This document shows positions 1-64,000 of a DNA stretch of 64,000 bases, one piece after another (the stretch's first letter is position 1; the number at the start of each line of letters is the position of its first letter). Source of the stretch: Alphaproteobacteria bacterium (GTDB lineage: Bacteria; Pseudomonadota; Alphaproteobacteria; Micavibrionales; Micavibrionaceae); assembly GCA_021775965.1 (NCBI GenBank), contig JAJFGV010000043.1, forward strand, positions 62,001 to 126,000. Reading direction: 5' to 3'. The notes under the pieces are model-generated. The model searched no databases, was not told where the DNA came from, and saw nothing but the letters and a program-made list of their open reading frames with translations. The translations under genes were made by a program, and so were the position numbers.

Positions 1-465
1 ACAACACAAGTCGCGCAAAACCTGCCAACAGAAATCCTCGAGCGCAAAGTCACCGTTCACTTCAACGCCGACACAAACCGCGCCCTGCCATGGGATTTCA
101 AACCCGAACAACGCGAAATTGCCGTGAATATCGGCCAGCGTGCTTTGATTGCTTATGCCGCCCATAACAAAACCGCCAAACCCACCGCTGGCACCGCCAT
201 CTATAACGTCACGCCACTCAAAGTTGGCAAATATTTCCACAAAATCCAGTGTTTTTGCTTTGATGAGCAGATTTTAGGCCCCGGACAAAAGGTCTCGATG
301 CCGGTTATGTTTTATGTCGATCCAGCGATGGCTGAAGACCCCGGTATGGATGATGTTTCTGTAATTACGTTATCGTACACTTTTTTCCCGGCTGACTCTT
401 CTGCGCTTGAACAAGCGCTCGAGGCCTTTTACAATGAAGATAGCGTTTCGCAGGCAACCCACTGA
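1..465 (+). CDS. ctaG: Cytochrome c oxidase assembly protein CtaG/Cox11, 3' part
   Basis: C-terminal 154 residues of the Cox11/CtaG copper chaperone, which inserts the CuB copper into subunit I of cytochrome c oxidase from the periplasmic side. The reading frame is open from the first base, so the gene starts upstream of the window. The copper-binding CFCF motif is present in KIQCFCFDEQ, followed by the family-typical LGPGQKVSMPVMFYVDP and LSYTFFP. The N-terminal membrane anchor is outside the window. coxC follows 38 bases later on the same strand, the usual alphaproteobacterial order, so the two are probably cotranscribed. The tail after the LSYTFFP strand (about 25 residues) is ordinary for the family. 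Confidence 0.93.
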   Translation, partial: TTQVAQNLPTEILERKVTVHFNADTNRALPWDFKPEQREIAVNIGQRALIAYAAHNKTAKPTAGTAIYNVTPLKVGKYFHKIQCFCFDEQILGPGQKVSMPVMFYVDPAMAEDPGMDDVSVITLSYTFFPADSSALEQALEAFYNEDSVSQATH

Positions 466-503
466 TTACCCCATTCACGTCACCCCAGTACAGGACATAA
501 AAA

Positions 504-1358
504 ATGGCCGGAAATATTGAATACACCACGACAGGCAAACCGCACCCCTATCATCTGGTGCGCCCCAGCATCTGGCCCCTGATTGGCGCGCTGGCGGCGG
601 GTATTCTGGGCATGGGCGCTGTCATGTATATGCATGACGTGAAAGTTGCGGGCATACCGGTCGGCCTGAAAGGGGTCATCATCGGTCTTATCTCCGTTGC
701 ACTGGTCATGTTTTTTTGGTGGAAAGATGTCATTTTTGAATCCGTTGTTGAAAAAGCGCACACCTCCGAGGCCCAAACCGGGCTGCGTTACGGCATGGCG
801 CTGTTTATCTCTTCGGAGGTCATGTTTTTTGTCGCCTTCTTCTGGGCGTTTTTCAATGCCGCGCTTTTTCCGGTTGAGGCCATCGGTTTTGTCTGGCCAC
901 CGGAAAACATCGAAATTATTGAACCCTTTACCCTACCCTTCCTGATGACCATGATCCTGCTGCTTTCGGGTTGCACCGTGACATGGGCGCATCACGCGAT
1001 CCTTGACGGCAAAAACGACGAAGCCAAACAGGCGCTCGGCATCACCGTTCTACTTGGCGTTATCTTCCTTGGCTTTCAAATCTTTGAATACGCGCATGCC
1101 GCTTTTGGTTTCACTGACGGCATATACCCCTCGACCTTCTTCATGGCCACCGGCTTTCACGGCTTCCATGTTTTTGTCGGTACGATCTTCCTGTTTGTGT
1201 GCTGGCGCCGCGCGCATAAGGGGCACTTCACGCCGGATCGACATTTCGGTTTCGAAGCCGCCGCCTGGTACTGGCATTTTGTTGATGTCGTCTGGTTGTT
1301 CCTGTTCATCACCATTTACTGGTGGGGCAACACAGCCGGTGTCGACTTAAGACCGTAA
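504..1358 (+). CDS. coxC: Cytochrome c oxidase subunit III
   Basis: A 284-residue heme-copper oxidase subunit III, the membrane subunit that stabilises subunit I and lines a proton and oxygen path. Seven hydrophobic segments can be traced. Hallmarks are TSEAQTGLRYGMALFISSE around residues 87-105, FHGFHVFVGTIFL, and WYWHFVDVVWLFLF near residues 255-270. Length and motifs fit aa3-type oxidases. The gene sits between ctaG and a DUF983 gene in the same direction, which places it in the oxidase structural and assembly operon whose first genes lie upstream of the window. Confidence 0.96.
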   Translation: MAGNIEYTTTGKPHPYHLVRPSIWPLIGALAAGILGMGAVMYMHDVKVAGIPVGLKGVIIGLISVALVMFFWWKDVIFESVVEKAHTSEAQTGLRYGMALFISSEVMFFVAFFWAFFNAALFPVEAIGFVWPPENIEIIEPFTLPFLMTMILLLSGCTVTWAHHAILDGKNDEAKQALGITVLLGVIFLGFQIFEYAHAAFGFTDGIYPSTFFMATGFHGFHVFVGTIFLFVCWRRAHKGHFTPDRHFGFEAAAWYWHFVDVVWLFLFITIYWWGNTAGVDLRP

Positions 1359-1364
1359 GTAAAA

Positions 1365-1727
1365 ATGACCCCAGATTTTGAAATGTTAAAGCTTGGGCTG
1401 GCCTGTAAATGCCCAAGCTGCAAAGCGGGCAATTTGTTCAAACCCGGACTGCTGACACTCACCCTCAAAGACAAATGCGAAAGCTGCGGCCTTGATCTCG
1501 CCAAAAACGACAGCGCCGACGGCCCTGCCGTGTTCCTGATTTTCATTCTCGGATTTGCGCTAGTGCCACTGGCCCTGCTGGTTGAATTCACCCTGCACCC
1601 ACCGTTATGGCTGCACGCTATCATATGGAGCGTGGTGGCGCTTGGCATTACACTCGGCACATTAAAGCCACTGAAATCCTATATCATCGCCCTGCAATTC
1701 AAACACAGACCGGAGGATTGGGAATGA
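1365..1727 (+). CDS. DUF983 family membrane protein
   Basis: A 120-residue DUF983 protein. The N-terminus has a zinc-ribbon-like pattern, with Cys14, Cys16 and Cys19 in CKCPSC and Cys38 and Cys41 in CESC. Two hydrophobic segments follow at about 53-75 and 80-102. The family is regularly found between coxC and SURF1 in alphaproteobacteria and is presumed to help oxidase assembly, but its biochemical role is not established. It starts 6 bases after coxC and its stop overlaps the SURF1 start in an ATGA arrangement, so translational coupling is likely. Confidence 0.85.
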   Translation: MTPDFEMLKLGLACKCPSCKAGNLFKPGLLTLTLKDKCESCGLDLAKNDSADGPAVFLIFILGFALVPLALLVEFTLHPPLWLHAIIWSVVALGITLGTLKPLKSYIIALQFKHRPEDWE

Positions 1728-2404
1728 GCATCAAACTCCCCTTCTGGGCTACCATAATGACCGTGCTCGGCATTGCCGTTCTGTGCACTCTCGCCAACTG
1801 GCAACTCCAGCGCCTTGCCTGGAAAAGCGAGATCATCGCAAAACTCGACGCGGCCTATGAAAGTGAAAACTCAAAACCTCTAGACATCGAAAACTTTGAA
1901 GACGGTGACTTCACCTATGGCCACGTCAGCGGAACATTTCTTCCACACAAAGCCCTACTCCTCGGGCCACGAACCAAAGACGAAAAGATCGGCAATCATT
2001 TGATTGTTCCGCTAAAGCAAAAAAACGCGACCATCCTCATCAATATGGGCTGGACCGAATGGAATCTGGAAGAGCTCCCCATACACCACCTCAAAAATAA
2101 AAAAGTCTGGTTTGAGGGGTTAGCGCGCGCGCCTTACTGGAACTCATTTACCCCCGACAACGTCCCCAAACAAGATCTCTGGTACAAGCCCGACATCCAC
2201 AACATCGCTACCGCCAAAGACCTCAAAAATCCGGCGCCGTTTATACTTTACGCCGAGCATGCGTCACATAAATTCGACGCGGCCTTCCCCAACAACAAAC
2301 GCTGGTCACCGAATAACAACCATCTGCAATACGCCATCTTCTGGTTTACGATGGCGCTGACTCTGGCTGTAATTTATGTTCTGAGATTTCTTCGAAAAAC
2401 TTAA
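1724..2404 (+). CDS. SURF1 family cytochrome oxidase assembly protein
   Basis: A 226-residue SURF1 homologue, an inner-membrane protein with two transmembrane helices that helps insert heme a into oxidase subunit I. The first helix (about 7-25) runs into the typical NWQLQRLAWK. The periplasmic domain holds LGPRTKDEKIGNHLIVPL and INMGWTEW, and the second helix is at about 203-222. The start at 1724 is preferred over an upstream in-frame ATG at 1607 because it overlaps the DUF983 stop, has CGGAGG at 1711-1716, and gives the normal family N-terminus. It ends tail to tail with the M23 peptidase gene; the two stop codons share bases 2402-2403. Confidence 0.9.
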   Translation: MSIKLPFWATIMTVLGIAVLCTLANWQLQRLAWKSEIIAKLDAAYESENSKPLDIENFEDGDFTYGHVSGTFLPHKALLLGPRTKDEKIGNHLIVPLKQKNATILINMGWTEWNLEELPIHHLKNKKVWFEGLARAPYWNSFTPDNVPKQDLWYKPDIHNIATAKDLKNPAPFILYAEHASHKFDAAFPNNKRWSPNNNHLQYAIFWFTMALTLAVIYVLRFLRKT

Positions 2405-3963
2405 CGGAATGTTTTCTTTTCTTGCGGATCACGCTGCGCCAGCTTCAACCCATTAGCCAGCGAAACATATTGCTTGTGCAGTGATGCCATCAGCCCCTTA
2501 AAGCGCTTCATATTCTTACCCTGAAGCTTCTCGCCTGTCGGCAAATCAACCCGCTTCGGATTTACCTGCGCGCCATCAAGCATCACTTCATAATGCAGAT
2601 GCGGCCCTGTTGAGCGCCCGGTCGTGCCAACATAGCCGATCACCTGGCCCTGCTTAACACGTGCACCGGAACGCGCGCCCTTGGCAAATTTATGCATATG
2701 CGCATAGGCTGTCTTCAGGCTCGAATTGTGACGGATGCGCACATAATTGCCATAGCCGCCCTTGCGCCCGGCAATTTCAATCTTGCCATCACCGGCGGCG
2801 TAAATCGGCGTGCCGGTCGAGGCGGCAAAATCAATACCCTTATGCATTTTGTTGTAACCCAGCACAGGGTGTTTGCGCATACCAAAACCGGATGACAATC
2901 GCGCGCCGTCAATCGGCGTTTTCATCAAAGTCTTGCGGATGCTGCGCCCGTCTTCTTCAAAATAATCAGTATCGCCATTATCCATTTTAAATCGATAAAT
3001 CGGAATATCCGTACCGCCAACAGTGAGGCTTGCATACAAAACATCGCCGTAGCGCGCCACATCACCCTCATCGGTTTCATAAGCTTCATACAAAACCTCA
3101 ATTTTATCGCCCTGACGAATGTCACGCTGGAAATCAACATTCCAGGAATAAACGCGAATGACTTCCGCAATCACCGCCGCCGGTATACCGGCCTTCAACG
3201 CCGAGCCATATAACGACGTTTCAATTTTAGCATAGCTGGCATGAGGCTTCGCCTTGACTTCTTTTTCCTCCAGCTCTGCTTCAAATTTTTCTTCGCCTTC
3301 CTTGCTGACCGTCACTTCTTTTAAGGCATCGATTTTCATCTTCACTTCCGCCAGCTCCATGCCTTCATCTTCGGCCGGATCAAAACGCAGCTCGATCTCC
3401 TGACCGGCTTTAACCTTGCGCGGATCGTAATGATCGCTCAGCGCCTTCACGGCGTGATAGGCATCGGTGCCACTGACCCCGGCTTCTTGCAAAATACCGG
3501 CAATCGTATCGCCGCTGCCGAGCTTCACTGTGCGCTCACGCGGTACTTCCGGCGGCTTAATTGCAAAAGCCGCCCTTGATAAATTGCTGGAAAAACCACT
3601 GACAAAATTTTCTGTGATCTGTTTGACGTCATGAGACTGAAGCGGCTGGGACGCGACATCCGCCGCCGCAAGCCGCTCGTATTTTGCCTGAGCACCGAAT
3701 TGAACAAAAGCTTTCGAAACACCGGATGAGCCCAGCATCGTCACCAGCCCTGCCACCAGACAGGCTGCAACTCCCAATGTGTAGCGCAACCTGATCTTGT
3801 TGCCTCTGGTCAGAATATGACGCTGACGCAGGCGAATAAATCTATGAAGCGCAAGTTTTTGCTGTATTGACCTCAAAGGCACTATCAATAACCCCAACCC
3901 TGACAAAATTGAATTTTGTCCGAATAGCACAGCAAGTCTAGGATTCCAACCGTTACCAAACAT
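2401..3963 (-). CDS. M23 family metallopeptidase (peptidoglycan endopeptidase)
   Basis: A 520-residue membrane-anchored LytM/M23 protein. After a basic cytoplasmic stretch there is one transmembrane segment at about 61-80, then a LysM/OapA-like region around 140-200 (LGSGDTIAGILQEAGV). A linker rich in Glu and Lys follows, then the M23 domain in the last 170 residues. The zinc-site motifs are intact: HKGIDFA (H-x3-D) at about residue 372 and HLHYEV near 455, so it should be an active endopeptidase that cuts peptide cross-bridges in the periplasm. The start could lie at a later codon because the first 40 residues are not typical. Convergent with SURF1. Confidence 0.9.
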   Translation of the reverse strand: MFGNGWNPRLAVLFGQNSILSGLGLLIVPLRSIQQKLALHRFIRLRQRHILTRGNKIRLRYTLGVAACLVAGLVTMLGSSGVSKAFVQFGAQAKYERLAAADVASQPLQSHDVKQITENFVSGFSSNLSRAAFAIKPPEVPRERTVKLGSGDTIAGILQEAGVSGTDAYHAVKALSDHYDPRKVKAGQEIELRFDPAEDEGMELAEVKMKIDALKEVTVSKEGEEKFEAELEEKEVKAKPHASYAKIETSLYGSALKAGIPAAVIAEVIRVYSWNVDFQRDIRQGDKIEVLYEAYETDEGDVARYGDVLYASLTVGGTDIPIYRFKMDNGDTDYFEEDGRSIRKTLMKTPIDGARLSSGFGMRKHPVLGYNKMHKGIDFAASTGTPIYAAGDGKIEIAGRKGGYGNYVRIRHNSSLKTAYAHMHKFAKGARSGARVKQGQVIGYVGTTGRSTGPHLHYEVMLDGAQVNPKRVDLPTGEKLQGKNMKRFKGLMASLHKQYVSLANGLKLAQRDPQEKKTFR

Positions 3964-4058
3964 GTTTCCCCGAAAGAGCTATGGATAAAATTAAGACCGC
4001 AAGAGCGCCAATTTACGCCTTGCCGTCTCTCATATATTCATAACGTTTACTCAAGTCT

Positions 4059-4571
4059 TCAAACTCCGCATTCCTTTGAAATGGCATCATGCGCTGCGCC
4101 CGAGCCCTTAAGACCGTATGTATCCTTGGTCGCCGTGCCACGTGAAGACGTACCCGCTACCACCATTTTAGAACCGGTTCTAATTTTGTTGGCCAAAACA
4201 TTATCTGTCTCTGCATCCGGCGCCCAGGCCGTATCGTCCTGCGTGAACAACACATTGCGACTGCCGTCTATTGTAATCGTAGCGTCACCGCCGGGTTTAT
4301 AGCTGTAGCCGGTAATATAGCTAAACACATTCTTGGTGCCTTCGGCCGGACGATGCGTCACCAGCGCGAATATCTCGCCGCGACTGCTATACTTGCCTTC
4401 GGCCTTCTTCGGCTGGCTGGCCATGTAACAAACTTTGTTACCATCTTCGATAAACACATAGGCCGACCAATCGCCATGCGACCCGATCAGGCGCGGCTCA
4501 CCGGCCATAGCGCTCTGGCTCCCGATTACCCCTATTGTCAAAACTGTAATAAGACACAGAACCTTGTTCAT
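4059..4571 (-). CDS. Invasion-associated locus B (IalB) family secreted protein
   Basis: A 170-residue exported protein. A signal peptide runs from MNKVLCLITVLTIGVIG to SAMA, followed by the mature start GEPRLIGSHGDWSAYV. The GDW-x-A-Y start, the Cys in NKVCYMAS, the central FALVTHRP and the C-terminal SKECGV match the IalB family found widely in alphaproteobacteria. Its original link is to Bartonella erythrocyte invasion, but in free-living species the function is unknown. The start at 4571 is chosen because a strong AAGGAAA lies just upstream and the signal peptide begins there; a longer frame reaches 4634 but adds non-signal residues. Confidence 0.75.
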   Translation of the reverse strand: MNKVLCLITVLTIGVIGSQSAMAGEPRLIGSHGDWSAYVFIEDGNKVCYMASQPKKAEGKYSSRGEIFALVTHRPAEGTKNVFSYITGYSYKPGGDATITIDGSRNVLFTQDDTAWAPDAETDNVLANKIRTGSKMVVAGTSSRGTATKDTYGLKGSGAAHDAISKECGV

Positions 4572-4690
4572 GACATTTCCTTTAAGTTTTTTATGATATT
4601 TCCAGATAAACGGAACACCCGAGAAGAAAACCACCGTAGCACTTATTATACGCCCGATGCAAAGGATGTCGAGAGCCTAATTTTCCTCAA

Positions 4691-5221
4691 TTATCGTCGT
4701 GTTTTGCGGCGATGTATATGAGGTTTTGGAGGCTCTTTTTCAGCCTTGGGACCACCGGCACGCACCGGGCGCTCAGCAAACCGTCCCATAGACAGCATTC
4801 TGTCATACATGATCAAAGCCCCGGCCACCCCCACATTTACACAAAATTTCATTGGAATTTTGACGATATGATCACACCGCTCTACAAGCTCCGGCGATAG
4901 CGAACCCATTTCCGGCCCCAAAATATAGGCCGCGCGGGTTGGATGACGAAAACTCGGCAATTCTATAGAGTTTTCCACAAATTCTATGCCGACCAGCGAG
5001 CATTCCATCGGCAAATCCAGCGTCTCAACATTTTCATATTGGTAATAAGGCACATGGTCAAAAGCGTCAGACGTGTCGGAAACCTTCATAGCTCGAATAT
5101 CCACGTCCGGCGCGATGGCAAAAAAGAAGCTGGCACCAAAGGCATGGCTCGAGCGCACAAGATTGCCGACATTGGCCTCCTTGCTGATCCCTTCCACCCC
5201 AACACCAAAATACCCGCGCAT
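4691..5221 (-). CDS. SpoU/TrmH family RNA 2'-O-ribose methyltransferase
   Basis: A 176-residue SPOUT methyltransferase consisting of the catalytic knot domain only. The three SpoU motifs can be read: SKEANVGNLVRSSHAFGA near the start (motif 1), AAYILGPEMGSLSPE around 100 (motif 2) and IPMKFCVNVGVAGALIMYDR around 125-145 (motif 3). In motif 3 the usual Ser-Leu-Asn is Val-Asn-Val, a modest departure. A basic tail rich in Pro, Lys and Arg may contact RNA. The substrate (tRNA or rRNA position) cannot be told from the sequence. It lies 3 bases downstream of the racemase gene and probably shares its transcript. Confidence 0.85.
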   Translation of the reverse strand: MRGYFGVGVEGISKEANVGNLVRSSHAFGASFFFAIAPDVDIRAMKVSDTSDAFDHVPYYQYENVETLDLPMECSLVGIEFVENSIELPSFRHPTRAAYILGPEMGSLSPELVERCDHIVKIPMKFCVNVGVAGALIMYDRMLSMGRFAERPVRAGGPKAEKEPPKPHIHRRKTRR

Positions 5222-5224
5222 GTC

Positions 5225-5917
5225 CTAATCCTCAAAAGCGTGTTTCAACGCTTCTTCCACATGAATTCTTGTCGTATCGAACACCTGAATGTTCACATCC
5301 TTCGGCCCGATCAGCTTGGTAATTTCGGTGCAGCCAAGAATAACGCCCTGCGCGCCCTGCTGCTCAAGACCGGCTATAATCCCTTTATAGCTCTCACGCG
5401 ATTCATCACTCACGATACCACGAACCAACTCGTCATAAATGATGCCACTCACAATCTCCTGACCTTCTTTATCCGGAACCAACGCCTCAATGCCATGTGC
5501 TTTCAAACGGTCCTTATAAAAATCTTCCGCCATCGTATGAATGGTGCCCAGCAGAGCAATCCTCGACAGACCAGCCTCTTGAATTCTATCCGCCGTCGCA
5601 TCGGCCAGATGTAAAAACGGAATATCGATTGCCGCCTCAATCTGCGCAGCCACCTTGTGCATCGTGTTGGTGGCAAGAAGAATAAAATCCGCTCCGCCGC
5701 GTTGCAGATTGGCTGCCTGCGTGGCCAAAATCTCCCCTTGCGTCTCCCAGTCACCTTTTTGTTTGAGATCATAAAATTCCTGAAAATCGACAGAGGCAAT
5801 AATCGTCTTCGCATTGTGATTGCCACCCAATCGCTCGCGCACACCCTCGTTCAACCAACGATAATACGTCATCGTCGATTCCGGGCTCAGACCGCCAATG
5901 ATACCGATTGTTTTCAT
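5225..5917 (-). CDS. Aspartate/glutamate racemase family protein (YgeA-like)
   Basis: A 230-residue member of the PLP-independent Asp/Glu racemase superfamily. It starts with KTIGIIGGLSPEST and carries the two active-site segments ATNTMHK (about residue 84) and LGCTEI (about residue 195). The first segment has Thr where classical racemases have Cys, while the second keeps Cys. This Thr/Cys pair is typical of broad-specificity amino-acid racemases of the YgeA type, so the substrate need not be aspartate. It lies 2 bases after acetoacetyl-CoA synthetase and 3 bases before the SpoU gene, which suggests one transcript. Confidence 0.85.
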   Translation of the reverse strand: MKTIGIIGGLSPESTMTYYRWLNEGVRERLGGNHNAKTIIASVDFQEFYDLKQKGDWETQGEILATQAANLQRGGADFILLATNTMHKVAAQIEAAIDIPFLHLADATADRIQEAGLSRIALLGTIHTMAEDFYKDRLKAHGIEALVPDKEGQEIVSGIIYDELVRGIVSDESRESYKGIIAGLEQQGAQGVILGCTEITKLIGPKDVNIQVFDTTRIHVEEALKHAFED

Positions 5918-5919
5918 GA

Positions 5920-7878
5920 TTAGCTCGATAGCTCCGGCAGATCCTTATACATCTCCAGTGCCTCCGGGTTGGCCAGCGCTTCAACATTCTTCACCTTACG
6001 CCCCATCACCACGTCACGCACGGCGAGCTCGGTAATCTTGCCGCTTTTGGTGCGCGGAATATCGGCCACCTGGATCACCTTGGCCGGCATATGACGGGGG
6101 CTGGCCCCGGTGCGAATACGTGTCTTGATCTCCTTGATCAAACCCTCATCCAGTGTATGCCCGCTTTTAAGCACCACAAATAAAATCACGCGCACATCGC
6201 CATCCCAGTCCTGCCCAACCGCGATGCTTTCGGCCACGGCTTCAACCTGCTCAACCTGACGATAAATCTCTGACGTGCCTATCCGCACCCCGCCGGGATT
6301 TAATGTTGCATCGCTGCGCCCGTGAATAATAAATCCACCATGCGGTGTTTTCTCTACCCAGTCGCCGTGACACCAGATGTCATCGAAACGCTCAAAATAC
6401 GCACCCCTATACTTCGCATCACCCTCATCATCCCAAAAGCCAACCGGCATACACGGAAATGGCTCGGTACAAACCAGCTCGCCGCTGGCCCCGCTCGCAG
6501 ACGTCCCATCCTCGTCAAACACATCCACCGCCATGCCAAGCCCCGGCCCTTGTATCTCCCCGCGCCAAACCGGCGAGAGCGGATTGCCGAGCATAAAACA
6601 CGACACAATATCCGTACCGCCCGAAATCGACGCCAGATGCAGATCAGACTTTATATGCTCATAAACGTAATCAAAACTTTCATGCACCAGCGGCGATCCA
6701 GTCGACGCCATCGTGCGCAGCGCACTCAAATCATGCCCCTCACCCGGCTTCAATCCATTCACCTTCAACGCATCGATATATTTCGCGCTTGTGCCAAAAA
6801 ATGTGCATTGATGCTTGCTCGTATAATCCCACAAAACATTCCCATCGGGATAAAACGGCGAGCCATCAAACAGCAAGATCGTCGCCTCGCACGCCAGTGC
6901 AGACACCAGCCAGTTCCACATCATCCAGCCACAGGTGGTGAAATAAAACACCTTGTCGCCCGGCTTCACATCACAATGCAGCTTGTGTTCCTTCAAATGC
7001 TGGATCAGCGTCCCGCCATGACCATGGACAATACATTTCGGCACGCCCGTGGTGCCGGAAGAGAACATAATGAACAACGGATGATTAAATTCGACGCGAT
7101 TAAATTCCACATCGCCCGGTTCAAAACCATCCAGAAATTCCGCCTGAGAAACCGTCCCGTCCAATGCACCCTTGCCAAGGAACGGTACAATGACCGTCTT
7201 CTCCAACCCTTTTATCTGCGGCTGCACTTCCTTGATCTTGGCAAGGCAATCGACTTCCTTGCCGTTGTAATAATAACCATCAACGCTGACCAAAATCTTC
7301 GGCTCGATCTGACCAAAGCGGTCAATCACGCCCTGCACACCGAAATCGGGCGAGGCCGAAGACCAGATCGCGCCCAATGATGTCGCCGCCAGCATCGCAA
7401 CAATCGTCTCCGGGATATTGGGCATATAACCGGCCACGCGGTCGCCCTCTTTAACTCCCGCTGCCTTAAACGCCTGCTGCCACTTTGATACCTGCTCATA
7501 TAATTCTTTGAAACTTAAAGACCGCTCTTCCGCTTTTTCATTGCGAAAGACAATCGCCGTTTCCCCATCACGACGACGCAACAAATTTTCGGCAAAATTC
7601 ACCCGCCCTTGCGGAAAGAACTGCGCGCCGAACATCTTATCCGGGTCGGAAAGTACCGCATCACCCTTGTCGCCAATCACACCACAAAAATCCCAGACCT
7701 TGTCCCAGAAATCTTCTTGATTCTCAACCGACCAACGCCACAACGCCTGATAGTCAGGAAAACTCTGCCCGGTTTCGCTTTCAGCCTTTTCGTTAAAATC
7801 ACCCAAAATGGTCCGCGCCCCCGATGGTGTCCAAAGGGGCAATTCATGCTTATTGGTATCCTGCGCTGCTTCTGTCAT
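5920..7878 (-). CDS. Acetoacetyl-CoA synthetase
   Basis: A 652-residue ANL-superfamily acyl-CoA synthetase of the acetoacetate-CoA ligase type, converting acetoacetate, ATP and CoA to acetoacetyl-CoA for ketone-body or polyhydroxybutyrate metabolism. Motifs are the ATP-binding [19 protein letters not shown], the [10 protein letters not shown] segment typical of acetyl and acetoacetyl-CoA synthetases, [26 protein letters not shown], and the C-terminal catalytic lysine region [11 protein letters not shown]. The start at 7878 is preferred because GAGG stands 9 bases upstream; an in-frame ATG at 7923 adds 15 residues. It is the first gene of a minus-strand run with the racemase and SpoU genes, divergent from the dsbD-like gene. 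Confidence 0.9.
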
Positions 7879-7983
7879 AAAATCCTCGCTTTTCGGCCTC
7901 CACCATGACAATTTCTGTAACATATTGTCAAGAAACGCCGAATCTTTCTGTATGTTTAACCGGATTGGCGCTACATTAATAAC

Positions 7984-10104
7984 ATGAGATTGATCAAAAT
8001 TCTTTTTCTAATGATGGTTTCCCTGATGCTTTTTCAGGGCGCTCACGCACAAGATGGCGATGAAGAAAACCAGCCCGACCAGTACGTTAAAATCCGCCTG
8101 CTGACCGAACGCAACACCGTCCAACCCGGCGATGAAATCCTGATCGGCATTGAACAAAGCATTTACCCAGAATGGCACACATACTGGATCAATCCCGGCG
8201 ATTCCGGCGCAGAGCCACGCATAACATGGGATTTACCCGGCGGCTTTTCCGTTGGTGACATCCACTGGCCGACCCCACATAAAATCCCTTACGGACCACT
8301 GATGAATTTCGGCTATAGCGACAATGCGATTTTGATGCAGAAATTAACTGTGCCCGAAACCCTGCCTGACGGCCCGTTAACCCTCACCGCGACGCTCGAC
8401 ATTCTCGTTTGCAAAGATATCTGCATCCCCGAATCCGGGGAATATACGATCACGCTTAATGATCCTTCCACGCCACCGGAAGACAACAGCGCTTACCTCG
8501 CCAAAGCGCAAGCAAACCTGCCTGTACCGGTTCCGTGGCATGCGTCTTATGAAGTCGACGGGGAAAATGTCACCCTCAAAGTCAAAAGCGACAATATTTC
8601 ATTCGACGGTATCAAGCCGGAAGGGTTTGAATTTTTTCCGCTGGAATGGGGACTGGTCGATAATCCAACCCCGGCCAAAACCACCTTGTACCAAAATGAA
8701 ATTGTCATGACGCAGGGGCGTGGTGAAAGGCCACTCGATGAAGTTAAATCCACCAAAATAATCCTCGCCTTCACCAACAGCCAGAACCAGCGGCAAGCGG
8801 TTTCCTTCATTGCATCATACGCTCCAACGGGCGGAACAAACACGGGCACAGGAACAAAAAAAAACCAAGCCTCTTCCACAGGCATTGTCAAAGCCTTACT
8901 CTTCGCGCTGATCGGCGGATTGATCCTCAATCTCATGCCATGCGTTTTTCCAGTGCTCTCCATCAAAGCTTTGTCACTCGCCAAATCCGCAGAAAAAGAT
9001 CCCGGCCATGCCAAACTCAGCGGCCTGACCTACACCGCTGGCGTGATGCTGAGCTTTATTGCCATCGCCGCCGTTCTCATCAGCCTCAAAAGTGCCGGGG
9101 CCGGAATCGGTTGGGGGTTTCAATTACAAGACCCGCTGGTCGTCGCGGCGCTCGCTTATCTGCTTTTTATTATTGGCCTCAACCTCACCGGCGTGTTTGA
9201 AATCAGTGGCCATTTCGGCAATTTCGGTGACAAACTCACGCAAGGCGATGGCCTTGCCGGCTCATTCTTTACCGGTGTGCTCGCCACATTGGTGGCCACA
9301 CCCTGCACTGCCCCGTTTATGGCGGCTGCCATCGGCTATGCCCTCATCCAGCCCTCCTATGTGTCCCTAAGCATTTTTGCAGCCTTAGGGTTTGGCCTCG
9401 CGCTTCCCTATTTGGCCCTGTCTTTTGTCCCGGCGCTGCAACGCATATTGCCCAAACCCGGTGCCTGGATGAACACCTTCCGCCAGTTCCTCGCCTTTCC
9501 GATGTTTGCCTCTGCCATGTGGCTGGTCTGGGTACTGTCACAACAAACCGATTCCATGGGGCTTTTTAATATCCTCATGGGGCTGGTCATACTGGCCTTT
9601 GGATTCTGGCTACTCAACCACAGCCCTGAGAAAAAATCCGCCAAAACGATTGTTCAAATTTTAGCAGCCTTGGCCTTCCTCTCTGCTGTCCTTTTCCTGC
9701 CCTTTAATGCAAAAGAAAACGAGGCACCACGGATCGAATCCCTGTCCTTTGGCGAAACCTACACCCCGGAAAAGCTTGCCAACGCTTTGCTCACAGACGA
9801 TCCGGTCTTTGTTGAGATGACCGCCGCCTGGTGTATCACTTGTAAAGTTAATCACGCCGTTGCCATTGACATAGACTCCACGCGCAAACTTTTTACTGAT
9901 AAAAATATCAATTATCTCATAGGTGATTGGACGAATTACGACCCCGAGATCACAGAATTTTTAAATTCCTATGGACGGAACGGCGTTCCGATCTACGTCT
10001 ATTATGCACCGAGAGATATTGTAACCGGTGACCGGCCCAAGCCGAAATTATTACCGCAGGTTTTAACGCCTTCGATCGTAGAAAGAGAATTAAACAAGCT
10101 ATAG
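7984..10104 (+). CDS. DsbD-like thiol:disulfide interchange protein
   Basis: A 706-residue membrane redox protein. After a signal peptide (cleavage near AHAQ) comes a periplasmic N-terminal DsbD-like domain up to about residue 290. It contains Cys pairs such as [11 protein letters not shown]. The DsbD transmembrane domain follows (about 300-580), with the paired cysteines in [10 protein letters not shown] (about 317) and TPCTAPFM (about 439). A C-terminal thioredoxin domain has WCITCK near residue 616. It passes electrons from cytoplasmic thioredoxin to periplasmic partners. The redoxin gene 11 bases downstream is the probable partner or client. The length exceeds E. coli DsbD because the N-terminal region is larger, as in many alphaproteobacteria. 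Confidence 0.9.
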
Positions 10105-10115
10105 GGAGATTTGAG

Positions 10116-10733
10116 ATGTCCAGAAAAATTGCTTTTATCCTCGTCGGCATGGTTATGCTGATTATGCTCGCGATGCCCGTCTATGCCGCACCGCAAATCG
10201 GCCAGCCAGCCCCGGACTTCACCGCCACCGATATTGATGGCAATGAATTCACCTTAAGCGAGCTCAAGGGCAAAAAGGTCATTCTCGAGTGGACCAACAA
10301 TCAATGCCCGTTCGTGGTCAAACATTACGGTTCGGGCAATATGCAAGCCACGCAAAAGGCCGCTACTGACAAAGGCGCCGTCTGGGTATCCATCGTTTCC
10401 TCCGGCGAAGGCATGCAGGGCAACGTAACCTCCGAGGAAGCCCGCGCCATCATGACCGAAGCAGATGCACACCCATCGGCTAAAATCCTCGACCCCAGCG
10501 GTACCATCGGGCATCTCTATGAAGCCCAAACCACCCCGCATATGTTTGTGATCGATGAGGAAGGCATACTGGCCTATGCCGGCGCGATTGATAGTAAATC
10601 CAGCCCCAACCCCAAATCCATTGAAACTGCGACCAATTACGTACTAGCGGCGCTGGATGATCTGGATGCTGGCCGCCCCGTCGCCACAAGCCAAACCCAG
10701 CCTTATGGCTGCGCGGTGAAATATTCGCATTAA
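10116..10733 (+). CDS. Exported redoxin (AhpC/TSA-like thioredoxin-fold protein)
   Basis: A 205-residue protein with a signal peptide (cleavage near VYAAPQ) and a peroxiredoxin-like thioredoxin fold: IGQPAPDFTATDIDGNEFTL, then TNNQCPFVVKHY with one active-site cysteine, and TTPHMFVID. The typical WCxxC is replaced by NQCPF, and a second cysteine sits near the end in QPYGCAVKY. This pattern is seen in a family of periplasmic thioredoxin-like proteins of uncertain substrate. It is cotranscribed with the DsbD-like gene (11-base gap, GGGAG ribosome site), so DsbD is its likely reductant; the exact oxidised target is unknown. Confidence 0.85.
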   Translation: MSRKIAFILVGMVMLIMLAMPVYAAPQIGQPAPDFTATDIDGNEFTLSELKGKKVILEWTNNQCPFVVKHYGSGNMQATQKAATDKGAVWVSIVSSGEGMQGNVTSEEARAIMTEADAHPSAKILDPSGTIGHLYEAQTTPHMFVIDEEGILAYAGAIDSKSSPNPKSIETATNYVLAALDDLDAGRPVATSQTQPYGCAVKYSH

Positions 10734-10805
10734 ACTTGCCCCCGCAGGCTTTTTTGATTATGGTATCTGTAGAGTAATCGCTCTATCCACTGATCGGCCA
10801 TTCAT

Positions 10806-12332
10806 ATGCCTGCAAAAACGCAAACAGCGAAAAAGCGCACAACCAAATCCGATCAGAAAAACTATCTGATCGCCTCTGCCGCTGACAATATCGAAGCGCA
10901 GGAAGATTTCCGCCGCTTTCTCGACATGTCCAACGACGTCATGATCGTCACGGGCAGCAACGGCGAGTTCATACGCGTCAACGACACCTTCTATAACGTC
11001 TTTGGCTACGACGAAAAAGACCTCGCCAAAATCAATTTCTTCGATCTGTTCGAAAGCAAGCCGCATATCGGCAACACCGAAAATTTTGAAGCGCGTATGC
11101 GCACCAAAGACGGAGCAATTCGCTGGATGCAATGGCACCAGAAACTACGCGGGGATCAGCTTTACTGCGTTGGCCGCGATCTCACCGATATCAAAAAACA
11201 CGAAGCCGCCCTGACGCGGCGCCAGAAGCAACTTACGGAAGCCGAAAGCATAGGCCGCATGGGCCACTGGCGCTGGCAAATCGGCCAGGACGACATCGAA
11301 TGGTCCGAAGAAATTTTCCGCATCTTCGGCGAAGGTCAAAAATCTTTCGCACCCTCGATTCACAAACTCACCGACCGCGTCCACAAGCGCGATGTCGGCC
11401 GCGTTATCCAGGCCTTTCAACGCGCCATCATCGAAGAAAAAGATTACGACATGGAATTTCGTATCACCGCGACAAATGGCGAAACCCGTTACATCCGCTG
11501 CGAAGGCCGCTGCGAAAAAGATTACAGCGGCGAGGTTGTCGCGCTCTACGGCATCATGCAGGACATGACCGAGCGCATGTTATACGAACAGGAATTACAA
11601 GACGCCAAAAATTCATCCGAGCGCGCCTATGCCGCAAAATCCCAGTTCCTCGCCAATATGAGCCACGAGCTGCGCACCCCGCTCAACGCCATTCTCGGCT
11701 TTTCCGAGATGATGCAAAAACAAATGCTCGGCCCGCTCGGCAATGAAAAATATGTCGGCTATGTCGGTGGTATTCACGAAAGCGGCGAGCACCTTCTCGA
11801 TCTCATCTCTGATATTCTCGACATGTCACGGATCGAGGCCGGCAAATACGATCTTGATCTCGAAGAAATTAAAGTCGTTAAAGTCATCGAGACCGCCTGC
11901 CATATGGTGCAAGTCCGCGCCGACGAAGCCAATATTAAAGTCCTGACCGACAGCCTAAAAAACAAAAAACTCAAAATCGTCGCCGATCGCCGCGCCGTCA
12001 CGCAAATCCTGCTTAATCTTTTATCCAATGCCGTCAAATTCACCAATGATGGCGGCGCGGTGTCCATCGAATGTCACGAGCGCGAAGATTTTATTTCCAT
12101 CCGCGTCATTGATAACGGCATCGGCATTCCGCCGAACAAACTCGCCTCAATCACAAGGCCGTTCGAACAGGTCTCGCTGTCCTACGCCCGCGATCACAAC
12201 GGCTCTGGGCTGGGCCTGGCGATCACCAAAGAACTGGTCGAGCTCCACGGCGGCACGCTGCTAATTGATTCAGAACTCGGAAAAGGTACCACCGCAACGG
12301 TGCGGTTGCCTTATGAAACAAAGCAAAAATAA
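10806..12332 (+). CDS. Cytoplasmic PAS-domain sensor histidine kinase
   Basis: A 508-residue histidine kinase without transmembrane segments. Two PAS domains (about 35-130 and 145-260) precede the dimerisation domain with phospho-accepting His at about 288 in MSHELRTPLNAIL. The ATPase domain follows with N (LLNLLSNAVKFT), G1 (VIDNGIGIP) and G2 (NGSGLGLAITKEL) boxes. The His region, with GFSEMM and LLDLISDILDMSRIEAGKYDL, resembles the PleC/DivJ group of alphaproteobacterial cell-cycle kinases, but orthology is not shown. No response regulator is adjacent, so it is an orphan kinase; the input could be a ligand bound by PAS. The start at 10806 has no strong ribosome site. Confidence 0.92.
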   Translation: MPAKTQTAKKRTTKSDQKNYLIASAADNIEAQEDFRRFLDMSNDVMIVTGSNGEFIRVNDTFYNVFGYDEKDLAKINFFDLFESKPHIGNTENFEARMRTKDGAIRWMQWHQKLRGDQLYCVGRDLTDIKKHEAALTRRQKQLTEAESIGRMGHWRWQIGQDDIEWSEEIFRIFGEGQKSFAPSIHKLTDRVHKRDVGRVIQAFQRAIIEEKDYDMEFRITATNGETRYIRCEGRCEKDYSGEVVALYGIMQDMTERMLYEQELQDAKNSSERAYAAKSQFLANMSHELRTPLNAILGFSEMMQKQMLGPLGNEKYVGYVGGIHESGEHLLDLISDILDMSRIEAGKYDLDLEEIKVVKVIETACHMVQVRADEANIKVLTDSLKNKKLKIVADRRAVTQILLNLLSNAVKFTNDGGAVSIECHEREDFISIRVIDNGIGIPPNKLASITRPFEQVSLSYARDHNGSGLGLAITKELVELHGGTLLIDSELGKGTTATVRLPYETKQK

Positions 12333-12545
12333 TCCTACGAGCCTGCCCTGCGTAGCCTTGGCGAAGCAGGGTCATCCCGAGCGCAGTCGAGGGATCTTCT
12401 TTTTAAACCACGGAGTATTTTTACCACGAAGACGCGAAGGCACGAAGAATCTGTTAAAAAAAACCAACACCCACCACCGTCATCCCGGCGAAAGCCGGGA
12501 TCCATTGCAAAGCGCATTCAAATCCCAAAAATTTACTGGCACAAA
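12333..12545. repeat. Mosaic of intergenic repeat elements upstream of the SIR2-like gene
   Basis: No gene is supported here. The stretch joins several intergenic-repeat modules: a small palindrome CCTGC...GCAGG at about 12347-12370, a GTCATCCCGAGCGCAGTCGA module at 12371-12390, an ACCACGAAGACGCGAAGGCA module at about 12422-12441, and the GTCATCCCGGCGAAAGCCGG module at 12479-12498. Such modules are common as dispersed elements in bacterial genomes. A frame of 94 codons runs through it but reads repeat sequence. Confidence 0.7.
12471..12502 (+). repeat. Left copy of 32-bp inverted repeat flanking the SIR2-like gene
   Basis: This 32-base element matches the reverse complement of 13667-13698 at 31 of 32 positions. 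Its right half is itself a hairpin (ATCCCGGC / GCCGGGAT with loop GAAA). The two copies face each other across 1.2 kb. Confidence 0.9.
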
Positions 12546-12602
12546 ATAAACGAAGAGATTTGTTTTGTGATACTATCCGATTCCAAATAGGGAAGTTAAA
12601 GT

Positions 12603-13652
12603 ATGGCTATATCAAAAACTTTATTTATTGTCGGAGCAGGGGCTAGTGACGAAGTACAACTACCCATTGGTAATGTCTTAAAAAAACAAATTGCCAGAAA
12701 AGTAAATTTTCGTTTTGGTGATTCTTATGGACAAGAGCTTCAAAGTGGTGATCATAATATTTTATCTGCCTTAAGAGAGCATGCAAGGCAAGCCAACGCT
12801 CATAACAAGGATATTAATCCCTATTTACATGCAGGACGCCGCATTCACGACGGTATTACACAAGCTGATTCTATAGATTACTTTTTATCTTCAAATGCTA
12901 CGGATGAGGAGATGCAGCTATGTGGTAAACTTGGCATCGTTCGTTGCATACTAGCCGCTGAACGCAAAAGTCCTTTATGGGTAGATGGTAGAGAGACTGC
13001 TGACCCACGCCCCAATCTAAGTCAAGTTGAGGACACTTGGTATAACAGGCTTTTTACAAAGCTCTTTAATGGTCTTGGTAAGGAAGAAGTCAAAAATAGA
13101 TTACAAAATATAGATTTTATTGTGTTTAACTACGACCGTTGCATCGAACACTATTTCTTGAATGCTGCAAGAAATTTATATGGAATAAATGAAAATGAAG
13201 CTGTTGATCTAATTAAGCCGCTTAATGTTATTCACCCCTACGGAACTATAGGTGATTTACCATGGCAGAACTCAAATAATCACGTGCCCTATGGAAACGA
13301 CAATATTGGCGGACAAAAAATGTTAGATTTATCACAGAAAATAAGCACTTTTACTGAGCAAATTAAAGAGAAAACAGTCATCCCAAAAATGCAAAAGCTA
13401 GTACAAAATGCAGACACAATTTTATTTTTAGGGTTTGGTTTTCACCCACAAAACATGAAAATGCTTAAGCCTGAAAATCGAAGCCAAGCAAAAAATATTT
13501 TTGCAACAGCATTTGGAGAATCTAAAAGTAATTGTATCTCTATAAGAGATGATATTTTTGAGGTAATAAATAACCCAGCATCTATTGAGATTCGAAGTGA
13601 TTTGAAATGTGCGGCAATGCTGGGGGAATATAACCGCAGTTTAAATATTTAA
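12603..13652 (+). CDS. SIR2-like domain protein, candidate defence gene
   Basis: A 349-residue protein with SIR2-like NAD-binding features. The N-terminus FIVGAGASDEVQLPIGNVL has the GAG-S dinucleotide loop, FIVFNYDRCIEHYF lies around residue 178, the probable catalytic His is in VIHPYGTIG near 210, and FLGFGFHPQN lies near 280. SIR2-like proteins of this size occur as single-gene or partner effectors in anti-phage systems that deplete NAD, and also in uncharacterised contexts. The gene is clearly richer in A and T than its neighbours, stands alone, and is framed by repeats, all signs of recent transfer. A GGGAAG ribosome site precedes the start. No signal peptide or membrane segment is seen. 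SIR2-like fold is likely; the defence role is inference. Confidence 0.75.
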   Translation: MAISKTLFIVGAGASDEVQLPIGNVLKKQIARKVNFRFGDSYGQELQSGDHNILSALREHARQANAHNKDINPYLHAGRRIHDGITQADSIDYFLSSNATDEEMQLCGKLGIVRCILAAERKSPLWVDGRETADPRPNLSQVEDTWYNRLFTKLFNGLGKEEVKNRLQNIDFIVFNYDRCIEHYFLNAARNLYGINENEAVDLIKPLNVIHPYGTIGDLPWQNSNNHVPYGNDNIGGQKMLDLSQKISTFTEQIKEKTVIPKMQKLVQNADTILFLGFGFHPQNMKMLKPENRSQAKNIFATAFGESKSNCISIRDDIFEVINNPASIEIRSDLKCAAMLGEYNRSLNI

Positions 13653-13666
13653 TATCACTACAAATA

Positions 13667-13698
13667 GATCCCTGCTTTCGCCGGGATGACGGTGGTGG
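13667..13698 (-). repeat. Right copy of 32-bp inverted repeat flanking the SIR2-like gene
   Basis: Reverse complement of 12471-12502 with one mismatch (A for C). It is followed at 13709-13760 by further repeat-like text (CCGCGCCTCCGCGG and CTCTGCGATCTCTGCGCGCTC), mirroring the modules left of the gene. No target-site duplication could be identified by eye. Confidence 0.9.
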
Positions 13699-13769
13699 AG
13701 AGTGCTAACTCCGCGCCTCCGCGGTTCAAAATCCTCTGCGATCTCTGCGCGCTCTGTAGTTTAAATCTC

Positions 13770-13798
13770 TTGACAAATTAGGATATATTTCCTATAAT
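13770..13798 (+). promoter_or_regulatory. Perfect sigma-70-type consensus promoter
   Basis: TTGACA at 13770-13775 and TATAAT at 13793-13798 are separated by exactly 17 bases. Both hexamers are full consensus matches. The first ATG (13805) lies 6 bases after the -10 box, so transcription would begin at or next to it, giving either a leaderless message or a non-coding RNA. Confidence 0.8.
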
Positions 13799-13840
13799 AT
13801 CAGCATGAAAAGCAGGCCAAAAAAACCACGGATAAACAGG

Positions 13841-13900
13841 GGCCACATTTCGGGGCTACTGACCCGCGCAGGATGGAAAACTGGGCCCGAAATGTCGGCC
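13841..13900 (+). repeat. Long imperfect stem-loop
   Basis: The arm 13841-13854 (GGCCACATTTCGGG) pairs with 13886-13900 (CCCGAAATGT, one bulged C, GGCC), giving a 14-bp stem with a single bulge and a loop of about 31 bases. It lies 43 bases after the -10 box of the consensus promoter. Confidence 0.75.
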
Positions 13901-13912
13901 CGAAAAACGGCA

Positions 13913-13926
13913 ATGTGGGCCCACAT
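13913..13926. repeat. 14-bp perfect palindrome ATGTGGGCCCACAT
   Basis: Perfectly self-complementary 14-mer, 12 bases after the long stem-loop. It could be a dimeric protein-binding site or a stem in RNA. It repeats the ATGT/ACAT and GGCC ends of the preceding stem. Confidence 0.8.
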
Positions 13927-13940
13927 ATGCCCTGCGCGCT

Positions 13941-13993
13941 TTCACACCCTAACCTTAACGCGCTCCTTAATTCACACCCTAACCTTAACGCGC
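13941..13993 (+). repeat. Two-copy direct repeat, 30-bp period
   Basis: A 23-base unit (begins TTCACACCCTAACC, ends AACGCGC) is present at 13941-13963 and again at 13971-13993. A degenerate third piece (ACCTAACCTTAATTCA) follows at 13995-14010. The period of 30 bases is divisible by three and gives HTLTLTR repeats if translated. Confidence 0.85.
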
Positions 13994-14072
13994 GACCTAA
14001 CCTTAATTCACTCCCAACCCTGATTTTGAATTATGTAAAATAATAAAAGGAAGAGCCCCCACCCCCCTATGC

Positions 14073-14101
14073 AAAAAATGAGGAACGAACTTACGAAGCT
14101 G
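14073..14101 (-). repeat. 29-nt element downstream of tadA (copy 1)
   Basis: Read on the minus strand this is CAGCTTCGTAAGTTCGTTCC followed by TCATTTTTT, identical over 29 bases to 58807-58835 on the plus strand. It starts 45 bases beyond the tadA stop codon, in the tadA sense, and ends in six T. A G-rich tract follows on that strand (GGGGGGTGGGGGCTC, about 14053-14067). A shared terminator-like or 3'-UTR element is the simplest reading, but its hairpin potential is weak. Confidence 0.75.
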
Positions 14102-14146
14102 AAACACTACATTAAAACAATGGCTTACAACGTCATATTTGGGGGT

Positions 14147-14602
14147 TTACCGCTTGCTCCTGAAAAATGCCCGCAGACGGTCGCCGCATTCATCCGCCAG
14201 GATTCCACTGCTCACTTCCGGCCTGTGGTGGCATGTTGGCAGCTCGAAAAACTTCGCGCCATGGGCCAGTGCCCCGCCTTTAGGGTCACTAGCACCGAAC
14301 ACCACGCGCCTAATCCGAGCAAAAGAAATGGCTCCGGCGCACATTGTGCATGGCTCCAGCGTGACGAATAAATCATATTCGGGAATGCGTTGTTGCCCCA
14401 ATTCAGAGCAAAGATTTCGGATCGCCAGCATTTCCGCATGGGCTGACGGATCGCTCATTTCAATGCTGCGATTGCTGGCGCGCATGGCAATTTCGCCGGT
14501 TTTGATACAAACCAAAACCGCGCCAACCGGCACTTCGTCGCGGCCTCCAGCTTCTTTCGCCTCTTCCAAAGCGGCGTGCATATAGGTAAGGTCATCTTCC
14601 AT
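14147..14602 (-). CDS. tadA: tRNA-specific adenosine deaminase TadA
   Basis: A 151-residue deaminase converting A34 to inosine in tRNA-Arg(ACG). The zinc and catalytic motifs are intact: HAE at residues 55-57 (SAHAEMLAI) and PCTMC with Cys85 and Cys88. Also typical are DEVPVGAVLV near the start and KGGALAHG in the C-terminal half. The start MEDDLTYMHAAL at 14602 gives the normal N-terminus; an in-frame ATG at 14638 would add 12 residues and lie inside rluB. The start codon overlaps the divergent rluB start by two bases. No strong ribosome site is visible. Confidence 0.92.
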   Translation of the reverse strand: MEDDLTYMHAALEEAKEAGGRDEVPVGAVLVCIKTGEIAMRASNRSIEMSDPSAHAEMLAIRNLCSELGQQRIPEYDLFVTLEPCTMCAGAISFARIRRVVFGASDPKGGALAHGAKFFELPTCHHRPEVSSGILADECGDRLRAFFRSKR

Positions 14603-15347
14603 GGACGCAGAAAACCACAAAAAGGAGCGGATAGCCAAGAGAATTGCGCGCGCAGGGCTCTGTTCGCGGCGCGAGGCCGAGCGCTGGATCGAGGCTGGGC
14701 GCGTGATTGTGAACGGTGAGAAGCTGGATTCCCCGGCTTATACGGTCGGTGAAGGCGATGTCATTACCGTCGATGGTAAGCCATTACCGGGAGCCGAAAA
14801 GACGCGGCTGTTTGTTTATCACAAGCCTACTGGGTTGGTGACAACCAACAAAGACGAGCATGACCGCGACACAATATACGATCACTTGCCAAACGATTTA
14901 CCGCGCGTGGTCAGCATCGGTCGGCTCGATATGAACACCGAGGGATTGTTGCTGCTCACCAATGATGGCGAACTGGCACGTTATTTAGAGCTGCCCGCAA
15001 CCGGTTGGAGCCGCAAATATCGCGTCCGCGTTCAGGGTAGCGTCGATGAGAAAGAACTCGAAGGCCTTAAAAAAGGGATCACGGTTGAAGGCATAAATTA
15101 TAAATCTATCGATGCAAAACTGGACAAGGTGCAAGGCACAAATTCATGGCTCAGCATTACGCTAACGGAAGGCAAAAACCGCGAAATCCGCCGCGTAATG
15201 GAGGCGCTGGATTTGCAGGTAAACCGCTTGATCCGCGTGTCTTATGGCCCGTTCACTCTTGGCAAACTTCCCGAAGGAAAAGTGGATGAGGTGAAAGAAA
15301 AAGTATTGCACGACCAGATCGCCAAATACTTTAAGGACAAAGAATGA
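14601..15347 (+). CDS. Pseudouridine synthase of the RsuA/RluB family
   Basis: A 248-residue rRNA pseudouridine synthase. An S4 RNA-binding domain occupies about 10-60 (RIAKRIARAGLCSRREAE), and the catalytic domain has Asp110 in GRLDMNTEGLLLLTNDG and KNREIRRVMEALDLQVNRL near the end. RluB modifies 23S rRNA at U2605; the RluB/RsuA/RluE distinction is not certain from sequence alone, though length and motifs suit RluB. GTAAGG at 14586-14591 is the likely ribosome site. Its ATG lies in CCATGG, whose complement starts tadA. The rsmD start overlaps its stop (ATGA), so the two are coupled. Confidence 0.88.
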   Translation: MDAENHKKERIAKRIARAGLCSRREAERWIEAGRVIVNGEKLDSPAYTVGEGDVITVDGKPLPGAEKTRLFVYHKPTGLVTTNKDEHDRDTIYDHLPNDLPRVVSIGRLDMNTEGLLLLTNDGELARYLELPATGWSRKYRVRVQGSVDEKELEGLKKGITVEGINYKSIDAKLDKVQGTNSWLSITLTEGKNREIRRVMEALDLQVNRLIRVSYGPFTLGKLPEGKVDEVKEKVLHDQIAKYFKDKE

Positions 15348-15925
15348 GGATCGTCAGCGGCAAATATGGCGGGCGTAAACTGGCCGCACCCAAAGGAAAC
15401 GATATCCGCCCGACATCCGATAAAATTCGTGGCGCGGTGTTTAATATGCTGCGCAACCGTGGCGCGGTTGAAGATGCGATTGTCATCGATATTTTTTGTG
15501 GCACTGGTGCGTTGGGGTTAGAAGCACTTTCGCAAGGGGCAGATTCCTGCATCTCCATCGATAAAAACAAAGACTCTCTCAATCTGGCGAAACAGAATGC
15601 TGAGAGTTTAGGAGCAGAAAATGAATCGCGATTTATCCTCAAAGATGCTGCCAAGCTAGGCCTAAAACCTGACGATATGTTGCCTGCTACTCTTGTCTTT
15701 CTTGATCCACCTTATAACCAAAACCTTATCAATCCGGCTCTTACAGCGCTGAATGCAGGTGACTGGCTGGCTGATGATGCGTTACTAGTAATAGAGGTTG
15801 AAAAAACTTTTGATGAAAACTTACCCACCGCATTTAGTATTCTTGACGAAAAGAATTACGGCGATACGACGATACTACTGGCCGGGTATGAATCCATAAA
15901 CAAAGCCGAGCAAGACAATGCCTAG
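15344..15925 (+). CDS. rsmD: 16S rRNA (guanine-966 N2)-methyltransferase RsmD
   Basis: A 193-residue Rossmann-fold methyltransferase. The start MRIVSGKYGGRKLAAPKG and RPTSDKIRGAVFNML are hallmarks of RsmD. The SAM-binding loop is DIFCGTGALGLE at 49-60 and the catalytic motif is DPPY at 121-124. It methylates G966 of 16S rRNA in the small subunit. Translation is probably coupled to the pseudouridine synthase gene (4-base overlap). Its last 51 bases overlap the 3' end of uppP on the other strand. Confidence 0.93.
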   Translation: MRIVSGKYGGRKLAAPKGNDIRPTSDKIRGAVFNMLRNRGAVEDAIVIDIFCGTGALGLEALSQGADSCISIDKNKDSLNLAKQNAESLGAENESRFILKDAAKLGLKPDDMLPATLVFLDPPYNQNLINPALTALNAGDWLADDALLVIEVEKTFDENLPTAFSILDEKNYGDTTILLAGYESINKAEQDNA

Positions 15926-16705
15926 TACAATCCGGTAAATTGCAAAGGGTGTAAACGTCGCGCGCTCCAACCATTTCATCATCAGTGCAATCGCCACAAA
16001 CCCCGATACAAACGCTAGCAAAGCCGCCAGCAACACATCAAACGTCAGGGTCATATTGCCACTACGCACAAGATCAACTCCACCCAGCGCGCCAGCACCG
16101 CTAATCGCTACAATCGCCAACAACAACGAATAACGCGCAGCACGATCACGGCTGAAACCCAGATAGCGCGCCGCCGTCATGGTAATGCCCGAGCGGCTGG
16201 TGCCAGGAATAAGGGCCAAGCATTGCGCTAGCCCGATGAGAAACGCATCCTTAACCGTCAAATCACGCAATAACTTGTTCGTCGGAGCACTACGATCCGC
16301 ATACCAAAGGACAATGCCGAAGATAAGCGTCATCCACGCAACAACTTCAACCGAACGGATGAACTCAGGCTGAATTTCATGAAGGGCAAAACCACAAGCA
16401 ATAACAGGAAGAGAACTGACTAAAATATGAAGGTCAAGTTTCGCGCTTTCGCTTTGGCGGTTATTGGTTGCCCAATCTTTCAAGCCTGCAAACATTGCAG
16501 CCACGTCACGGCGGAAATAGATCAGCACTGAAAGCAATGTGCCTACATGGACGGCAACGTCCAACAATTGATTTTGTCCCCATTGGCCACTGCTATCGCC
16601 CTGAATCGCGGCATGCGCCAGCACCAGATGGCCACTGGAGCTGATCGGCAGAAATTCGGTAATCCCCTGGATAAGGGCCAGAATAACGATATGGTATAAA
16701 ATCAT
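15875..16705 (-). CDS. uppP: Undecaprenyl-diphosphatase UppP (BacA)
   Basis: A 276-residue integral membrane phosphatase that recycles undecaprenyl pyrophosphate for peptidoglycan and O-antigen synthesis. Motif 1 is GITEFLPISSSGHL (residues 14-27) and motif 2 is PGTSRSG (167-173), with eight or so hydrophobic segments between and after. The start at 16705 gives the classic MILYHIVILALIQGITEFLP N-terminus; a longer frame to 16807 adds a non-family 34 residues. It is convergent with and overlaps rsmD, and divergent from the small membrane protein gene. Confidence 0.95.
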   Translation of the reverse strand: MILYHIVILALIQGITEFLPISSSGHLVLAHAAIQGDSSGQWGQNQLLDVAVHVGTLLSVLIYFRRDVAAMFAGLKDWATNNRQSESAKLDLHILVSSLPVIACGFALHEIQPEFIRSVEVVAWMTLIFGIVLWYADRSAPTNKLLRDLTVKDAFLIGLAQCLALIPGTSRSGITMTAARYLGFSRDRAARYSLLLAIVAISGAGALGGVDLVRSGNMTLTFDVLLAALLAFVSGFVAIALMMKWLERATFTPFAIYRIVLGIVLLGFVYGFIPGQ

Positions 16706-16753
16706 GGAGTACTCTTGGTTTGACTTTTGGCCAGAGTAAAGGAAAATAGCATT

Positions 16754-16957
16754 ATGGTCTATCTTGTTGGAACAATCGGTTTTATTGGTGGTTTTGCCGC
16801 AGGGCAAATGCTGCTTTACTTTATGTTACGCCATAAAACCAAGGAAGAGCTGCTGAATGACAGATTTCTCAAATGGAAATATGGCATCCTAAACTGGCTG
16901 ATTGCCGCTCTGGGCGCTTCTTCCTTCATGTCTATGTATGAACGCTACTTCTTTTAG
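16754..16957 (+). CDS. Small inner-membrane protein, unknown
   Basis: A 67-residue protein with two hydrophobic helices (about 2-22 and 43-60) joined by a charged loop (RHKTKEELLNDRFLKWKYG). No family is recognised. The start at 16754 is chosen because AAAGGA stands about 10 bases upstream; an in-frame TTG at 16727 is possible. It lies between uppP (divergent) and yceI, 66 bases before the latter, so it may be transcribed with yceI. Confidence 0.6.
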   Translation: MVYLVGTIGFIGGFAAGQMLLYFMLRHKTKEELLNDRFLKWKYGILNWLIAALGASSFMSMYERYFF

Positions 16958-17023
16958 CGCTTGATCCTTGCCTTAATCGTACTAGTATCACTCATGTTTT
17001 CACCCTTTAAGGAGGATTTATTG

Positions 17024-17635
17024 ATGCGCAAGTTTTTACTCTCACTTATGGCCTTAACGCTTACAGCTGGTTTTTCATCAACAGCACAGGCACAGATCGA
17101 AAAATACAGCTTCGACAAGGCTCACACCCAGATTTTGTTTTTTGTTAATCATCTTGGGTTTTCTACCTCGCATGGCGAGTTCCTGGATTTTGACGGGCAT
17201 TTTGTTTTTGACCGCGGAGAGCCGGCTAAATCTAGCGCTAAGGTAATCATCCAAACCGCCGGCATCGATATGAATGATGAGAAATGGGACGCGCATATGA
17301 AGAACGAAGATTTCTTCAATGTGGAAAAATTCCCGACGATGACCTTCAAAAGCACTGGCATCGAAGTGACGGGCGAGAATACAGCCAATATTACCGGCGA
17401 TCTAACCATTCTAGAGACCACCAAACCGGTTGTCCTGGCGGTCACACATAACAAGTCTGACAAACATGCTTTCAGTGGAAAATTCGTGGCTGGTTTTTCG
17501 GCCACGGCTAACATAAAGCGCTCTGAATTTGGTATGAAATATGGGCTGCCTATGATTGGTGACGATGTGGAAATCCGCATCCAAGTTGAAGGTGTGCGCG
17601 AAGAGCTAGGTGGTGAAGGGCTTGGAAATAAATAA
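17024..17635 (+). CDS. YceI family periplasmic protein
   Basis: A 203-residue YceI/lipocalin-like protein with a signal peptide (cleavage after STAQA). The mature domain shows the family pattern YSFDKAHTQILFFVNHLGFS, WDAHMKNEDFFNVEKFPTM and RSEFGMKYGLPMIGDDVEI. Homologues bind isoprenoid quinone-like lipids in a beta-barrel. A near-perfect ribosome site (TAAGGAGG at 17008-17015) precedes the ATG at 17024. The next gene begins directly at its stop and encodes a cytochrome b561 fused to a second YceI domain, so the two form a functional pair. Confidence 0.92.
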   Translation: MRKFLLSLMALTLTAGFSSTAQAQIEKYSFDKAHTQILFFVNHLGFSTSHGEFLDFDGHFVFDRGEPAKSSAKVIIQTAGIDMNDEKWDAHMKNEDFFNVEKFPTMTFKSTGIEVTGENTANITGDLTILETTKPVVLAVTHNKSDKHAFSGKFVAGFSATANIKRSEFGMKYGLPMIGDDVEIRIQVEGVREELGGEGLGNK

Positions 17636-18955
17636 GTGAAGATCAAAAACGACGATAAAGATTTTGGCCTGATTGCACGGGGTTTTCACTGGACCAGTGC
17701 GCTGATCGTTCTGGCGCTTTTATCGCTGGGGTTCTATATGGCCGGGCTGGAATACAGCCCGTTCAAGCTTCAACTTTATTTCTGGCATAAATCCTTTGGC
17801 ATTCTGGTGCTGATGTTGGTGGTTTTGCGCTTTGGCTGGCGGATTTATAGCGAAGCGCCGGAGCCGCTGAATAGCCATGAAAAATGGGAAAAAGTCCTTT
17901 CGAACATTGTTCATGTCCTTCTTTATCTTGGTCTGATCCTCATGCCACTTTCGGGCTGGCTTATGTCCTCGGCGGGGGATTTCCCGGCTTCGTTTTTCGG
18001 GCTGTTTGATATGCCGGATGTGGTATCCAAGGATGAGGCGTTGTTTACGTTCCTACGCAAGGTTCATACACTGGCCGCTTATGCCCTGATTGTGGCGGTA
18101 GGGCTGCACGCGCTGGGCGCCATCAAGCATCATTTGATCGATAAGGACGAAACCCTGACCCGGATGGGCGGGCATACCATTATCATTCCGGCGGCGCTTA
18201 TTCTTTTGGCTATCCCGGCGTATTTGGCCGGAAAGCATATTGTGGCAGATTTGCTTTTAAAAGAACATGAACACGAAGAAGAGCAAGTTGAGGAACAACA
18301 TGCCCACGAAGAGCCGGAAGCGATCATCATCATCAAGCCGCCCTCAGACGATCTTTTGCAAGGCGCTTCAGGAAATACGCCGCAAAGCGTATCGAAATAT
18401 AATTCAGGAGAAATCCCTTACTGGTCAATTGTTCCAAGCGAGAGTCATATCAAATTTGAGGCCACGCAATATGCTGAAGCTTTTGAAGGACGCTTTGAGG
18501 AATTCAGCGGCGATATCTATTTCGATCCGAACAATCTGGAGCAAAGCCGCGCCGATATCACCATCGATATTGCCAGCATCAAAACCGGCAGTGATGATCG
18601 CGACGTACAAGCCAAAGGCTCGGAATGGTTTGATACCACCAAATTCACCAGCGCCTTTTTTCAGGCGCGGTCATTTGAGCGTGTGGATTCAGGTAAGGCA
18701 GAAGCGAATCGCTTTATCGCAAAAGGCTATTTGACCATCAGAGGGAAGACGATTCCGGTGACTTTGCCCTTCACGCTCGATTTTGAAAGCGCAGGAGATG
18801 ACAGCGAAATGGCTGTGATGGAAGGAACATTATCGCTAAACCGGCTTGATTTCGGCATTGGTCAGGGTGAATGGAAAAGCACGGATACCATAGGAAACGC
18901 GGTAAAAATCATGATTTCTGTGCGTGCCGGCAAGGCTATCGCCACGTCGGAATAA
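17636..18955 (+). CDS. Cytochrome b561 fused to a YceI domain
   Basis: A 439-residue fusion. Residues 1-200 are a prokaryotic cytochrome b561 with four membrane helices and candidate heme histidines in ARGFHWTSAL, FWHKSFGIL, KVHTLAAY and LHALGAIKHH. A linker rich in His and Glu (KEHEHEEEQVEEQHAHEEPE) follows, then a periplasmic YceI domain at about 260-435. A likely role is passing electrons between the quinone pool and a lipid or periplasmic acceptor held by YceI, but this is inference. The start is GTG at 17636, immediately after the TAA of the upstream yceI, so translation is likely coupled. Confidence 0.9.
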   Translation: MKIKNDDKDFGLIARGFHWTSALIVLALLSLGFYMAGLEYSPFKLQLYFWHKSFGILVLMLVVLRFGWRIYSEAPEPLNSHEKWEKVLSNIVHVLLYLGLILMPLSGWLMSSAGDFPASFFGLFDMPDVVSKDEALFTFLRKVHTLAAYALIVAVGLHALGAIKHHLIDKDETLTRMGGHTIIIPAALILLAIPAYLAGKHIVADLLLKEHEHEEEQVEEQHAHEEPEAIIIIKPPSDDLLQGASGNTPQSVSKYNSGEIPYWSIVPSESHIKFEATQYAEAFEGRFEEFSGDIYFDPNNLEQSRADITIDIASIKTGSDDRDVQAKGSEWFDTTKFTSAFFQARSFERVDSGKAEANRFIAKGYLTIRGKTIPVTLPFTLDFESAGDDSEMAVMEGTLSLNRLDFGIGQGEWKSTDTIGNAVKIMISVRAGKAIATSE

Positions 18956-19037
18956 GTCCGCAATAATATTTCCAAAAAAGGCCCTTACGGCGCTTTAAAG
19001 ACTATTTTTCGTGAAATCTCTGGTCTATGGTGATGGC

Positions 19038-19706
19038 ATGAGAACATTATTTCATTTGTGGCTCCACCCGTATTCACGGAAGGTGCGGATAGCACTTGCC
19101 GAGAAGAATCTGGAGTTTGAGCTCAAGATCGAAAAGGTCTGGGAACGGCGTACGGAATTTCTGGCACTCAACCCTGCTGGCGACGTACCTGTATTGATTG
19201 AGCAGGACGGTACTATTCTCGCCAATTCACAGGTGATTTGCGAATACCTCGAGGAGGTTTACCCCGAAGTTAATTTGCTAGGTTCCGATCCGGTGCAGCG
19301 CGCCGAAACACGGCGGCTGATCAGCTGGTTTGATGTGAAGTTCAATCGTGAGGTCACCGATAATCTGGTAGGCGAAAAACTCATGAAACGTTTTCTTAAA
19401 CTTGGTGAGCCGCATGGGCCGTCCATCCGCGCTGGTCACGCCAATATCCATTACCATCTGGATTACATTGGCTTTTTGACCGAAAAGCGCAAATGGCTGG
19501 CTGGAGACAAGTTTTCACTGGCCGATATTGCCGCCGCCGCGCATTTGTCGGCGATCGACTATATCGGTGATGTACCGTGGGAAGAGCACGAAGCCGCCCG
19601 CGAATGGTATGCGAAGGTCAAATCAAGACCGAGCTTCAAACCACTTCTCGATGACCGTATTCCAGGCTTTATGCCCGCCGGTCATTACGAGAATGTAGAC
19701 TTTTAG
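19038..19706 (+). CDS. Glutathione-S-transferase-like protein, FzlA type
   Basis: A 222-residue GST-fold protein: thioredoxin-like N-domain (TLFHLWLHPYSRKVRIALAEK, NPAGDVPVLIEQDG) and helical C-domain (LAGDKFSLADIAAAAHLSAI). The C-terminus, IDYIGDVPWEEHEAAREWY, then KSRPSFKPLLDDRIPGFMPA and HYENVDF, resembles what I recall of FzlA, the FtsZ-binding protein that controls constriction in Caulobacter and is conserved in alphaproteobacteria. FzlA lacks GST catalysis. The start at 19038 is preferred by comparison with the family; an in-frame GTG exists at 19011. The epimerase gene follows 55 bases later, a common arrangement. The FzlA call is from memory of the family, not alignment. Confidence 0.75.
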   Translation: MRTLFHLWLHPYSRKVRIALAEKNLEFELKIEKVWERRTEFLALNPAGDVPVLIEQDGTILANSQVICEYLEEVYPEVNLLGSDPVQRAETRRLISWFDVKFNREVTDNLVGEKLMKRFLKLGEPHGPSIRAGHANIHYHLDYIGFLTEKRKWLAGDKFSLADIAAAAHLSAIDYIGDVPWEEHEAAREWYAKVKSRPSFKPLLDDRIPGFMPAGHYENVDF

Positions 19707-19761
19707 ACGACCAAAACACTTAAGCGCTGCGGTAGCGATAAAGAGGGAATAGAAGAACAGG

Positions 19762-20721
19762 ATGACAACAAAAAACCGACTTTTTTGTTTCGGCTATGGT
19801 TATAGCTGCGATTACCTTGGTCATGCGCTGCAACTGGAGCATGAGCTTGGCGGTGCACAATGGCAAATTGCCGGCACAACACGCGACCCCGCGAAGCAGG
19901 AAGCGTTGGCTGCCCGCGGCATTGCGGCGCATCTGTTTGACTATGAGCATCCACTGAACGATCCGCGCAGCTTTCTCGAAGGCACCACGCATTTGCTGAT
20001 TTCCACGCCGCCAGGTGATGAGGGCGACCCGACTTTTTTAATGCATGCGGCGGACATTCTCGATCTCAAATCTCTGCAATGGGTTGGCTATCTTTCGACC
20101 ACAGGCGTTTACGGTGATCGTGGCGGCGAGTGGGTTGACGAAAGCGCTACGCTGCATCCCGGCAATCAACGCGGCACGCGCCGTGCCAAAGCCGAAGGAC
20201 AGTGGCTGTCGCTGTTTCACTCGCGCGGCCTGCCGGTTCATATTTTTCGCCTCGCCGGGATTTACGGCCCCGGACGCAGTGCGCTGGATTCGATCCGCGC
20301 TGGTGTCGCGCGCCGCATCGACAAACCGGGCCATGCGTTTAGCCGCGTTCATGTCGAGGATATTGTGCAGGTGTTGCGCGCCTCGATGACCAGTCCCAAT
20401 CCAGGCGAAGCCTATAATGTTTGCGACGATCACCCGGCGCCGAGCCATGAAGTGATTGACCATGCATGCCAACTTTTGGGGCGTCAATCACCGCCGCTAA
20501 TCCCGTTCGAGGCGGCTGATCTGGCGCCGATGACGCTAAGTTTTTACGCCGACAACAAACGCGTTAAGAATGAGCGCATCAAAGCCGAGCTGGGCGTAAA
20601 TCTCAAATACCCAAATTATCAGGCTGGATTACAAGCTTGTCTGGATGCGGAAGAACATGCAGTTTCACTATTCGGTGGCGATAATTCCGGCGGCGGCACC
20701 AGCTGGCAGCCATTCTCGTAG
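19762..20721 (+). CDS. NAD(P)-dependent epimerase/dehydratase-like protein
   Basis: A 319-residue extended short-chain dehydrogenase. The N-terminus LFCFGYGYSCDYLGHAL replaces the strict GxxGxxG of the family with G-Y-G-Y-S-C, as in the SDR subgroup annotated as NAD-dependent epimerases near fzlA in alphaproteobacteria. Further motifs are YLSTTGVYGDRGGEWVDE, the FRLAGIYGPGRSALD block and FSRVHVEDIVQVL. The usual YxxxK is RRAKAEGQW, so the catalytic Tyr appears to be absent and activity is uncertain. The substrate is unknown. Confidence 0.8.
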   Translation: MTTKNRLFCFGYGYSCDYLGHALQLEHELGGAQWQIAGTTRDPAKQEALAARGIAAHLFDYEHPLNDPRSFLEGTTHLLISTPPGDEGDPTFLMHAADILDLKSLQWVGYLSTTGVYGDRGGEWVDESATLHPGNQRGTRRAKAEGQWLSLFHSRGLPVHIFRLAGIYGPGRSALDSIRAGVARRIDKPGHAFSRVHVEDIVQVLRASMTSPNPGEAYNVCDDHPAPSHEVIDHACQLLGRQSPPLIPFEAADLAPMTLSFYADNKRVKNERIKAELGVNLKYPNYQAGLQACLDAEEHAVSLFGGDNSGGGTSWQPFS

Positions 20722-20724
20722 AGC

Positions 20725-22020
20725 TTACTCCGCCGCTTCCTGCGTTTCCATCGCGCGCCAAGCGATATCACGGCGGCAGAAACCATCCGGCCAGTCGATA
20801 ATATCAACAGAACGGTAGGCCGCTTTGCAGGATTCCTCAACCGTGTCAGCCAGCGCTGTTATACCAAGCACACGACCACCCGTGCTGACGAGTTGCCCGT
20901 CCGCATTCTTGCCTGTACCGGCATGGAATATTTTGACACCGCCAATTTGATCAGCACGCCCAACACCTTTAATCGGTGTGTTTTTGGGGTATGATCCGGG
21001 ATAGCCTTCGGTCGCCATCACAACGCAGAGCGCGGGACTGTCAGACCAACTCACTTTATCGTGCATTTCATCCAGCCGCCCTTCGGCACTGGCCAGTAAA
21101 ATTTCGAGCAGATCGCCCTGCAGACGCATCATCAGAGGCTGGCATTCCGGATCGCCGAAACGCACATTATATTCGATCAGTTTTGGCTCGCCATTCACCA
21201 CCATCAACCCGGCATAAAGCACGCCAGTAAAGGGCGTACCCTCCGCCGCCATCGCGGCAATGGTCGGCTCGATAATGCGGGTGATAATTGTCTCCTCAAG
21301 CTCGGGCGTTATAAAATGCGCCGGGGAATAGGCACCCATACCACCGGTATTGGGGCCCTGATCGCCGTCATAGGCGCGCTTGTGGTCCTGCGCCGAGGTC
21401 AGCGGCAAAATTGTTTTGCCATCGGCGAGGGCAAAATAGCTGAGCTCTTCGCCATCCATGAATTCTTCGATGACAATTTCGTTTCCGGCATCACCGAAAG
21501 AGTCACCGGATAACATGTCTGTCGCGGCTTCAATTGCTTCTTCTTCGGTCTCGGCGATAATCACGCCCTTACCGGCGGCGAGACCGTCTGCCTTCACCAC
21601 AATCGGTGCGCCTTGTTCTTTTATAAATTTTTTGGCTTCAGGTAAATCCGTGAAACGCCCATAGGCGGCGGTTGGAATATCGTATTTTGTACAAAGGTCT
21701 TTCATGAAACCTTTCGAGCCTTCGAGCGCGGCGGCGGCGGCGGATGGGCCGAAGACTGTGATGCTTTCTTCGTTTAAACGATCAGCCAGCCCGGCGACCA
21801 GCGGCCCTTCCGGTCCAACAACAACGAAGTCGATGGATTTTTCTTTGACGAAGGTGACAAGGCCTTCGATATCTTCGGCGACAATATCGACCAGCTCGGC
21901 GCATTCTTCGATACCGGCATTTCCCGGTGCGCAATAAAGTGCGTCACATTGATCGGATTGCGCGAGCGCCCAGGCCAGCGCATGTTCGCGGCCACCAGAT
22001 CCTATGAGTAATACTTTCAT
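20725..22020 (-). CDS. purD: Phosphoribosylamine-glycine ligase PurD
   Basis: A 431-residue GAR synthetase, the second step of de novo purine synthesis (phosphoribosylamine, glycine and ATP to GAR). The N-terminal domain is [19 protein letters not shown], the ATP-grasp domain holds [18 protein letters not shown] and [20 protein letters not shown], and the C-terminal part holds [14 protein letters not shown]. Length is standard. It ends 3 bases from the epimerase stop on the other strand. Confidence 0.97.
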
Positions 22021-22093
22021 TTATCGCTCCAACTCTTAAAGTGCTGCTTATATTGACTTTATTTAGGGCAATAGACAAGAGCTCACAAAATGG

Positions 22094-22122
22094 TTGACAT
22101 AATTATGCTCAAGTGCTATATA
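22094..22122 (+). promoter_or_regulatory. Probable sigma-70 promoter of the 22171 gene
   Basis: TTGACA at 22094-22099, a 17-base spacer and TATATA at 22117-22122, 49 bases before the start codon at 22171. The region is AT-rich. The spacing is optimal. Confidence 0.65.
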
Positions 22123-22170
22123 TCTGCCCTATATTAAAAAAGAGCTACGAAAATATCAGGAGAGTAAAAA

Positions 22171-22686
22171 ATGGCACAGGAATTTCAAAAAGAATCTGAG
22201 GTTATAGATTGGAAGCGAAACCAAGAACTACTGGAAAATGTAAAAAATATTAGAGAGTCCTTCCAAACTGCTGGCTATGCACGCGGAAATGTTTTTCGTG
22301 TTACCAATGCACGCGCGGCAAATAAGCATATTGCGGGATGGATGCAAGGACGCATAAAAAAAGGTGATATTTTATTAGACCTCGGTGATGAAACTACAGG
22401 ACCAGAGGATTCTGACACAATGACACTTCTAAGGCCCCATTTTAACTCTTTTATCTTGCTCGAATCGTGTAATACCCTGAGAGGCAAAGGTTGGCACGGC
22501 CTTTCTCAGAGTAAGTTTTCGTACAGTTTAATAACAGGAGTGCCTATTGGTGAAAAAGTTCACACATTGGATTCACAAATTGTTGATAATTTAGAGCAGA
22601 ATGGATACTTTTCTTTTGTAAATACAAATCGACCTGTTGTCGATATGACACCTGACTTCCTAAAGGGTGGTCCTTTGCAAAACTAA
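22171..22686 (+). CDS. Hypothetical protein
   Basis: A 171-residue cytoplasmic protein that I do not recognise. It has no signal peptide, membrane segment or cysteine motif; the N-terminal part is charged (QKESEVIDWKRNQELLENVK) and the centre has GRIKKGDILLDLGDETTGPE. It is more AT-rich than purD and putA on either side, has its own good promoter, and an AGGAGAG ribosome site. It sits alone between two minus-strand genes. A transferred accessory gene is likely. Confidence 0.7.
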   Translation: MAQEFQKESEVIDWKRNQELLENVKNIRESFQTAGYARGNVFRVTNARAANKHIAGWMQGRIKKGDILLDLGDETTGPEDSDTMTLLRPHFNSFILLESCNTLRGKGWHGLSQSKFSYSLITGVPIGEKVHTLDSQIVDNLEQNGYFSFVNTNRPVVDMTPDFLKGGPLQN

Positions 22687-25600
22687 TTATTCCTCCAAAG
22701 ATACAAGACTGGCGTTGCCGCCTTGTGCTGTGGTGTCAGTGCTCACGACTTTTTCAGTCGCAAAGCGGTGTAAATAATGTGGCCCGCCAGCCTTTGGTCC
22801 GGTGCCCGACAAGCCCTGACCACCAAATGGCTGCACCCCTACCGTCGCACCAATCATCGAACGATTGACATAGGCATTGCCGACACGAACTGCATTGGTA
22901 ATGTGTTGCTGCGTAGCATCTATGCGACTGTGCACGCCAAGCGTCAGGCCGTAGCCAGTGGCATTGATGTCTTCGATAATGTCATCCAGCTTATCGGCGC
23001 TGTAGCGAATGACATGGAGGATCGGGCCAAAGACTTCTTTTTTGAGACCTTCCATGTTTTCAAGATGGAAGGCGCAAGGCGCAAAGAAATGGCCTTGCTT
23101 AGCGAGGCCTTTATCCAGTTCAACTTCATAAATTTTCTTGCCAAAGCCTTCGAGTTTTTTACGGTGTTTTTTTAGCACGTCATGGGCCTGGCTATCAATC
23201 ACCGGACCGATATCAGTTGAGATATTTTCCGGATTGCCGATACGCAATTCTTCCATCGCGCCCTGCAGCATTCTGGTGATTGTAGCCGCGATTTCATCCT
23301 GCAGGAATAGGACGCGCAGAGCCGAACAGCGTTGCCCGGTTGAACCAAAGGCGCTGATAATAACATCATCGATGACTTGCTCGGGTAGCGCGGAGGAATC
23401 AACAATCATCGCATTTTGACCGCCGGTTTCGGCGATCAACGGCACGATTGAGCCTTTTCGTTTTGCGAGAGATTGATTAATTTTGCGCGCGGTATCGGTC
23501 GAGCCGGTAAAGACAACGCCAGCGACATCTTCATGCTGCACAATGCTTGCGCCAATGCGCCCATCGCCGGGGAGCAGATTGACAGCGCCAGCGGGAATTC
23601 CGGCCTTGTGCATGAGCTCCACCGCTTTCATGGCGATCAGCGGGGTTTGTTCAGCCGGTTTGGCAATCACCGTATTACCCGCCATTAACGCGGCAACAAT
23701 TTGCCCGGTGAAAATAGCGAGCGGAAAATTCCACGGGCTAATGCAAACAAACACACCGCGCCCATGCATTGTCATGACATTGCGCTCACCCGTTGGACCT
23801 TGCAGGAGCACGCCCTTTTCATTGAAATCTTCGCGGCCGCGCTCGGCGTAATAAAGGCAAAAATCAACAGCCTCACGTATTTCTGCTATGGCGTCTGGGA
23901 TCGTTTTTCCAGCCTCGTGCACACAAAGGCTGATCAATTCATCACGGTTTTTTTCGAGGAGATCAGCAAATTTTTCAAGCACCTGCGCCCGATTTTCCGT
24001 CGAAGTCTTTGACCAGGACTTAAATGCTTTCCTGGCTGTTTTAAATGCCTTCTCTACCAAGCCATCATTGGAGGGCCAGACTTGACCGATTTCTGCGCCC
24101 GTGGCCGGGTTCATAACGACCTCGACAATCGTTTCTTTATGGTCTTTTCCACCGATCAAAGGTGTCGCTTCATTAAGAAATTTTGCCTTGCCAATGACGC
24201 GCCGCAAAGGCTCTACAGTCGCCGCGTCATCAAGATCAATCCCGACGGAATTTCTACGACCCTCACCGTAAATATCTTTCTTATAAATATCTTTTGGCAG
24301 AGGAATCAAAGGATGGCGTTTATCATTATTCTCACGTGCCGTCGTCACAGGATCGCGCACCATATGTTCCACTGGCTGTTTTGGATCGAGAATCTTATTT
24401 ACAAAGGAACTGTTTGCACCGTTTTCAAGCAGGCGCCGCACCAGATAAGGCAGCAGATCATGATGGCTTCCGACCGGCGCATAAATACTCATCGGTGTTT
24501 GCTCTTCACGTTGCACGACATCAAAGAGTGTTTCGCCCATGCCGTATAGGCGCTGCAACTCAAAGGGAATATTTTTATCTTCAGCAAGTTTGAGAACCGC
24601 AGCTACACTTTGGGCATTATGGGTGCCAATCATCGGATAAAACCGCCCGGAATTTTCAAACAACAGCGCTGCACAAGCCTGGAAAGACAGATCAGTATTG
24701 GATTTACGGGTAAAAACCGGGTAATCAGGCAGCCCCAGCACTTGCGCCCGTTTTATTTCCCGGTCCCAATAGGCACCTTTAACCAGACGGATTTGCATGC
24801 GGCGTTTGTTTTTCTTTGCCAGTTCAGCCAAATGACCAATCAACGGATAGCTACGCTTTTGATAGGCCTGCACCGCCATACCAAAATCTTCCCAACCCTC
24901 CAGCATCGGATCGGCCATAATGTTTTCGGCTATCTTCACAGACAGATCGAGACGCTCGACCTCTTCCGCATCGATCATAAAAGCAATTTGATGAGATGCA
25001 GCATGCAGCGCCAACTTCTTCACAGTATGAATCATTTCCGGCAGACAGTGTTCAGCCTGCGCATATTCATAGCGCGGATGCAGCGCCGAAAGCTTGACCG
25101 ATATGCCGGGCCGCCGCGCTTGATCACGGGCACGACGTTCACCAATATAACCAATAGCATGATGGTAGGATTCGTAATAATGCTGCGCATCCACGGCTGT
25201 GCGCGCACCTTCACCCAGCATGTCATAGGACATGCGGTAGCCTTTATCCCTGTATTTCTGTGCGTTTTTCTCGGCTTCTTCTATGCTCTCGCCAAGAACA
25301 AATTGCTTTCCCAAAAGGCGCATGGCTTTTACCATCGCTTCGCGAATGATTGGCTCACCCATGCGGCTTAAAGCTCCGTCCAGGGTTTTGCTGGTCACAA
25401 ACAGTCCGACCCCGGCGGCTTTTACCACCCAGTCTTTGCTGCCACCCACAGTACTAAGCCAATTGGCGGCGGCAACTTTGTCTTTAATCAAAGCACTGGC
25501 AGTTCGCGCATCAGGAATACGCAACAACGCCTCGGCCAAACACATGAGGGACAAACCCTCCTCGGTGGTCAGAGAATATTGTTGCAGAAAAGATTCCAAC

Positions 25601-25761
25601 TCGCCCGGCCCGCGTTTTTCGGCGCGTATTTTTCCGACGAGATCTTTAGCTTTCTTTTTCGTGCGTGACGTAACTACGCCATCCCATCTTTGAGACGCCA
25701 GCAGCTCTTCCACGCACCCGGCTTCATCAGCATAAAAATAGGGTGAAAGATCATGTGTCAT
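22687..25761 (-). CDS. putA: Bifunctional proline dehydrogenase / P5C dehydrogenase PutA
   Basis: A 1024-residue PutA that oxidises proline to glutamate in two steps at the membrane surface. The FAD-binding proline dehydrogenase barrel is in the first half (ISVKLSALHPRYEYAQ, RLVKGAYWDREIKRAQ, YAPVGSHHDLLPYLVRRLLE). The aldehyde dehydrogenase domain occupies about 520-1000 (FVCISPWNFPLAIFTG, LIAETGGQNAMIVDSSA, catalytic Cys at about 814 in STGQRCSALR). There is no ribbon-helix-helix DNA-binding domain, so this PutA cannot repress its own gene. It starts 57 bases from xseA on the opposite strand. Confidence 0.95.
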   Translation of the reverse strand: MTHDLSPYFYADEAGCVEELLASQRWDGVVTSRTKKKAKDLVGKIRAEKRGPGELESFLQQYSLTTEEGLSLMCLAEALLRIPDARTASALIKDKVAAANWLSTVGGSKDWVVKAAGVGLFVTSKTLDGALSRMGEPIIREAMVKAMRLLGKQFVLGESIEEAEKNAQKYRDKGYRMSYDMLGEGARTAVDAQHYYESYHHAIGYIGERRARDQARRPGISVKLSALHPRYEYAQAEHCLPEMIHTVKKLALHAASHQIAFMIDAEEVERLDLSVKIAENIMADPMLEGWEDFGMAVQAYQKRSYPLIGHLAELAKKNKRRMQIRLVKGAYWDREIKRAQVLGLPDYPVFTRKSNTDLSFQACAALLFENSGRFYPMIGTHNAQSVAAVLKLAEDKNIPFELQRLYGMGETLFDVVQREEQTPMSIYAPVGSHHDLLPYLVRRLLENGANSSFVNKILDPKQPVEHMVRDPVTTARENNDKRHPLIPLPKDIYKKDIYGEGRRNSVGIDLDDAATVEPLRRVIGKAKFLNEATPLIGGKDHKETIVEVVMNPATGAEIGQVWPSNDGLVEKAFKTARKAFKSWSKTSTENRAQVLEKFADLLEKNRDELISLCVHEAGKTIPDAIAEIREAVDFCLYYAERGREDFNEKGVLLQGPTGERNVMTMHGRGVFVCISPWNFPLAIFTGQIVAALMAGNTVIAKPAEQTPLIAMKAVELMHKAGIPAGAVNLLPGDGRIGASIVQHEDVAGVVFTGSTDTARKINQSLAKRKGSIVPLIAETGGQNAMIVDSSALPEQVIDDVIISAFGSTGQRCSALRVLFLQDEIAATITRMLQGAMEELRIGNPENISTDIGPVIDSQAHDVLKKHRKKLEGFGKKIYEVELDKGLAKQGHFFAPCAFHLENMEGLKKEVFGPILHVIRYSADKLDDIIEDINATGYGLTLGVHSRIDATQQHITNAVRVGNAYVNRSMIGATVGVQPFGGQGLSGTGPKAGGPHYLHRFATEKVVSTDTTAQGGNASLVSLEE

Positions 25762-25818
25762 GGCTAAACAATAGCATTAGCCGCTTGCGTTTTTTAGCGT
25801 TAAATCTATTATTTGAGC

Positions 25819-27234
25819 ATGAGTGATCTGGATAATTCCGTAAAAGAGGTGAAGGGCAATGTTCCCGAGTTTTCGGTAACGGAACTAGCGCTTTCCCTAA
25901 AACAAACGCTGGAGCAGAATTACAGCCGCGTACGGGTGCGCGGGGAATTGTCACGGGTGAGCATTCCCGGCTCTGGCCATATGTATTCTTCCCTCAAGGA
26001 TAATGACGCCCTTATTGATGCGGTTTGCTGGAAGGGCAATCTGTCGAAGTTATCCGTTAAACCTGAAGAGGGGCTGGAGGTGATTTGCACGGGACGTATT
26101 TCGTCTTATCCCAAAAGCTCGAAATACCAGCTTGTGATTGAATCCATGGAGCTGGCCGGAGAAGGTGCGCTTTTAAAGATGCTGGAGGAGCGGCGCAAAA
26201 AACTGGCCGCAGAGGGATTGTTTGATGAAAAGCGCAAGAAGGTTCTACCGTTTTTACCGGAGGTGATTGGTGTTGTGACTTCGCCGACTGGCGCTGTCAT
26301 ACGCGATATTTTACACCGTCTGGAAGACCGATTCCCGCGTCATGTTCTTGTCTGGCCGGTGCTGGTCCAGGGCGAAGGAGCGGCCGGGCAGATTGCAGCG
26401 GCGATTAAAGGTTTTGAGGCACTGGAGACACGCCCCGATGTTTTGATTGTCGCGCGTGGTGGTGGTTCGCTTGAGGATTTAATGGCCTTCAACGAGGAAA
26501 TTGTCGTGCGAGCAGCCAGCGATTGTTCCATTCCGATTATATCTGCCGTTGGTCACGAAACGGATACGACTTTGATTGATTATGCGGCGGATTTACGTGC
26601 ACCAACGCCAACGGGCGCGGCAGAAATGGCCGTGCCAGTGCGAGCCAATTTACTGGCGCAGATTGCCGAAGATGAAGGACGGCTGGTCAGTTCGATGTCA
26701 CGACTGTTATCTGAACATCGTCATCGCCTTGAGGCACAAGCCAAAGGACTGGGTGACCCGGCAAGGTTGCTGGAGATAAAAATGCAAAGTCTGGATCATT
26801 TGAGCGATAAGATTACGAGTGTTTTTCGGCAATATATTTTAGAAAAAAAATCAGGGGTGGGGGAGATGGGCGCTCGGCTGCGTCATCCGCAGGACAGGAT
26901 TGAAGAGGCAAAACGAAGCCTTGGGAGTTGGGTAGAGCGTATGAAAATTCTCGGTACAAAACTAATGGAGAAAAAGGAAACGGAACTTAAGAATCTGGCT
27001 TCGATGCTTGATGTTTTGTCATTTGAAAGCATTCTGGAGCGCGGCTTTGTCGTGGTGCACGGCGCTGATAACAACCTCATTACCGAAGCAACGAAAACGC
27101 AAGCAGGACAACAAGTTCAGCTCCAATTCAAGCAGAACAAACGCGTTGACGCGACCGTAGGAAAATCGGGATCGGCGCCCGTAAAAAAGAAAAAAGTAAA
27201 AAAAGTAAATCCAGATCAGAACAGTTTATTTTAA
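25819..27234 (+). CDS. xseA: Exodeoxyribonuclease VII large subunit XseA
   Basis: A 471-residue subunit of exonuclease VII, which degrades single-stranded DNA. An N-terminal OB-fold (RGELSRVSIPGSGHMYSSLK) precedes the catalytic domain with GVVTSPTGAVIRDIL, DVLIVARGGGSLEDLMAFNE and SAVGHETDTTLIDYAADLRA. A long helical region and a basic Lys-rich tail follow. The start at 25819 (ATG) is used; a TTG two codons upstream is also in frame. The small subunit xseB is not adjacent. Confidence 0.95.
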   Translation: MSDLDNSVKEVKGNVPEFSVTELALSLKQTLEQNYSRVRVRGELSRVSIPGSGHMYSSLKDNDALIDAVCWKGNLSKLSVKPEEGLEVICTGRISSYPKSSKYQLVIESMELAGEGALLKMLEERRKKLAAEGLFDEKRKKVLPFLPEVIGVVTSPTGAVIRDILHRLEDRFPRHVLVWPVLVQGEGAAGQIAAAIKGFEALETRPDVLIVARGGGSLEDLMAFNEEIVVRAASDCSIPIISAVGHETDTTLIDYAADLRAPTPTGAAEMAVPVRANLLAQIAEDEGRLVSSMSRLLSEHRHRLEAQAKGLGDPARLLEIKMQSLDHLSDKITSVFRQYILEKKSGVGEMGARLRHPQDRIEEAKRSLGSWVERMKILGTKLMEKKETELKNLASMLDVLSFESILERGFVVVHGADNNLITEATKTQAGQQVQLQFKQNKRVDATVGKSGSAPVKKKKVKKVNPDQNSLF

Positions 27235-27245
27235 AACAAAGACTT

Positions 27246-28358
27246 CTAGTCTTCTTCTTTTTCCTGTTTTTTTCCAAGGCCAATGTTAGAAAAAGCACCC
27301 AGAACTTTGGCTAATATTTCATTCAAAGTCCGGGCATTGTTGACTGCTTTTTCAACATACAACAATGCTTTATCCAGCGGCATATCCGGATCAATATTCA
27401 CGTAGTCAGGACGCGTTTTAATACGGGCATAAAAATGAATGACAGCGCTTGAAAGCTTTTGTCCCAGAAGATCCATTTTATCTGTATTGCCATCAAAAAC
27501 CGAGCGGTCCAGGGCAGGCTGGAGCTGCACAATATCACCTGATTTTTTATATTTTGGATCTATAGTCGGATCGCACAACGTTTTGAGCATTTCTTCATAG
27601 ACGATAAGATAGGCTTCAATTTTAGACTGATTGGCTTTGAGCTCCGCTTCAAGCATCGAAGCGACAATATTTTTTTCCTTGTCGATAAGCTTTCTTTCCC
27701 TGCTGAGAAAATTTGTATTACGATTTTGCGCAGCAACAACTTTTCTGAAACCACGAAACATAATTGTGCTGGCGATAGAAAAAGCACAGACCAGAAGAAA
27801 GAAAACAAATAAGGAGAGCATAATAACTGTGTCCACACTGAACGACTCATCTACCTCTCCTTCACGACTTGAATTACCCCATACGCCAACGCCTTTTTTC
27901 TGCGCCTGTTTTTCTGCCGTTATATAAGGCTCTTCAAAAACAGATCCGTAAACGACGCTGCGATCAACAATCAGGTAGCCTTTCTGGATCATAAATAAAC
28001 TCAGATCAACGCCCTGGTGATTGGAACATTGGGCTAGAATTTGTTTATCCAAATTGGACATTTCTTCACATTGAACAGAGCGGCCACCAATAAGATTATC
28101 CAACGCCGTTCTTGCTTTTAATCTGAACTTAGCATTGCCGGCCTCAATACTTTCCGTTCCCCATAAGATAATTGTACCGGAGTTGGTACGAAGAGTATGA
28201 GCATCAGCAGCGCGAACCTGAACTTCCACAACGTTTTTATTATGCTGCTGTGCCAATGCGATATGCGGCGACGCCAGACACACACAAAACATGGCAAGAA
28301 CAAGGTGAAAAGCACCCTTCATGGCCATTAATTGTAATCTGAACTGTAATTTTTTCAT
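27246..28358 (-). CDS. Membrane protein with an SNase-like periplasmic domain
   Basis: A 370-residue protein. A signal peptide (to about ALAQQ) is followed by a domain of about 120 residues resembling the staphylococcal nuclease (thermonuclease) fold: VRAADAHTLRTNSGTIILWG, the AKFRLKARTALDNLI segment, and GYLIVDRSV leading to AQKKGVGVWG. The usual catalytic Arg and Glu positions are not recognisable, so it may be inactive. One transmembrane helix (about 178-202) leads to a cytoplasmic, helical C-terminal half with no family match. Two further in-frame ATGs near the start are possible. It converges with xseA and lies beside the Ter-like block. Confidence 0.6.
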   Translation of the reverse strand: MKKLQFRLQLMAMKGAFHLVLAMFCVCLASPHIALAQQHNKNVVEVQVRAADAHTLRTNSGTIILWGTESIEAGNAKFRLKARTALDNLIGGRSVQCEEMSNLDKQILAQCSNHQGVDLSLFMIQKGYLIVDRSVVYGSVFEEPYITAEKQAQKKGVGVWGNSSREGEVDESFSVDTVIMLSLFVFFLLVCAFSIASTIMFRGFRKVVAAQNRNTNFLSRERKLIDKEKNIVASMLEAELKANQSKIEAYLIVYEEMLKTLCDPTIDPKYKKSGDIVQLQPALDRSVFDGNTDKMDLLGQKLSSAVIHFYARIKTRPDYVNIDPDMPLDKALLYVEKAVNNARTLNEILAKVLGAFSNIGLGKKQEKEED

Positions 28359-28520
28359 CTTGCCCTATATTACCATTTTTTTACGAAGAATCCTTCTCTT
28401 GTCTCTTATTTTAATAGCAAAGATAAACTCAACAAAGGATTAACAAATTTGATAAAATAAAATACTGTGAGACAGTTAAGGGCTATAAGTTATAGAAATT
28501 TCAATAAGTCTCAGGACATA

Positions 28521-29048
28521 ATGCGCATAACATTGGATCAATTACTAGAAAAGCTGGGCGTGGATCGCGTCCTGTCCCCCTATGAAACCCAGCCATGGTT
28601 TCACTATGATACCGAAAAGGGCGTTACGTGCAGCGCCGAAGTCCGGATGGGACCGGGCAGCGAAGACGTCGAAGCCGAAATTCAGTTCCTCCATGATGAA
28701 AAAGAAAATGATGACGACAAGAAAGACGAAGAGGAAGGTAAATCCGAAGGCCGCGAGCAGATCATGCATATGCGTGCGCTGCCGGTCACAGGCGATCAAT
28801 GGTCACCCACCACATTACGGGTCAAAGACAAAAATTACGTGAATGAAGTTTATGACTGGGAAGGCAAGGGCTGCAATTTTTTTCGTGCCTGTATCGAAGC
28901 GGTTTCGATGGGGGTCCTTCCCGACATAGACGAGCTGATCGAAAAAGAGTTGAGCGATGACGATCACTGGGGCGGTGGAAAGCGTGGCAAGATTGGGCGC
29001 AAATCACCAACCGTTAAACCAGGCCAGCTTTTGGGCATGAAAAAATAA
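28521..29048 (+). CDS. Hypothetical acidic protein
   Basis: A 175-residue soluble protein, not recognised. It has a central highly acidic stretch (HDEKENDDDKKDEEEGKSEG) and a basic C-terminal tail (GGGKRGKIGRKSP). No cysteine motif or membrane segment is seen. The start at 28521 is preferred because AGGA lies 7 bases upstream; a longer frame begins at 28467. It is the only plus-strand gene in the Ter-like block and converges with terD, leaving 12 bases between stops. Ca2+ or metal binding by the acidic stretch is conceivable but unproven. Confidence 0.65.
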   Translation: MRITLDQLLEKLGVDRVLSPYETQPWFHYDTEKGVTCSAEVRMGPGSEDVEAEIQFLHDEKENDDDKKDEEEGKSEGREQIMHMRALPVTGDQWSPTTLRVKDKNYVNEVYDWEGKGCNFFRACIEAVSMGVLPDIDELIEKELSDDDHWGGGKRGKIGRKSPTVKPGQLLGMKK

Positions 29049-29060
29049 GCAGAGAGAGCT

Positions 29061-29699
29061 TCAGCTCTGTCCGACAATAATACCGTAATTCTCGGCGGCC
29101 TCGACAAGACCGCCTGCTATCGGCTCTCCCAGCGTTCTGAAATGCCATTTTGGACCCTCGCGATCAAGCGCAGCAACAATAATACCTGCTTCTGTTCTGT
29201 CCTCAAGCTCATCTTTTAATTCATAACGCAATAATTCATGCGTAGTGTCGAGATTGGCCAAACGAATATAGGCATTACGAACCATACCGATATTCTGATC
29301 CTTATAATTTGCCTGATAAATAGAAATAACGAAAAGAATCCGGATAACCTCAAAAGGGACGCCGTGCAAATCAAGTGTGATGGATTCATCATCGCCATCA
29401 CCGGCGCCCGTACGGCTGTCGCCTGCATGCTTTATAGAACCGTCACAGGCTTCCGTGTTGTTGTAAAAGATAAAATCTTCGTCTTCACGTGTCTTGCCGT
29501 TTTTATCAAGAAGAAAGCAACTGACATCCAGATCAAGTGAATCCGATTCAAACGCGTTTAAATCCCAACCGCAACCAATATGAACGCGCTGCAAAGTCGG
29601 ATCCTTAGCCGTCACATTAATGTCTACGCCCTTTGCGATCCTGTTGTCTTCAACCTGGACACCCTTGCCTTCAAATTCGGTATCAAAAATATCAGACAT
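29061..29699 (-). CDS. TerD family protein
   Basis: A 212-residue TerD-domain protein. The conserved calcium-binding segment GDSRTGAGDGDDESI lies at residues 93-107, with RVHIGCGWDLNAFESDSLDL upstream and ISIYQANYKDQNIGMVRNAY downstream. TerD proteins occur in tellurite-resistance and general stress systems and bind Ca2+; the biochemical output is not known. It is the last gene of a minus-strand set behind a calcium/sodium exchanger and a TerA-like protein, which supports a Ca2+-linked role. The C-terminal part (GGLVEAAENYGIIVGQ) is typical. Confidence 0.9.
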   Translation of the reverse strand: MSDIFDTEFEGKGVQVEDNRIAKGVDINVTAKDPTLQRVHIGCGWDLNAFESDSLDLDVSCFLLDKNGKTREDEDFIFYNNTEACDGSIKHAGDSRTGAGDGDDESITLDLHGVPFEVIRILFVISIYQANYKDQNIGMVRNAYIRLANLDTTHELLRYELKDELEDRTEAGIIVAALDREGPKWHFRTLGEPIAGGLVEAAENYGIIVGQS

Positions 29700-29764
29700 A
29701 ACTTAAAACCCTTTATTTGAAAAACTATTTTCCAAGCTTAAGTGTAGCATATTTATGCTGCATA

Positions 29765-30748
29765 TTACGATCCCATATAAATGGCATAAATATAGACATT
29801 ATAGACAATATAAGTTGCAAAAAAGACGAGCCCTATCGGCCGGTTTATCTTCTTGTAAAAAACGAGAAGCAAAGAAAAAATTAAACTCACCGCCAAAACC
29901 AGCCAAATATCAAACTGCGCCAGTTGCGGCGCAAAAGATCCTTGCGCAATCGGTTTTGTTAGCGCTGTGACGCCAATAATCATAAGAATATTAAAAACGT
30001 TAGAGCCAATAATATTGCCGAGAACAATATCACTGTGGCCTTTACGACTGGCAATAATGCTGGTTGAAAGCTCAGGCAAAGATGTTCCGAAGGCGATAAT
30101 ACTCAGAGCTATGACAGCTTCCGGCACACCAATCACATCAGCCCCTACTTTTGCGCCGCGCACCAAAAATTCAGCGCCCAAAGCAATACATATGAGACCG
30201 GCCAGTAAAAAACCATAGGCAGCAAGCTGGCTTTTAAAAGCGGGGTCTTCCGTATCGGGAGCAGGCACATCCCCTTTTCCGGCCGCTCTATACTGCCAAA
30301 GAACATACATGATCAGAGCCAGCAACATGCCGGCACCAGCCAGCCTTCCAACCTCTCCTTGTAACAACAGAAAAAGAAGTAAAACTGTTGAAACAATCAT
30401 CATGACCAAATCCCTAGTCATACCTTTTGATCCCGCAGCCAAAGTTGTAAAAATTGCCGCTGAGCCGATGACCAGCAAAATATTGGCTATATTGGAGCCC
30501 AAAACATTGCCGATCGCAATACCGGGAGAGTCCTGCATATTGGCGAGAACGGACACAATAAGCTCCGGCAGTGATGTGCCAAAAGCAATAATGGTAAAAC
30601 CGACAACCAGCGGTGAAACGCCCCAGCGCCGGGCTACGAAGACCGCGGATTCAATCGTCCAATCACCGCCTTTCATCAGCAAAATGATGCCGGCGATCAT
30701 AGCACCCACAGCCAGAACAAGACCTTCAGTTGTTGTGAATTCGAGCAT
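29765..30748 (-). CDS. Calcium/sodium antiporter (CaCA family, YrbG-like)
   Basis: A 327-residue membrane exchanger with two inverted repeats. Each carries the alpha-repeat signature: FGTSLPELIVSVLANMQDSP with GNVLGSNIANILLVIG in the first half, and FGTSLPELSTSIIASRKGHS with GNIIGSNVFNILMIIG in the second. About ten hydrophobic segments are present. It should exchange Ca2+ for Na+ or H+ at the inner membrane. The start is ATG at 30748; a GTG at 30754 is also in frame. It is flanked on both sides by TerD-superfamily genes on the same strand (gaps about 65 bases). Confidence 0.92.
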   Translation of the reverse strand: MLEFTTTEGLVLAVGAMIAGIILLMKGGDWTIESAVFVARRWGVSPLVVGFTIIAFGTSLPELIVSVLANMQDSPGIAIGNVLGSNIANILLVIGSAAIFTTLAAGSKGMTRDLVMMIVSTVLLLFLLLQGEVGRLAGAGMLLALIMYVLWQYRAAGKGDVPAPDTEDPAFKSQLAAYGFLLAGLICIALGAEFLVRGAKVGADVIGVPEAVIALSIIAFGTSLPELSTSIIASRKGHSDIVLGNIIGSNVFNILMIIGVTALTKPIAQGSFAPQLAQFDIWLVLAVSLIFSLLLVFYKKINRPIGLVFFATYIVYNVYIYAIYMGS

Positions 30749-30812
30749 GGGCACCAGGAATTGGGTGTTAGGGATTGGGAATTAGAAAAAATGAACGAGT
30801 ACTATTAACCGC

Positions 30813-31562
30813 TCACTTCTTTCCGTCGCCCCATTGTAACCCGAAACCGAAGGCGCGGTCCATCTCTTCGTGGCCGGGGAAATATTCCGTTTGATTTGTC
30901 AGCTTTATCCCGCCGCGCACGTTTTCAAGCTCGGCCACCGCACACAGGCACAGCGCATCATTATGCGCGCCCAGCGTAACCACAAGATCGTCATTTCCGG
31001 GTACATCGACGATGATCTGCGGCCTTATCTGAGACCAGCTCGGGGCGCCATCATAAATATAGATATAGACAAGCATTCTTTTGATCTGGTCCCAGCGTTT
31101 GCCGTTGACCAGAATATGCTCGTCATGCCCCTCAGCATTGCCCGTGCGTTCATCACCGGATAACGCCATAAAGGGGGAATTTTCAAAATCGCCAAACTTT
31201 TCGCCAAAAGCTTGTATCGCACCGCGCGTGCCATCCGCCATTTCGTAGAGGCATCCGATATCGAGATCAACACCGACGTTTTGAACTTTTTTGAGAATCT
31301 TGTCGAAAAATCCAGCCTTTTGAACCTGCACATTCTCCCAAGCCACGCCAACCATAATAGATTCAAATCCATCCTTGCCGGGGCTGATGGCAATGCTTTC
31401 ACCGGGATCATCAAGAAATTCGCAGGTATTGCCGTAATCGTTCTCGTCTTTGTTACGATATCCAGCCGCACCGAGTGAGCCGCCATGGCCTGAGAATTCC
31501 ACCCGGCTGCGCGAGGCTTCGGCCATGGAATCAACAGATGTTTTTTCCTGTTTTTCAGACAT
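30813..31562 (-). CDS. TerA/TerD-like stress protein
   Basis: A 249-residue protein of the TerD superfamily, closest in length and organisation to the TerA-like branch. The calcium-site segment is LSGDERTGNAEGHDEHILVN at about 134-153, a variant of the GDxRTGxGxGDDE motif that keeps most acidic residues. Other recognisable parts are VGVDLDIGCLYEMADGTRGA and MLVYIYIYDGAPSW. An N-terminal Ser/Gly-rich leader of about 45 residues is extra. It is the first gene of the minus-strand Ter/exchanger set and is divergent from the DUF1508 gene. Confidence 0.8.
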   Translation of the reverse strand: MSEKQEKTSVDSMAEASRSRVEFSGHGGSLGAAGYRNKDENDYGNTCEFLDDPGESIAISPGKDGFESIMVGVAWENVQVQKAGFFDKILKKVQNVGVDLDIGCLYEMADGTRGAIQAFGEKFGDFENSPFMALSGDERTGNAEGHDEHILVNGKRWDQIKRMLVYIYIYDGAPSWSQIRPQIIVDVPGNDDLVVTLGAHNDALCLCAVAELENVRGGIKLTNQTEYFPGHEEMDRAFGFGLQWGDGKK

Positions 31563-31691
31563 ATAGGGACGTTAACATCTTCTTTTTACAAAATCAAAAT
31601 TTTGAATATTATTGACTCGTAGCATGTGATTTGCAATGAATACGGTAATTACTGAAATCGACCCGTCCAACCAACAGCCAAGGAGGCCACT

Positions 31692-31892
31692 ATGCCACAT
31701 CCATGTTTTGAACTGAAAAAATCAAAGAATGATCAATTCTTTTTCAACCTGACAGCCAAAAATGGCCAGATCATTGCGTCATCTGAAATGTACAACAGCA
31801 AAGATGCTGCAGAAAACGGCATTCGTTCCGTGAAAGAAAACGCGCCGAATGCGGAAACAGAAGACAAAACAGAAGAATCACAAGCCGCCTAG
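31692..31892 (+). CDS. DUF1508 (YegP-like) small protein
   Basis: A 66-residue protein with one DUF1508 unit: FELKKSKNDQFFFNLTAKNG, then QIIASSEMYNSKDAAENGIRSVKENAP. The family forms a small alpha/beta fold, often duplicated (as in E. coli YegP); here it is single with an acidic tail. Function unknown. A strong AAGGAGG ribosome site (31680-31686) suggests high expression. A clear hairpin terminator follows. Confidence 0.85.
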   Translation: MPHPCFELKKSKNDQFFFNLTAKNGQIIASSEMYNSKDAAENGIRSVKENAPNAETEDKTEESQAA

Positions 31893-31916
31893 TTTTTTAG
31901 CGACGATGATTTTAAG

Positions 31917-31945
31917 AAAGGCCGTGGGAAATTCCTACGGCCTTT
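31917..31945 (+). terminator. Rho-independent terminator after the DUF1508 gene
   Basis: AAAGGCCGT at 31917-31925 pairs with ACGGCCTTT at 31937-31945; GGAA/TTCC extends the stem inside. A short T-rich stretch (CGAATTTTT) follows. The right arm lies within the 3' end of tag on the other strand, so it may serve both directions. Confidence 0.75.
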
Positions 31946-32561
31946 CGAATTTTTGGCGTTCTTTTTCGACCGTTTCGCGCATACAACACCCTTCGAGGTG
32001 ATCATTGACCATCCCCATTGCCTGCATATGCGCATACATGGTGGTTGGGCCAACGAATTTAAACCCACGTTTTTTGAGGTCTTTGGATAAAGCCTTTGAC
32101 TCGGGCGTTTCGGGCATTGTGATAAGAGTTTTGTGATCGATTTTTTTGGGACGGTTTTTTGGTTCCGGTTCGAAGCCCCAGAAATATGCGCCAAAGGAAC
32201 CAAGTTCATCAATAATGTCACAGGTTTTTTGCGCATTGTTGATCGTCGCTTCTATCTTGCCGCGGTGGCGGATGATGCCAGCATCGAGCACAAGACGCTC
32301 GACATCTTTTTGCTTAAAGCGTGCGACTTTTTCAAAATTAAAGCCCACAAAAGCTTTTCTAAAATTCTCCCGCTTGCGCAAAATTGTGAGCCAGCTTAGC
32401 CCCGCCTGAAAGCCTTCGAGGCAAACTTTCTCATAGAGTTTTATGTCGTCATTGCACGGGCGACCCCATTCGTAGTCGTGATAATCACGATACATCGGGT
32501 CATCGCCGTGCCACCAGCAACGGATTTTTCCATCCTCACCCTTGATTAAACCCTCTTTCAT
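31935..32561 (-). CDS. tag: DNA-3-methyladenine glycosylase I
   Basis: A 208-residue Tag-family glycosylase that removes 3-methyladenine from DNA. The N-terminus has CWWHGDDPMYRDYHDYEWG with zinc-binding Cys and a conserved Tyr/Glu pair, followed by FQAGLSWLTILRKRENFRKA. The C-terminal zinc ligands are in VNDHLEGCCMR. The length is slightly above E. coli Tag because of a Lys-rich insertion (PEPKNRPKKIDHK). Its 3' end lies within the terminator hairpin of the DUF1508 gene. Confidence 0.95.
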   Translation of the reverse strand: MKEGLIKGEDGKIRCWWHGDDPMYRDYHDYEWGRPCNDDIKLYEKVCLEGFQAGLSWLTILRKRENFRKAFVGFNFEKVARFKQKDVERLVLDAGIIRHRGKIEATINNAQKTCDIIDELGSFGAYFWGFEPEPKNRPKKIDHKTLITMPETPESKALSKDLKKRGFKFVGPTTMYAHMQAMGMVNDHLEGCCMRETVEKERQKFERP

Positions 32562-32582
32562 GCGTTAAACCTATCTTATCAC

Positions 32583-32712
32583 GTCATCCTCGAGGCCATG
32601 CGTTAGCATGGCTTAAACATCGGGGATCCAGAAAAGACAGCGGCAAAGCCGCTGGCATATGGATCCCGTTTGTTGATGCTCGGCAGCATAGCTGCCTCAC
32701 CAACGGGATGAC
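32583..32712. repeat. Multi-hairpin palindromic element, 130 bp
   Basis: The ends GTCATCC (32583-32589) and GGATGAC (32706-32712) are complementary. Between them lie three clear small hairpins: GCCATGC/GCATGGC, AGCGGC/GCCGCT and GGCAGC/GCTGCC. A pair GGATCCA/TGGATCC encloses the middle one. The folded form would be cloverleaf-like. The GTCATCC ends recur in the elements flanking the SIR2-like gene. The element fills the space between tag and ettA. Confidence 0.8.
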
Positions 32713-32749
32713 AACAGGGAAATAATTTTTGCAAGGGAATCGAAACGGC

Positions 32750-34429
32750 ATGGCTTCTTACGAATATATTTATACGATCAGTGGACTGACCAAATCCTAT
32801 GGCGGTGGGAAAAAAGTTCTCGAAGACGTGACGCTTTCGTTTTTGCCTGGCGCCAAGATCGGTGTGCTGGGGCCCAACGGCGCAGGTAAATCGACGCTGC
32901 TGAAAATCATGGCAGGGGTCGATAAGGATTTTCAGGGCGAGGCATGGGCCGCAAAAGGCGCGCGTGTTGGTTATCTGGAGCAGGAACCACAGCTCGATCC
33001 ATCCAAAACCGTGCAGGAAAACGTGATGGAAGGTCTTGGCGATGTCAAAGCCAAGGTCGATCGTTACAATGAAGTCACCGCCGCGATGGCCGAGCCCGAT
33101 GCCGATTATGATTCCCTGATGGAAGAGATGGGAACGCTGCAGGAAGAAATTGATGCTGTCGATGGCTGGGAGTTAGAGCGTACCATTCAAATCGCGATGG
33201 ATGCCCTAAGATGCCCGCCGGGCGATTCAAAAATTGATAATTTATCCGGCGGGGAAAGAAGAAGGGTTGCACTTTGTAAGCTTCTGCTTGAAAAACCTGA
33301 TCTGCTATTGCTTGATGAGCCTACAAACCATCTCGATGCCGAAAGCGTAACCTGGCTGCAAAGATTCCTATCCGAATATTCGGGCGCTGTTATCATGGTA
33401 ACGCATGACCGGTATTTCCTTGATAATGTTACGGGCTGGATCCTTGAGGTTGCCCATGGCAATTGCATTCCTTACGAGGGCAATTACTCCGCCTATCTCG
33501 AGGTTAAACGCAAACGTATGGAGCAAGAGGACAAGCAGCAGGAGAACCGCAAAAAAACACTGGCGCGTGAGCTGGACTGGATGGGGCAAAGCCCGTCGGC
33601 GCGGCGATCAAAATCCAAGGCGCGGATCAATGCCTATCACGATTTGGTTGCGGAATCGGAAAAACTCGACAAGCGTGGCTGCCAGATTGTTATACCAACA
33701 CCGCCGCGTTTGGGCGATTTGGTGATCGAAGCCAAAAACATCCGCAAAGGCTTTGGCGATCATCTTTTAATCGAAGATTTATCCTTCAAATTGCCACCGG
33801 GCGGTATTGTTGGTGTCATTGGTCCAAACGGTGCCGGGAAAACAACGCTGTTTAAAATGATCACCGGCGTGGAAAAACCTGATGAAGGCGAATTCAGTGT
33901 CGGCGATACCGTCAAGCTTGGCTATGTCGATCAAAGCCGGGATTCCCTCAATGCTGACAACAGTGTCTGGGAAGAGATTTCCGGCGGCACGGATATGATT
34001 CAGCTTGGCAAAATTGAAATGCAAAGCCGCGCTTATGTTTCGGCGTTTAACTTCAGAAGCGCCGATCAACAACAACTGGTCGGCAATCTATCGGGCGGCC
34101 AACGCAACCGCGTTCATCTGGCCAAAATGCTGCGCAAGGAATCCAATGTGCTTTTACTGGATGAACCAACCAATGATCTGGATACCGAAACTTTGGCGGC
34201 ATTGGAAGAAGCGATTGAGCGCTACCCCGGCTGCGCGGTCATCATTTCTCACGATCGCTGGTTTTTAAACCGTCTGGTTACGCATATTCTTGCCTTTGAG
34301 GGCGATTCAGAAGTGGTCTGGTTTGAGGGCAATTACGAAGATTACGAAGCTGACTACCGCCGCCGCAAAGGTCAGGATGCAGACACCCCAACACGCATCA
34401 AATATAAGCCTTTACGCAAAGCCAGCTAA
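32750..34429 (+). CDS. ettA: Energy-dependent translational throttle protein EttA (ABC-F)
   Basis: A 559-residue ABC-F ATPase that binds the ribosomal E site and gates entry into elongation according to ATP/ADP ratio. Two nucleotide-binding domains have Walker A GPNGAGKS (about 40-47) and GPNGAGKT (about 360), with signatures LSGGERRR and LSGGQRNR. The N-terminus MASYEYIYTISGLTKSYGGG and the linker MGQSPSARRSKSKARINAYH are characteristic of EttA. The start at 32750 is chosen by family match and AAGGGA upstream; a TTG at 32729 is in frame. It is soluble, with no transmembrane domain. Confidence 0.95.
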   Translation: MASYEYIYTISGLTKSYGGGKKVLEDVTLSFLPGAKIGVLGPNGAGKSTLLKIMAGVDKDFQGEAWAAKGARVGYLEQEPQLDPSKTVQENVMEGLGDVKAKVDRYNEVTAAMAEPDADYDSLMEEMGTLQEEIDAVDGWELERTIQIAMDALRCPPGDSKIDNLSGGERRRVALCKLLLEKPDLLLLDEPTNHLDAESVTWLQRFLSEYSGAVIMVTHDRYFLDNVTGWILEVAHGNCIPYEGNYSAYLEVKRKRMEQEDKQQENRKKTLARELDWMGQSPSARRSKSKARINAYHDLVAESEKLDKRGCQIVIPTPPRLGDLVIEAKNIRKGFGDHLLIEDLSFKLPPGGIVGVIGPNGAGKTTLFKMITGVEKPDEGEFSVGDTVKLGYVDQSRDSLNADNSVWEEISGGTDMIQLGKIEMQSRAYVSAFNFRSADQQQLVGNLSGGQRNRVHLAKMLRKESNVLLLDEPTNDLDTETLAALEEAIERYPGCAVIISHDRWFLNRLVTHILAFEGDSEVVWFEGNYEDYEADYRRRKGQDADTPTRIKYKPLRKAS

Positions 34430-34469
34430 GCCCAGCACCCGTTAATTTCTTTTCATAACAATATGTTAA

Positions 34470-34491
34470 CCACAATACGGCATAATTGTGG
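34470..34491. promoter_or_regulatory. Inverted repeat upstream of the DotA-like cluster
   Basis: CCACAAT (34470-34476) and ATTGTGG (34485-34491) form an 8-base-spaced inverted repeat in the AT-rich 155-base gap between ettA and the first DotA-like gene, about 95 bases before its start. It could be an operator or a small hairpin; a terminator is unlikely because no T-run follows. Confidence 0.35.
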
Positions 34492-34584
34492 CTGGAAAGC
34501 TGGTGCTAACAGCCCCAAAAATGGTAAAATTAACTAAGTATTTAACTAAAATACGAAATAATAATAAGCGGTCGTATATAAGGT

Positions 34585-37515
34585 GTGGTGAGTATCAAAG
34601 TGCACGGCGTACAAGCAAAAAAAGTTGTAGGTTATATGGTAATGCCCGGCATTGTGCCACGGGCACGGGGCCTTTTTGCGTCGGGCTTTGGTTATCTGGC
34701 TTTTCTTATGGCCAATATCTATTCCATGGTTCGTCTACTACCCGCCAACCATCCTTATCTCTCTCCTGCCAATATCGGAAAATTTGGAATCCGCCACGTC
34801 ATTGCCGAAGCCGCCAATAACTTGGTTGTTAAAAAAGAAAATATCGACCAGCTCATTATTTTTGGAGCGCTACTTATTTCAACGGTGCTACTACTTCTCC
34901 AACTTCTTTTGTTGATTTGGTCCGTGGTGGTGCAACCCGCCATGGCATTTTCTATTTTTGAAATCAATACACCGTTTAGCGATATGGCTTATATGCTGCT
35001 CGATAGTGTTTTCGGCGTGCCCGATATGTTTAATTCCTGCGTTGCCCTAGCTGGCATATGTCCCAATGCGACAGCCGCAAGCCCGGCATTTCCATCTCCG
35101 TTTCATGAAGCTCTGCATTCGTTGTTTCAGTATTACTCCATTGGAATGTTGTTGATTGGTGTCCTGATCCTTTTGTATTTTATCGTCGTTGTCGTCGTTG
35201 AGACAGCCGTGACCGGTACGCCTTTCGGCCAACGCTTTGCCCATATATGGACGCCGATCCGATTGGTTGTGGCTATTGGTCTTTTGATCCCGTTTAACTA
35301 CGGTTTGAACAGCGGCCAATATATTGCTTTGTATGCCGCTAAATTTGGATCGAACATGGCGACCAATGGATGGCTTGTATTCAATGAGGGTATTGCGGAT
35401 AGGTCAGCTGCAATTGGCAATGGCGGCTTTAGCAATGCAGATAATCCTATCGGAGAAAAGTTTTCACTGGTCGGTCGGCCCAAACAACAAGACGTCAGTA
35501 CCATGGTACAAGCCATGTCACTTGTTCATGCCTGCGCCTATGCACATCGTCTCATGCAAGGAAATGATGTGACCTTTACCGGCCTTTCTGATCCCATAGA
35601 TTACGTTGATAGTGCCACCGCCCAGGTCCAGCCTTATCTCGTAAAATATGATTTTACCTGGTTGAACAACCATAGTGAACGAGAGGATGCCTTTACGATT
35701 GGTGACACCTATATCGACGCTCTGGATTTTTACGACAACAGCGATATCATTATCCGTTTTGGTGAATATAACCCCGAGAAATATCCGGATGAAAAAGGCA
35801 ATGTGTTTCCGACATGCGGCGAAATCAGAATTAAGGTCGGAGATCTCAGCCAAAAAGGATTGGGCAGTACCAATGGTGGGCCCGATTTTATGCTGGAGAG
35901 CTACTACAATATGGTCAAGGACATGTGGCGCAATAATGGAAGAATCTCGGATTTTGCTATTCGTATGGTGGAAGTAAACACAAATCTGGATGCAGACCTG
36001 GCCTGTTCGGTTGGGTGTGTGGGTGGCAGTGATCTGCCGGTTTGTAGTGGCATAGTCGTACCCTATGCAGAACCGCCTTGTGCAAATCAAATACCATCAG
36101 CGGCCTGGAAACAAAGTGTCACCAATGACTACCAGACCATCCATAATGCTAATGTTACGGAAGCCTGGTCAAAATTTGCGCAAGTGGGTGCTGATTTTAG
36201 TATGAGCAGTGAAATTATCGACCGCGGCTGGGCCGGTGCCGGCATGTGGTATAACCGCATCGCGCAGCTTAACGGCGCCTTCATTACGTCCGTTCTCGAT
36301 ACGCCGACACTCGAGTCCTACCCTCGCGTCATGGAAGATGTGCGCGCCGAAAACCGCAAGGAAAATGCAACCATTAAAATCAATGACCAGTTCAAGCCAA
36401 ACCTTGCGGGCGGAAGAGCTATAGAGATTGACGGTGGTGCCAACGCACTCGAAATTGCCAAAGCCCTTAACGCGGTCTACGAATACTGGAACAAGGAAGG
36501 CACGAATATGGCCGATCCGGAAAAAGTTATTTCCGGAAATATTTTTACTGATGCCATGAACATGCTGTTTGGAACAGCCGGAATTTTTGCCATGCGCAGT
36601 GAAAACCTTCATACGCACCCGCTGGCACAGCTTGTGAGTGTCGGCAAGGGTTTGGTAGAAGCCGCCGTACGCAATATGGCGACCTCTGCTGTTACAGCGT
36701 TTCTTGGTGGTATGGGCTCTGCTCTTGGTGTGCAGGGCTCCGGCGCTGTTAGCGCCGCTGCCGGGTTTTTCTCATCAACAGCATTCATAGGCCTGACGGC
36801 GGGTGTCGTCTTATTTTACGTTTTACCGTTTCTGCCTTTCGTGTACTTCTACTTTGCCGTGGGGTCATGGGTTAAAAGTATTTTCGAAGCTATGGTCGGC
36901 GTGCCGCTCTGGGCTCTGGCACATTTAAGAATAGACGGCAACGGTTTACCGGGTGATTCCGCGGTGAATGGGTATTTCCTGATATTTGAAATTTTTGTCA
37001 GGCCCATTTTAACCGTCTTTGGACTGATTGCCGCGATTACGATCTTTACCGCGCAAGTGCGTATTCTTAACGTGATATGGGATTCAGTCGTAGCAAATCT
37101 GTCAGGTTATGACGATAATTCGCCCACGCTTACCCTCTTCCCGGAGCTTATTAGCGTCAAGCGCAATGTGGTGGATCAGTACTTTTTTACAATCATATAT
37201 ACGATCGTGGTTTATATGCTGGCCACAGCCTCATTCAAATTAATCGACAAAATTCCTGATAATCTTTTACGCTGGATGGGCAATAGCGTGTCCTCCTTCA
37301 GCGATATCAATCAGGAAAATGTAGAAGGCCTCACAAAATATGCAGCCCTTGGCGGCGTCTCGGTTGGCCAGCAATTTGCCGGCGCAATTACAAAAGCGTC
37401 CGGCGGCGTTGGTGGTGCCGTTGGTAAAGGACTGAAAAGTGCGCCGGCAGGCTTAGGTAAGGGTGTTCGCGGAGGGCCGTCTGGTGCAGACGGCGGCGGC
37501 GGTGCTCCAGGATAA
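34585..37515 (+). CDS. DotA/TraY-like membrane protein, paralogue 1
   Basis: A 976-residue polytopic membrane protein of the DotA/TraY type, known from type IVB secretion and conjugation. N-terminal helices lie at about 30-55, 87-117, 185-215 and 225-245, then a region of about 450 residues presumably in the periplasm, then helices near 735-760, 795-830 and 865-885. The diagnostic stretch is FEAMVGVPLWALAHLRIDG before the GYFLIFEIFVRPILTVFG helix. The tail is rich in Gly (GKGLKSAPAGLGKGVRGG). Two paralogues follow directly. The start is uncertain: GTG at 34585 or 34588, no clear ribosome site. No other secretion gene is in the window. Confidence 0.75.
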   Translation: MVSIKVHGVQAKKVVGYMVMPGIVPRARGLFASGFGYLAFLMANIYSMVRLLPANHPYLSPANIGKFGIRHVIAEAANNLVVKKENIDQLIIFGALLISTVLLLLQLLLLIWSVVVQPAMAFSIFEINTPFSDMAYMLLDSVFGVPDMFNSCVALAGICPNATAASPAFPSPFHEALHSLFQYYSIGMLLIGVLILLYFIVVVVVETAVTGTPFGQRFAHIWTPIRLVVAIGLLIPFNYGLNSGQYIALYAAKFGSNMATNGWLVFNEGIADRSAAIGNGGFSNADNPIGEKFSLVGRPKQQDVSTMVQAMSLVHACAYAHRLMQGNDVTFTGLSDPIDYVDSATAQVQPYLVKYDFTWLNNHSEREDAFTIGDTYIDALDFYDNSDIIIRFGEYNPEKYPDEKGNVFPTCGEIRIKVGDLSQKGLGSTNGGPDFMLESYYNMVKDMWRNNGRISDFAIRMVEVNTNLDADLACSVGCVGGSDLPVCSGIVVPYAEPPCANQIPSAAWKQSVTNDYQTIHNANVTEAWSKFAQVGADFSMSSEIIDRGWAGAGMWYNRIAQLNGAFITSVLDTPTLESYPRVMEDVRAENRKENATIKINDQFKPNLAGGRAIEIDGGANALEIAKALNAVYEYWNKEGTNMADPEKVISGNIFTDAMNMLFGTAGIFAMRSENLHTHPLAQLVSVGKGLVEAAVRNMATSAVTAFLGGMGSALGVQGSGAVSAAAGFFSSTAFIGLTAGVVLFYVLPFLPFVYFYFAVGSWVKSIFEAMVGVPLWALAHLRIDGNGLPGDSAVNGYFLIFEIFVRPILTVFGLIAAITIFTAQVRILNVIWDSVVANLSGYDDNSPTLTLFPELISVKRNVVDQYFFTIIYTIVVYMLATASFKLIDKIPDNLLRWMGNSVSSFSDINQENVEGLTKYAALGGVSVGQQFAGAITKASGGVGGAVGKGLKSAPAGLGKGVRGGPSGADGGGGAPG

Positions 37516-37543
37516 TAAAAACGAACAGGAGAAACAATAAGGA

Positions 37544-40261
37544 ATGAATATACCGGTAACACGCAAAAATCTTTTTAGATACACTGTCATGCCGCAATTG
37601 CGGCCACGACTGGTGGAGCTTTTTACGTCCGGCTTCCAGTTCATTCCTTATTTTATCGCCTTGGTTTATATGACCGTACGGCTGTTGCCTGCCAATCACC
37701 CTTACGCAAATCCAGCCAATATCGGGCGCTTTGGAATTCACCATGTTATCAGTGAGGCCGCGAATAATCTTGTGATCAGCACAAAGAATATAGATCAGCT
37801 TGCCCTGTTCTTTTGTATTCTGGTCGGCATGGCTCTGGTATTCGTGCAGCTCTGTATGCTGGGACTGTCACTATTCTTTGGGCCTGCCATGGCAGCCATA
37901 CCCACCAGTTTCGCCGGTTTTTTTCTGCTAGATCCATTTTATGAACCACATAATCTGGCGAACATGATGCTCGATATGGTTTTTGGTGTGCCGGAAATAT
38001 TCAATTCCTGTATATCAACCCCTATTTTTTGCCAGGACATGAACGGTGCAACCATTACAGATGTCGCGCCGCTGACCATGGTTGGACCTCTCTCGCCAGG
38101 CGCAAATGCGATTTTTCCTTTCCCAATCCATGTCGGGCTGCATCAAATGTTTCAGGTTTACAGCATTGGTCTTTTGGTTGTCGCCGTCATTATTACCTCT
38201 TATTTTGTGATTACAATTGTGGCAGAAACGGCCGAGACAGGCACACCTTTTGGAAAGCGCTTTAACAAAGTCTGGGCACCCATTCGTATTGTAGTTGCTT
38301 TCGGTTTATTGGTGCCGGTGGGATATGGATTGAACTCATCACAGTACATCGTACTTTACGCCGCAAAATTTGGTTCCGCCTTTGCCAATAACGGATGGGT
38401 CATGTTTAATCAAAATCTGACGGGGACTTTCCTTGGAAGAGCAGAAACCCTTGTATCGAGACCGAACCTCCCTGAGATCAGCACATTATTACAGTTCTTT
38501 TATGTTGCCCGCACCTGCGCCGAAGCAGAATTGCAAAAAAATGAGACTGTTATCCGGCCTTACCTTGTCAGAAGCCCGACAGAAACACCGCCTGCCGTAG
38601 CGGTAGTCGCCGGCACCAGCTATGTTGCTGCGATCGGGTTCGCCAACGAGACAGAGACGGTTATAACAATGGCGTTCGGTCCGGCACCTGATGAAGCCGT
38701 TTACGGTCGCTATAAAGGCTTTGTCAAACCGGTATGCGGCGAGCTCACCTTTACCCTTCAGGAACCGCGCGCACCCGCAGATGCGGCGGACAACCCGGCC
38801 GCCCTCATTATGCAGCAATATTATTGGGACCTACTTAAGGAGCTATGGTACGAACATGCCGGATTTACAGTGTTTGGGACTTTTCCAAGGGATACGGTTC
38901 GATTGAATGGCCCATGGGACAAAGATTTTTCTATTGCCCCGCCTAATACGCAGCTTAAAAAGAGTTTAAAAGATTTTTACAAGGCCGAGATGGAAAGAGT
39001 TTTACTGCAGGCCGTCCAGGCACAGGCCGCATCAGGAAGATGGAATATGCCGACCTTCATAGAACGAAAAGGCTGGGGCGGCGCCGGCATCTGGTATAAC
39101 CGCGTCGCGGAAATGAACGGCTCTATCAGCGCGCCACTATTTAATGTTCCGGCTCCTAAAAAATATCCCTTTGTCATGGAGTATAACCGTCATAAACAGG
39201 AACAAAGCGGACAGGAAACAGTAATTACCGAGATATACCGAGCCTCTCTCCCCGATGGCACTTATGTCCCGCCGTTGCGACCCGAAGATCCGTCGATGTC
39301 TACTATTCTCAATGCCGCGAATGATTTCTGGCAAAAAGATGGGAGCAGCAGCACAACGCATTCCGAACCGACGGGTAATATTGTCATTGATACGATTAAC
39401 CTTATCTTTGGAACGGACGGGCTTTATTCCATTCGCCGAAATACAGATGTGCACCCTCTTGCCCAACTTGTTGGTGTTGGGCGTGCTTTGGTTGAAAGCT
39501 CTGTACGAAATCTGGGCATGGCCACAATTGGTGGCGCAGCCGGCTCAATCGCTGGCATTATGATTCCCTTTACCGGCCCCCTATCCGCTACGGCAGCACA
39601 ATTTTTGATAACCATCGCAGGAATTGGTCTAACGGCAGGATTTATTTTGTATTACGTCGTACCGTTTTTACCCTTCATATACTTTTTCTTCGCCGTAGGT
39701 GGCTGGGTAAAAGGTATTTTTGAAGCGATGGTTGGTGCACCACTTTGGGCCCTGGCGCATTTAAGAATTGACGGTAATGGGCTCTCAGGTCAGGCCGCTG
39801 TTGGCGGATATTTCCTGATATTTGAAATCTTCCTGCGGCCTATTTTAATTATCTTTGGCATGCTCGCCAGCATCTCGGTATTTTCAGCTCTTGTTACTGT
39901 TCTTAATCAGACCTTTGATCTGGTCACAAAAAACCTCGCAGGTTTTGATGTGGCTTCCGAATTAGGCGGTGTAGGACCGACAGAAATTGCATTTTACCGC
40001 GCACCCGTCGATGAATTTTTCTTCACTGTAATATACACTGTTATCGTGTATCTGATGGGCATGTCTTCGTTTAAATTAATTGATTTGATTCCGAATAATA
40101 TCCTGAGGTGGATGGGACAAAGTGTAGCCACCTTTAACGATCAGCGCGAAGACCCGGCACAAAGTCTGGTTGGCACAGCTTCTGTCGGTGCGCAACAAAC
40201 CCTGAGTCATGTGGGCGGCGGATTAAAGGGTCTGTTTAAAGGCGGAGGCGAGATAGGCTAG
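37544..40261 (+). CDS. DotA/TraY-like membrane protein, paralogue 2
   Basis: A 905-residue paralogue of the preceding protein with the same plan. The N-terminal block (RLLPANHPYANPANIGRFGI, EAANNLVISTKNIDQLALF) matches paralogue 1 nearly residue for residue, the middle is divergent, and WGGAGIWYNRVAEMNGS, HPLAQLVGVGRALVESSVRN and FEAMVGAPLWALAHLRIDG are shared. The C-terminus (SFKLIDLIPNNILRWMGQS) is also common to all three. It begins 28 bases after paralogue 1 with AGGAG and AAGG upstream. Probable inner-membrane part of a secretion or conjugation apparatus; the substrate is unknown. Confidence 0.75.
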   Translation: MNIPVTRKNLFRYTVMPQLRPRLVELFTSGFQFIPYFIALVYMTVRLLPANHPYANPANIGRFGIHHVISEAANNLVISTKNIDQLALFFCILVGMALVFVQLCMLGLSLFFGPAMAAIPTSFAGFFLLDPFYEPHNLANMMLDMVFGVPEIFNSCISTPIFCQDMNGATITDVAPLTMVGPLSPGANAIFPFPIHVGLHQMFQVYSIGLLVVAVIITSYFVITIVAETAETGTPFGKRFNKVWAPIRIVVAFGLLVPVGYGLNSSQYIVLYAAKFGSAFANNGWVMFNQNLTGTFLGRAETLVSRPNLPEISTLLQFFYVARTCAEAELQKNETVIRPYLVRSPTETPPAVAVVAGTSYVAAIGFANETETVITMAFGPAPDEAVYGRYKGFVKPVCGELTFTLQEPRAPADAADNPAALIMQQYYWDLLKELWYEHAGFTVFGTFPRDTVRLNGPWDKDFSIAPPNTQLKKSLKDFYKAEMERVLLQAVQAQAASGRWNMPTFIERKGWGGAGIWYNRVAEMNGSISAPLFNVPAPKKYPFVMEYNRHKQEQSGQETVITEIYRASLPDGTYVPPLRPEDPSMSTILNAANDFWQKDGSSSTTHSEPTGNIVIDTINLIFGTDGLYSIRRNTDVHPLAQLVGVGRALVESSVRNLGMATIGGAAGSIAGIMIPFTGPLSATAAQFLITIAGIGLTAGFILYYVVPFLPFIYFFFAVGGWVKGIFEAMVGAPLWALAHLRIDGNGLSGQAAVGGYFLIFEIFLRPILIIFGMLASISVFSALVTVLNQTFDLVTKNLAGFDVASELGGVGPTEIAFYRAPVDEFFFTVIYTVIVYLMGMSSFKLIDLIPNNILRWMGQSVATFNDQREDPAQSLVGTASVGAQQTLSHVGGGLKGLFKGGGEIG

Positions 40262-40300
40262 CGGTCAATTTTTTTAGATGATTTTTTTAGATGACAGGTA

Positions 40301-42997
40301 ATGGCAGTAACAAAAGGACAAATCGTAAAATATGCAATATTGCCAGGGTTCTGGCCGCGTTTTCGCGCCTTACTCGGCAATGGCTTTTACCACGTTGCCT
40401 ATTTTATTGCTCTTATTTACAGCAATGTCCGATTACTACCCGCGGGTCACCCTTATCTCAATCCTGACAACATTGGCCGTTACGGTTTGCGTCATGTTGT
40501 GGCTGAGGCCTCTAACAACCTTGTTTTTAGCAAAAAAAATATAGACCAGATTTTTGTATTCTTTATGATTCTGGCGGGCGTCGTGTTGCTTCTCATGCAG
40601 TTTGTTCTACTTTTTGTCTCTTTGCTCACCGGACCCGCCTTGGCCCTTGGCCTTGTGCCTTTTGTTGACTGGTTCCAAAACCCATCACAATATTCGCCAA
40701 GGGGCCCTTCTCAAGATATTGCCTTTATCATTCTGGACCGCGTTTTCGGTTTACAAGGGTTCTTTGATTCCTGCGTATCAAATTTAATATCTGTCTGTGT
40801 CGATGTTCGCGGCAATCCTCTTCCCCCATTGGCTCAATATCCAAGCTCTCTACATACTGCCCTGCACCAACTTCTGTTGTTTTATTCTAATGGTATTGTT
40901 CTCGTTGCCGTTCTGGTTCTGCTCTATTTCGTAACCACAATTGTCGGCGAAACGATTGCAGAAGGAACACCGTTTGGACAGCGGTATAACAAGGCCTGGG
41001 TACCAATCAGAATCATTATGTTTTTTGCCCTTATTATTCCCTTAAACATTGGGCAACAAAATGAAGGCCTAAACGGCGCTCAAATTATTACTTTCTGGAC
41101 GGCCAAATGGGGATCTAATATGGCCACTAATACATGGGGCCGGTTTAATCAGGCTCTGACAGGATCTTATCTTGGCGCCTTGTCGGGAACCGAAACCGCC
41201 AATTTGATAGCCACACCAAATGTTCCTGAGGTTGGCGCTCTGCACAAATTTTTCTTTACTGTTAAAATGTGCCAGATGGCTGAAAAAGTTGCCCACGATA
41301 TTGATATCAAGGCTTATGTTGTCAGAGAGCACACAACAGGTGTAGACCAAATGTTGTTTCAAGCTGCTGATGTTGATGATTTCAGGGCCATCCTGGCGTT
41401 TGCAAAAAATGGTACAATCAATATTCGTTTTGGTGAACTTGACCCAGACTATGCACAAGGACTTGCGCCCTCCAAATATAGTGATAAAAAGGGCTATGTT
41501 TTCCCCTGGTGCGGCGAAATAAAAGTTCAGCCAACCGATCTTGTTGAACCCGGTGCAATGGAAATTCAGGCCGACTACCTTGCAACAGTAGATCAGATGT
41601 GGCTCGGCACTGATGATCGTAACGCAGCCGTGTTATGCACTTTACGACGTACTTTTCCTATTAATGGCGATCCCTCTTGCCCTGAGTGGCCGGATAAGAG
41701 TCTTTTTCTATCAGAAATAAACTTTTATGAGACCTATGCTTTCTCCCTAATATCCGATCATATTAACACTCAGGTTCTGAACGGGGACTGGACTGTCCCA
41801 CAAGAATTGCTTGAAAAGGGCTGGGCTGGCGCCGCTATCTGGTACCACCGTATCGCCCGCATGAACGGCGCTGTCACAACAGCCGTTATAAACTTTCCAC
41901 GCCCCTATAAATATCCTTATGTGATGGAAGAGATTTATAAACAGCACCGCATGGAAAGCGAAGTCGTCTCGGGTCCCGGCAGGTTCGACCCGTTGCTGCC
42001 CGATGGCAAGCTCGCCGACTTCAAGCGCCCTTATGATCAAGACATAGCCGCCTCCCTATACAGGGGCTATAAATTTTGGGAAGAAGATGATGGTGGCGCT
42101 ACCTCACATAACAAAATGACAGACAGCATGATCATTAATGTCGTTAATACGATTTTTGGAACCAGCGGCCTTTTCGACATGCGCCACAATCCAACAACTC
42201 ATCCGCTGGCTCAACTCAGCTCGCTTGGTAAAGCCATGATAGAAGCCGCGGTGAGAAATGCATTGGTAGCCACTGGCGGAATAGTGGGCTCAAGCCTTAG
42301 TGATTTGTTTGGACCATTTGTCGGACAAATGGCTGGAGTCGGCACCAGTTTTTTCCTCAGCTTTGTACAAATGACTATTACTATGGGCGTTATTCTTTAC
42401 TACGTCCTGCCTTTTCTTCCTTTCATTTACTTCCTTTTTGCAGTCAGCGGCTGGATTAAAAGTATTTTTGAAGCCATCGTTGCCATGCCGTTATGGGCAC
42501 TTGCCCATATTCATATAGACGGGGAAGGCTTGCCGGGTCGCAATGCCGGAGCCGGTTATTATCTGCTGTTGGAAATACTTTTAAGGCCCACCCTTATTGT
42601 TTTCGGCCTTTTGGGAAGTATCATAATTTTCTCCTCCCTTGTTACTGTTCTCAATCAAGCTTTTGATATTATTGTCAGCAATGTCGGCGGCTTTGATGCA
42701 AAAGAGGAAGCAACCAATCCCGGCAAGATTGAGTTTTACCGCGCACCGATTGATGAATTTTTCTTCACAGCTATGTATGTTGTTATCGTATATATGCTCG
42801 CACAATCAGTCTTTAAACTTATAGACCAGATACCAAATAATATCCTGCGCTGGATCGGAAATACAACGTCCACCTTCCAGGAAGGTGCCGGCGATCCTGC
42901 CGCTGAACTTAGCAGTCAGGTTTACAGAGGTGGGCAATTAACCGTCGCCCAGGCATCGGGAACCATGCAGGGCATGCTGCCGCATCTCGTTTCATAG
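40301..42997 (+). CDS. DotA/TraY-like membrane protein, paralogue 3
   Basis: An 898-residue third paralogue. Shared segments are RLLPAGHPYLNPDNIGRYGL, EASNNLVFSKKNIDQIFVFF, WAGAAIWYHRIARMNGA, HPLAQLSSLGKAMIEAAVRN, FEAIVAMPLWALAHIHIDG and LIDQIPNNILRWIGNTTSTF. The central region has its own set of cysteines (for example VSNLISVCVD). It ends the triplet, 14 bases before the convergent mlaC. The spacing after paralogue 2 (39 bases) suggests one transcript. Whether the three form a hetero-oligomer or are alternatives cannot be read from sequence. Confidence 0.75.
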   Translation: MAVTKGQIVKYAILPGFWPRFRALLGNGFYHVAYFIALIYSNVRLLPAGHPYLNPDNIGRYGLRHVVAEASNNLVFSKKNIDQIFVFFMILAGVVLLLMQFVLLFVSLLTGPALALGLVPFVDWFQNPSQYSPRGPSQDIAFIILDRVFGLQGFFDSCVSNLISVCVDVRGNPLPPLAQYPSSLHTALHQLLLFYSNGIVLVAVLVLLYFVTTIVGETIAEGTPFGQRYNKAWVPIRIIMFFALIIPLNIGQQNEGLNGAQIITFWTAKWGSNMATNTWGRFNQALTGSYLGALSGTETANLIATPNVPEVGALHKFFFTVKMCQMAEKVAHDIDIKAYVVREHTTGVDQMLFQAADVDDFRAILAFAKNGTINIRFGELDPDYAQGLAPSKYSDKKGYVFPWCGEIKVQPTDLVEPGAMEIQADYLATVDQMWLGTDDRNAAVLCTLRRTFPINGDPSCPEWPDKSLFLSEINFYETYAFSLISDHINTQVLNGDWTVPQELLEKGWAGAAIWYHRIARMNGAVTTAVINFPRPYKYPYVMEEIYKQHRMESEVVSGPGRFDPLLPDGKLADFKRPYDQDIAASLYRGYKFWEEDDGGATSHNKMTDSMIINVVNTIFGTSGLFDMRHNPTTHPLAQLSSLGKAMIEAAVRNALVATGGIVGSSLSDLFGPFVGQMAGVGTSFFLSFVQMTITMGVILYYVLPFLPFIYFLFAVSGWIKSIFEAIVAMPLWALAHIHIDGEGLPGRNAGAGYYLLLEILLRPTLIVFGLLGSIIIFSSLVTVLNQAFDIIVSNVGGFDAKEEATNPGKIEFYRAPIDEFFFTAMYVVIVYMLAQSVFKLIDQIPNNILRWIGNTTSTFQEGAGDPAAELSSQVYRGGQLTVAQASGTMQGMLPHLVS

Positions 42998-43011
42998 AAA
43001 AAATTAGAAAA

Positions 43012-43623
43012 TTATTCGCTGCGCAGATGAGCAAGAAGAACGTTTACTTTGCCGCCACCGCGCTGGATAACCGATGCAAAATCAGAACGTTGTGTCACGC
43101 TCATGCTAACACCTGCGACAATAACATCGATGATTTTATACTGACCACCTTTACGTCTGACGCGCCAGTCAACCTGTATTTCGGAACCACTACCAACGGG
43201 CAAAACATAGGACGTAACGATGGCATCAGTTTCACCATCGAGCCGCGCGCTGCGCACTTCGACTGTTTGCCCTTTATACTCGCCAAAACGGTTTGAGTAG
43301 ACTTCGACAACCATCGTTTCAAATAGCTTAAGGTATTCCTTGCGCTCCGCTTCATTGGACGCACGCCAATAACGACCCAAAGCAAAACGACCGATGGTCT
43401 TCATATCAAAACTGGTTTTAAGGAGCTTTTTAAACTTTGCCTGACGTTGGTCATGTGTGATGCTTTCATCACCCAAAAAATCAATCGCCCGTTGCGCCAT
43501 ACCGTTCACAAAAGCTTCCGCACCAGCTGTTTTATCGCCAGCCTGTACCGGCTGCGCATATAAACCACTGAAAAGTGCAAATACCACAAAAATAACAGCA
43601 AATCTTTTGGCCGGCATTGTCAT
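43012..43623 (-). CDS. mlaC: MlaC/Ttg2D phospholipid-binding protein
   Basis: A 203-residue periplasmic protein with signal peptide (cleavage near VQAGDK). The MlaC domain shows FKKLLKTSFDMKTIGRFALG, RYWRASNEAERKEYLKLFE and VDWRVRRKGGQYKIIDVIVA. It shuttles phospholipid between the outer-membrane MlaA complex and the inner-membrane MlaFEDB transporter. It lies downstream of mlaA, 83 bases apart, the typical alphaproteobacterial pair without mlaD, mlaE or mlaF beside it. Confidence 0.92.
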   Translation of the reverse strand: MTMPAKRFAVIFVVFALFSGLYAQPVQAGDKTAGAEAFVNGMAQRAIDFLGDESITHDQRQAKFKKLLKTSFDMKTIGRFALGRYWRASNEAERKEYLKLFETMVVEVYSNRFGEYKGQTVEVRSARLDGETDAIVTSYVLPVGSGSEIQVDWRVRRKGGQYKIIDVIVAGVSMSVTQRSDFASVIQRGGGKVNVLLAHLRSE

Positions 43624-43706
43624 CTATCCTTCATAAATATGAGCGTAAACTATTGATATAATGGGATGCCGGCAACAAATCAATGAAATTTGTATCCGAC
43701 GAACCC

Positions 43707-44513
43707 TTAAAAATCATCATAACTTGGGAAGGCAGGAGCACTATCAGTATCTTCATCTCTTACAAGCGCATCACGACGCTGATAATATGTAGCGCGAACA
43801 GCCGCATAATAGTCAATTGAACTGGATTCAAGGTCTTTCAGAACATCCATCAGAGATTCCCGAAGATCAAGATACTCCAACCCGACCTTGGTGTAATATA
43901 ACGGCTCTTCATCAATATTATGAAGGTACCAGCGCACTGGATCGGCAAAAGAGTCAACCGCATAGCCTGCGTAATCACGCAGTGAGGACGGCCCTAAAAA
44001 CGGCACAACCATATAAGGCCCATGATCAACGCCCCAGACAGCCAGAGTTTGACCGAAATCTTCCGCCTCATATTCTATGCCTTCAGCACCCGCAACATCG
44101 AAAAGACCACCAAGACCAACCAAAGAATTGATCACCGCCCGCAACACGACATCTTTGGCACCGGGCAAATCACCCTGAAGAACCTGGTTGGCCAGTGTGA
44201 CAGGACTTTTGAGATTTCTGAGGAAATTCCGTACGCCCGTACGCCCCGGAGATGGCACAACGGCTCTATAACCTTCGACAATCGGATGAATAACAGCGTC
44301 GTCAACAGCAGCATTAAATGCAAAAACACGGCGGTTATGATTTTCCAGTGGATCATTGATGATAATATCACCCGCCATAATTGGATCTTTAGATGTGCTT
44401 GAACACGACACCAAAAACAGACATGCCAGAACTGACATCACCAGAATCATACTGGTTTTCCCGTCTGCTAAAACAGCCACCGCCTTATTATTAAACATAA
44501 CTTTTCCCATCAT
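43707..44513 (-). CDS. mlaA: MlaA/VacJ outer-membrane lipoprotein
   Basis: A 268-residue VacJ-type lipoprotein. The lipobox is LFLVSC with Cys at about residue 37, followed by DPLENHNRRVFAFNAAVDDA. Further family blocks are RTGVRNFLRNLKSPVTLANQ, EDFGQTLAVWGVDHGPYMVV and PFLGPSSLRDYAGYAVDSF. It removes mislocalised phospholipid from the outer leaflet. The leader before the hydrophobic core is long; two adjacent ATGs (44513 and 44510) and a third at 44498 are possible starts. Probably cotranscribed with mlaC. Confidence 0.93.
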   Translation of the reverse strand: MMGKVMFNNKAVAVLADGKTSMILVMSVLACLFLVSCSSTSKDPIMAGDIIINDPLENHNRRVFAFNAAVDDAVIHPIVEGYRAVVPSPGRTGVRNFLRNLKSPVTLANQVLQGDLPGAKDVVLRAVINSLVGLGGLFDVAGAEGIEYEAEDFGQTLAVWGVDHGPYMVVPFLGPSSLRDYAGYAVDSFADPVRWYLHNIDEEPLYYTKVGLEYLDLRESLMDVLKDLESSSIDYYAAVRATYYQRRDALVRDEDTDSAPAFPSYDDF

Positions 44514-44675
44514 TATTCTTTTTAAATTTCACCCGTATCAAGTAAACCATTTCGGTCTTACTATGAGGTTAATATATTACAGAAACTGGCTCGAATATCC
44601 CCAGACATCCAACGCGCTGTTGTACAAAATTCCTTTATAAATATAAAGCCTTAATGTGATTTCTCAAAACGAAAA

Positions 44676-45803
44676 TTAGCCGTCCTCAAGATTCATCATC
44701 ACGCCCAGCCCTGAAAGAAAACAAATCAGCGCTGGAGACCATGCTGCAAGGATTGTGGGTATCTGCCCGGAAGCGCCGAGAGCCTGCAAAAAACTTGACA
44801 TAAAAAATACAAGAAAGCCGATAAAAATTCCCAAAGCAAACAAAACCATCCCGCCTCTGAAACGCGGCGGACGCATTGAAACCGTTGCGGCCAGCAAAAC
44901 CATCGCCGCAAACATTAAAGGCTGCGAAAGCAGGCTTTGATAATAAACGCGCAATCGCGTCGCATCAAAACCGGTTTCCTCCAATGTCTGGATATAGCCG
45001 GGCAGACGCCAGAACGACATGGTTTCGGGTGAGGCAAAACTTTCCTCGATATCTTCCGGGGTTAGATGTGTTGGCAGCGCGTAAAAAATTTCATTTTGAA
45101 CCTCTTCCTGCACACGATAAATCATAACATCACTAAACAACCAGCGGCCTTTTTCCAGGGTTGCCTGCTTTGCATCGATGCGGCTTTCGAAGCGATCATC
45201 ATCACCAAAATATAAAACCGTGACGTTTTTAAGCACCCAATGGGGCTGCTCGATTTTGGCGGCATGAAGAATAACGTAATCTTTACTCTCGCCTTTTGTG
45301 TTACTTTCTGCAACGCCATCGGCGCGCTGGCGGAGCCATAAGCCTTCCTTGAAAACGGCAATCTGGTTTTGCTGGCGACTTAAATAGGTTTGCTCAAGCT
45401 GTTCATATTTACCAACGAGAAGCGAACCAACCGGGTTAAAAACAGTGACCTGAAACACCCCTACGAAAACAGCAACCCCGACAACAGGCGCCAGGAACTG
45501 CCACACCGAAAATCCTGAGGCCCTGACCACAACCAGCTCATAACGCCGGCTAAGCTGCCAAAAGGTAAACATGGCGCTGAACAAAATCGCGAAAGGGAAC
45601 AGCAACTGACCAACCTCGGGCAATTTGAGCAAGCTCATCTGTAACACCAGTGACATCGGAACATCAGGGCGCTTACCTGCCCGCCGAATAAGCTCGACCG
45701 TATCAAACAGGTAGATCACCGCCAATAGTGCCAGCAATAAAAGCAGCATGTTCATGAAATAAGTGCGCGCCAGATAACGGCTGAGCGTTGTTATAATCTT
45801 CAT
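44676..45803 (-). CDS. lptG: LPS export permease LptG
   Basis: A 375-residue LptG permease of the LptB2FG ABC transporter that extracts LPS from the inner membrane. It has the family N-terminus RYLARTYFMNMLLLLLALLA, LPEVGQLLFPFAILFSAMFT before the periplasmic beta-jellyroll domain, and C-terminal helices (FRGGMVLFALGIFIGFLVFF). Its start overlaps the lptF stop (4 bases), so both subunits are coupled. LptB, LptA and LptC are encoded at the end of the window. Confidence 0.94.
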   Translation of the reverse strand: MKIITTLSRYLARTYFMNMLLLLLALLAVIYLFDTVELIRRAGKRPDVPMSLVLQMSLLKLPEVGQLLFPFAILFSAMFTFWQLSRRYELVVVRASGFSVWQFLAPVVGVAVFVGVFQVTVFNPVGSLLVGKYEQLEQTYLSRQQNQIAVFKEGLWLRQRADGVAESNTKGESKDYVILHAAKIEQPHWVLKNVTVLYFGDDDRFESRIDAKQATLEKGRWLFSDVMIYRVQEEVQNEIFYALPTHLTPEDIEESFASPETMSFWRLPGYIQTLEETGFDATRLRVYYQSLLSQPLMFAAMVLLAATVSMRPPRFRGGMVLFALGIFIGFLVFFMSSFLQALGASGQIPTILAAWSPALICFLSGLGVMMNLEDG

Positions 45804-47002
45804 GCTGCACCCTCCGACGGCTCAGCGCCGATACCGTATAAAATCTTACGCCGCAATTTTTCACTGGCCCCGGTTAAGAAAAATGTATTCACGGCCAGCG
45901 GAACAAAAACCAATGCATGCATTAGAAACAACCCGAACCAGTTTTTCCTGGTCATCAAATTAAGATCCGCGGGCACCACATCGTCAGGCATAGTATTAGG
46001 TACACTCTGGGCCACGTTATAGGCAGCCAGAAACAAACCCTGTATAACCACGACACCACCAATCGCCAGCGCAATACGCCATCCCTGGCCACGTCGGTCC
46101 ATGGGACCAAGCAGCAAAGCATTCAGCGCAATCAACGTATAAACCAGTGCCAGAAGCGGCGCACTGACGCGGCGGTGAATTTCAATATTAAACTCACGCA
46201 GATTATCCAGATCACGTTGGTTCGACACGTCAGGATTGATGAGCTCAAAAATTGTCCGCTCGGCAGGTTTGCGCCAACGCTGTTGCACTGGGGCACTATC
46301 GGGCAGATCGATTGTATAACGTTCAAAATTCAAACGATGCAAAGCATCCTGTTTCAGATCATACTCCTGACGCGAGCCGTCATAGACAAGAACCTGATGG
46401 CCTTCATCTGTCGCCAGCACTACGCCGCGCTGCGCCAGAATTGTAGAAGGGTTGCGGCTTTCCTCGCGGCTGTCATGAATCATCAGGCCGCGCATTTCTC
46501 CATTTGGCATGCGCTCACGCATGTAAACTGTCAGGCCGGGAATAACCGCATTAAAAACGTTCTCACGAAACAGCAAGGTTGAGAATTGCGATTTAATCAT
46601 CTGCTGCATCTGTTTCATACTGCTCAGCGATTTCGGTGACGCCCACATGGTAATACTCCAAAGCATAACCGTTACAACCATCGCCAGAACCAGCGCCGGT
46701 TTAGCGAGAGACAGAGGGGATGCACCGGTGGCACGCATCACGACAATCTCTGAATCCATCGTCATGCGGTTATAGATAAAAACCGTCGACGCCATCAAAG
46801 CCAGCGGCAGAATAATTTCGAAGAAGCGCGGCAGGGTTAGCATCGTCAGAATCCAGAAAGAAAAACTCGACGCACCGGAATTAATTACCAACTCCAGAAA
46901 TTTCAGCGATTGGGTCAGGAAAACAACAACAGCCAGCGTCACGGCGATAAATATGGTCGCCACGAATAAATTCTTCAGCAGATAAAAATCAAAAATCTTC
47001 AT
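45800..47002 (-). CDS. lptF: LPS export permease LptF
   Basis: A 400-residue LptF permease, partner of LptG. Typical parts are FLTQSLKFLELVINSGASSF, LPRFFEIILPLALMASTVFI, YNRMTMDSEIVVMRATGASP and the periplasmic segment VYMRERMPNGEMRGLMIHDS. A C-terminal membrane block (RRVSAPLLALVYTLIALNAL) follows. It is the first gene of the lptFG pair and is divergent from pepA with a 78-base gap, the usual arrangement in proteobacteria. Confidence 0.95.
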   Translation of the reverse strand: MKIFDFYLLKNLFVATIFIAVTLAVVVFLTQSLKFLELVINSGASSFSFWILTMLTLPRFFEIILPLALMASTVFIYNRMTMDSEIVVMRATGASPLSLAKPALVLAMVVTVMLWSITMWASPKSLSSMKQMQQMIKSQFSTLLFRENVFNAVIPGLTVYMRERMPNGEMRGLMIHDSREESRNPSTILAQRGVVLATDEGHQVLVYDGSRQEYDLKQDALHRLNFERYTIDLPDSAPVQQRWRKPAERTIFELINPDVSNQRDLDNLREFNIEIHRRVSAPLLALVYTLIALNALLLGPMDRRGQGWRIALAIGGVVVIQGLFLAAYNVAQSVPNTMPDDVVPADLNLMTRKNWFGLFLMHALVFVPLAVNTFFLTGASEKLRRKILYGIGAEPSEGAA

Positions 47003-47080
47003 ATCTTCTGTTGTCTTTCCTTATGTCAGGAACATAGTGTATATCAGTATGAACCCTTTAAAACCAACGGGAAAAGCTTC

Positions 47081-48595
47081 ATGGGCATAAACATCACCTT
47101 TTCGAAAACAACGCGCAAAGCGCAGGATACAGCCGTTATCGTTGTTTATAGCGATAAAAAACTGAACAATCAGGCCGCTGACCTGGACAAAAAAACAGGT
47201 GGTTTTATCAAACAGGCCCTTAAAAACCATGGCAAATTCTCGGGTAAAAACGGTGAAACGCTGGCGCTTTCATTGCCGGAAAAATCACCATTTACGCAAG
47301 CCCTGCTGCTGGGCCTGGGTGATGCCTCAATGCTCACGCCGATCAAAGCCGAAGAAGCCGGCGGCAAGCTTTACATGACGTTAAAGCAAGCCGGAGCTGA
47401 AAACGTAACCTTATTCGTGGATGGACATACAAAACTGAAAACTGTCAATGAAGCCGAACTGGCTGCGCATATTGGTAACGGCATTAAGCTACGCTCCTAC
47501 ACTTTCGATCACTATAAATCGAAAAAAAAGGACACAAAGTCTGCGCTGAAATCCATCACTGTTACAACGCCGCCACAGGCCAAAGCCGCCTCACTTTTTA
47601 AAACGCTGAGCAGCGTGAGCGAGGGAACATTTCTTGCCCGTGATCTCGTCAATGAGCCACCCAACACGCTCCACCCACCACATTTTGCCAAAACCCTTCA
47701 GAGCGAACTCAAGCCGCTCGGGGTCGAGGTCAAAATCCTTGATGAAAAGGAAATGAAAAAACTCGGCATGGGCGCTATTCTAGCCGTGGGTATGGGTTCC
47801 GATCAACCACCAAGAATGGTCATCATGCGCTGGAAGGGCAATAAGAATGACAAAAGCGCGCCTGTCGCTTTTGTCGGCAAGGGCGTCACTTTTGATACTG
47901 GCGGAATTTCCATCAAACCCGCCGGCGGTATGGATGAAATGAAAATGGATATGGGCGGGGCGGCCGCTGTTTGCGGCCTGATGAAGTCTCTGGCGCTCAG
48001 AAAATCCAAAGCCAACGTCATTGGCATTGTCGGGCTCGCGGAAAACATGCCGTCTGCCAAAGCGTATAGGCCCGGCGATATTGTTAAGTCTCTCTCGGGT
48101 AAAACGATTGAGGTTCTTAATACCGATGCGGAAGGTCGGCTGGTTCTGGCTGATTGCCTGACATACGTACAAAAGACGTACAAGCCACGCATGATTATTG
48201 ACCTGGCGACATTAACCGGCGCGATGATGGTCGCACTGGGCCATGAATATTGCGGCAGCTTTGTGAATGATAATTCACTTTGGGAGAAGATGGAAAAGGC
48301 CAGCGCTATCAGCGGCGAAAAACTCTGGCGTATGCCGCTTGATCCGCTGTGGAAGCAGGAAATGGAAAGCGCCACAGCAGATCTTCAGAATCTTGGGAAA
48401 ACGCGTTATGCCGGTGCCTGTACCGCCGCAGGATTTTTGGAGCATTTCATCGAAGGCAAAACGCCATGGGCCCATATGGATATAGCCGGCACCGCTTGGC
48501 GTAAATCCGACAAGCCGACCTCGCCCAGATTTGGAACGGGCTTTGGTGTACGTGTCCTCGACAGGCTAGTCGCCGACAATTACGAGAAAAAATGA
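47081..48595 (+). CDS. pepA: Leucyl aminopeptidase PepA (M17)
   Basis: A 504-residue cytosol aminopeptidase. The metal and catalytic motifs are complete: GKGVTFDTGGISIKPAGGMD from about residue 268, KMDMGGAAAV, and NTDAEGRLVLADCLTY at about 347-362. It forms hexamers with two metal ions and trims N-terminal residues from peptides; E. coli PepA also binds DNA in Xer recombination. The next gene starts within its stop region (ATGA overlap). Confidence 0.96.
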   Translation: MGINITFSKTTRKAQDTAVIVVYSDKKLNNQAADLDKKTGGFIKQALKNHGKFSGKNGETLALSLPEKSPFTQALLLGLGDASMLTPIKAEEAGGKLYMTLKQAGAENVTLFVDGHTKLKTVNEAELAAHIGNGIKLRSYTFDHYKSKKKDTKSALKSITVTTPPQAKAASLFKTLSSVSEGTFLARDLVNEPPNTLHPPHFAKTLQSELKPLGVEVKILDEKEMKKLGMGAILAVGMGSDQPPRMVIMRWKGNKNDKSAPVAFVGKGVTFDTGGISIKPAGGMDEMKMDMGGAAAVCGLMKSLALRKSKANVIGIVGLAENMPSAKAYRPGDIVKSLSGKTIEVLNTDAEGRLVLADCLTYVQKTYKPRMIIDLATLTGAMMVALGHEYCGSFVNDNSLWEKMEKASAISGEKLWRMPLDPLWKQEMESATADLQNLGKTRYAGACTAAGFLEHFIEGKTPWAHMDIAGTAWRKSDKPTSPRFGTGFGVRVLDRLVADNYEKK

Positions 48596-49566
48596 GTAAA
48601 ACTCTAGCAAAACAAAAACAGGCCGTACGTATAACCAAAGCCGTGCGCGATAGCATTAAAGGCCCGGCTTCATCCGACCCCGTCGCAAAGCAATACATAC
48701 CGCAAGATGCGAAAGCTTATGTCCTGCCCGTTGAGCGCCGTGACCCGATTGGTGACGATGTGCATACGCCCGTCACAGGTATTGTCCATCGCTATCCCGA
48801 CCGCGTGCTTTTTAAAGTCGCCAATGTTTGTGCGGTGTATTGCCGCTATTGTTTCCGCAAGGAAATGATTGGGCCTGGCACCAAAACTCTGTCACAAGAT
48901 GAGATCGATGGCGCCCTGCAATATATCCGTAGCCATTCTGATATCTGGGAAGTAATCCTGACCGGTGGCGATCCGCTCATTCTTTCGCCGCGCCAGCTCT
49001 CCGCTATCATCGACAATCTTTGTTCCATCGAACACGTACAGGTCGTACGTATTCATACACGCGTGCCGATTGCCGATCCTGAAAGAATTACGGAAGAACT
49101 TTGCAAAGCTTTGAAGCGAGACAAAGCCATTTATGTTGCGGTCCATATCAACCACGCGCAGGAAATCACTGTCGATGTTAAACGCGCACTGAATGATTTG
49201 CATGCGGCTGGATGTATCTTGCTGTCGCAATCGGTGCTGCTCAAAGGCGTCAATGATGATGCCGGCACGTTGGAGGATTTGTTCCGCCAACTCACAGCGC
49301 TGCGGGTGAAACCTTATTACCTCCATCATCCCGATCTTGCCCCCGGCACCAGCCATTTTCGTGGTTCGATCAAAAAGGGCCAGCGCATTATGAAAGAGCT
49401 TTTGGGGCGGCTATCAGGCATCGCCCAGCCGACCTATATGCTCGATATTCCCGACGGCTACGGCAAGGTACCGCTGACACCGTGCTACTTAAATGAAATT
49501 GACGATAACGAATTTATGGTCGAAGATTATCAGGGCTGCAAACATTCCTACCCACCGAAAGACTAA
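48592..49566 (+). CDS. Lysine-2,3-aminomutase-like radical SAM protein
   Basis: A 324-residue radical SAM enzyme of the KamA/EpmB superfamily. The iron-sulfur cluster cysteines are Cys80, Cys84 and Cys87 in CAVYCRYCF; TGGDPLILS follows, and the probable PLP-binding Lys292 lies in DGYGKVPL. The protein is close to EpmB (EF-P lysine aminomutase) in size and lacks the C-terminal zinc/tetramer part of full KamA. Whether it acts on EF-P or free lysine is not decidable here; no epmA or efp is adjacent. It is inserted between pepA and holC and coupled to pepA. Confidence 0.88.
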   Translation: MSKTLAKQKQAVRITKAVRDSIKGPASSDPVAKQYIPQDAKAYVLPVERRDPIGDDVHTPVTGIVHRYPDRVLFKVANVCAVYCRYCFRKEMIGPGTKTLSQDEIDGALQYIRSHSDIWEVILTGGDPLILSPRQLSAIIDNLCSIEHVQVVRIHTRVPIADPERITEELCKALKRDKAIYVAVHINHAQEITVDVKRALNDLHAAGCILLSQSVLLKGVNDDAGTLEDLFRQLTALRVKPYYLHHPDLAPGTSHFRGSIKKGQRIMKELLGRLSGIAQPTYMLDIPDGYGKVPLTPCYLNEIDDNEFMVEDYQGCKHSYPPKD

Positions 49567-49568
49567 TT

Positions 49569-50015
49569 ATGACTGAGATTCGTTTTTACCATTTAGAGCG
49601 CCAAAGTCAGGATCAGGTTTTGCCGACGCTGCTTGCCAAAGCGCTCGATGGCGGCCACCGCATTGTTGTTAAAACCGCTGATGATTCTCAAACGCAACGT
49701 CTCAATGAATATCTCTGGACCTATAATCCCGACAACTTCCTGCCCCATGGCAGCAAGAAAGATGGCAATGCCGAGCTGCAACCTATCTGGCTTTCCAGCA
49801 AAGACGAAAATCCAAACAGCGCCGATGTATTAATCGTCACGCAAGGCAGTGAGACAGCCATGTCCAGTGATTTTTCTTTATGCTGTGAAATGCTAGATGG
49901 TCATGACGGTGACGCGATTAAAGCCGCACGTGCACGATGGAAAGATTATAAGGAAGATGGACATAGTGTGACCTACTGGCAACAAGGCGAGCGCGGCTGG
50001 GAAGAAAAAGGATAG
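49569..50015 (+). CDS. holC: DNA polymerase III subunit chi
   Basis: A 148-residue HolC protein: EIRFYHLERQSQDQVLPTLL, NEYLWTYNPDNFLPHG and ADVLIVTQGSE are the family hallmarks. Chi links the clamp loader to single-stranded DNA-binding protein. It starts 3 bases after the radical SAM gene. pepA and holC are commonly neighbours; here one gene separates them. Confidence 0.93.
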   Translation: MTEIRFYHLERQSQDQVLPTLLAKALDGGHRIVVKTADDSQTQRLNEYLWTYNPDNFLPHGSKKDGNAELQPIWLSSKDENPNSADVLIVTQGSETAMSSDFSLCCEMLDGHDGDAIKAARARWKDYKEDGHSVTYWQQGERGWEEKG

Positions 50016-50021
50016 GCTAAA

Positions 50022-51272
50022 TTGGAAGCACTCTTGCATCTGGCGATTATCTGGACGTCTGTTTTTATCGCCGCCATTTTTGCGCACAAGACCCGCCTCA
50101 CTCCCGTTTTGTTTTTCCTGTTTATGGGCGCACTACTGGTAAATACCGGGCTGCTGCCACATGAAAGTGATCCGTTTATTCGCGGCTTTGCAGAAGTCGG
50201 CATCATTGTCATCATGTTTGCTCTCGGCTTTGAGGAAAACACTGCCAATTTCATCAAGAGCATAAAGCGGGCCTGGGGTATAGCCCTGTTTGGCGCTCTG
50301 GGGCCTTTTATTACCGCCTATAGCATTGCCGAATATTTCTGGGATACCACCAATATCTCGATGATGTGCGGGCTGGCGATGGCCTCGACGACGGTTTCGC
50401 TGACTATGGTTTCATTAAGGAGCGAAGGCCTGCATAACACACCTGCAGCGCGTGGCATTATGACCTCGGCGGTCGTTGATAACATTTCTTCCCTAATCCT
50501 CGTTGCACTTCTTGTGCCGCTGGCAACCGGTCAAACAATCGCCAGCGTAGCCGGTATTGGTCTGATCATTGCCAAAGCCGTAGGATTTTTTGTCATCGTT
50601 ATGCTCATAGCCAGATGGGTCTTACCGCATGAAAGGCCGCACTGGCTTTCTCGTATCCCTGTCATCGGCCATTACGGCATCAAGCATGTATTGAGCTTTG
50701 GTGAAGGCGAACAATCTGTTCTGACCGTGCTTTTGATCGCGCTACTTTCGGGGTTGCTAGCCCATGAGTTTGGCTTTCACCCGGCGGTCGGCGCTTATAT
50801 AGCCGGGCTGATTTTAAAGGAAGAATATTTCCGCTCCACCAAAAATCCCGATGCTAGTTTTTATGAAAGTACCAAGCGCATCATAGATTCGGTTGCATTT
50901 TCCTGGATTGGACCTGTGTTTTTTGTCGAGCTCGGCACAAAAATTATTTTTGACTGGGATATTTTTGTTTCTGTCATTCCACAGACGGCTTTGATGACCG
51001 GCGGAATTATAGCCGCACAAATTGTTTTTGCTTCACTGGCCGCACGTTACATCGGAAAATTTAAAATGGAAGAAGCGCTGATGATTGGCTTTGGTATGTT
51101 GGGCCGCGCAGAGCTTGCTTTTGTCGTGATGGATATTGCCTATGTTCAAAACAAGATTTTCAGCACGGAAGTTTTTTACACACTGATGTTTACCACGTTT
51201 TGCTTGAATGTTTGCGTGCCGATTACAATTAAGCTTTGGAAACCGTATTTTAATAAGGCTATAAAAAGCTAG
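50022..51272 (+). CDS. CPA2-type cation/proton antiporter
   Basis: A 416-residue sodium/proton exchanger-domain protein with about 12 hydrophobic segments. It carries the Kef/NapA-type features MFALGFEENTANFIKSIKRA and FGFHPAVGAYIAGLILKEEY near residue 252, and has no C-terminal TrkA-N domain. The ion (Na+ or K+) is not predictable. The start is TTG at 50022, supported by AAGGATAGG upstream and by the position of the first helix; no ATG fits. It follows holC by 6 bases, so transcription is probably shared. Its stop overlaps the cytochrome c gene tail to tail. Confidence 0.88.
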   Translation: MEALLHLAIIWTSVFIAAIFAHKTRLTPVLFFLFMGALLVNTGLLPHESDPFIRGFAEVGIIVIMFALGFEENTANFIKSIKRAWGIALFGALGPFITAYSIAEYFWDTTNISMMCGLAMASTTVSLTMVSLRSEGLHNTPAARGIMTSAVVDNISSLILVALLVPLATGQTIASVAGIGLIIAKAVGFFVIVMLIARWVLPHERPHWLSRIPVIGHYGIKHVLSFGEGEQSVLTVLLIALLSGLLAHEFGFHPAVGAYIAGLILKEEYFRSTKNPDASFYESTKRIIDSVAFSWIGPVFFVELGTKIIFDWDIFVSVIPQTALMTGGIIAAQIVFASLAARYIGKFKMEEALMIGFGMLGRAELAFVVMDIAYVQNKIFSTEVFYTLMFTTFCLNVCVPITIKLWKPYFNKAIKS

Positions 51273-52057
51273 TTATTAAGCTCAATCATTTTCTTCGGGG
51301 CTTCTGGTGTTACCTTTTCCAAAATTTCTTCAATGATTTCCTGAGGCGTTTCCTCTACAGCAGGCTTCTTTGCGGGTATTACCGTTATCTCATCGCCAGC
51401 ATGAGGTTCAACTTTCGTAGCCTTTTCAGCTTCCTGCTCTATTTCTTCACCAGCCTCAGGCGTAACGTCGGCCATATCTTCCTCCGGTGGAGCAAGCTCA
51501 GCCGCCTCCGCTGCAATTTCAGAATCGCCGGGCAGTGATTTCGGGGAATCAGATAATGTGCGCAACCATGCAATCATCGCCGCACGGTCTTCGGGTTTTT
51601 TTAAACCGATAAAATTCATCTTGGTGCCGGATACAAATTTCTTGGGCTTCCACAGGAATTTATTCAAATCGGTATAGCCCCATTTGCCGCCCATTTCCAT
51701 CATGCCGGACGAATAACCGAAACCGGATGCACCACCTTTGCTTGATCCAACCACACCCCAAAGAGTTGGCCCCGTTTTCACAGGCCCGCCTTTATCAAAC
51801 GAATGACAGGATGCACAGGCTTTGGAGAGTTTTTTACCTTTTTCAACATCCGCAGAAGCCACCAGATGCAATACCGGCTCAGCCAGTTTTTCGACCGCCG
51901 CACCGCCACCAGAACTTTCAACTCCTTCAATCGCCACCGCATCTTTTTCCAGCGCATGGGCATGAATAACGTTTTCAGCAACAAAACCCGCAAACATGGC
52001 GGTAATACCGGCCACAAGCACGGCTGCAAAGATTTTGTTAAATTCAAAACTATTCAT
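51269..52057 (-). CDS. Membrane-anchored cytochrome c with acidic C-terminal extension
   Basis: A 262-residue class I cytochrome c. An N-terminal hydrophobic anchor (about 9-27) leads to the heme domain with CASCH (Cys81, Cys84, His85) and the axial Met147 in GTKMNF. The domain matches CycM/cytochrome c552-type carriers that feed oxidases. After about residue 165 comes an extension of roughly 95 residues rich in Glu, Ala and Pro, unusual in length and of unknown role. It is divergent from pheA, the customary alphaproteobacterial neighbour of cycM. Confidence 0.9.
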   Translation of the reverse strand: MNSFEFNKIFAAVLVAGITAMFAGFVAENVIHAHALEKDAVAIEGVESSGGGAAVEKLAEPVLHLVASADVEKGKKLSKACASCHSFDKGGPVKTGPTLWGVVGSSKGGASGFGYSSGMMEMGGKWGYTDLNKFLWKPKKFVSGTKMNFIGLKKPEDRAAMIAWLRTLSDSPKSLPGDSEIAAEAAELAPPEEDMADVTPEAGEEIEQEAEKATKVEPHAGDEITVIPAKKPAVEETPQEIIEEILEKVTPEAPKKMIELNN

Positions 52058-52188
52058 GGAAATCTGAGTCTTTTGGTTGGAGAAAATCCTTTTCTAAAGA
52101 AAATATACGCAGAGAGCTGGCTTTTGTCGACATAGATATACGCATTGCGTATATTCATTCAACTGAAAAATATAGATAAAGGGTCGTT

Positions 52189-53037
52189 ATGTCAGATCAG
52201 TATAAACGCATCGCTTTTCAGGGAGAGCCCGGAGCCTACTCCGACCTCGCCTGTCGCACGGTTTACGAAGGGTTAGAGACCCTACCATGCGAAACCTTTG
52301 TCGACACTTTTCAGGCCGTGCAGCAAGGCAAGGCAGACCTCGCAATGATTCCGGTGGATAATACCATCGCAGGGCGCGTGGCCGATGTGCATCATCTGAT
52401 GCCCGGCAGTGATCTGTTCATTATTGGCGAATATTTCCTGCCTGTGCGTCATATGTTGCTGGGCGTGAAGGGTACAAAAAAGGAAGATTTAAAGCATATC
52501 CATAGCCATGTTCATGCGCTGCCGCAATGCCGCAAGTCTATCCAAAGCCTTGGTCTACAAGCGCATGTTCATGCTGATACCGCCGGCGCCGCCAAAGAAG
52601 TATCCGAGCGCGGTGAATCGGAGCATGCAGCAATTGCCTCGGCGCTAGCCGCAGAGATTTACGGGCTGGATATTTTGCAAGAAGACATCCAGGACGAAGG
52701 TCACAACACAACACGGTTTATGATCTTATCGCCGGAGCCACAGATCCCCGAATATGAAGACGGCATTGACGTTATCACCAGCGTCATTTTCGAAGTGCGC
52801 AATATCCCAGCGGCGCTGTATAAGTCTCTCGGCGGTTTTGCGACCAATAATGTGAATATGTTGAAACTAGAATCTTATGTCGACCCGCAGTTCCAGGCCG
52901 CGAGTTTTTATGCCGATGTCGAAGGCCACCCGGAAAGCCAGCCGCTACAGCTGGCTCTGGAGGAGCTAGGATTTTATGCCAAGGATGTGAAATATCTCGG
53001 CACCTACCCGGCACATGAGTTCAGGAAAAGCAGCTAA
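52189..53037 (+). CDS. pheA: Prephenate dehydratase
   Basis: A 282-residue monofunctional prephenate dehydratase of phenylalanine synthesis. The catalytic domain has AFQGEPGAYSDLACRTVY, ADLAMIPVDNTIAGRV and HNTTRFMILS (the Thr-Arg-Phe motif). An ACT domain follows at about 190-275 (TSVIFEVRNIPAALYKSLGG, NMLKLESYVD), giving feedback control by phenylalanine. No chorismate mutase domain is fused. It is divergent from the cytochrome c gene. Confidence 0.96.
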   Translation: MSDQYKRIAFQGEPGAYSDLACRTVYEGLETLPCETFVDTFQAVQQGKADLAMIPVDNTIAGRVADVHHLMPGSDLFIIGEYFLPVRHMLLGVKGTKKEDLKHIHSHVHALPQCRKSIQSLGLQAHVHADTAGAAKEVSERGESEHAAIASALAAEIYGLDILQEDIQDEGHNTTRFMILSPEPQIPEYEDGIDVITSVIFEVRNIPAALYKSLGGFATNNVNMLKLESYVDPQFQAASFYADVEGHPESQPLQLALEELGFYAKDVKYLGTYPAHEFRKSS

Positions 53038-53124
53038 GACCCAAAAAAGTGAAATTCTTCCTTGATTTAGCCTAACCCCGTCATGTTAGGGTAAGTGAAA
53101 CTAAGACCAAGATAAGGAGTTATT

Positions 53125-53481
53125 ATGCCCTCACATGCCGAACTGGCCTCCAAGCTTTTGATCGATGCCGCAGCGTTTTTCCGTACGCTGGCCGAACAAA
53201 ATGAACCTCTCAAAGAACAGATGAACGAAAACGCCAATGTCTTTGATCAAATGGCGGCGCTACTTTCGCAAAGCCCAACCGGCGATCTGGACGGCACACC
53301 ACACGCAGAGCTGGCCGGTAAGCTCCTCAAAGATGCTGCAACGTTTTTCACCACGCTGGCGGAACAAAACGAACCGCTGAAAGAACAGATGAGCGAGAAC
53401 GCCGCTGTCTACAGCCAGATCGGCGACCTTGTTATGCAGGACCCGCAAGGCGAATTGGGCGAAGCCGGCGGCGCACCGTAA
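53125..53481 (+). CDS. Small protein of two internal repeats, unknown
   Basis: A 118-residue soluble protein built from two tandem helical repeats of about 50 residues. The first begins HAELASKLLIDAAAFFRTLA and contains EQNEPLKEQM; the second begins HAELAGKLLKDAATFFTTLA and contains the same EQNEPLKEQM. The repeats are alike in over half of the positions. The tail is Gly- and Ala-rich. No family is recognised. AAGGAG gives a good ribosome site. It stands alone between pheA and a minus-strand unknown gene. Confidence 0.8.
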   Translation: MPSHAELASKLLIDAAAFFRTLAEQNEPLKEQMNENANVFDQMAALLSQSPTGDLDGTPHAELAGKLLKDAATFFTTLAEQNEPLKEQMSENAAVYSQIGDLVMQDPQGELGEAGGAP

Positions 53482-53486
53482 AACGC

Positions 53487-53855
53487 CTATAACGGCCAGA
53501 TATAGTGCCCGGCCAGAAAAGCAAAAATACAGCAGATAGCCCCTAGAATAATAAGCGGCACAATGCCGATCTCACGCTCTGGATTGGTTTCATAGATTTT
53601 AATGGTGGTGCCTGTGGTGCGGTTATGGTGAGGATCTGTGACACGTTTTTTGACTTCAATTTTTTGGTATTTTTTCTGTTCATACAGCCTTTCGGCTTTC
53701 TTTAACGCACGATGATTATTGCTTGTCGTCAAGACCAGTTCCCAGTCATGCAGCCCGTCACCATATTCGTCGGGGAAAAAATAACCATAGACCAGATATT
53801 CTATCAGCGGCTCCCCTGAGCTTTGTGTTTGTGACTTTATTTGCACCAAATTCAT
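53487..53855 (-). CDS. Hypothetical tail-anchored membrane protein
   Basis: A 122-residue protein with a charged soluble part and one hydrophobic helix at the C-terminus (IVPLIILGAICCIFAFLAGH), so it is probably anchored with its N-terminus in the cytoplasm. The soluble part contains LVYGYFFPDEYGDGLHDWEL and a Lys-rich stretch. No family is recognised. It converges with the repeat protein gene. Confidence 0.6.
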   Translation of the reverse strand: MNLVQIKSQTQSSGEPLIEYLVYGYFFPDEYGDGLHDWELVLTTSNNHRALKKAERLYEQKKYQKIEVKKRVTDPHHNRTTGTTIKIYETNPEREIGIVPLIILGAICCIFAFLAGHYIWPL

Positions 53856-54054
53856 GGGCCCGCCCTTCCTATATTACGTAATGTGCGCCCTATAAAGCCC
53901 CAAAAAAGTTAACACTTCGTTAACAAATGCTTTTTTTAGCCATTAAATCCACGGTTTTCTTGTTTTTATGTCCAAAGCTTTGTATTCTAGGAGTATAATT
54001 TTTTTCCGGCCCTGTTCAGGGGTCCCCTTCATTCCTACTCAAGAAACGAGCATC

Positions 54055-56535
54055 ATGGCCCAGGCCCGCATTATCAAGCACCGCAGCACCCGCAAACGTG
54101 GACGCAAAAAGAAAAGCCCGGCGCTTTCTTTCCTTCCTGATTTTGTTCAGGCTTTCGCCGCGCGGCGCTTTGTCGACATCATGGCCGGACTTCTTTTTAT
54201 AGCGGGAATTTTTATTCTCCTGGCGCTTTTTAGCTATAACCACAATGATCCGTCCTGGAACACCGCCAGCGCGCAAGGCCAGGATATTGCCAACTGGGCT
54301 GGCGCACCGGGAGCCGGGATTGCTGATTTATTCCTCCAGACACTTGGCGGCGGTGGTTTCATTATCGGCGTGGTTCTTGGCATATGGGGCATTCGTATGT
54401 TCCGCCGCCATTTGCTGGCGCCGTTATGGACGCGTGTCGTTAGTTTGATGATCTCCACGATCTGTAGCGCCACCGCGCTGGCCCAGATCCCGGCCGGGGA
54501 CTGGATGGTTCATCCTTATCTGGGGAGCAGCGTCGGTACAATTATCATGGGCCATATCGTTTCCCTTGTGCAAAGCTTTGGTTCCGGCTGGGGCGCGGCA
54601 GTGATAGCACTTGTGGCTGGCGTGATTGCTGTTGCCACCTTGCTACATGCCTGCGCGGTGACACGCGATGAAATTTTGTTCACTTTCTACACGGCGCGGC
54701 ACTGGATATTAACCGGCGCTTTGTTCGGACTGGGTCTCTGCCGGCATTTTTACGCCTGGCTACGTCATTACAACGACCCGCAATATGCAATGCCGAAAAT
54801 GCAGTTTTTTGATAAGTTTCAAAAGCCACAAACCAGAAAAGAACCTGTTATCAGCGGGCTGGAAAACTACGCACCACCACCGCAAACGCCCCCACAAGCC
54901 CCTGCAGCCAAAACACCGCCAACCATTCCGGTTGTTACGCCTGCACGGGCAAACCCACAGCAACAGGCAGCTCCGGCGGATACGCAGCAGCGCTTTGCGC
55001 TGTCGGATACCGGCGAATGGGAGTTCCCACCGCATACTCTTATCCAAGACCCTCCGGCAGAAGTGCTTGATTCCGTACCGAGTGAAGATGTTTTGCGCAA
55101 GAATGCAGAATTGCTACAGAACGTGCTGGCTGATTTCAATATTCAGGGTGATATCGTCAGTATTCATCCCGGTCCGGTGGTCACGCTGTATGAGCTTGAA
55201 CCTGCGCCGGGCGTAAAGACCTCGCGCGTGATTTCGCTGAGCGATGATATTGCCCGCTCTATGTCCGCTGTTTCAGTGCGTTGCGCCGTTGTGCCAGGCC
55301 GCAATGTGATCGGCATTGAGCTGCCTAACACGACCCGCCAAATTGTCTATATGCGTGAACTTCTGGCGTCAGGGCTTTTTGAGAAGACCAAGGCAAAACT
55401 CCCGCTCATCCTGGGTAAGGATATAGGTGGCCAGCCAATTTTGGCCGATTTGGCCAAGATGCCACATCTTTTGGTTGCCGGTACGACCGGCTCCGGGAAA
55501 TCGGTGGCGGTGAATACGATGCTGATGTCTTTATTGTTCTGCCTGTCGCCGGAAAAATGCCGTTTGATTATGATCGATCCGAAGATGTTAGAATTGTCTG
55601 TTTATGACGATATTCCGCATTTGCTTTCGCCTGTGGTGACGGAGCCGGGCAAGGCCGTTGTTGCCTTGAAATGGGCCGTTCAGGAGATGGAGGAGCGCTA
55701 CCGTGCGATGTCAAAGCTCGGTGTAAGGAATATTGAAGGCTATAACGAACGTTTAGCCGAAGCCCGTAAGAAGGGCGAAGATTTGATGCGCAAGATCCAG
55801 ACCGGGTTCGATCCGGAAACCGGCAAGCCGATTTATGAAGAGCAGCCGATGGATCTGACAGAATTGCCTTACATAGTGATTGTGGTTGATGAGTTTGCCG
55901 ATCTGATGCTGGTTGCCGGGAAGGATGTCGAAAGCGCAATCCAGCGTTTGGCGCAGATGGCACGCGCGGCAGGCATTCATTTGATCATGGCAACGCAAAG
56001 ACCATCGGTCGATGTGATTACCGGCGTGATCAAGGCCAATTTCCCAACACGGATCAGCTTTCAGGTTACGTCAAAGATTGATAGCCGCACGATTTTGGGC
56101 GATGGCGGCGCCGAGCAGCTTCTGGGTATGGGCGATATGCTTTATATGGCGCCAGGAGGAAGAATTACACGCGTTCACGGACCATTTGTCTCTGATGGTG
56201 AGGTTGAAGACGTTGTTAACTTCCTCAAAGCACAAAGCGAACCGGCCTATATTGACAGCGTGACGGAAGCATCGGATTTCGGTGACAGCGAAGTGATGAA
56301 CGCCATGTTCGGTGAAGGCGAGGGAGGCTCGAATGTGGACGAGCTGTATGATCAAGCCGTAGCGCTGGTCGCGCGCGAAGGCAAGGCCTCAACCAGCTTT
56401 GTGCAGCGTTACCTGCAGATCGGTTATAACCGCGCCGCACGCATCGTCGAGGAAATGGAACGCCAAGGCGTTATCAGCCCCGCAAGCGCGACCGGCAAAC
56501 GCACTGTGTTGATTCAAGATTTCAGTGATGTTTAG
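54055..56535 (+). CDS. ftsK: DNA translocase FtsK
   Basis: An 826-residue FtsK/SpoIIIE protein for chromosome dimer resolution and septum clearance. Four membrane segments lie in the first 190 residues, then a Pro/Gln-rich linker (about 260-330). The motor has Walker A GTTGSGKS at about 477-484 and Walker [13 protein letters not shown] near 605-615. The C-terminal gamma winged-helix domain ([20 protein letters not shown], then [10 protein letters not shown]) recognises polar KOPS-like sequences. The ATG at 54055 is preferred because the family N-terminus begins there; an upstream ATG at 53968 adds 29 atypical residues. Confidence 0.94.
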
Positions 56536-56538
56536 AGA

Positions 56539-57456
56539 ATGAACTGGTCCGGCGATATTATTATTGAAATTATTCCGCTCTATATTATCAGCCTGATTGG
56601 CTATGTAACTGGTCGGTTTTGCACAATCGATATTAAGACCATTACAACGTTAACGATTTTTGTTATTTCGCCGATTGTTTTTATGCTGACTATTTCCAAA
56701 CTGGATTTTTCAGCCGGCGCTATTGTAGCCCCTCTGGCAATTTTCGCCGTCGCCACGGCACTGGCTGCCATTGTTTTAAAAATAACGTCTTTTTACCTTG
56801 ATAAAAAAACGCCCTATCTGGCGGCGCTGGCAACAGGAACCAATAACTGGGGTTATTTCGGCCTACCAATCGCTTTCGCTGTGCTAGAGCCGGAAATGGT
56901 TGCGGCTTATATCATGATCGGCTTTGGCCTGCAGCTTTTTGAAAATTCGCTGGGCATTTACTACGTCTCACGCGGAACAAAATCTCCGAAAGAAAGCTTT
57001 AAGAATATGTTCCGCTATCCGGTCATCTATGCGATCGCCGCCGGGCTGCTTCTCAGCTTCATTGATTACGACCTGCCGCAGACCGGCGAAAAATTCCTGA
57101 CCCTGTTCAAGGGCGCTTACACTGTTTTAGGTATGATGATGATCGGCCTTGGCCTTGCTGCGCTTGACCGCTTTCGTATCGATATGCCTTTTACACTTAG
57201 TATATTTGCCATCCGCTTTGCCATCTGGCCTGCATTGGCCTGCCTGATGATCTGGGCGGACCAGCATATTGGCCTGTTAGGGTCACAATATTATAAGCCG
57301 CTTTTGCTTTTTTCCGTGATGCCTGTGGGCGCCAATAATATTGCTTTCGCAGCGCAGTTTGACATGTACCCCGGGAAAGCATCGATTGCCGTTTTGCTTT
57401 CGACGCTGTTTGCAGCGCTGTATATCCCCTTCGCTATATGGTTTTTTGGTCTTTAA
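56539..57456 (+). CDS. AEC family membrane transporter
   Basis: A 305-residue auxin-efflux-carrier-type permease with about ten hydrophobic segments. The N-terminus (IIPLYIISLIGYVTGRF) and TGTNNWGYFGLPIAFAVL are typical of bacterial AEC proteins, which carry malate, other dicarboxylates or related solutes. The substrate is unknown. It follows ftsK by 3 bases and may share its transcript. Confidence 0.85.
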   Translation: MNWSGDIIIEIIPLYIISLIGYVTGRFCTIDIKTITTLTIFVISPIVFMLTISKLDFSAGAIVAPLAIFAVATALAAIVLKITSFYLDKKTPYLAALATGTNNWGYFGLPIAFAVLEPEMVAAYIMIGFGLQLFENSLGIYYVSRGTKSPKESFKNMFRYPVIYAIAAGLLLSFIDYDLPQTGEKFLTLFKGAYTVLGMMMIGLGLAALDRFRIDMPFTLSIFAIRFAIWPALACLMIWADQHIGLLGSQYYKPLLLFSVMPVGANNIAFAAQFDMYPGKASIAVLLSTLFAALYIPFAIWFFGL

Positions 57457-57543
57457 TGTTAAAAAACCGCAGGTTTTCCTTGTGAAGTACCGTATAAAGA
57501 ATATATCTGTAATAATCTTATGAATGAACGATACGGAAAAAAC

Positions 57544-58167
57544 ATGAAACCCTTTTTCTACGCTATTTTATTTACGTTTTTGGCCCTGACGCCGCAAAGC
57601 CATGTTGTGGCGGCGGGTGATGCGCAGGCGCAGGACGTCAAAAAGGTTGAGCGCTATTTGCAGGACCTTAAAACCGCGCGGGCGCGATTTGTCCAGACCA
57701 CCCATGATGGCGGACAATTTGTCGGCACATTTTATCTTGAGCGCCCCGGCAAGCTGCGTTTTGAATATGATCCGCCGAATGAGGATTTCGTCGTCGCCGA
57801 CGGGTTCTTTATCTATTTCTATGACGCGGAATTGGGTGCGCAAACCAACGCGCCCATCGGGCAGACCATGGCTGATTTCTTTCTGCGCAAGGATCTGGAG
57901 CTGGGCGGTGACGTGACAGTTAAAAATGTCGAGCGCAATGAAGAATTTTTGATGGTTGAGCTGGCCCAGAAAGAAGACCCGGAAGCGGGTTCTCTCACGC
58001 TGGCGTTTAGTGAAGAGCCGATGACCCTCAAGAAATGGCGGGTGGTAGACCCGCAAGGGCTGATCACCGAAGTGGAGCTGTTTTATCTTAAGACCGGCAT
58101 CAAACATCCGAGTGATTTGTTTGCCTATTTCAACCCCAATAGCGGCAAGCCAAGCTATAACGAGTAA
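57544..58167 (+). CDS. lolA: Outer-membrane lipoprotein carrier LolA
   Basis: A 207-residue periplasmic LolA-like protein. A signal peptide ends near VVAAGD, and the mature part shows VERYLQDLKTARARFVQTTH, GTFYLERPGKLRFEYDPPNE and FVVADGFFIYFYDAEL. LolA accepts lipoproteins from LolCDE and delivers them to the outer membrane. The start at 57544 is preferred because of GGAAAA just upstream; an in-frame ATG at 57520 adds eight residues. recR begins 7 bases after it. Confidence 0.9.
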   Translation: MKPFFYAILFTFLALTPQSHVVAAGDAQAQDVKKVERYLQDLKTARARFVQTTHDGGQFVGTFYLERPGKLRFEYDPPNEDFVVADGFFIYFYDAELGAQTNAPIGQTMADFFLRKDLELGGDVTVKNVERNEEFLMVELAQKEDPEAGSLTLAFSEEPMTLKKWRVVDPQGLITEVELFYLKTGIKHPSDLFAYFNPNSGKPSYNE

Positions 58168-58174
58168 ATAAGCC

Positions 58175-58771
58175 ATGCATAATGACGGCCCGCTTGACCA
58201 TTTGATCCGCATGCTTTCCGGCCTGCCGGGTTTGGGCAATAGATCGGCACGGCGGATTGCTCTGCATCTTTTGGACAAGCGCGGAACGTCTATGCTACCG
58301 CTAGCCAAGGCCTTGCAAACGGCTGCCGAAAACGTCAAGGATTGCAATATCTGCGGCAATCTTGACATGCGCGACCCTTGCTCTATCTGTTGCGATCACA
58401 AACGCGAGCAAAACAAAATCTGCGTTGTGGCGCGGGTCAGTGATGTCTGGGCGATTGAACGTACGCACGCGTATAAAGGCCTTTACCATGTTCTTGGCGG
58501 TTTATTGTCAGCACTGGACGGGATCGGGCCGGAGGAATTGCGGCTGCACAAATTGATCGAGCGTAGTGAAGCGGATAATTGCGAAGAAATTATCCTTGGC
58601 CTTAGCGCCACCGTTGATGGCCAGTCGACCGCCCATTACATTGCCGACCGGCTGGGTGGCAGCAACGTTCAAATCACACGTCTGGCCCATGGCGTGCCGG
58701 TGGGCGGTGAGCTGGATTACCTTGATGATGGCACCATCACCACCGCCCTGAAGTCCCGCAGCGCGGCCTAG
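58175..58771 (+). CDS. recR: Recombination protein RecR
   Basis: A 198-residue RecR of the RecFOR pathway. The helix-hairpin-helix region LIRMLSGLPGLGNRSARRIA is followed by the zinc finger CNICGNLDMRDPCSICC and a Toprim domain (VVARVSDVWAIERTHAYKGL, and YHVLGGLLSALDGIGPEEL). Length and motifs are standard. It follows lolA rather than dnaX. A 29-nt element shared with tadA's 3' end lies 35 bases after its stop. Confidence 0.96.
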   Translation: MHNDGPLDHLIRMLSGLPGLGNRSARRIALHLLDKRGTSMLPLAKALQTAAENVKDCNICGNLDMRDPCSICCDHKREQNKICVVARVSDVWAIERTHAYKGLYHVLGGLLSALDGIGPEELRLHKLIERSEADNCEEIILGLSATVDGQSTAHYIADRLGGSNVQITRLAHGVPVGGELDYLDDGTITTALKSRSAA

Positions 58772-58806
58772 AGCCGTTTCCAACCTTTTGATTTTATTAT
58801 TGAATC

Positions 58807-58835
58807 CAGCTTCGTAAGTTCGTTCCTCATTTTTT
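58807..58835 (+). repeat. 29-nt element downstream of recR (copy 2)
   Basis: CAGCTTCGTAAGTTCGTTCC followed by TCATTTTTT, identical over 29 bases to the minus strand of 14073-14101. It is in recR sense, 35 bases past the stop. It ends in T6 and is followed by G/C runs (AGGGAGGGGCCCCGGGGGG, 58836-58854) that abut the stop codon of the minus-strand gene. Confidence 0.75.
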
Positions 58836-58854
58836 AGGGAGGGGCCCCGGGGGG

Positions 58855-59190
58855 TTATTCTTTTTCAGAAATATAAACGCTGCCGTCTGTGCCAACACGC
58901 AAAATAGCCAGATGTGTGTTATGACCTGTGCGGTCACCGCCAATGGCAATATCGTAATAAACACCGGCGGGGAAATAGTGATCGGATGTTGTTGCCGTCA
59001 CGGTTGAGCCACCAAAATTGATATAAACAGGCACGTCAGCAAAAACACTGACCACTCTGGTATCAGCATCAAAGGCTGTTGTGTTACGCGCCGAAGAGGC
59101 ACCGGCACTAATTGTATGGGCGGCACTGCCTTTCAGGCGTAGCGCCGGAATAGGGTTATTGTCTGAATCCTGAGGTAGTAAAGTCGACAT
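58855..59190 (-). CDS. Hypothetical protein, beta-rich
   Basis: A 111-residue protein of unknown function, mostly beta-strand with Thr/Ala/Gly-rich composition (TLLPQDSDNN, LKGSAAHTISAGASSARNTT, ATTSDHYFPAGVYYDIAIGG). No cysteine, signal peptide or membrane segment. It resembles small phage- or surface-associated accessory proteins only in composition; no family is named. AGGAG lies six bases before the ATG at 59190, which decides this start over an ATG at 59196. Confidence 0.6.
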   Translation of the reverse strand: MSTLLPQDSDNNPIPALRLKGSAAHTISAGASSARNTTAFDADTRVVSVFADVPVYINFGGSTVTATTSDHYFPAGVYYDIAIGGDRTGHNTHLAILRVGTDGSVYISEKE

Positions 59191-59227
59191 CTTCATCTCC
59201 TGTAATGTTAGAAATTGATTTCAAAAT

Positions 59228-59252
59228 AAAAAACCCGCCAGAAGGCAGGTTA
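59228..59252 (-). terminator. Rho-independent terminator
   Basis: On the minus strand AACCTGCC, loop TTCT, GGCGGG and TTTTTT: a 6-bp stem with a G-U pair followed by six T. It lies about 130 bases past the end of the receiver-domain gene and upstream of the 58855 gene, so it separates the two. Confidence 0.75.
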
Positions 59253-59379
59253 ACTATAAGTTTAATTTAGGCGCAATTGTTGCGTTGATATTTATGAAAT
59301 ACAGCAAAAAGGCCCCAAAGTCAAGGACTTTATTCCTATATTATGTAAGACTCTGCAATGTCTGGTAAGTTCGCCCTAT

Positions 59380-60216
59380 TTAAGCCTGCTCGGCTGCTTT
59401 AGTTCCGTGCGTGATAACGTGCTCGACAAGTTTGGAGCCGATTGGCAAATCAACCAAAGTCACGCTGATTTCGACCTCAGCCGCTTCAGCAGAAACAATA
59501 TCACTATAGCCGCCAAGTTCTTCGGCAAAACGATTGGCGGCCTCCACCGGCTCGGTATCGTAGACAGGCCTTTGCAAAAGCAAGGCATATTCATATTTGG
59601 CCGTCTGGCCGATAATGTCACTTTGCCGACGCAGCGCGACAAGATACTGCGATAGCTTGGCGACAGCATAATCAGCCGCGTACGCCCCATCCATCTCTAA
59701 AATATTTTGATAATTGCTCATGGAAATAAAGAGCACAAAGGTCCGCTCTCCATAACGGTCCGCGCGATCTATGGCGGAGAGGAAAAGCTGGTTAAAGGCT
59801 GATTTGGCAATCACGCCACCCGCGCTGGGGAAATCTTCGGAATCATCGCCAATTCTCCTGACGAGAGAAAGCAGATGCGCTGCGTTCTTCATTTTTTGTT
59901 CAAGCGCTTCTGAATCCAGAGGCTTTGGCATGACATCATTGCAGCCTGCTTTGATCGCATCTTCACGCACGGCCCCTTCGGATGTCAGAATAATATAGGG
60001 ATAATGGCCAGCAGCGCGGCGCATATTAAGAATAACGGGCCGGGCGCTGGTCAGCGGACTGGGATCAATGAAGATAACATCATAATGCTCCTCTGCCAGC
60101 CGCTCTACCGCGTTGTTTTTGGCTTTTTCTGCAAAGACCTGATGGCCCAAGGACTCAAGCTTGGACTTGATCAGCTGCGTGGAAAGCTCATCTCCGTCAA
60201 CGACCAGTATTTTCAT
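59380..60216 (-). CDS. Receiver-domain protein with degenerate GGDEF-like domain
   Basis: A 278-residue protein. Residues 1-120 form a receiver domain (MKILVVDGDELSTQLIKSKL, phospho-acceptor Asp51 in VIFIDPSP, Lys98 in VMPKPL). A region at about 140-270 has the fold pattern of a diguanylate cyclase (AFNQLFLSAIDRADRYGERT, AVAKLSQYLVALRRQSDIIG), but GGDEF is replaced by AKYEY, so cyclase activity is not expected. It may bind a partner or nucleotide. The start at 60216 follows AAAGGGG. A terminator lies downstream. Confidence 0.75.
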   Translation of the reverse strand: MKILVVDGDELSTQLIKSKLESLGHQVFAEKAKNNAVERLAEEHYDVIFIDPSPLTSARPVILNMRRAAGHYPYIILTSEGAVREDAIKAGCNDVMPKPLDSEALEQKMKNAAHLLSLVRRIGDDSEDFPSAGGVIAKSAFNQLFLSAIDRADRYGERTFVLFISMSNYQNILEMDGAYAADYAVAKLSQYLVALRRQSDIIGQTAKYEYALLLQRPVYDTEPVEAANRFAEELGGYSDIVSAEAAEVEISVTLVDLPIGSKLVEHVITHGTKAAEQA

Positions 60217-60337
60217 TGTTTTGCCCCTTTTGTTAAGGCCTACTATAACAATATACTCAGTAACAGATTGCCTTATGATCCTTAATAAAAGCATAAAATG
60301 AAAGCATTAATTATAAAAGGCTCATTGCACCCTTCAT

Positions 60338-60366
60338 TTGACAATCCAGGTGGACTAAGTTACAGA
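60338..60366 (+). promoter_or_regulatory. Possible promoter of the tRNA-Leu gene
   Basis: TTGACA (60338-60343) with a 17-base spacer and TACAGA (60361-60366), 28 bases before the tRNA. The -35 is a full match, but the -10 matches only three of six. Confidence 0.45.
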
Positions 60367-60394
60367 GTTTCCTACTGTTTTAAGTGCTTTAAGA

Positions 60395-60481
60395 GCCCAG
60401 GTGGCGGAATTGGTAGACGCGCTACGTTCAGGTCGTAGTTCTCGTAAGGGAGTGAAGGTTCAAGTCCTTTCCTGGGCACCA
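60395..60481 (+). tRNA. tRNA-Leu (anticodon CAG)
   Basis: An 87-base class II tRNA with encoded CCA. The acceptor arms GCCCAGG (60395-60401) and CCTGGGC (60471-60477) pair fully, followed by A and CCA. The anticodon stem CTACG/CGTAG encloses TTCAGGT, giving CAG, which reads CUG leucine codons. The long variable arm (TCTCGTAAGGGAG region) and the T loop GGTTCAAGTCC are typical of leucine tRNA. Confidence 0.97.
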
Positions 60482-60509
60482 TCCAAATGCGCAAAGATAA
60501 GGTTTTATT

Positions 60510-61121
60510 ATGAGCATTACACTACACAAAGGCGATTTACCCGATAATCTCGATCTGGGATCAGTGGTTGCTGTCGACAGCGAAACGATGGGGCTTAACC
60601 CCCTGCGGGATCGTTTGTGCCTGGTGCAGCTTTCTTCCGGTGACGGCAATGCCCATCTGGTGCAGCTTGAAAAAGGCCAATATGACGCGCCGAATTTAAA
60701 GGCGCTGCTGTCTGATACAAAGATCCTCAAGATATTTCATTTCGCCCGTTTTGATCTCGCCGCTATCAAGGCGTATCTTGGTGTCGATTGCGGTCCGGTT
60801 TACTGTACGCGTACGGCCTCGAAATTATGCCGCACCTATACTGACAAGCATGGCCTGCGTGATGTCTGCAAACACTTCCTCGGCATTGATCTGAACAAGC
60901 AGCAACAATCTTCAGACTGGGGCGCGCCGGAGCTTTCAAAGGAACAGCAAGCCTATGCCGCCAGTGATGTTTATCACCTCCACGCCCTCATGGAAAAATT
61001 CGACGAAATCCTGAAGCGCGAAGGACGGATGGAATTGGCACAATCCTGTTTCAACTTCCTGCAAACGCGCGCGGAGCTTGATCTTGCCGGCTGGGCCGAT
61101 ACCGATATTTTCGAGCATTAG
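60510..61121 (+). CDS. Ribonuclease D-like 3'-5' exonuclease
   Basis: A 203-residue DEDD-type exonuclease without the C-terminal HRDC domain of full RNase D. Motifs are Exo I AVDSETMGLN (Asp23, Glu25), Exo II FHFARFDLAAI and Exo III YAASDVYHLHAL. It should trim RNA 3' ends; its place just after a tRNA gene and before kdsD is common in alphaproteobacteria. The short form is the alphaproteobacterial type. Confidence 0.9.
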   Translation: MSITLHKGDLPDNLDLGSVVAVDSETMGLNPLRDRLCLVQLSSGDGNAHLVQLEKGQYDAPNLKALLSDTKILKIFHFARFDLAAIKAYLGVDCGPVYCTRTASKLCRTYTDKHGLRDVCKHFLGIDLNKQQQSSDWGAPELSKEQQAYAASDVYHLHALMEKFDEILKREGRMELAQSCFNFLQTRAELDLAGWADTDIFEH

Positions 61122-61136
61122 GATGAGCATTGGGAC

Positions 61137-62150
61137 ATGGGCGCTTTGACAAAAAAGAAAAGCGAAAGCAATACAGATCAGGATTTGGGCACAGCCATAC
61201 GGGCTTTGGAAACCGAAGCCGACGGACTTTTAAAACTCGCCAAATCTATAGATTCCCGTTTTGCAGATGCCATCACGGCCATTCATGACATGAAAAGCAG
61301 CGGCATTCAGGGCCGCCTGATTGTTGCCGGTATCGGCAAAAGCGGCCATGTCGCGCGCAAGATTGCCGCAACATTGGCATCGACCGGCACGCCGTCCTAT
61401 TTCGTTCATCCCGGTGAAGCCAGCCATGGTGATATGGGCATGATCACGAGCAACGATATTGTGCTGATGCTATCCAATTCGGGTGAAAATTCCGAGCTGT
61501 CTGATTTGATCCATTACACGCGCCGCTACAGCATTCATCTCATCGCCATGACGAGCAACGCACAAAGTACACTCGCGCAACATGCTGATACCTGTTTGTT
61601 GCTGCCCGATGTCCCCGAAGCCTGCCCCAACGGTCTGGCACCCACCACATCGACGACGATGATGATGGCGCTGGGTGACGCACTGGCCGTGGCATTGCTG
61701 GAGCGTATGGGCCTAACCAAAGAACAATACAAAGTCTTTCATCCGGGCGGAAAATTGGGCCAAAAACTGATGAAGGTTTCAGAGCTTATGATTGCCTATG
61801 ACGCACTTCCAATCGTAGCGCCAACTGCAAAAATGGACGAAGTTATATTGGTCTTGAGCGAAAAAAACCTTGGTTCGGTTTTGGTTGTCGATGATAAAGG
61901 CAACCTCAAAGGAATTGTTACGGATGGCGATCTCAAAAGACATATGGCACCTGATCTTTTGCAAAAATCTGTCACCGATGTCATGACAAGCGGACCAAAA
62001 TCAATCGAACGTGATGCGCTGGCCGTCGAAGCTTTGGACATGATGACAAAAAAACCGGGACATTATCTGACCAGTCTTATTGTCACGGATGATGGAAAAC
62101 TGGCCGGGATGATCCGTTTGCAGGATTGTCTCCAGGCCGGGATTGCCTGA
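61137..62150 (+). CDS. kdsD: Arabinose-5-phosphate isomerase (KdsD/KpsF/GutQ)
   Basis: A 337-residue isomerase producing arabinose 5-phosphate for Kdo synthesis. A sugar-isomerase SIS domain (GRLIVAGIGKSGHVARKIAA, SNSGENSELSDLIHY) and two CBS domains (about 210-265 and 275-335; LGSVLVVDDKGNLKGIVTDG) are visible. The metal-type histidines HPGEASHGDMGM and FHPGGKLGQKL are present. It begins the LPS run with lptC, lptA and lptB and supplies Kdo for the LPS these export. Confidence 0.94.
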   Translation: MGALTKKKSESNTDQDLGTAIRALETEADGLLKLAKSIDSRFADAITAIHDMKSSGIQGRLIVAGIGKSGHVARKIAATLASTGTPSYFVHPGEASHGDMGMITSNDIVLMLSNSGENSELSDLIHYTRRYSIHLIAMTSNAQSTLAQHADTCLLLPDVPEACPNGLAPTTSTTMMMALGDALAVALLERMGLTKEQYKVFHPGGKLGQKLMKVSELMIAYDALPIVAPTAKMDEVILVLSEKNLGSVLVVDDKGNLKGIVTDGDLKRHMAPDLLQKSVTDVMTSGPKSIERDALAVEALDMMTKKPGHYLTSLIVTDDGKLAGMIRLQDCLQAGIA

Positions 62151-62157
62151 GGTTATC

Positions 62158-62856
62158 ATGGATGACGAAGAGCATATCGCCTCTGACTGGATGCACAAAA
62201 AACTAGGAACGCAGGAGCGGCGGGAACGCCTCGCGGCACCGCCAAAAGAGCGCAAAAGCTATAACCAGAGTTACTCTAAATTCGTGCGCTGGATGCGGCT
62301 TGTTCTACCGCTTACAGCGATAATTATAGTTGCGGTTGTTTTTACCTGGACCAACATGGAAGAAGAAATCGCCATTCCCATTCAACAGCAGACCACGACA
62401 GAAAAAGACATCGGCAAAAATGAACTGGTCAATCCGCGCTTTGAAAGCACGGATGAAAACAAGCAGCCCTATACGGTCACCGCGCAGCGTGCCATTCAGG
62501 GCAAAGAAGATGAAAAACTGATGATCCTGGAGCAGCCCGTTGCCGATATGCTTTTAAACAGTGGCAACTGGATTGCAATGGAGGCCGACAAAGGCGCGTA
62601 TCATCAGGAAACACAAAAACTTTTGCTCGAAGGCCATGTTAAATTGTTTCATGACGAAGGTTACCAAATGGAAACGGCGAAGCTCCACGTTGATGTCGAG
62701 CAAAGCCTGGCCTGGTCTGACGATGATGTGTATGGACAGGGACCGGCCGGAACATTAGAGGCCAAGGGACTTAAGGCCAACAACGAAAATGGCCGCGTGG
62801 TTTTTACCGGCCCAGCCAAGCTGGTTCTCAACAGCACAATTAAGGATTTGAATTAA
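62158..62856 (+). CDS. lptC: LPS export periplasmic protein LptC
   Basis: A 232-residue LptC-type protein: a cytoplasmic N-terminus of about 44 residues, one membrane helix (about 45-65, LVLPLTAIIIVAVVFTW), then a beta-jellyroll domain with ENKQPYTVTAQRAIQGKEDE and MLLNSGNWIAMEADKG. The helix-plus-domain plan and the gene order identify it despite low sequence conservation of the family. The start at 62158 (ATG) lies 7 bases after the kdsD stop; an in-frame TTG at 62143 is possible. Its stop overlaps the lptA start. Confidence 0.88.
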   Translation: MDDEEHIASDWMHKKLGTQERRERLAAPPKERKSYNQSYSKFVRWMRLVLPLTAIIIVAVVFTWTNMEEEIAIPIQQQTTTEKDIGKNELVNPRFESTDENKQPYTVTAQRAIQGKEDEKLMILEQPVADMLLNSGNWIAMEADKGAYHQETQKLLLEGHVKLFHDEGYQMETAKLHVDVEQSLAWSDDDVYGQGPAGTLEAKGLKANNENGRVVFTGPAKLVLNSTIKDLN

Positions 62857-63659
62857 TGAACCGTTTCATCTTTTTTATATTTTTAGTTTTTGCCACTCCT
62901 GTCTTCGCGCAGGACGTTCCCGTCGGCAAAAGTGATGAGCCGCTCGAAATCACGGCTGATGAATCGCTGGAATGGCACCGCACGGAAAAACTTTTTATTG
63001 CCAAGAAAAATGCCGTCGCCACACAAGGCGAAACCAATATTGCCGCACAAACCCTGACCGCCCATTACCGTGAAGATGCCAAAGGCGATATGGAGATATC
63101 AAAGCTCACCGCCGATGATGCGGTCACCATCACATCGAATGAAACCACCGCCCATGGTCAAAAAGCCGTTTATGATCTCGATAGCGGCTTGGCAACGATG
63201 ACAGGCGATAACCTTAAAATGGTTGGGCCCGATCAAACTGTCACCGCGCAGGACCGCTTTGAATACTGGATCAATGACAACCGGTTAAACGCCATTGGCC
63301 GCGCCAAAGTAACACGGCTCGAGGACACGGTTGAGGCCGACAAGGTTTCAGCCACGTTCAAGGAAAGCGCAGAGGGCGAGCGCGTTCTTGATGCTATGGA
63401 AGCGACCGGCAATGTCGTCATTACCACGCCAACAGAAGTTGTAACGGGTAGCCATGGTATTTACCACGCCGAGACCAATATCGCCGAGCTTAGCGGCGGC
63501 GTGCAGATCAAACGTGGGCCGAATATTCTTGAAGGTGAAAAAGCGCAGGTGAATTTGAATACCAATGTCAGCAAGATGTATGGCAGCGCCCAAACTGGCG
63601 GCCGTGTGCGCGGTGTTTTCTACCCGGGCAGTGAAGAAAAGCCGGAAGTTAGTAATTAG
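62856..63659 (+). CDS. lptA: LPS export bridge protein LptA
   Basis: A 267-residue periplasmic protein with signal peptide ending in TPVFAQ and repeated beta strands of the OstA/LptA fold: DEPLEITADESLEWHRTEKL, GQKAVYDLDSGLATMTGD, and IKRGPNILEGEKAQVNLNT. LptA forms the filament between LptC and LptD. It is longer than E. coli LptA, suggesting two jellyroll repeats, as in other alphaproteobacteria. It overlaps lptC by one base (TAATG). Confidence 0.9.
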   Translation: MNRFIFFIFLVFATPVFAQDVPVGKSDEPLEITADESLEWHRTEKLFIAKKNAVATQGETNIAAQTLTAHYREDAKGDMEISKLTADDAVTITSNETTAHGQKAVYDLDSGLATMTGDNLKMVGPDQTVTAQDRFEYWINDNRLNAIGRAKVTRLEDTVEADKVSATFKESAEGERVLDAMEATGNVVITTPTEVVTGSHGIYHAETNIAELSGGVQIKRGPNILEGEKAQVNLNTNVSKMYGSAQTGGRVRGVFYPGSEEKPEVSN

Positions 63660-63732
63660 GGAATAAATTGAATTCTTTGCAAAATAGCCTATCTGGTGTA
63701 AAGTTGGCTCTGAGCAAAGGTTTGGGAAGTTC

Positions 63733-64000
63733 ATGACGGCAAAAAGACCATTAAAACTGAAAGCGGTTCCGAAGGGACTGAGCGTTCAGCATCTCTCCAA
63801 GCGCTATAAAAAGCGCCCGGTTTTGCGCGACGTCAGTTTAACGATGGAGCGCGGTGAAGCTGTTGCATTGCTTGGTCCCAACGGCGCGGGTAAGACCACC
63901 TGTTTTTATATCATCACCGGATTGATTGCCTCCGATGGCGGCACGATCCAACTCGACGGGCAGGACATTACGTCGCTGCCGATGTATCGCCGCTCGCGCA
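63733..64000 (+). CDS. lptB: LPS export ABC transporter ATPase LptB, 5' part
   Basis: The first 89 codons of an ABC ATPase that powers LptFG. LSVQHLSKRYKKRPVLRDVS is followed by Walker A GPNGAGKT (residues 48-55), then TCFYIITGLIASDGGTIQLDG and LPMYRRSR, all characteristic of LptB. The start at 63733 includes an N-terminal addition of about 13 residues over E. coli LptB, common in alphaproteobacteria. The gene is cut by the window end, not by mutation. It follows lptA by 73 bases. Confidence 0.93.
   Translation, partial: MTAKRPLKLKAVPKGLSVQHLSKRYKKRPVLRDVSLTMERGEAVALLGPNGAGKTTCFYIITGLIASDGGTIQLDGQDITSLPMYRRSR

What the first reader, a model, noticed from the sequence alone, without database searches (positions are those of the whole stretch)
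34585..42997. Three tandem DotA/TraY-like giant membrane proteins without other secretion genes
Seen directly: three consecutive proteins of 976, 905 and 898 residues share N-terminal (RLLPANHPY / EAANNLV), central (WGGAGIWYNR-type) and C-terminal (FEAMVGxPLWALAH, LRWMG) blocks but have divergent middles. Family knowledge: DotA is normally a single-copy polytopic protein of type IVB secretion. Inference: the triplet could build a hetero-oligomeric channel or provide exchangeable exported or surface domains, with the variable middle facing the outside. It sits between housekeeping genes (ettA and mlaC) with no icm/dot partner nearby.
Basis: partly seen in the sequence, partly recalled or inferred. 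Interest (0 to 1): 0.75.

Follow-up and report, generated by a model that had tools for sequence, protein, structure and literature searches.

The report
Triple DotA channel in bacterial predators
Relatives of the predatory bacterium Micavibrio carry three different versions of the central channel protein of a molecular injection machine, while a core part of that machine is found only once, which hints that the channel may be built from a mixture of subunits.

Summary
Three tandem ~900-aa proteins (34585-42997) pass the NCBIfam DotA_TraY cut-off; the model of the middle one matches only solved Legionella DotA. "Without other secretion genes" holds only locally. The genome, a Micavibrio relative, has a Dot/Icm-like locus about 180 kb away on the same contig, and DotL and DotM on another. 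The triplet sits at what looks like an ancestral dot site: a sister-family genome has dotA, dotG, dotH and dotI there. 36 of 37 family genomes have at least three DotA matches. DotH is single in 51 of 58 relatives, absent in 7, never double. Slots 1, 2 and 3 are largely orthologous across the family: an old triplication, operon-like by spacing. Most of these genomes also carry tandem secreted proteins that may be distant TraW (IcmX/VirB5) kin. So both halves of the DotA-IcmX protochannel may be multiplied on one machine. Most likely these are differentiated subunits of one effector-delivery system, perhaps in one mixed ring. The mixed ring and the delivery are not shown.

The parts
34585..37515 (+). 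DotA paralog, slot 1 (976 aa)
   Evidence: TIGR04346 DotA_TraY 250.2 bits, cut-off 100; groups with slot-1 proteins of relatives
37544..40261 (+). DotA paralog, slot 2 (905 aa)
   Evidence: TIGR04346 263.2 bits; phmmer to PDB 9ngy DotA E 2.5e-18; AlphaFold model pLDDT 76.4, its only Foldseek match at E<=0.001 is 9ngy DotA, E 2.7e-12
40301..42997 (+). DotA paralog, slot 3 (898 aa)
   Evidence: TIGR04346 224.9 bits; groups with slot-3 proteins of relatives
43012..43623 (-). mlaC (flank, not part of the system; marks the conserved site)
   Evidence: Pfam MlaC 140.4 bits; mlaC found by tblastn in 50 of 71 named loci that carry DotA genes
32729..34429 (+). ABC-F-type ATPase, ettA by eye (flank, marks the conserved site)
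   Evidence: Pfam ABC_tran (two stretches) and ABC_tran_Xtn

Best explanation
The three genes encode three differentiated DotA (VirB6-class) channel subunits of one chromosomal Dot/Icm-type (type IVB) secretion system in a relative of the predator Micavibrio. A single dotA at the mlaC site was triplicated early in the family and all three slots have largely been kept since. SHOWN here: DotA-family membership; a Dot/Icm-like locus and DotL/DotM in the same genome; DotH never more than one per genome at E<=0.001; old, largely slot-wise orthology; tight spacing; variable middles. INFERRED: (1) they serve that one machine; (2) it delivers proteins into prey rather than DNA between kin; (3) the three join in one mixed DotA ring, the pentameric protochannel known from Legionella, whose periplasmic tops meet the likewise multiplied TraW/IcmX-like proteins. 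Estimates: (1) 0.9, (2) 0.65, (3) 0.45.
For: Family. Machine in the same genome: DotH 251 bits; DotI 220 bits in Pfam and 205.6 in NCBIfam, over both cut-offs; DotC 264, DotD 114 and DotM 162 bits, over Pfam cut-offs; IcmJ/DotN 99.5 bits against 100; DotG-like 170 bits and DotB 354 bits (on a fragment cut by my stretch), both under their NCBIfam cut-offs; DotL to solved Legionella IcmO, E 1.6e-151. Copy number: at least 3 DotA matches in 36 of 37 family genomes, some further matches being fragments; DotH one in 51 of 58 relatives, none in 7, two in none. Age: 153 proteins of 51 triplets need 8 slot changes, 2 being the least possible; each slot label alone needs 7-9 changes against 45 in shuffles. 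Link: in G020 the triplet, TraW-like genes and dotI-H-G lie within 24 kb; in G043 a single dotA lies in a row with a DotF-like gene, dotG, dotH and dotI beside mlaC (53, 57). Spacing: 128 of 137 gaps between neighbouring DotA ORFs are under 100 bp, median 25. TraW link: 79, 98, 99, 102. Against conjugation: no relaxase among the dot-locus proteins scanned; DotI in 57 and DotH in 51 of 58 relatives, which fits vertical descent.
Against: No complex was modelled. Co-evolution of slots is inconclusive: partial correlations 0.29-0.52 over 29 loci, against 0.47 for LptG-LptF and 0.52 for EttA-LptG, which are not known partners. TraW-like copy number is not tied to three: 2-7 matches (fragments included) in the 34 of 37 family genomes that have any, and two TraW-like genes beside apparently one DotA in G037. 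5 of 36 triplet genomes gave no DotH (64). Slots are not fixed: 6 of 57 complete arrays have four genes, and some lineages re-duplicated slots. Equivalog cut-offs not reached: DotA NF033886 153-181 of 500 (5); DotD 84.9 of 140, DotM 152 of 230, DotF-like 26 of 200; DotH has no NCBIfam hit. Transcription, effectors and prey delivery were not examined.
Confidence: 0.6

Rival explanations
1. Three interchangeable homo-oligomeric channels: each DotA forms its own ring in a shared Dot/Icm envelope complex, used for different substrates, prey or life phases.
For: DotH single with three DotA; the middle region that should meet IcmX and substrates is the most divergent; TraW-like proteins are also several; DotA was multiplied separately in other alphaproteobacteria.
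Against: Tight spacing suggests simultaneous expression; no fixed match between numbers of DotA and TraW-like genes.
Confidence: 0.35
2. DotA proteins are themselves delivered: copies are released and inserted into prey membranes as pores, and their diversification tracks prey.
For: [quoted passage not shown] passages seen). The middle regions are the most divergent.
Against: Both membrane blocks and the slots are well conserved; nothing here shows export.
Confidence: 0.1
3. The triplet is an orphan transporter unrelated to secretion, or a relic without a machine.
For: No dot gene in the window or its near flanks; 5 of 36 triplet genomes gave no DotH.
Confidence: 0.03

Closest known systems
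Legionella DotA-IcmX protochannel (PDB 9ngy, 9nh0; Yue et al. 2025, paper not held, seen only through PMC12857230 and PMC12981334)
   Same: DotA sequence family and fold; genome with DotC, DotD, DotH, DotI, DotL, DotM and likely DotB, DotG, DotN
   Different: One DotA in Legionella (recalled), in a pentamer; here three diverged DotA genes far from the rest of the locus, and several TraW-like proteins
IncI/IncM plasmid TraY-TraW (conjugative type IVB)
   Same: Same DotA_TraY family; X proteins weakly resemble TraW; the rows TraW = IcmX = VirB5 and TraY = DotA = VirB6 are in a table of PMC12624023 (passage seen)
   Different: Chromosomal and kept across a family; no relaxase among the dot-locus proteins scanned; plasmids show 3845 places in 3817 records, so nearly all have one TraY place, all under 60% identity
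pT4SSi counted in seven Micavibrionales genomes (PMC9418006, passages seen)
   Same: Same order and same class of system
   Different: No DotA copy number in the passages I saw
Micavibrio aeruginosavorus ARL-13 genome report (PMC3189940, passages seen)
   Same: A named cultured predator of the same genus name as the nearest relatives
   Different: States no evidence for type III or IV secretion; the single-contig relative G024 (size equal to strain EPB by recall only) has both the DotA triplet and a dot locus

Membership tests
DotA/TraY family (TIGR04346) | Profile score over the curated cut-off | tested here: met
   250, 263 and 225 bits against 100
DotA/TraY family (TIGR04346) | Fold of solved DotA | tested here: met
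   Second protein only: Foldseek E 2.7e-12 to 9ngy DotA, TM 0.44-0.46, rmsd 14.6 over 955 columns, no other match at E<=0.001; the superposition is loose
DotA/TraY family (TIGR04346) | Pentameric channel at the machine axis | not testable with these tools
   Only single-chain prediction is offered
Legionella-type DotA equivalog (NF033886) | Score over cut-off 500 | tested here: not met
   153-181 bits: DotA family, but not that equivalog
[quoted passage not shown]
   DotC, DotD, DotH, DotI over Pfam cut-offs; DotG-like E 7.3e-50 but under NCBIfam and Pfam cut-offs
[quoted passage not shown]
   DotB E 8e-106 on a fragment, under cut-off; the 1002-aa DotO-like protein has no family or PDB hit and rests on its Walker motif and position, by eye
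[quoted passage not shown]
   DotL to PDB 6sz9 E 1.6e-151; DotM PF23127 162 bits, NCBIfam 152 of 230; IcmJ/DotN 99.5 of 100
[quoted passage not shown]
   No search made
TraW/IcmX (VirB5-class), for the tandem X proteins | NF033888 conj_TraW over cut-off 100 | tested here: not met
   Best 27.5 bits; 5 of 58 genomes with any hit, the own genome none; all five places lie on X-family proteins
TraW/IcmX (VirB5-class), for the tandem X proteins | Profile similarity along the chain | tested here: inconclusive
   hhalign with eight TraW: score 34.8, E 0.0012, probability 19%, 253 columns; 80 shuffles at most 21.1, reversed 15.0. With one TraW: probability 0.6%, E 0.09. An HMM of the eight TraW gave no significant printed match to X proteins, best E 0.052
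TraW/IcmX (VirB5-class), for the tandem X proteins | VirB5-like fold | tested here: inconclusive
   Model of a G020-type X protein failed, pLDDT 34.4 on three sequences; not searched against structures

The most novel reading that the evidence does not exclude
A type IVB machine whose axial protochannel is heteromeric: three non-equivalent DotA paralogs share one pentamer, capped by several TraW/IcmX-like tip proteins, giving an asymmetric or combinatorial channel on an envelope complex whose DotH is single, used by predators to inject into diverse prey.
Probability: 0.35. Interest if true: 0.85.

Novelty: new variant of a known kind. Interest (0 to 1): 0.62.

Why it matters
How Micavibrio kills prey from outside is, as far as I recall, unsettled, and the genome paper whose passages I saw states no evidence for type III or IV secretion (PMC3189940). 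A Dot/Icm-type system with three conserved DotA channels across the family is a direct candidate weapon. DotA-IcmX is called the gatekeeper of the Legionella machine in the title of Yue et al. 2025 (seen in a reference list). A natural system in which that part appears multiplied would let one ask what sets channel composition, symmetry, and substrate or prey range.

Tried and rejected
One-to-one pairs of DotA and TraW-like proteins: rejected as a rule. The window's genus (G000-G003) has 3 TraW-like matches each and DotA triplets, but other family genomes have 2-7 matches, three have none, and G037 has two beside apparently one DotA. X as a known family: no meaningful Pfam, NCBIfam or PDB hit for the own X proteins (PDB for the second only), and only chance-level PDB hits for a 29-row profile. 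Fold of X: failed. Co-evolution of slots: inconclusive. G026 as a true DotA loss: a single contig of 89% completeness with no DotA and no MlaA hit, so the site may be missing from the assembly; the MlaA search had no positive control. DotA as plasmid-borne: only distant TraY in plasmids, under 60% identity. A paper search for multiple dotA copies was swamped by the chelator DOTA and says nothing. The paper searches listed no title or abstract on the triplet; I opened passages of seven papers; the library lacks most subscription papers. On re-checking I added the TraW HMM result and lowered my estimate for TraW/IcmX kinship of X from 0.75 to 0.7.

Full report
WHAT IS THERE. The window holds three tandem genes on the + strand at 34585-37515, 37544-40261 and 40301-42997, with gaps of 28 and 39 bp. 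The proteins are 40-43% identical in pairs, 47-56% in the outer blocks and 27-32% in the middle, residues 291-635 of the second. All three exceed the DotA_TraY cut-off; Pfam has no hit. The second matches solved Legionella DotA by sequence (E 2.5e-18). Its AlphaFold model (pLDDT 76.4, 38 sequences) has one PDB match at E<=0.001, DotA of 9ngy (E 2.7e-12, TM about 0.45, rmsd 14.6). Hydropathy puts the divergent middle between membrane segments; that it is periplasmic is inferred from homology.

WHOSE GENOME. The window is G000:C60:62001-126000 of a 2.93-Mb genome in 122 contigs, 99.2% complete. The nearest named relative is Micavibrio sp. DHS20C02 (74% identity over the second protein); its contig has the same length as G003:C3, and G003 is placed in the window's genus. 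I call family f1 Micavibrionaceae-type; the tool gives it no name. That this organism is a predator is inferred from its relatives' names.

THE MACHINE. A Dot/Icm-like locus lies on the same contig at about C60:286000-314000: a DotO-like ATPase, IcmJ/DotN, a TraQ/DotE-like protein, a DotF-like protein, DotG-like, DotH, DotI, then DotB, DotC and DotD, with an SLT transglycosylase and a thioredoxin-fold protein. DotL and DotM lie on contig C22. DotO rests on Walker motif and position only; DotF is weak (26 bits of 200); DotE-like is under cut-off (47.6 of 80); several other NCBIfam equivalog cut-offs are also not reached. No relaxase appeared among the locus proteins scanned; not every ORF of the region was scanned.

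COPY NUMBERS. With a DotA profile, 36 of 37 f1 genomes have at least three matches and G026 none; fourth and fifth matches include fragments. DotH at E<=0.001: one in 51 of 58 relatives, none in 7 (G017, G018, G022, G031, G034, G042, G054), two in none; within f1, one in 32 of 37. At a looser limit the own genome shows a second, 12.5-bit place under the cut-off. DotI hits 57 of 58, but in G017, G031 and G034 only weakly. The coupling-protein family hits 57 of 58, mostly as one match near 40 bits in an open frame of several hundred residues; I checked only the own copy, and the family also rings in 4 of 14 control genomes. Among the 71 named loci and the window, 51 have three complete DotA ORFs, 6 have four and 15 are incomplete. 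In the class, 17 of 387 genomes have any DotA_TraY match, 5 of these 17 in f1.

HISTORY. In a tree of 184 DotA proteins (51 triplets, six four-gene arrays, seven single copies) the single copies are one side of a branch (98), and the slot labels of the 153 triplet proteins need 8 changes where 2 is the least. This is FastTree, and it warns that two long single-copy rows may be wrongly joined. The triplication is thus old in the family and slots are mostly kept, with later re-duplications. Some residues are diagnostic for slots in 30 triplets of the window's part of the family, for example A/A/F at 252 and W/F/F at 791; I left out 21 deeper triplets from that count. In a second tree of 68 proteins the 40 f1 rows are one side of a branch (100); the copies of G050 (four), of three f5 genomes (two each), of G244 and G317 (two nearby) and of G141 (two about 106 kb apart) group with their own kin, so DotA has been multiplied several times (quick search, several long branches).

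THE SITE. mlaC is found in 50 of the 71 named loci; misses include loci cut by contig ends and some deep lineages. In G043, of a sister family with one DotA match, the order is lptF-lptG-mlaA-mlaC-(596-aa gene)-dotA-(DotF-like)-dotG-dotH-dotI. In G020 of f1 the triplet, four TraW-like genes and dotI-dotH-dotG are within 24 kb, with unrelated genes between. The simplest reading is that the window's triplet stayed at an ancestral dot site while the other genes moved. It is an inference from two genomes.

THE SECOND MULTIPLIED PART. Beside dotI the own genome has three tandem paralogs, X1-X3 (461, 442, 1021 aa; 41-53% identical where they align), with hydrophobic starts that look like signal peptides by eye. 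No Pfam or NCBIfam family fits them. A profile of the X family hits 47 of 58 relatives and 34 of 37 in f1, with 2-7 matches, fragments included. For TraW kinship: 2 of 29 members hit NCBIfam TraW (best E 1.9e-6); a TraW search of 58 genomes rings in five, none over cut-off and not in the own genome, and all five places are X-family proteins; profile-profile comparison with eight plasmid TraW gives score 34.8 and E 0.0012, above 80 shuffled controls (at most 21.1). Against it: probability only 19%; a single TraW gives 0.6%; an HMM of the eight TraW gives no significant printed match to X proteins; the fold failed. A review table equates TraW, IcmX and VirB5, and TraY, DotA and VirB6 (PMC12624023, passage). 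I hold TraW/IcmX kinship likely (0.7), not proved. X copies are also found beside single DotA in other families (G037 two, G047 one), so this multiplication is not tied to the DotA triplication.

HOW IT MOST LIKELY WORKS. In Legionella, DotA and IcmX form a pentameric protochannel on the axis that widens on activation (PMC12857230 and PMC12981334, passages). Here that part appears multiplied on a machine whose DotH is single. By their spacing the DotA genes are probably co-transcribed (no transcript data). I take them as differentiated subunits of one machine, most likely mixing in one ring (0.45), otherwise alternative rings (0.35). Delivery into prey is inferred from the predator relatives, the DotL-DotM pair and the lack of a relaxase among the proteins scanned; no effector was sought.

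WHAT IS KNOWN. The M. aeruginosavorus ARL-13 paper states no evidence for type III or IV secretion (PMC3189940, passage). A 2022 survey counts pT4SSi in seven Micavibrionales (PMC9418006, passages), so such systems in the order are in print. My paper searches listed nothing on the DotA triplet; they cover open-licence papers only, and one search was uninformative.

Noticed in passing
L028:7813-13619 (G000:C60:297812-303618): Three tandem, probably secreted paralogs (461, 442, 1021 aa) divergent from dotI, possibly distant TraW/IcmX kin; the third has a long N-terminal extension.
   Followed up: partly
L157 (G050:C4:109000-125000): A sister-family genome has four tandem DotA genes of 976-1396 aa, an expansion apparently separate from that of the window's family.
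   Followed up: partly
G031, G034: Near-complete genomes with the DotA triplet but no DotH, no TraW-like hit and only weak, partial DotI hits; loss of the rest of the machine or a binning gap.
   Followed up: no
G026 (single contig, 2,456,634 bp; L149): Has dotI, dotH, dotG and five TraW-like genes but no DotA and no MlaA hit; possibly a hole in the assembly.
   Followed up: partly
L028:1061-2812: A 583-aa TraQ/DotE-like protein seems by eye to hold several repeats of a pilin-like hydrophobic unit, with a related 142-aa protein next to it.
   Followed up: no
L028:13765-17378: flgK and a flagellin-C (flgL-like) gene lie directly beside the TraW-like genes; similar neighbours are seen by eye in L146, L149, L155 and L156.
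   Followed up: no
G000:C34, C46, C51: Further coupling-protein (TraG-D_C) matches on other contigs suggest separate conjugative elements in the genome.
   Followed up: no
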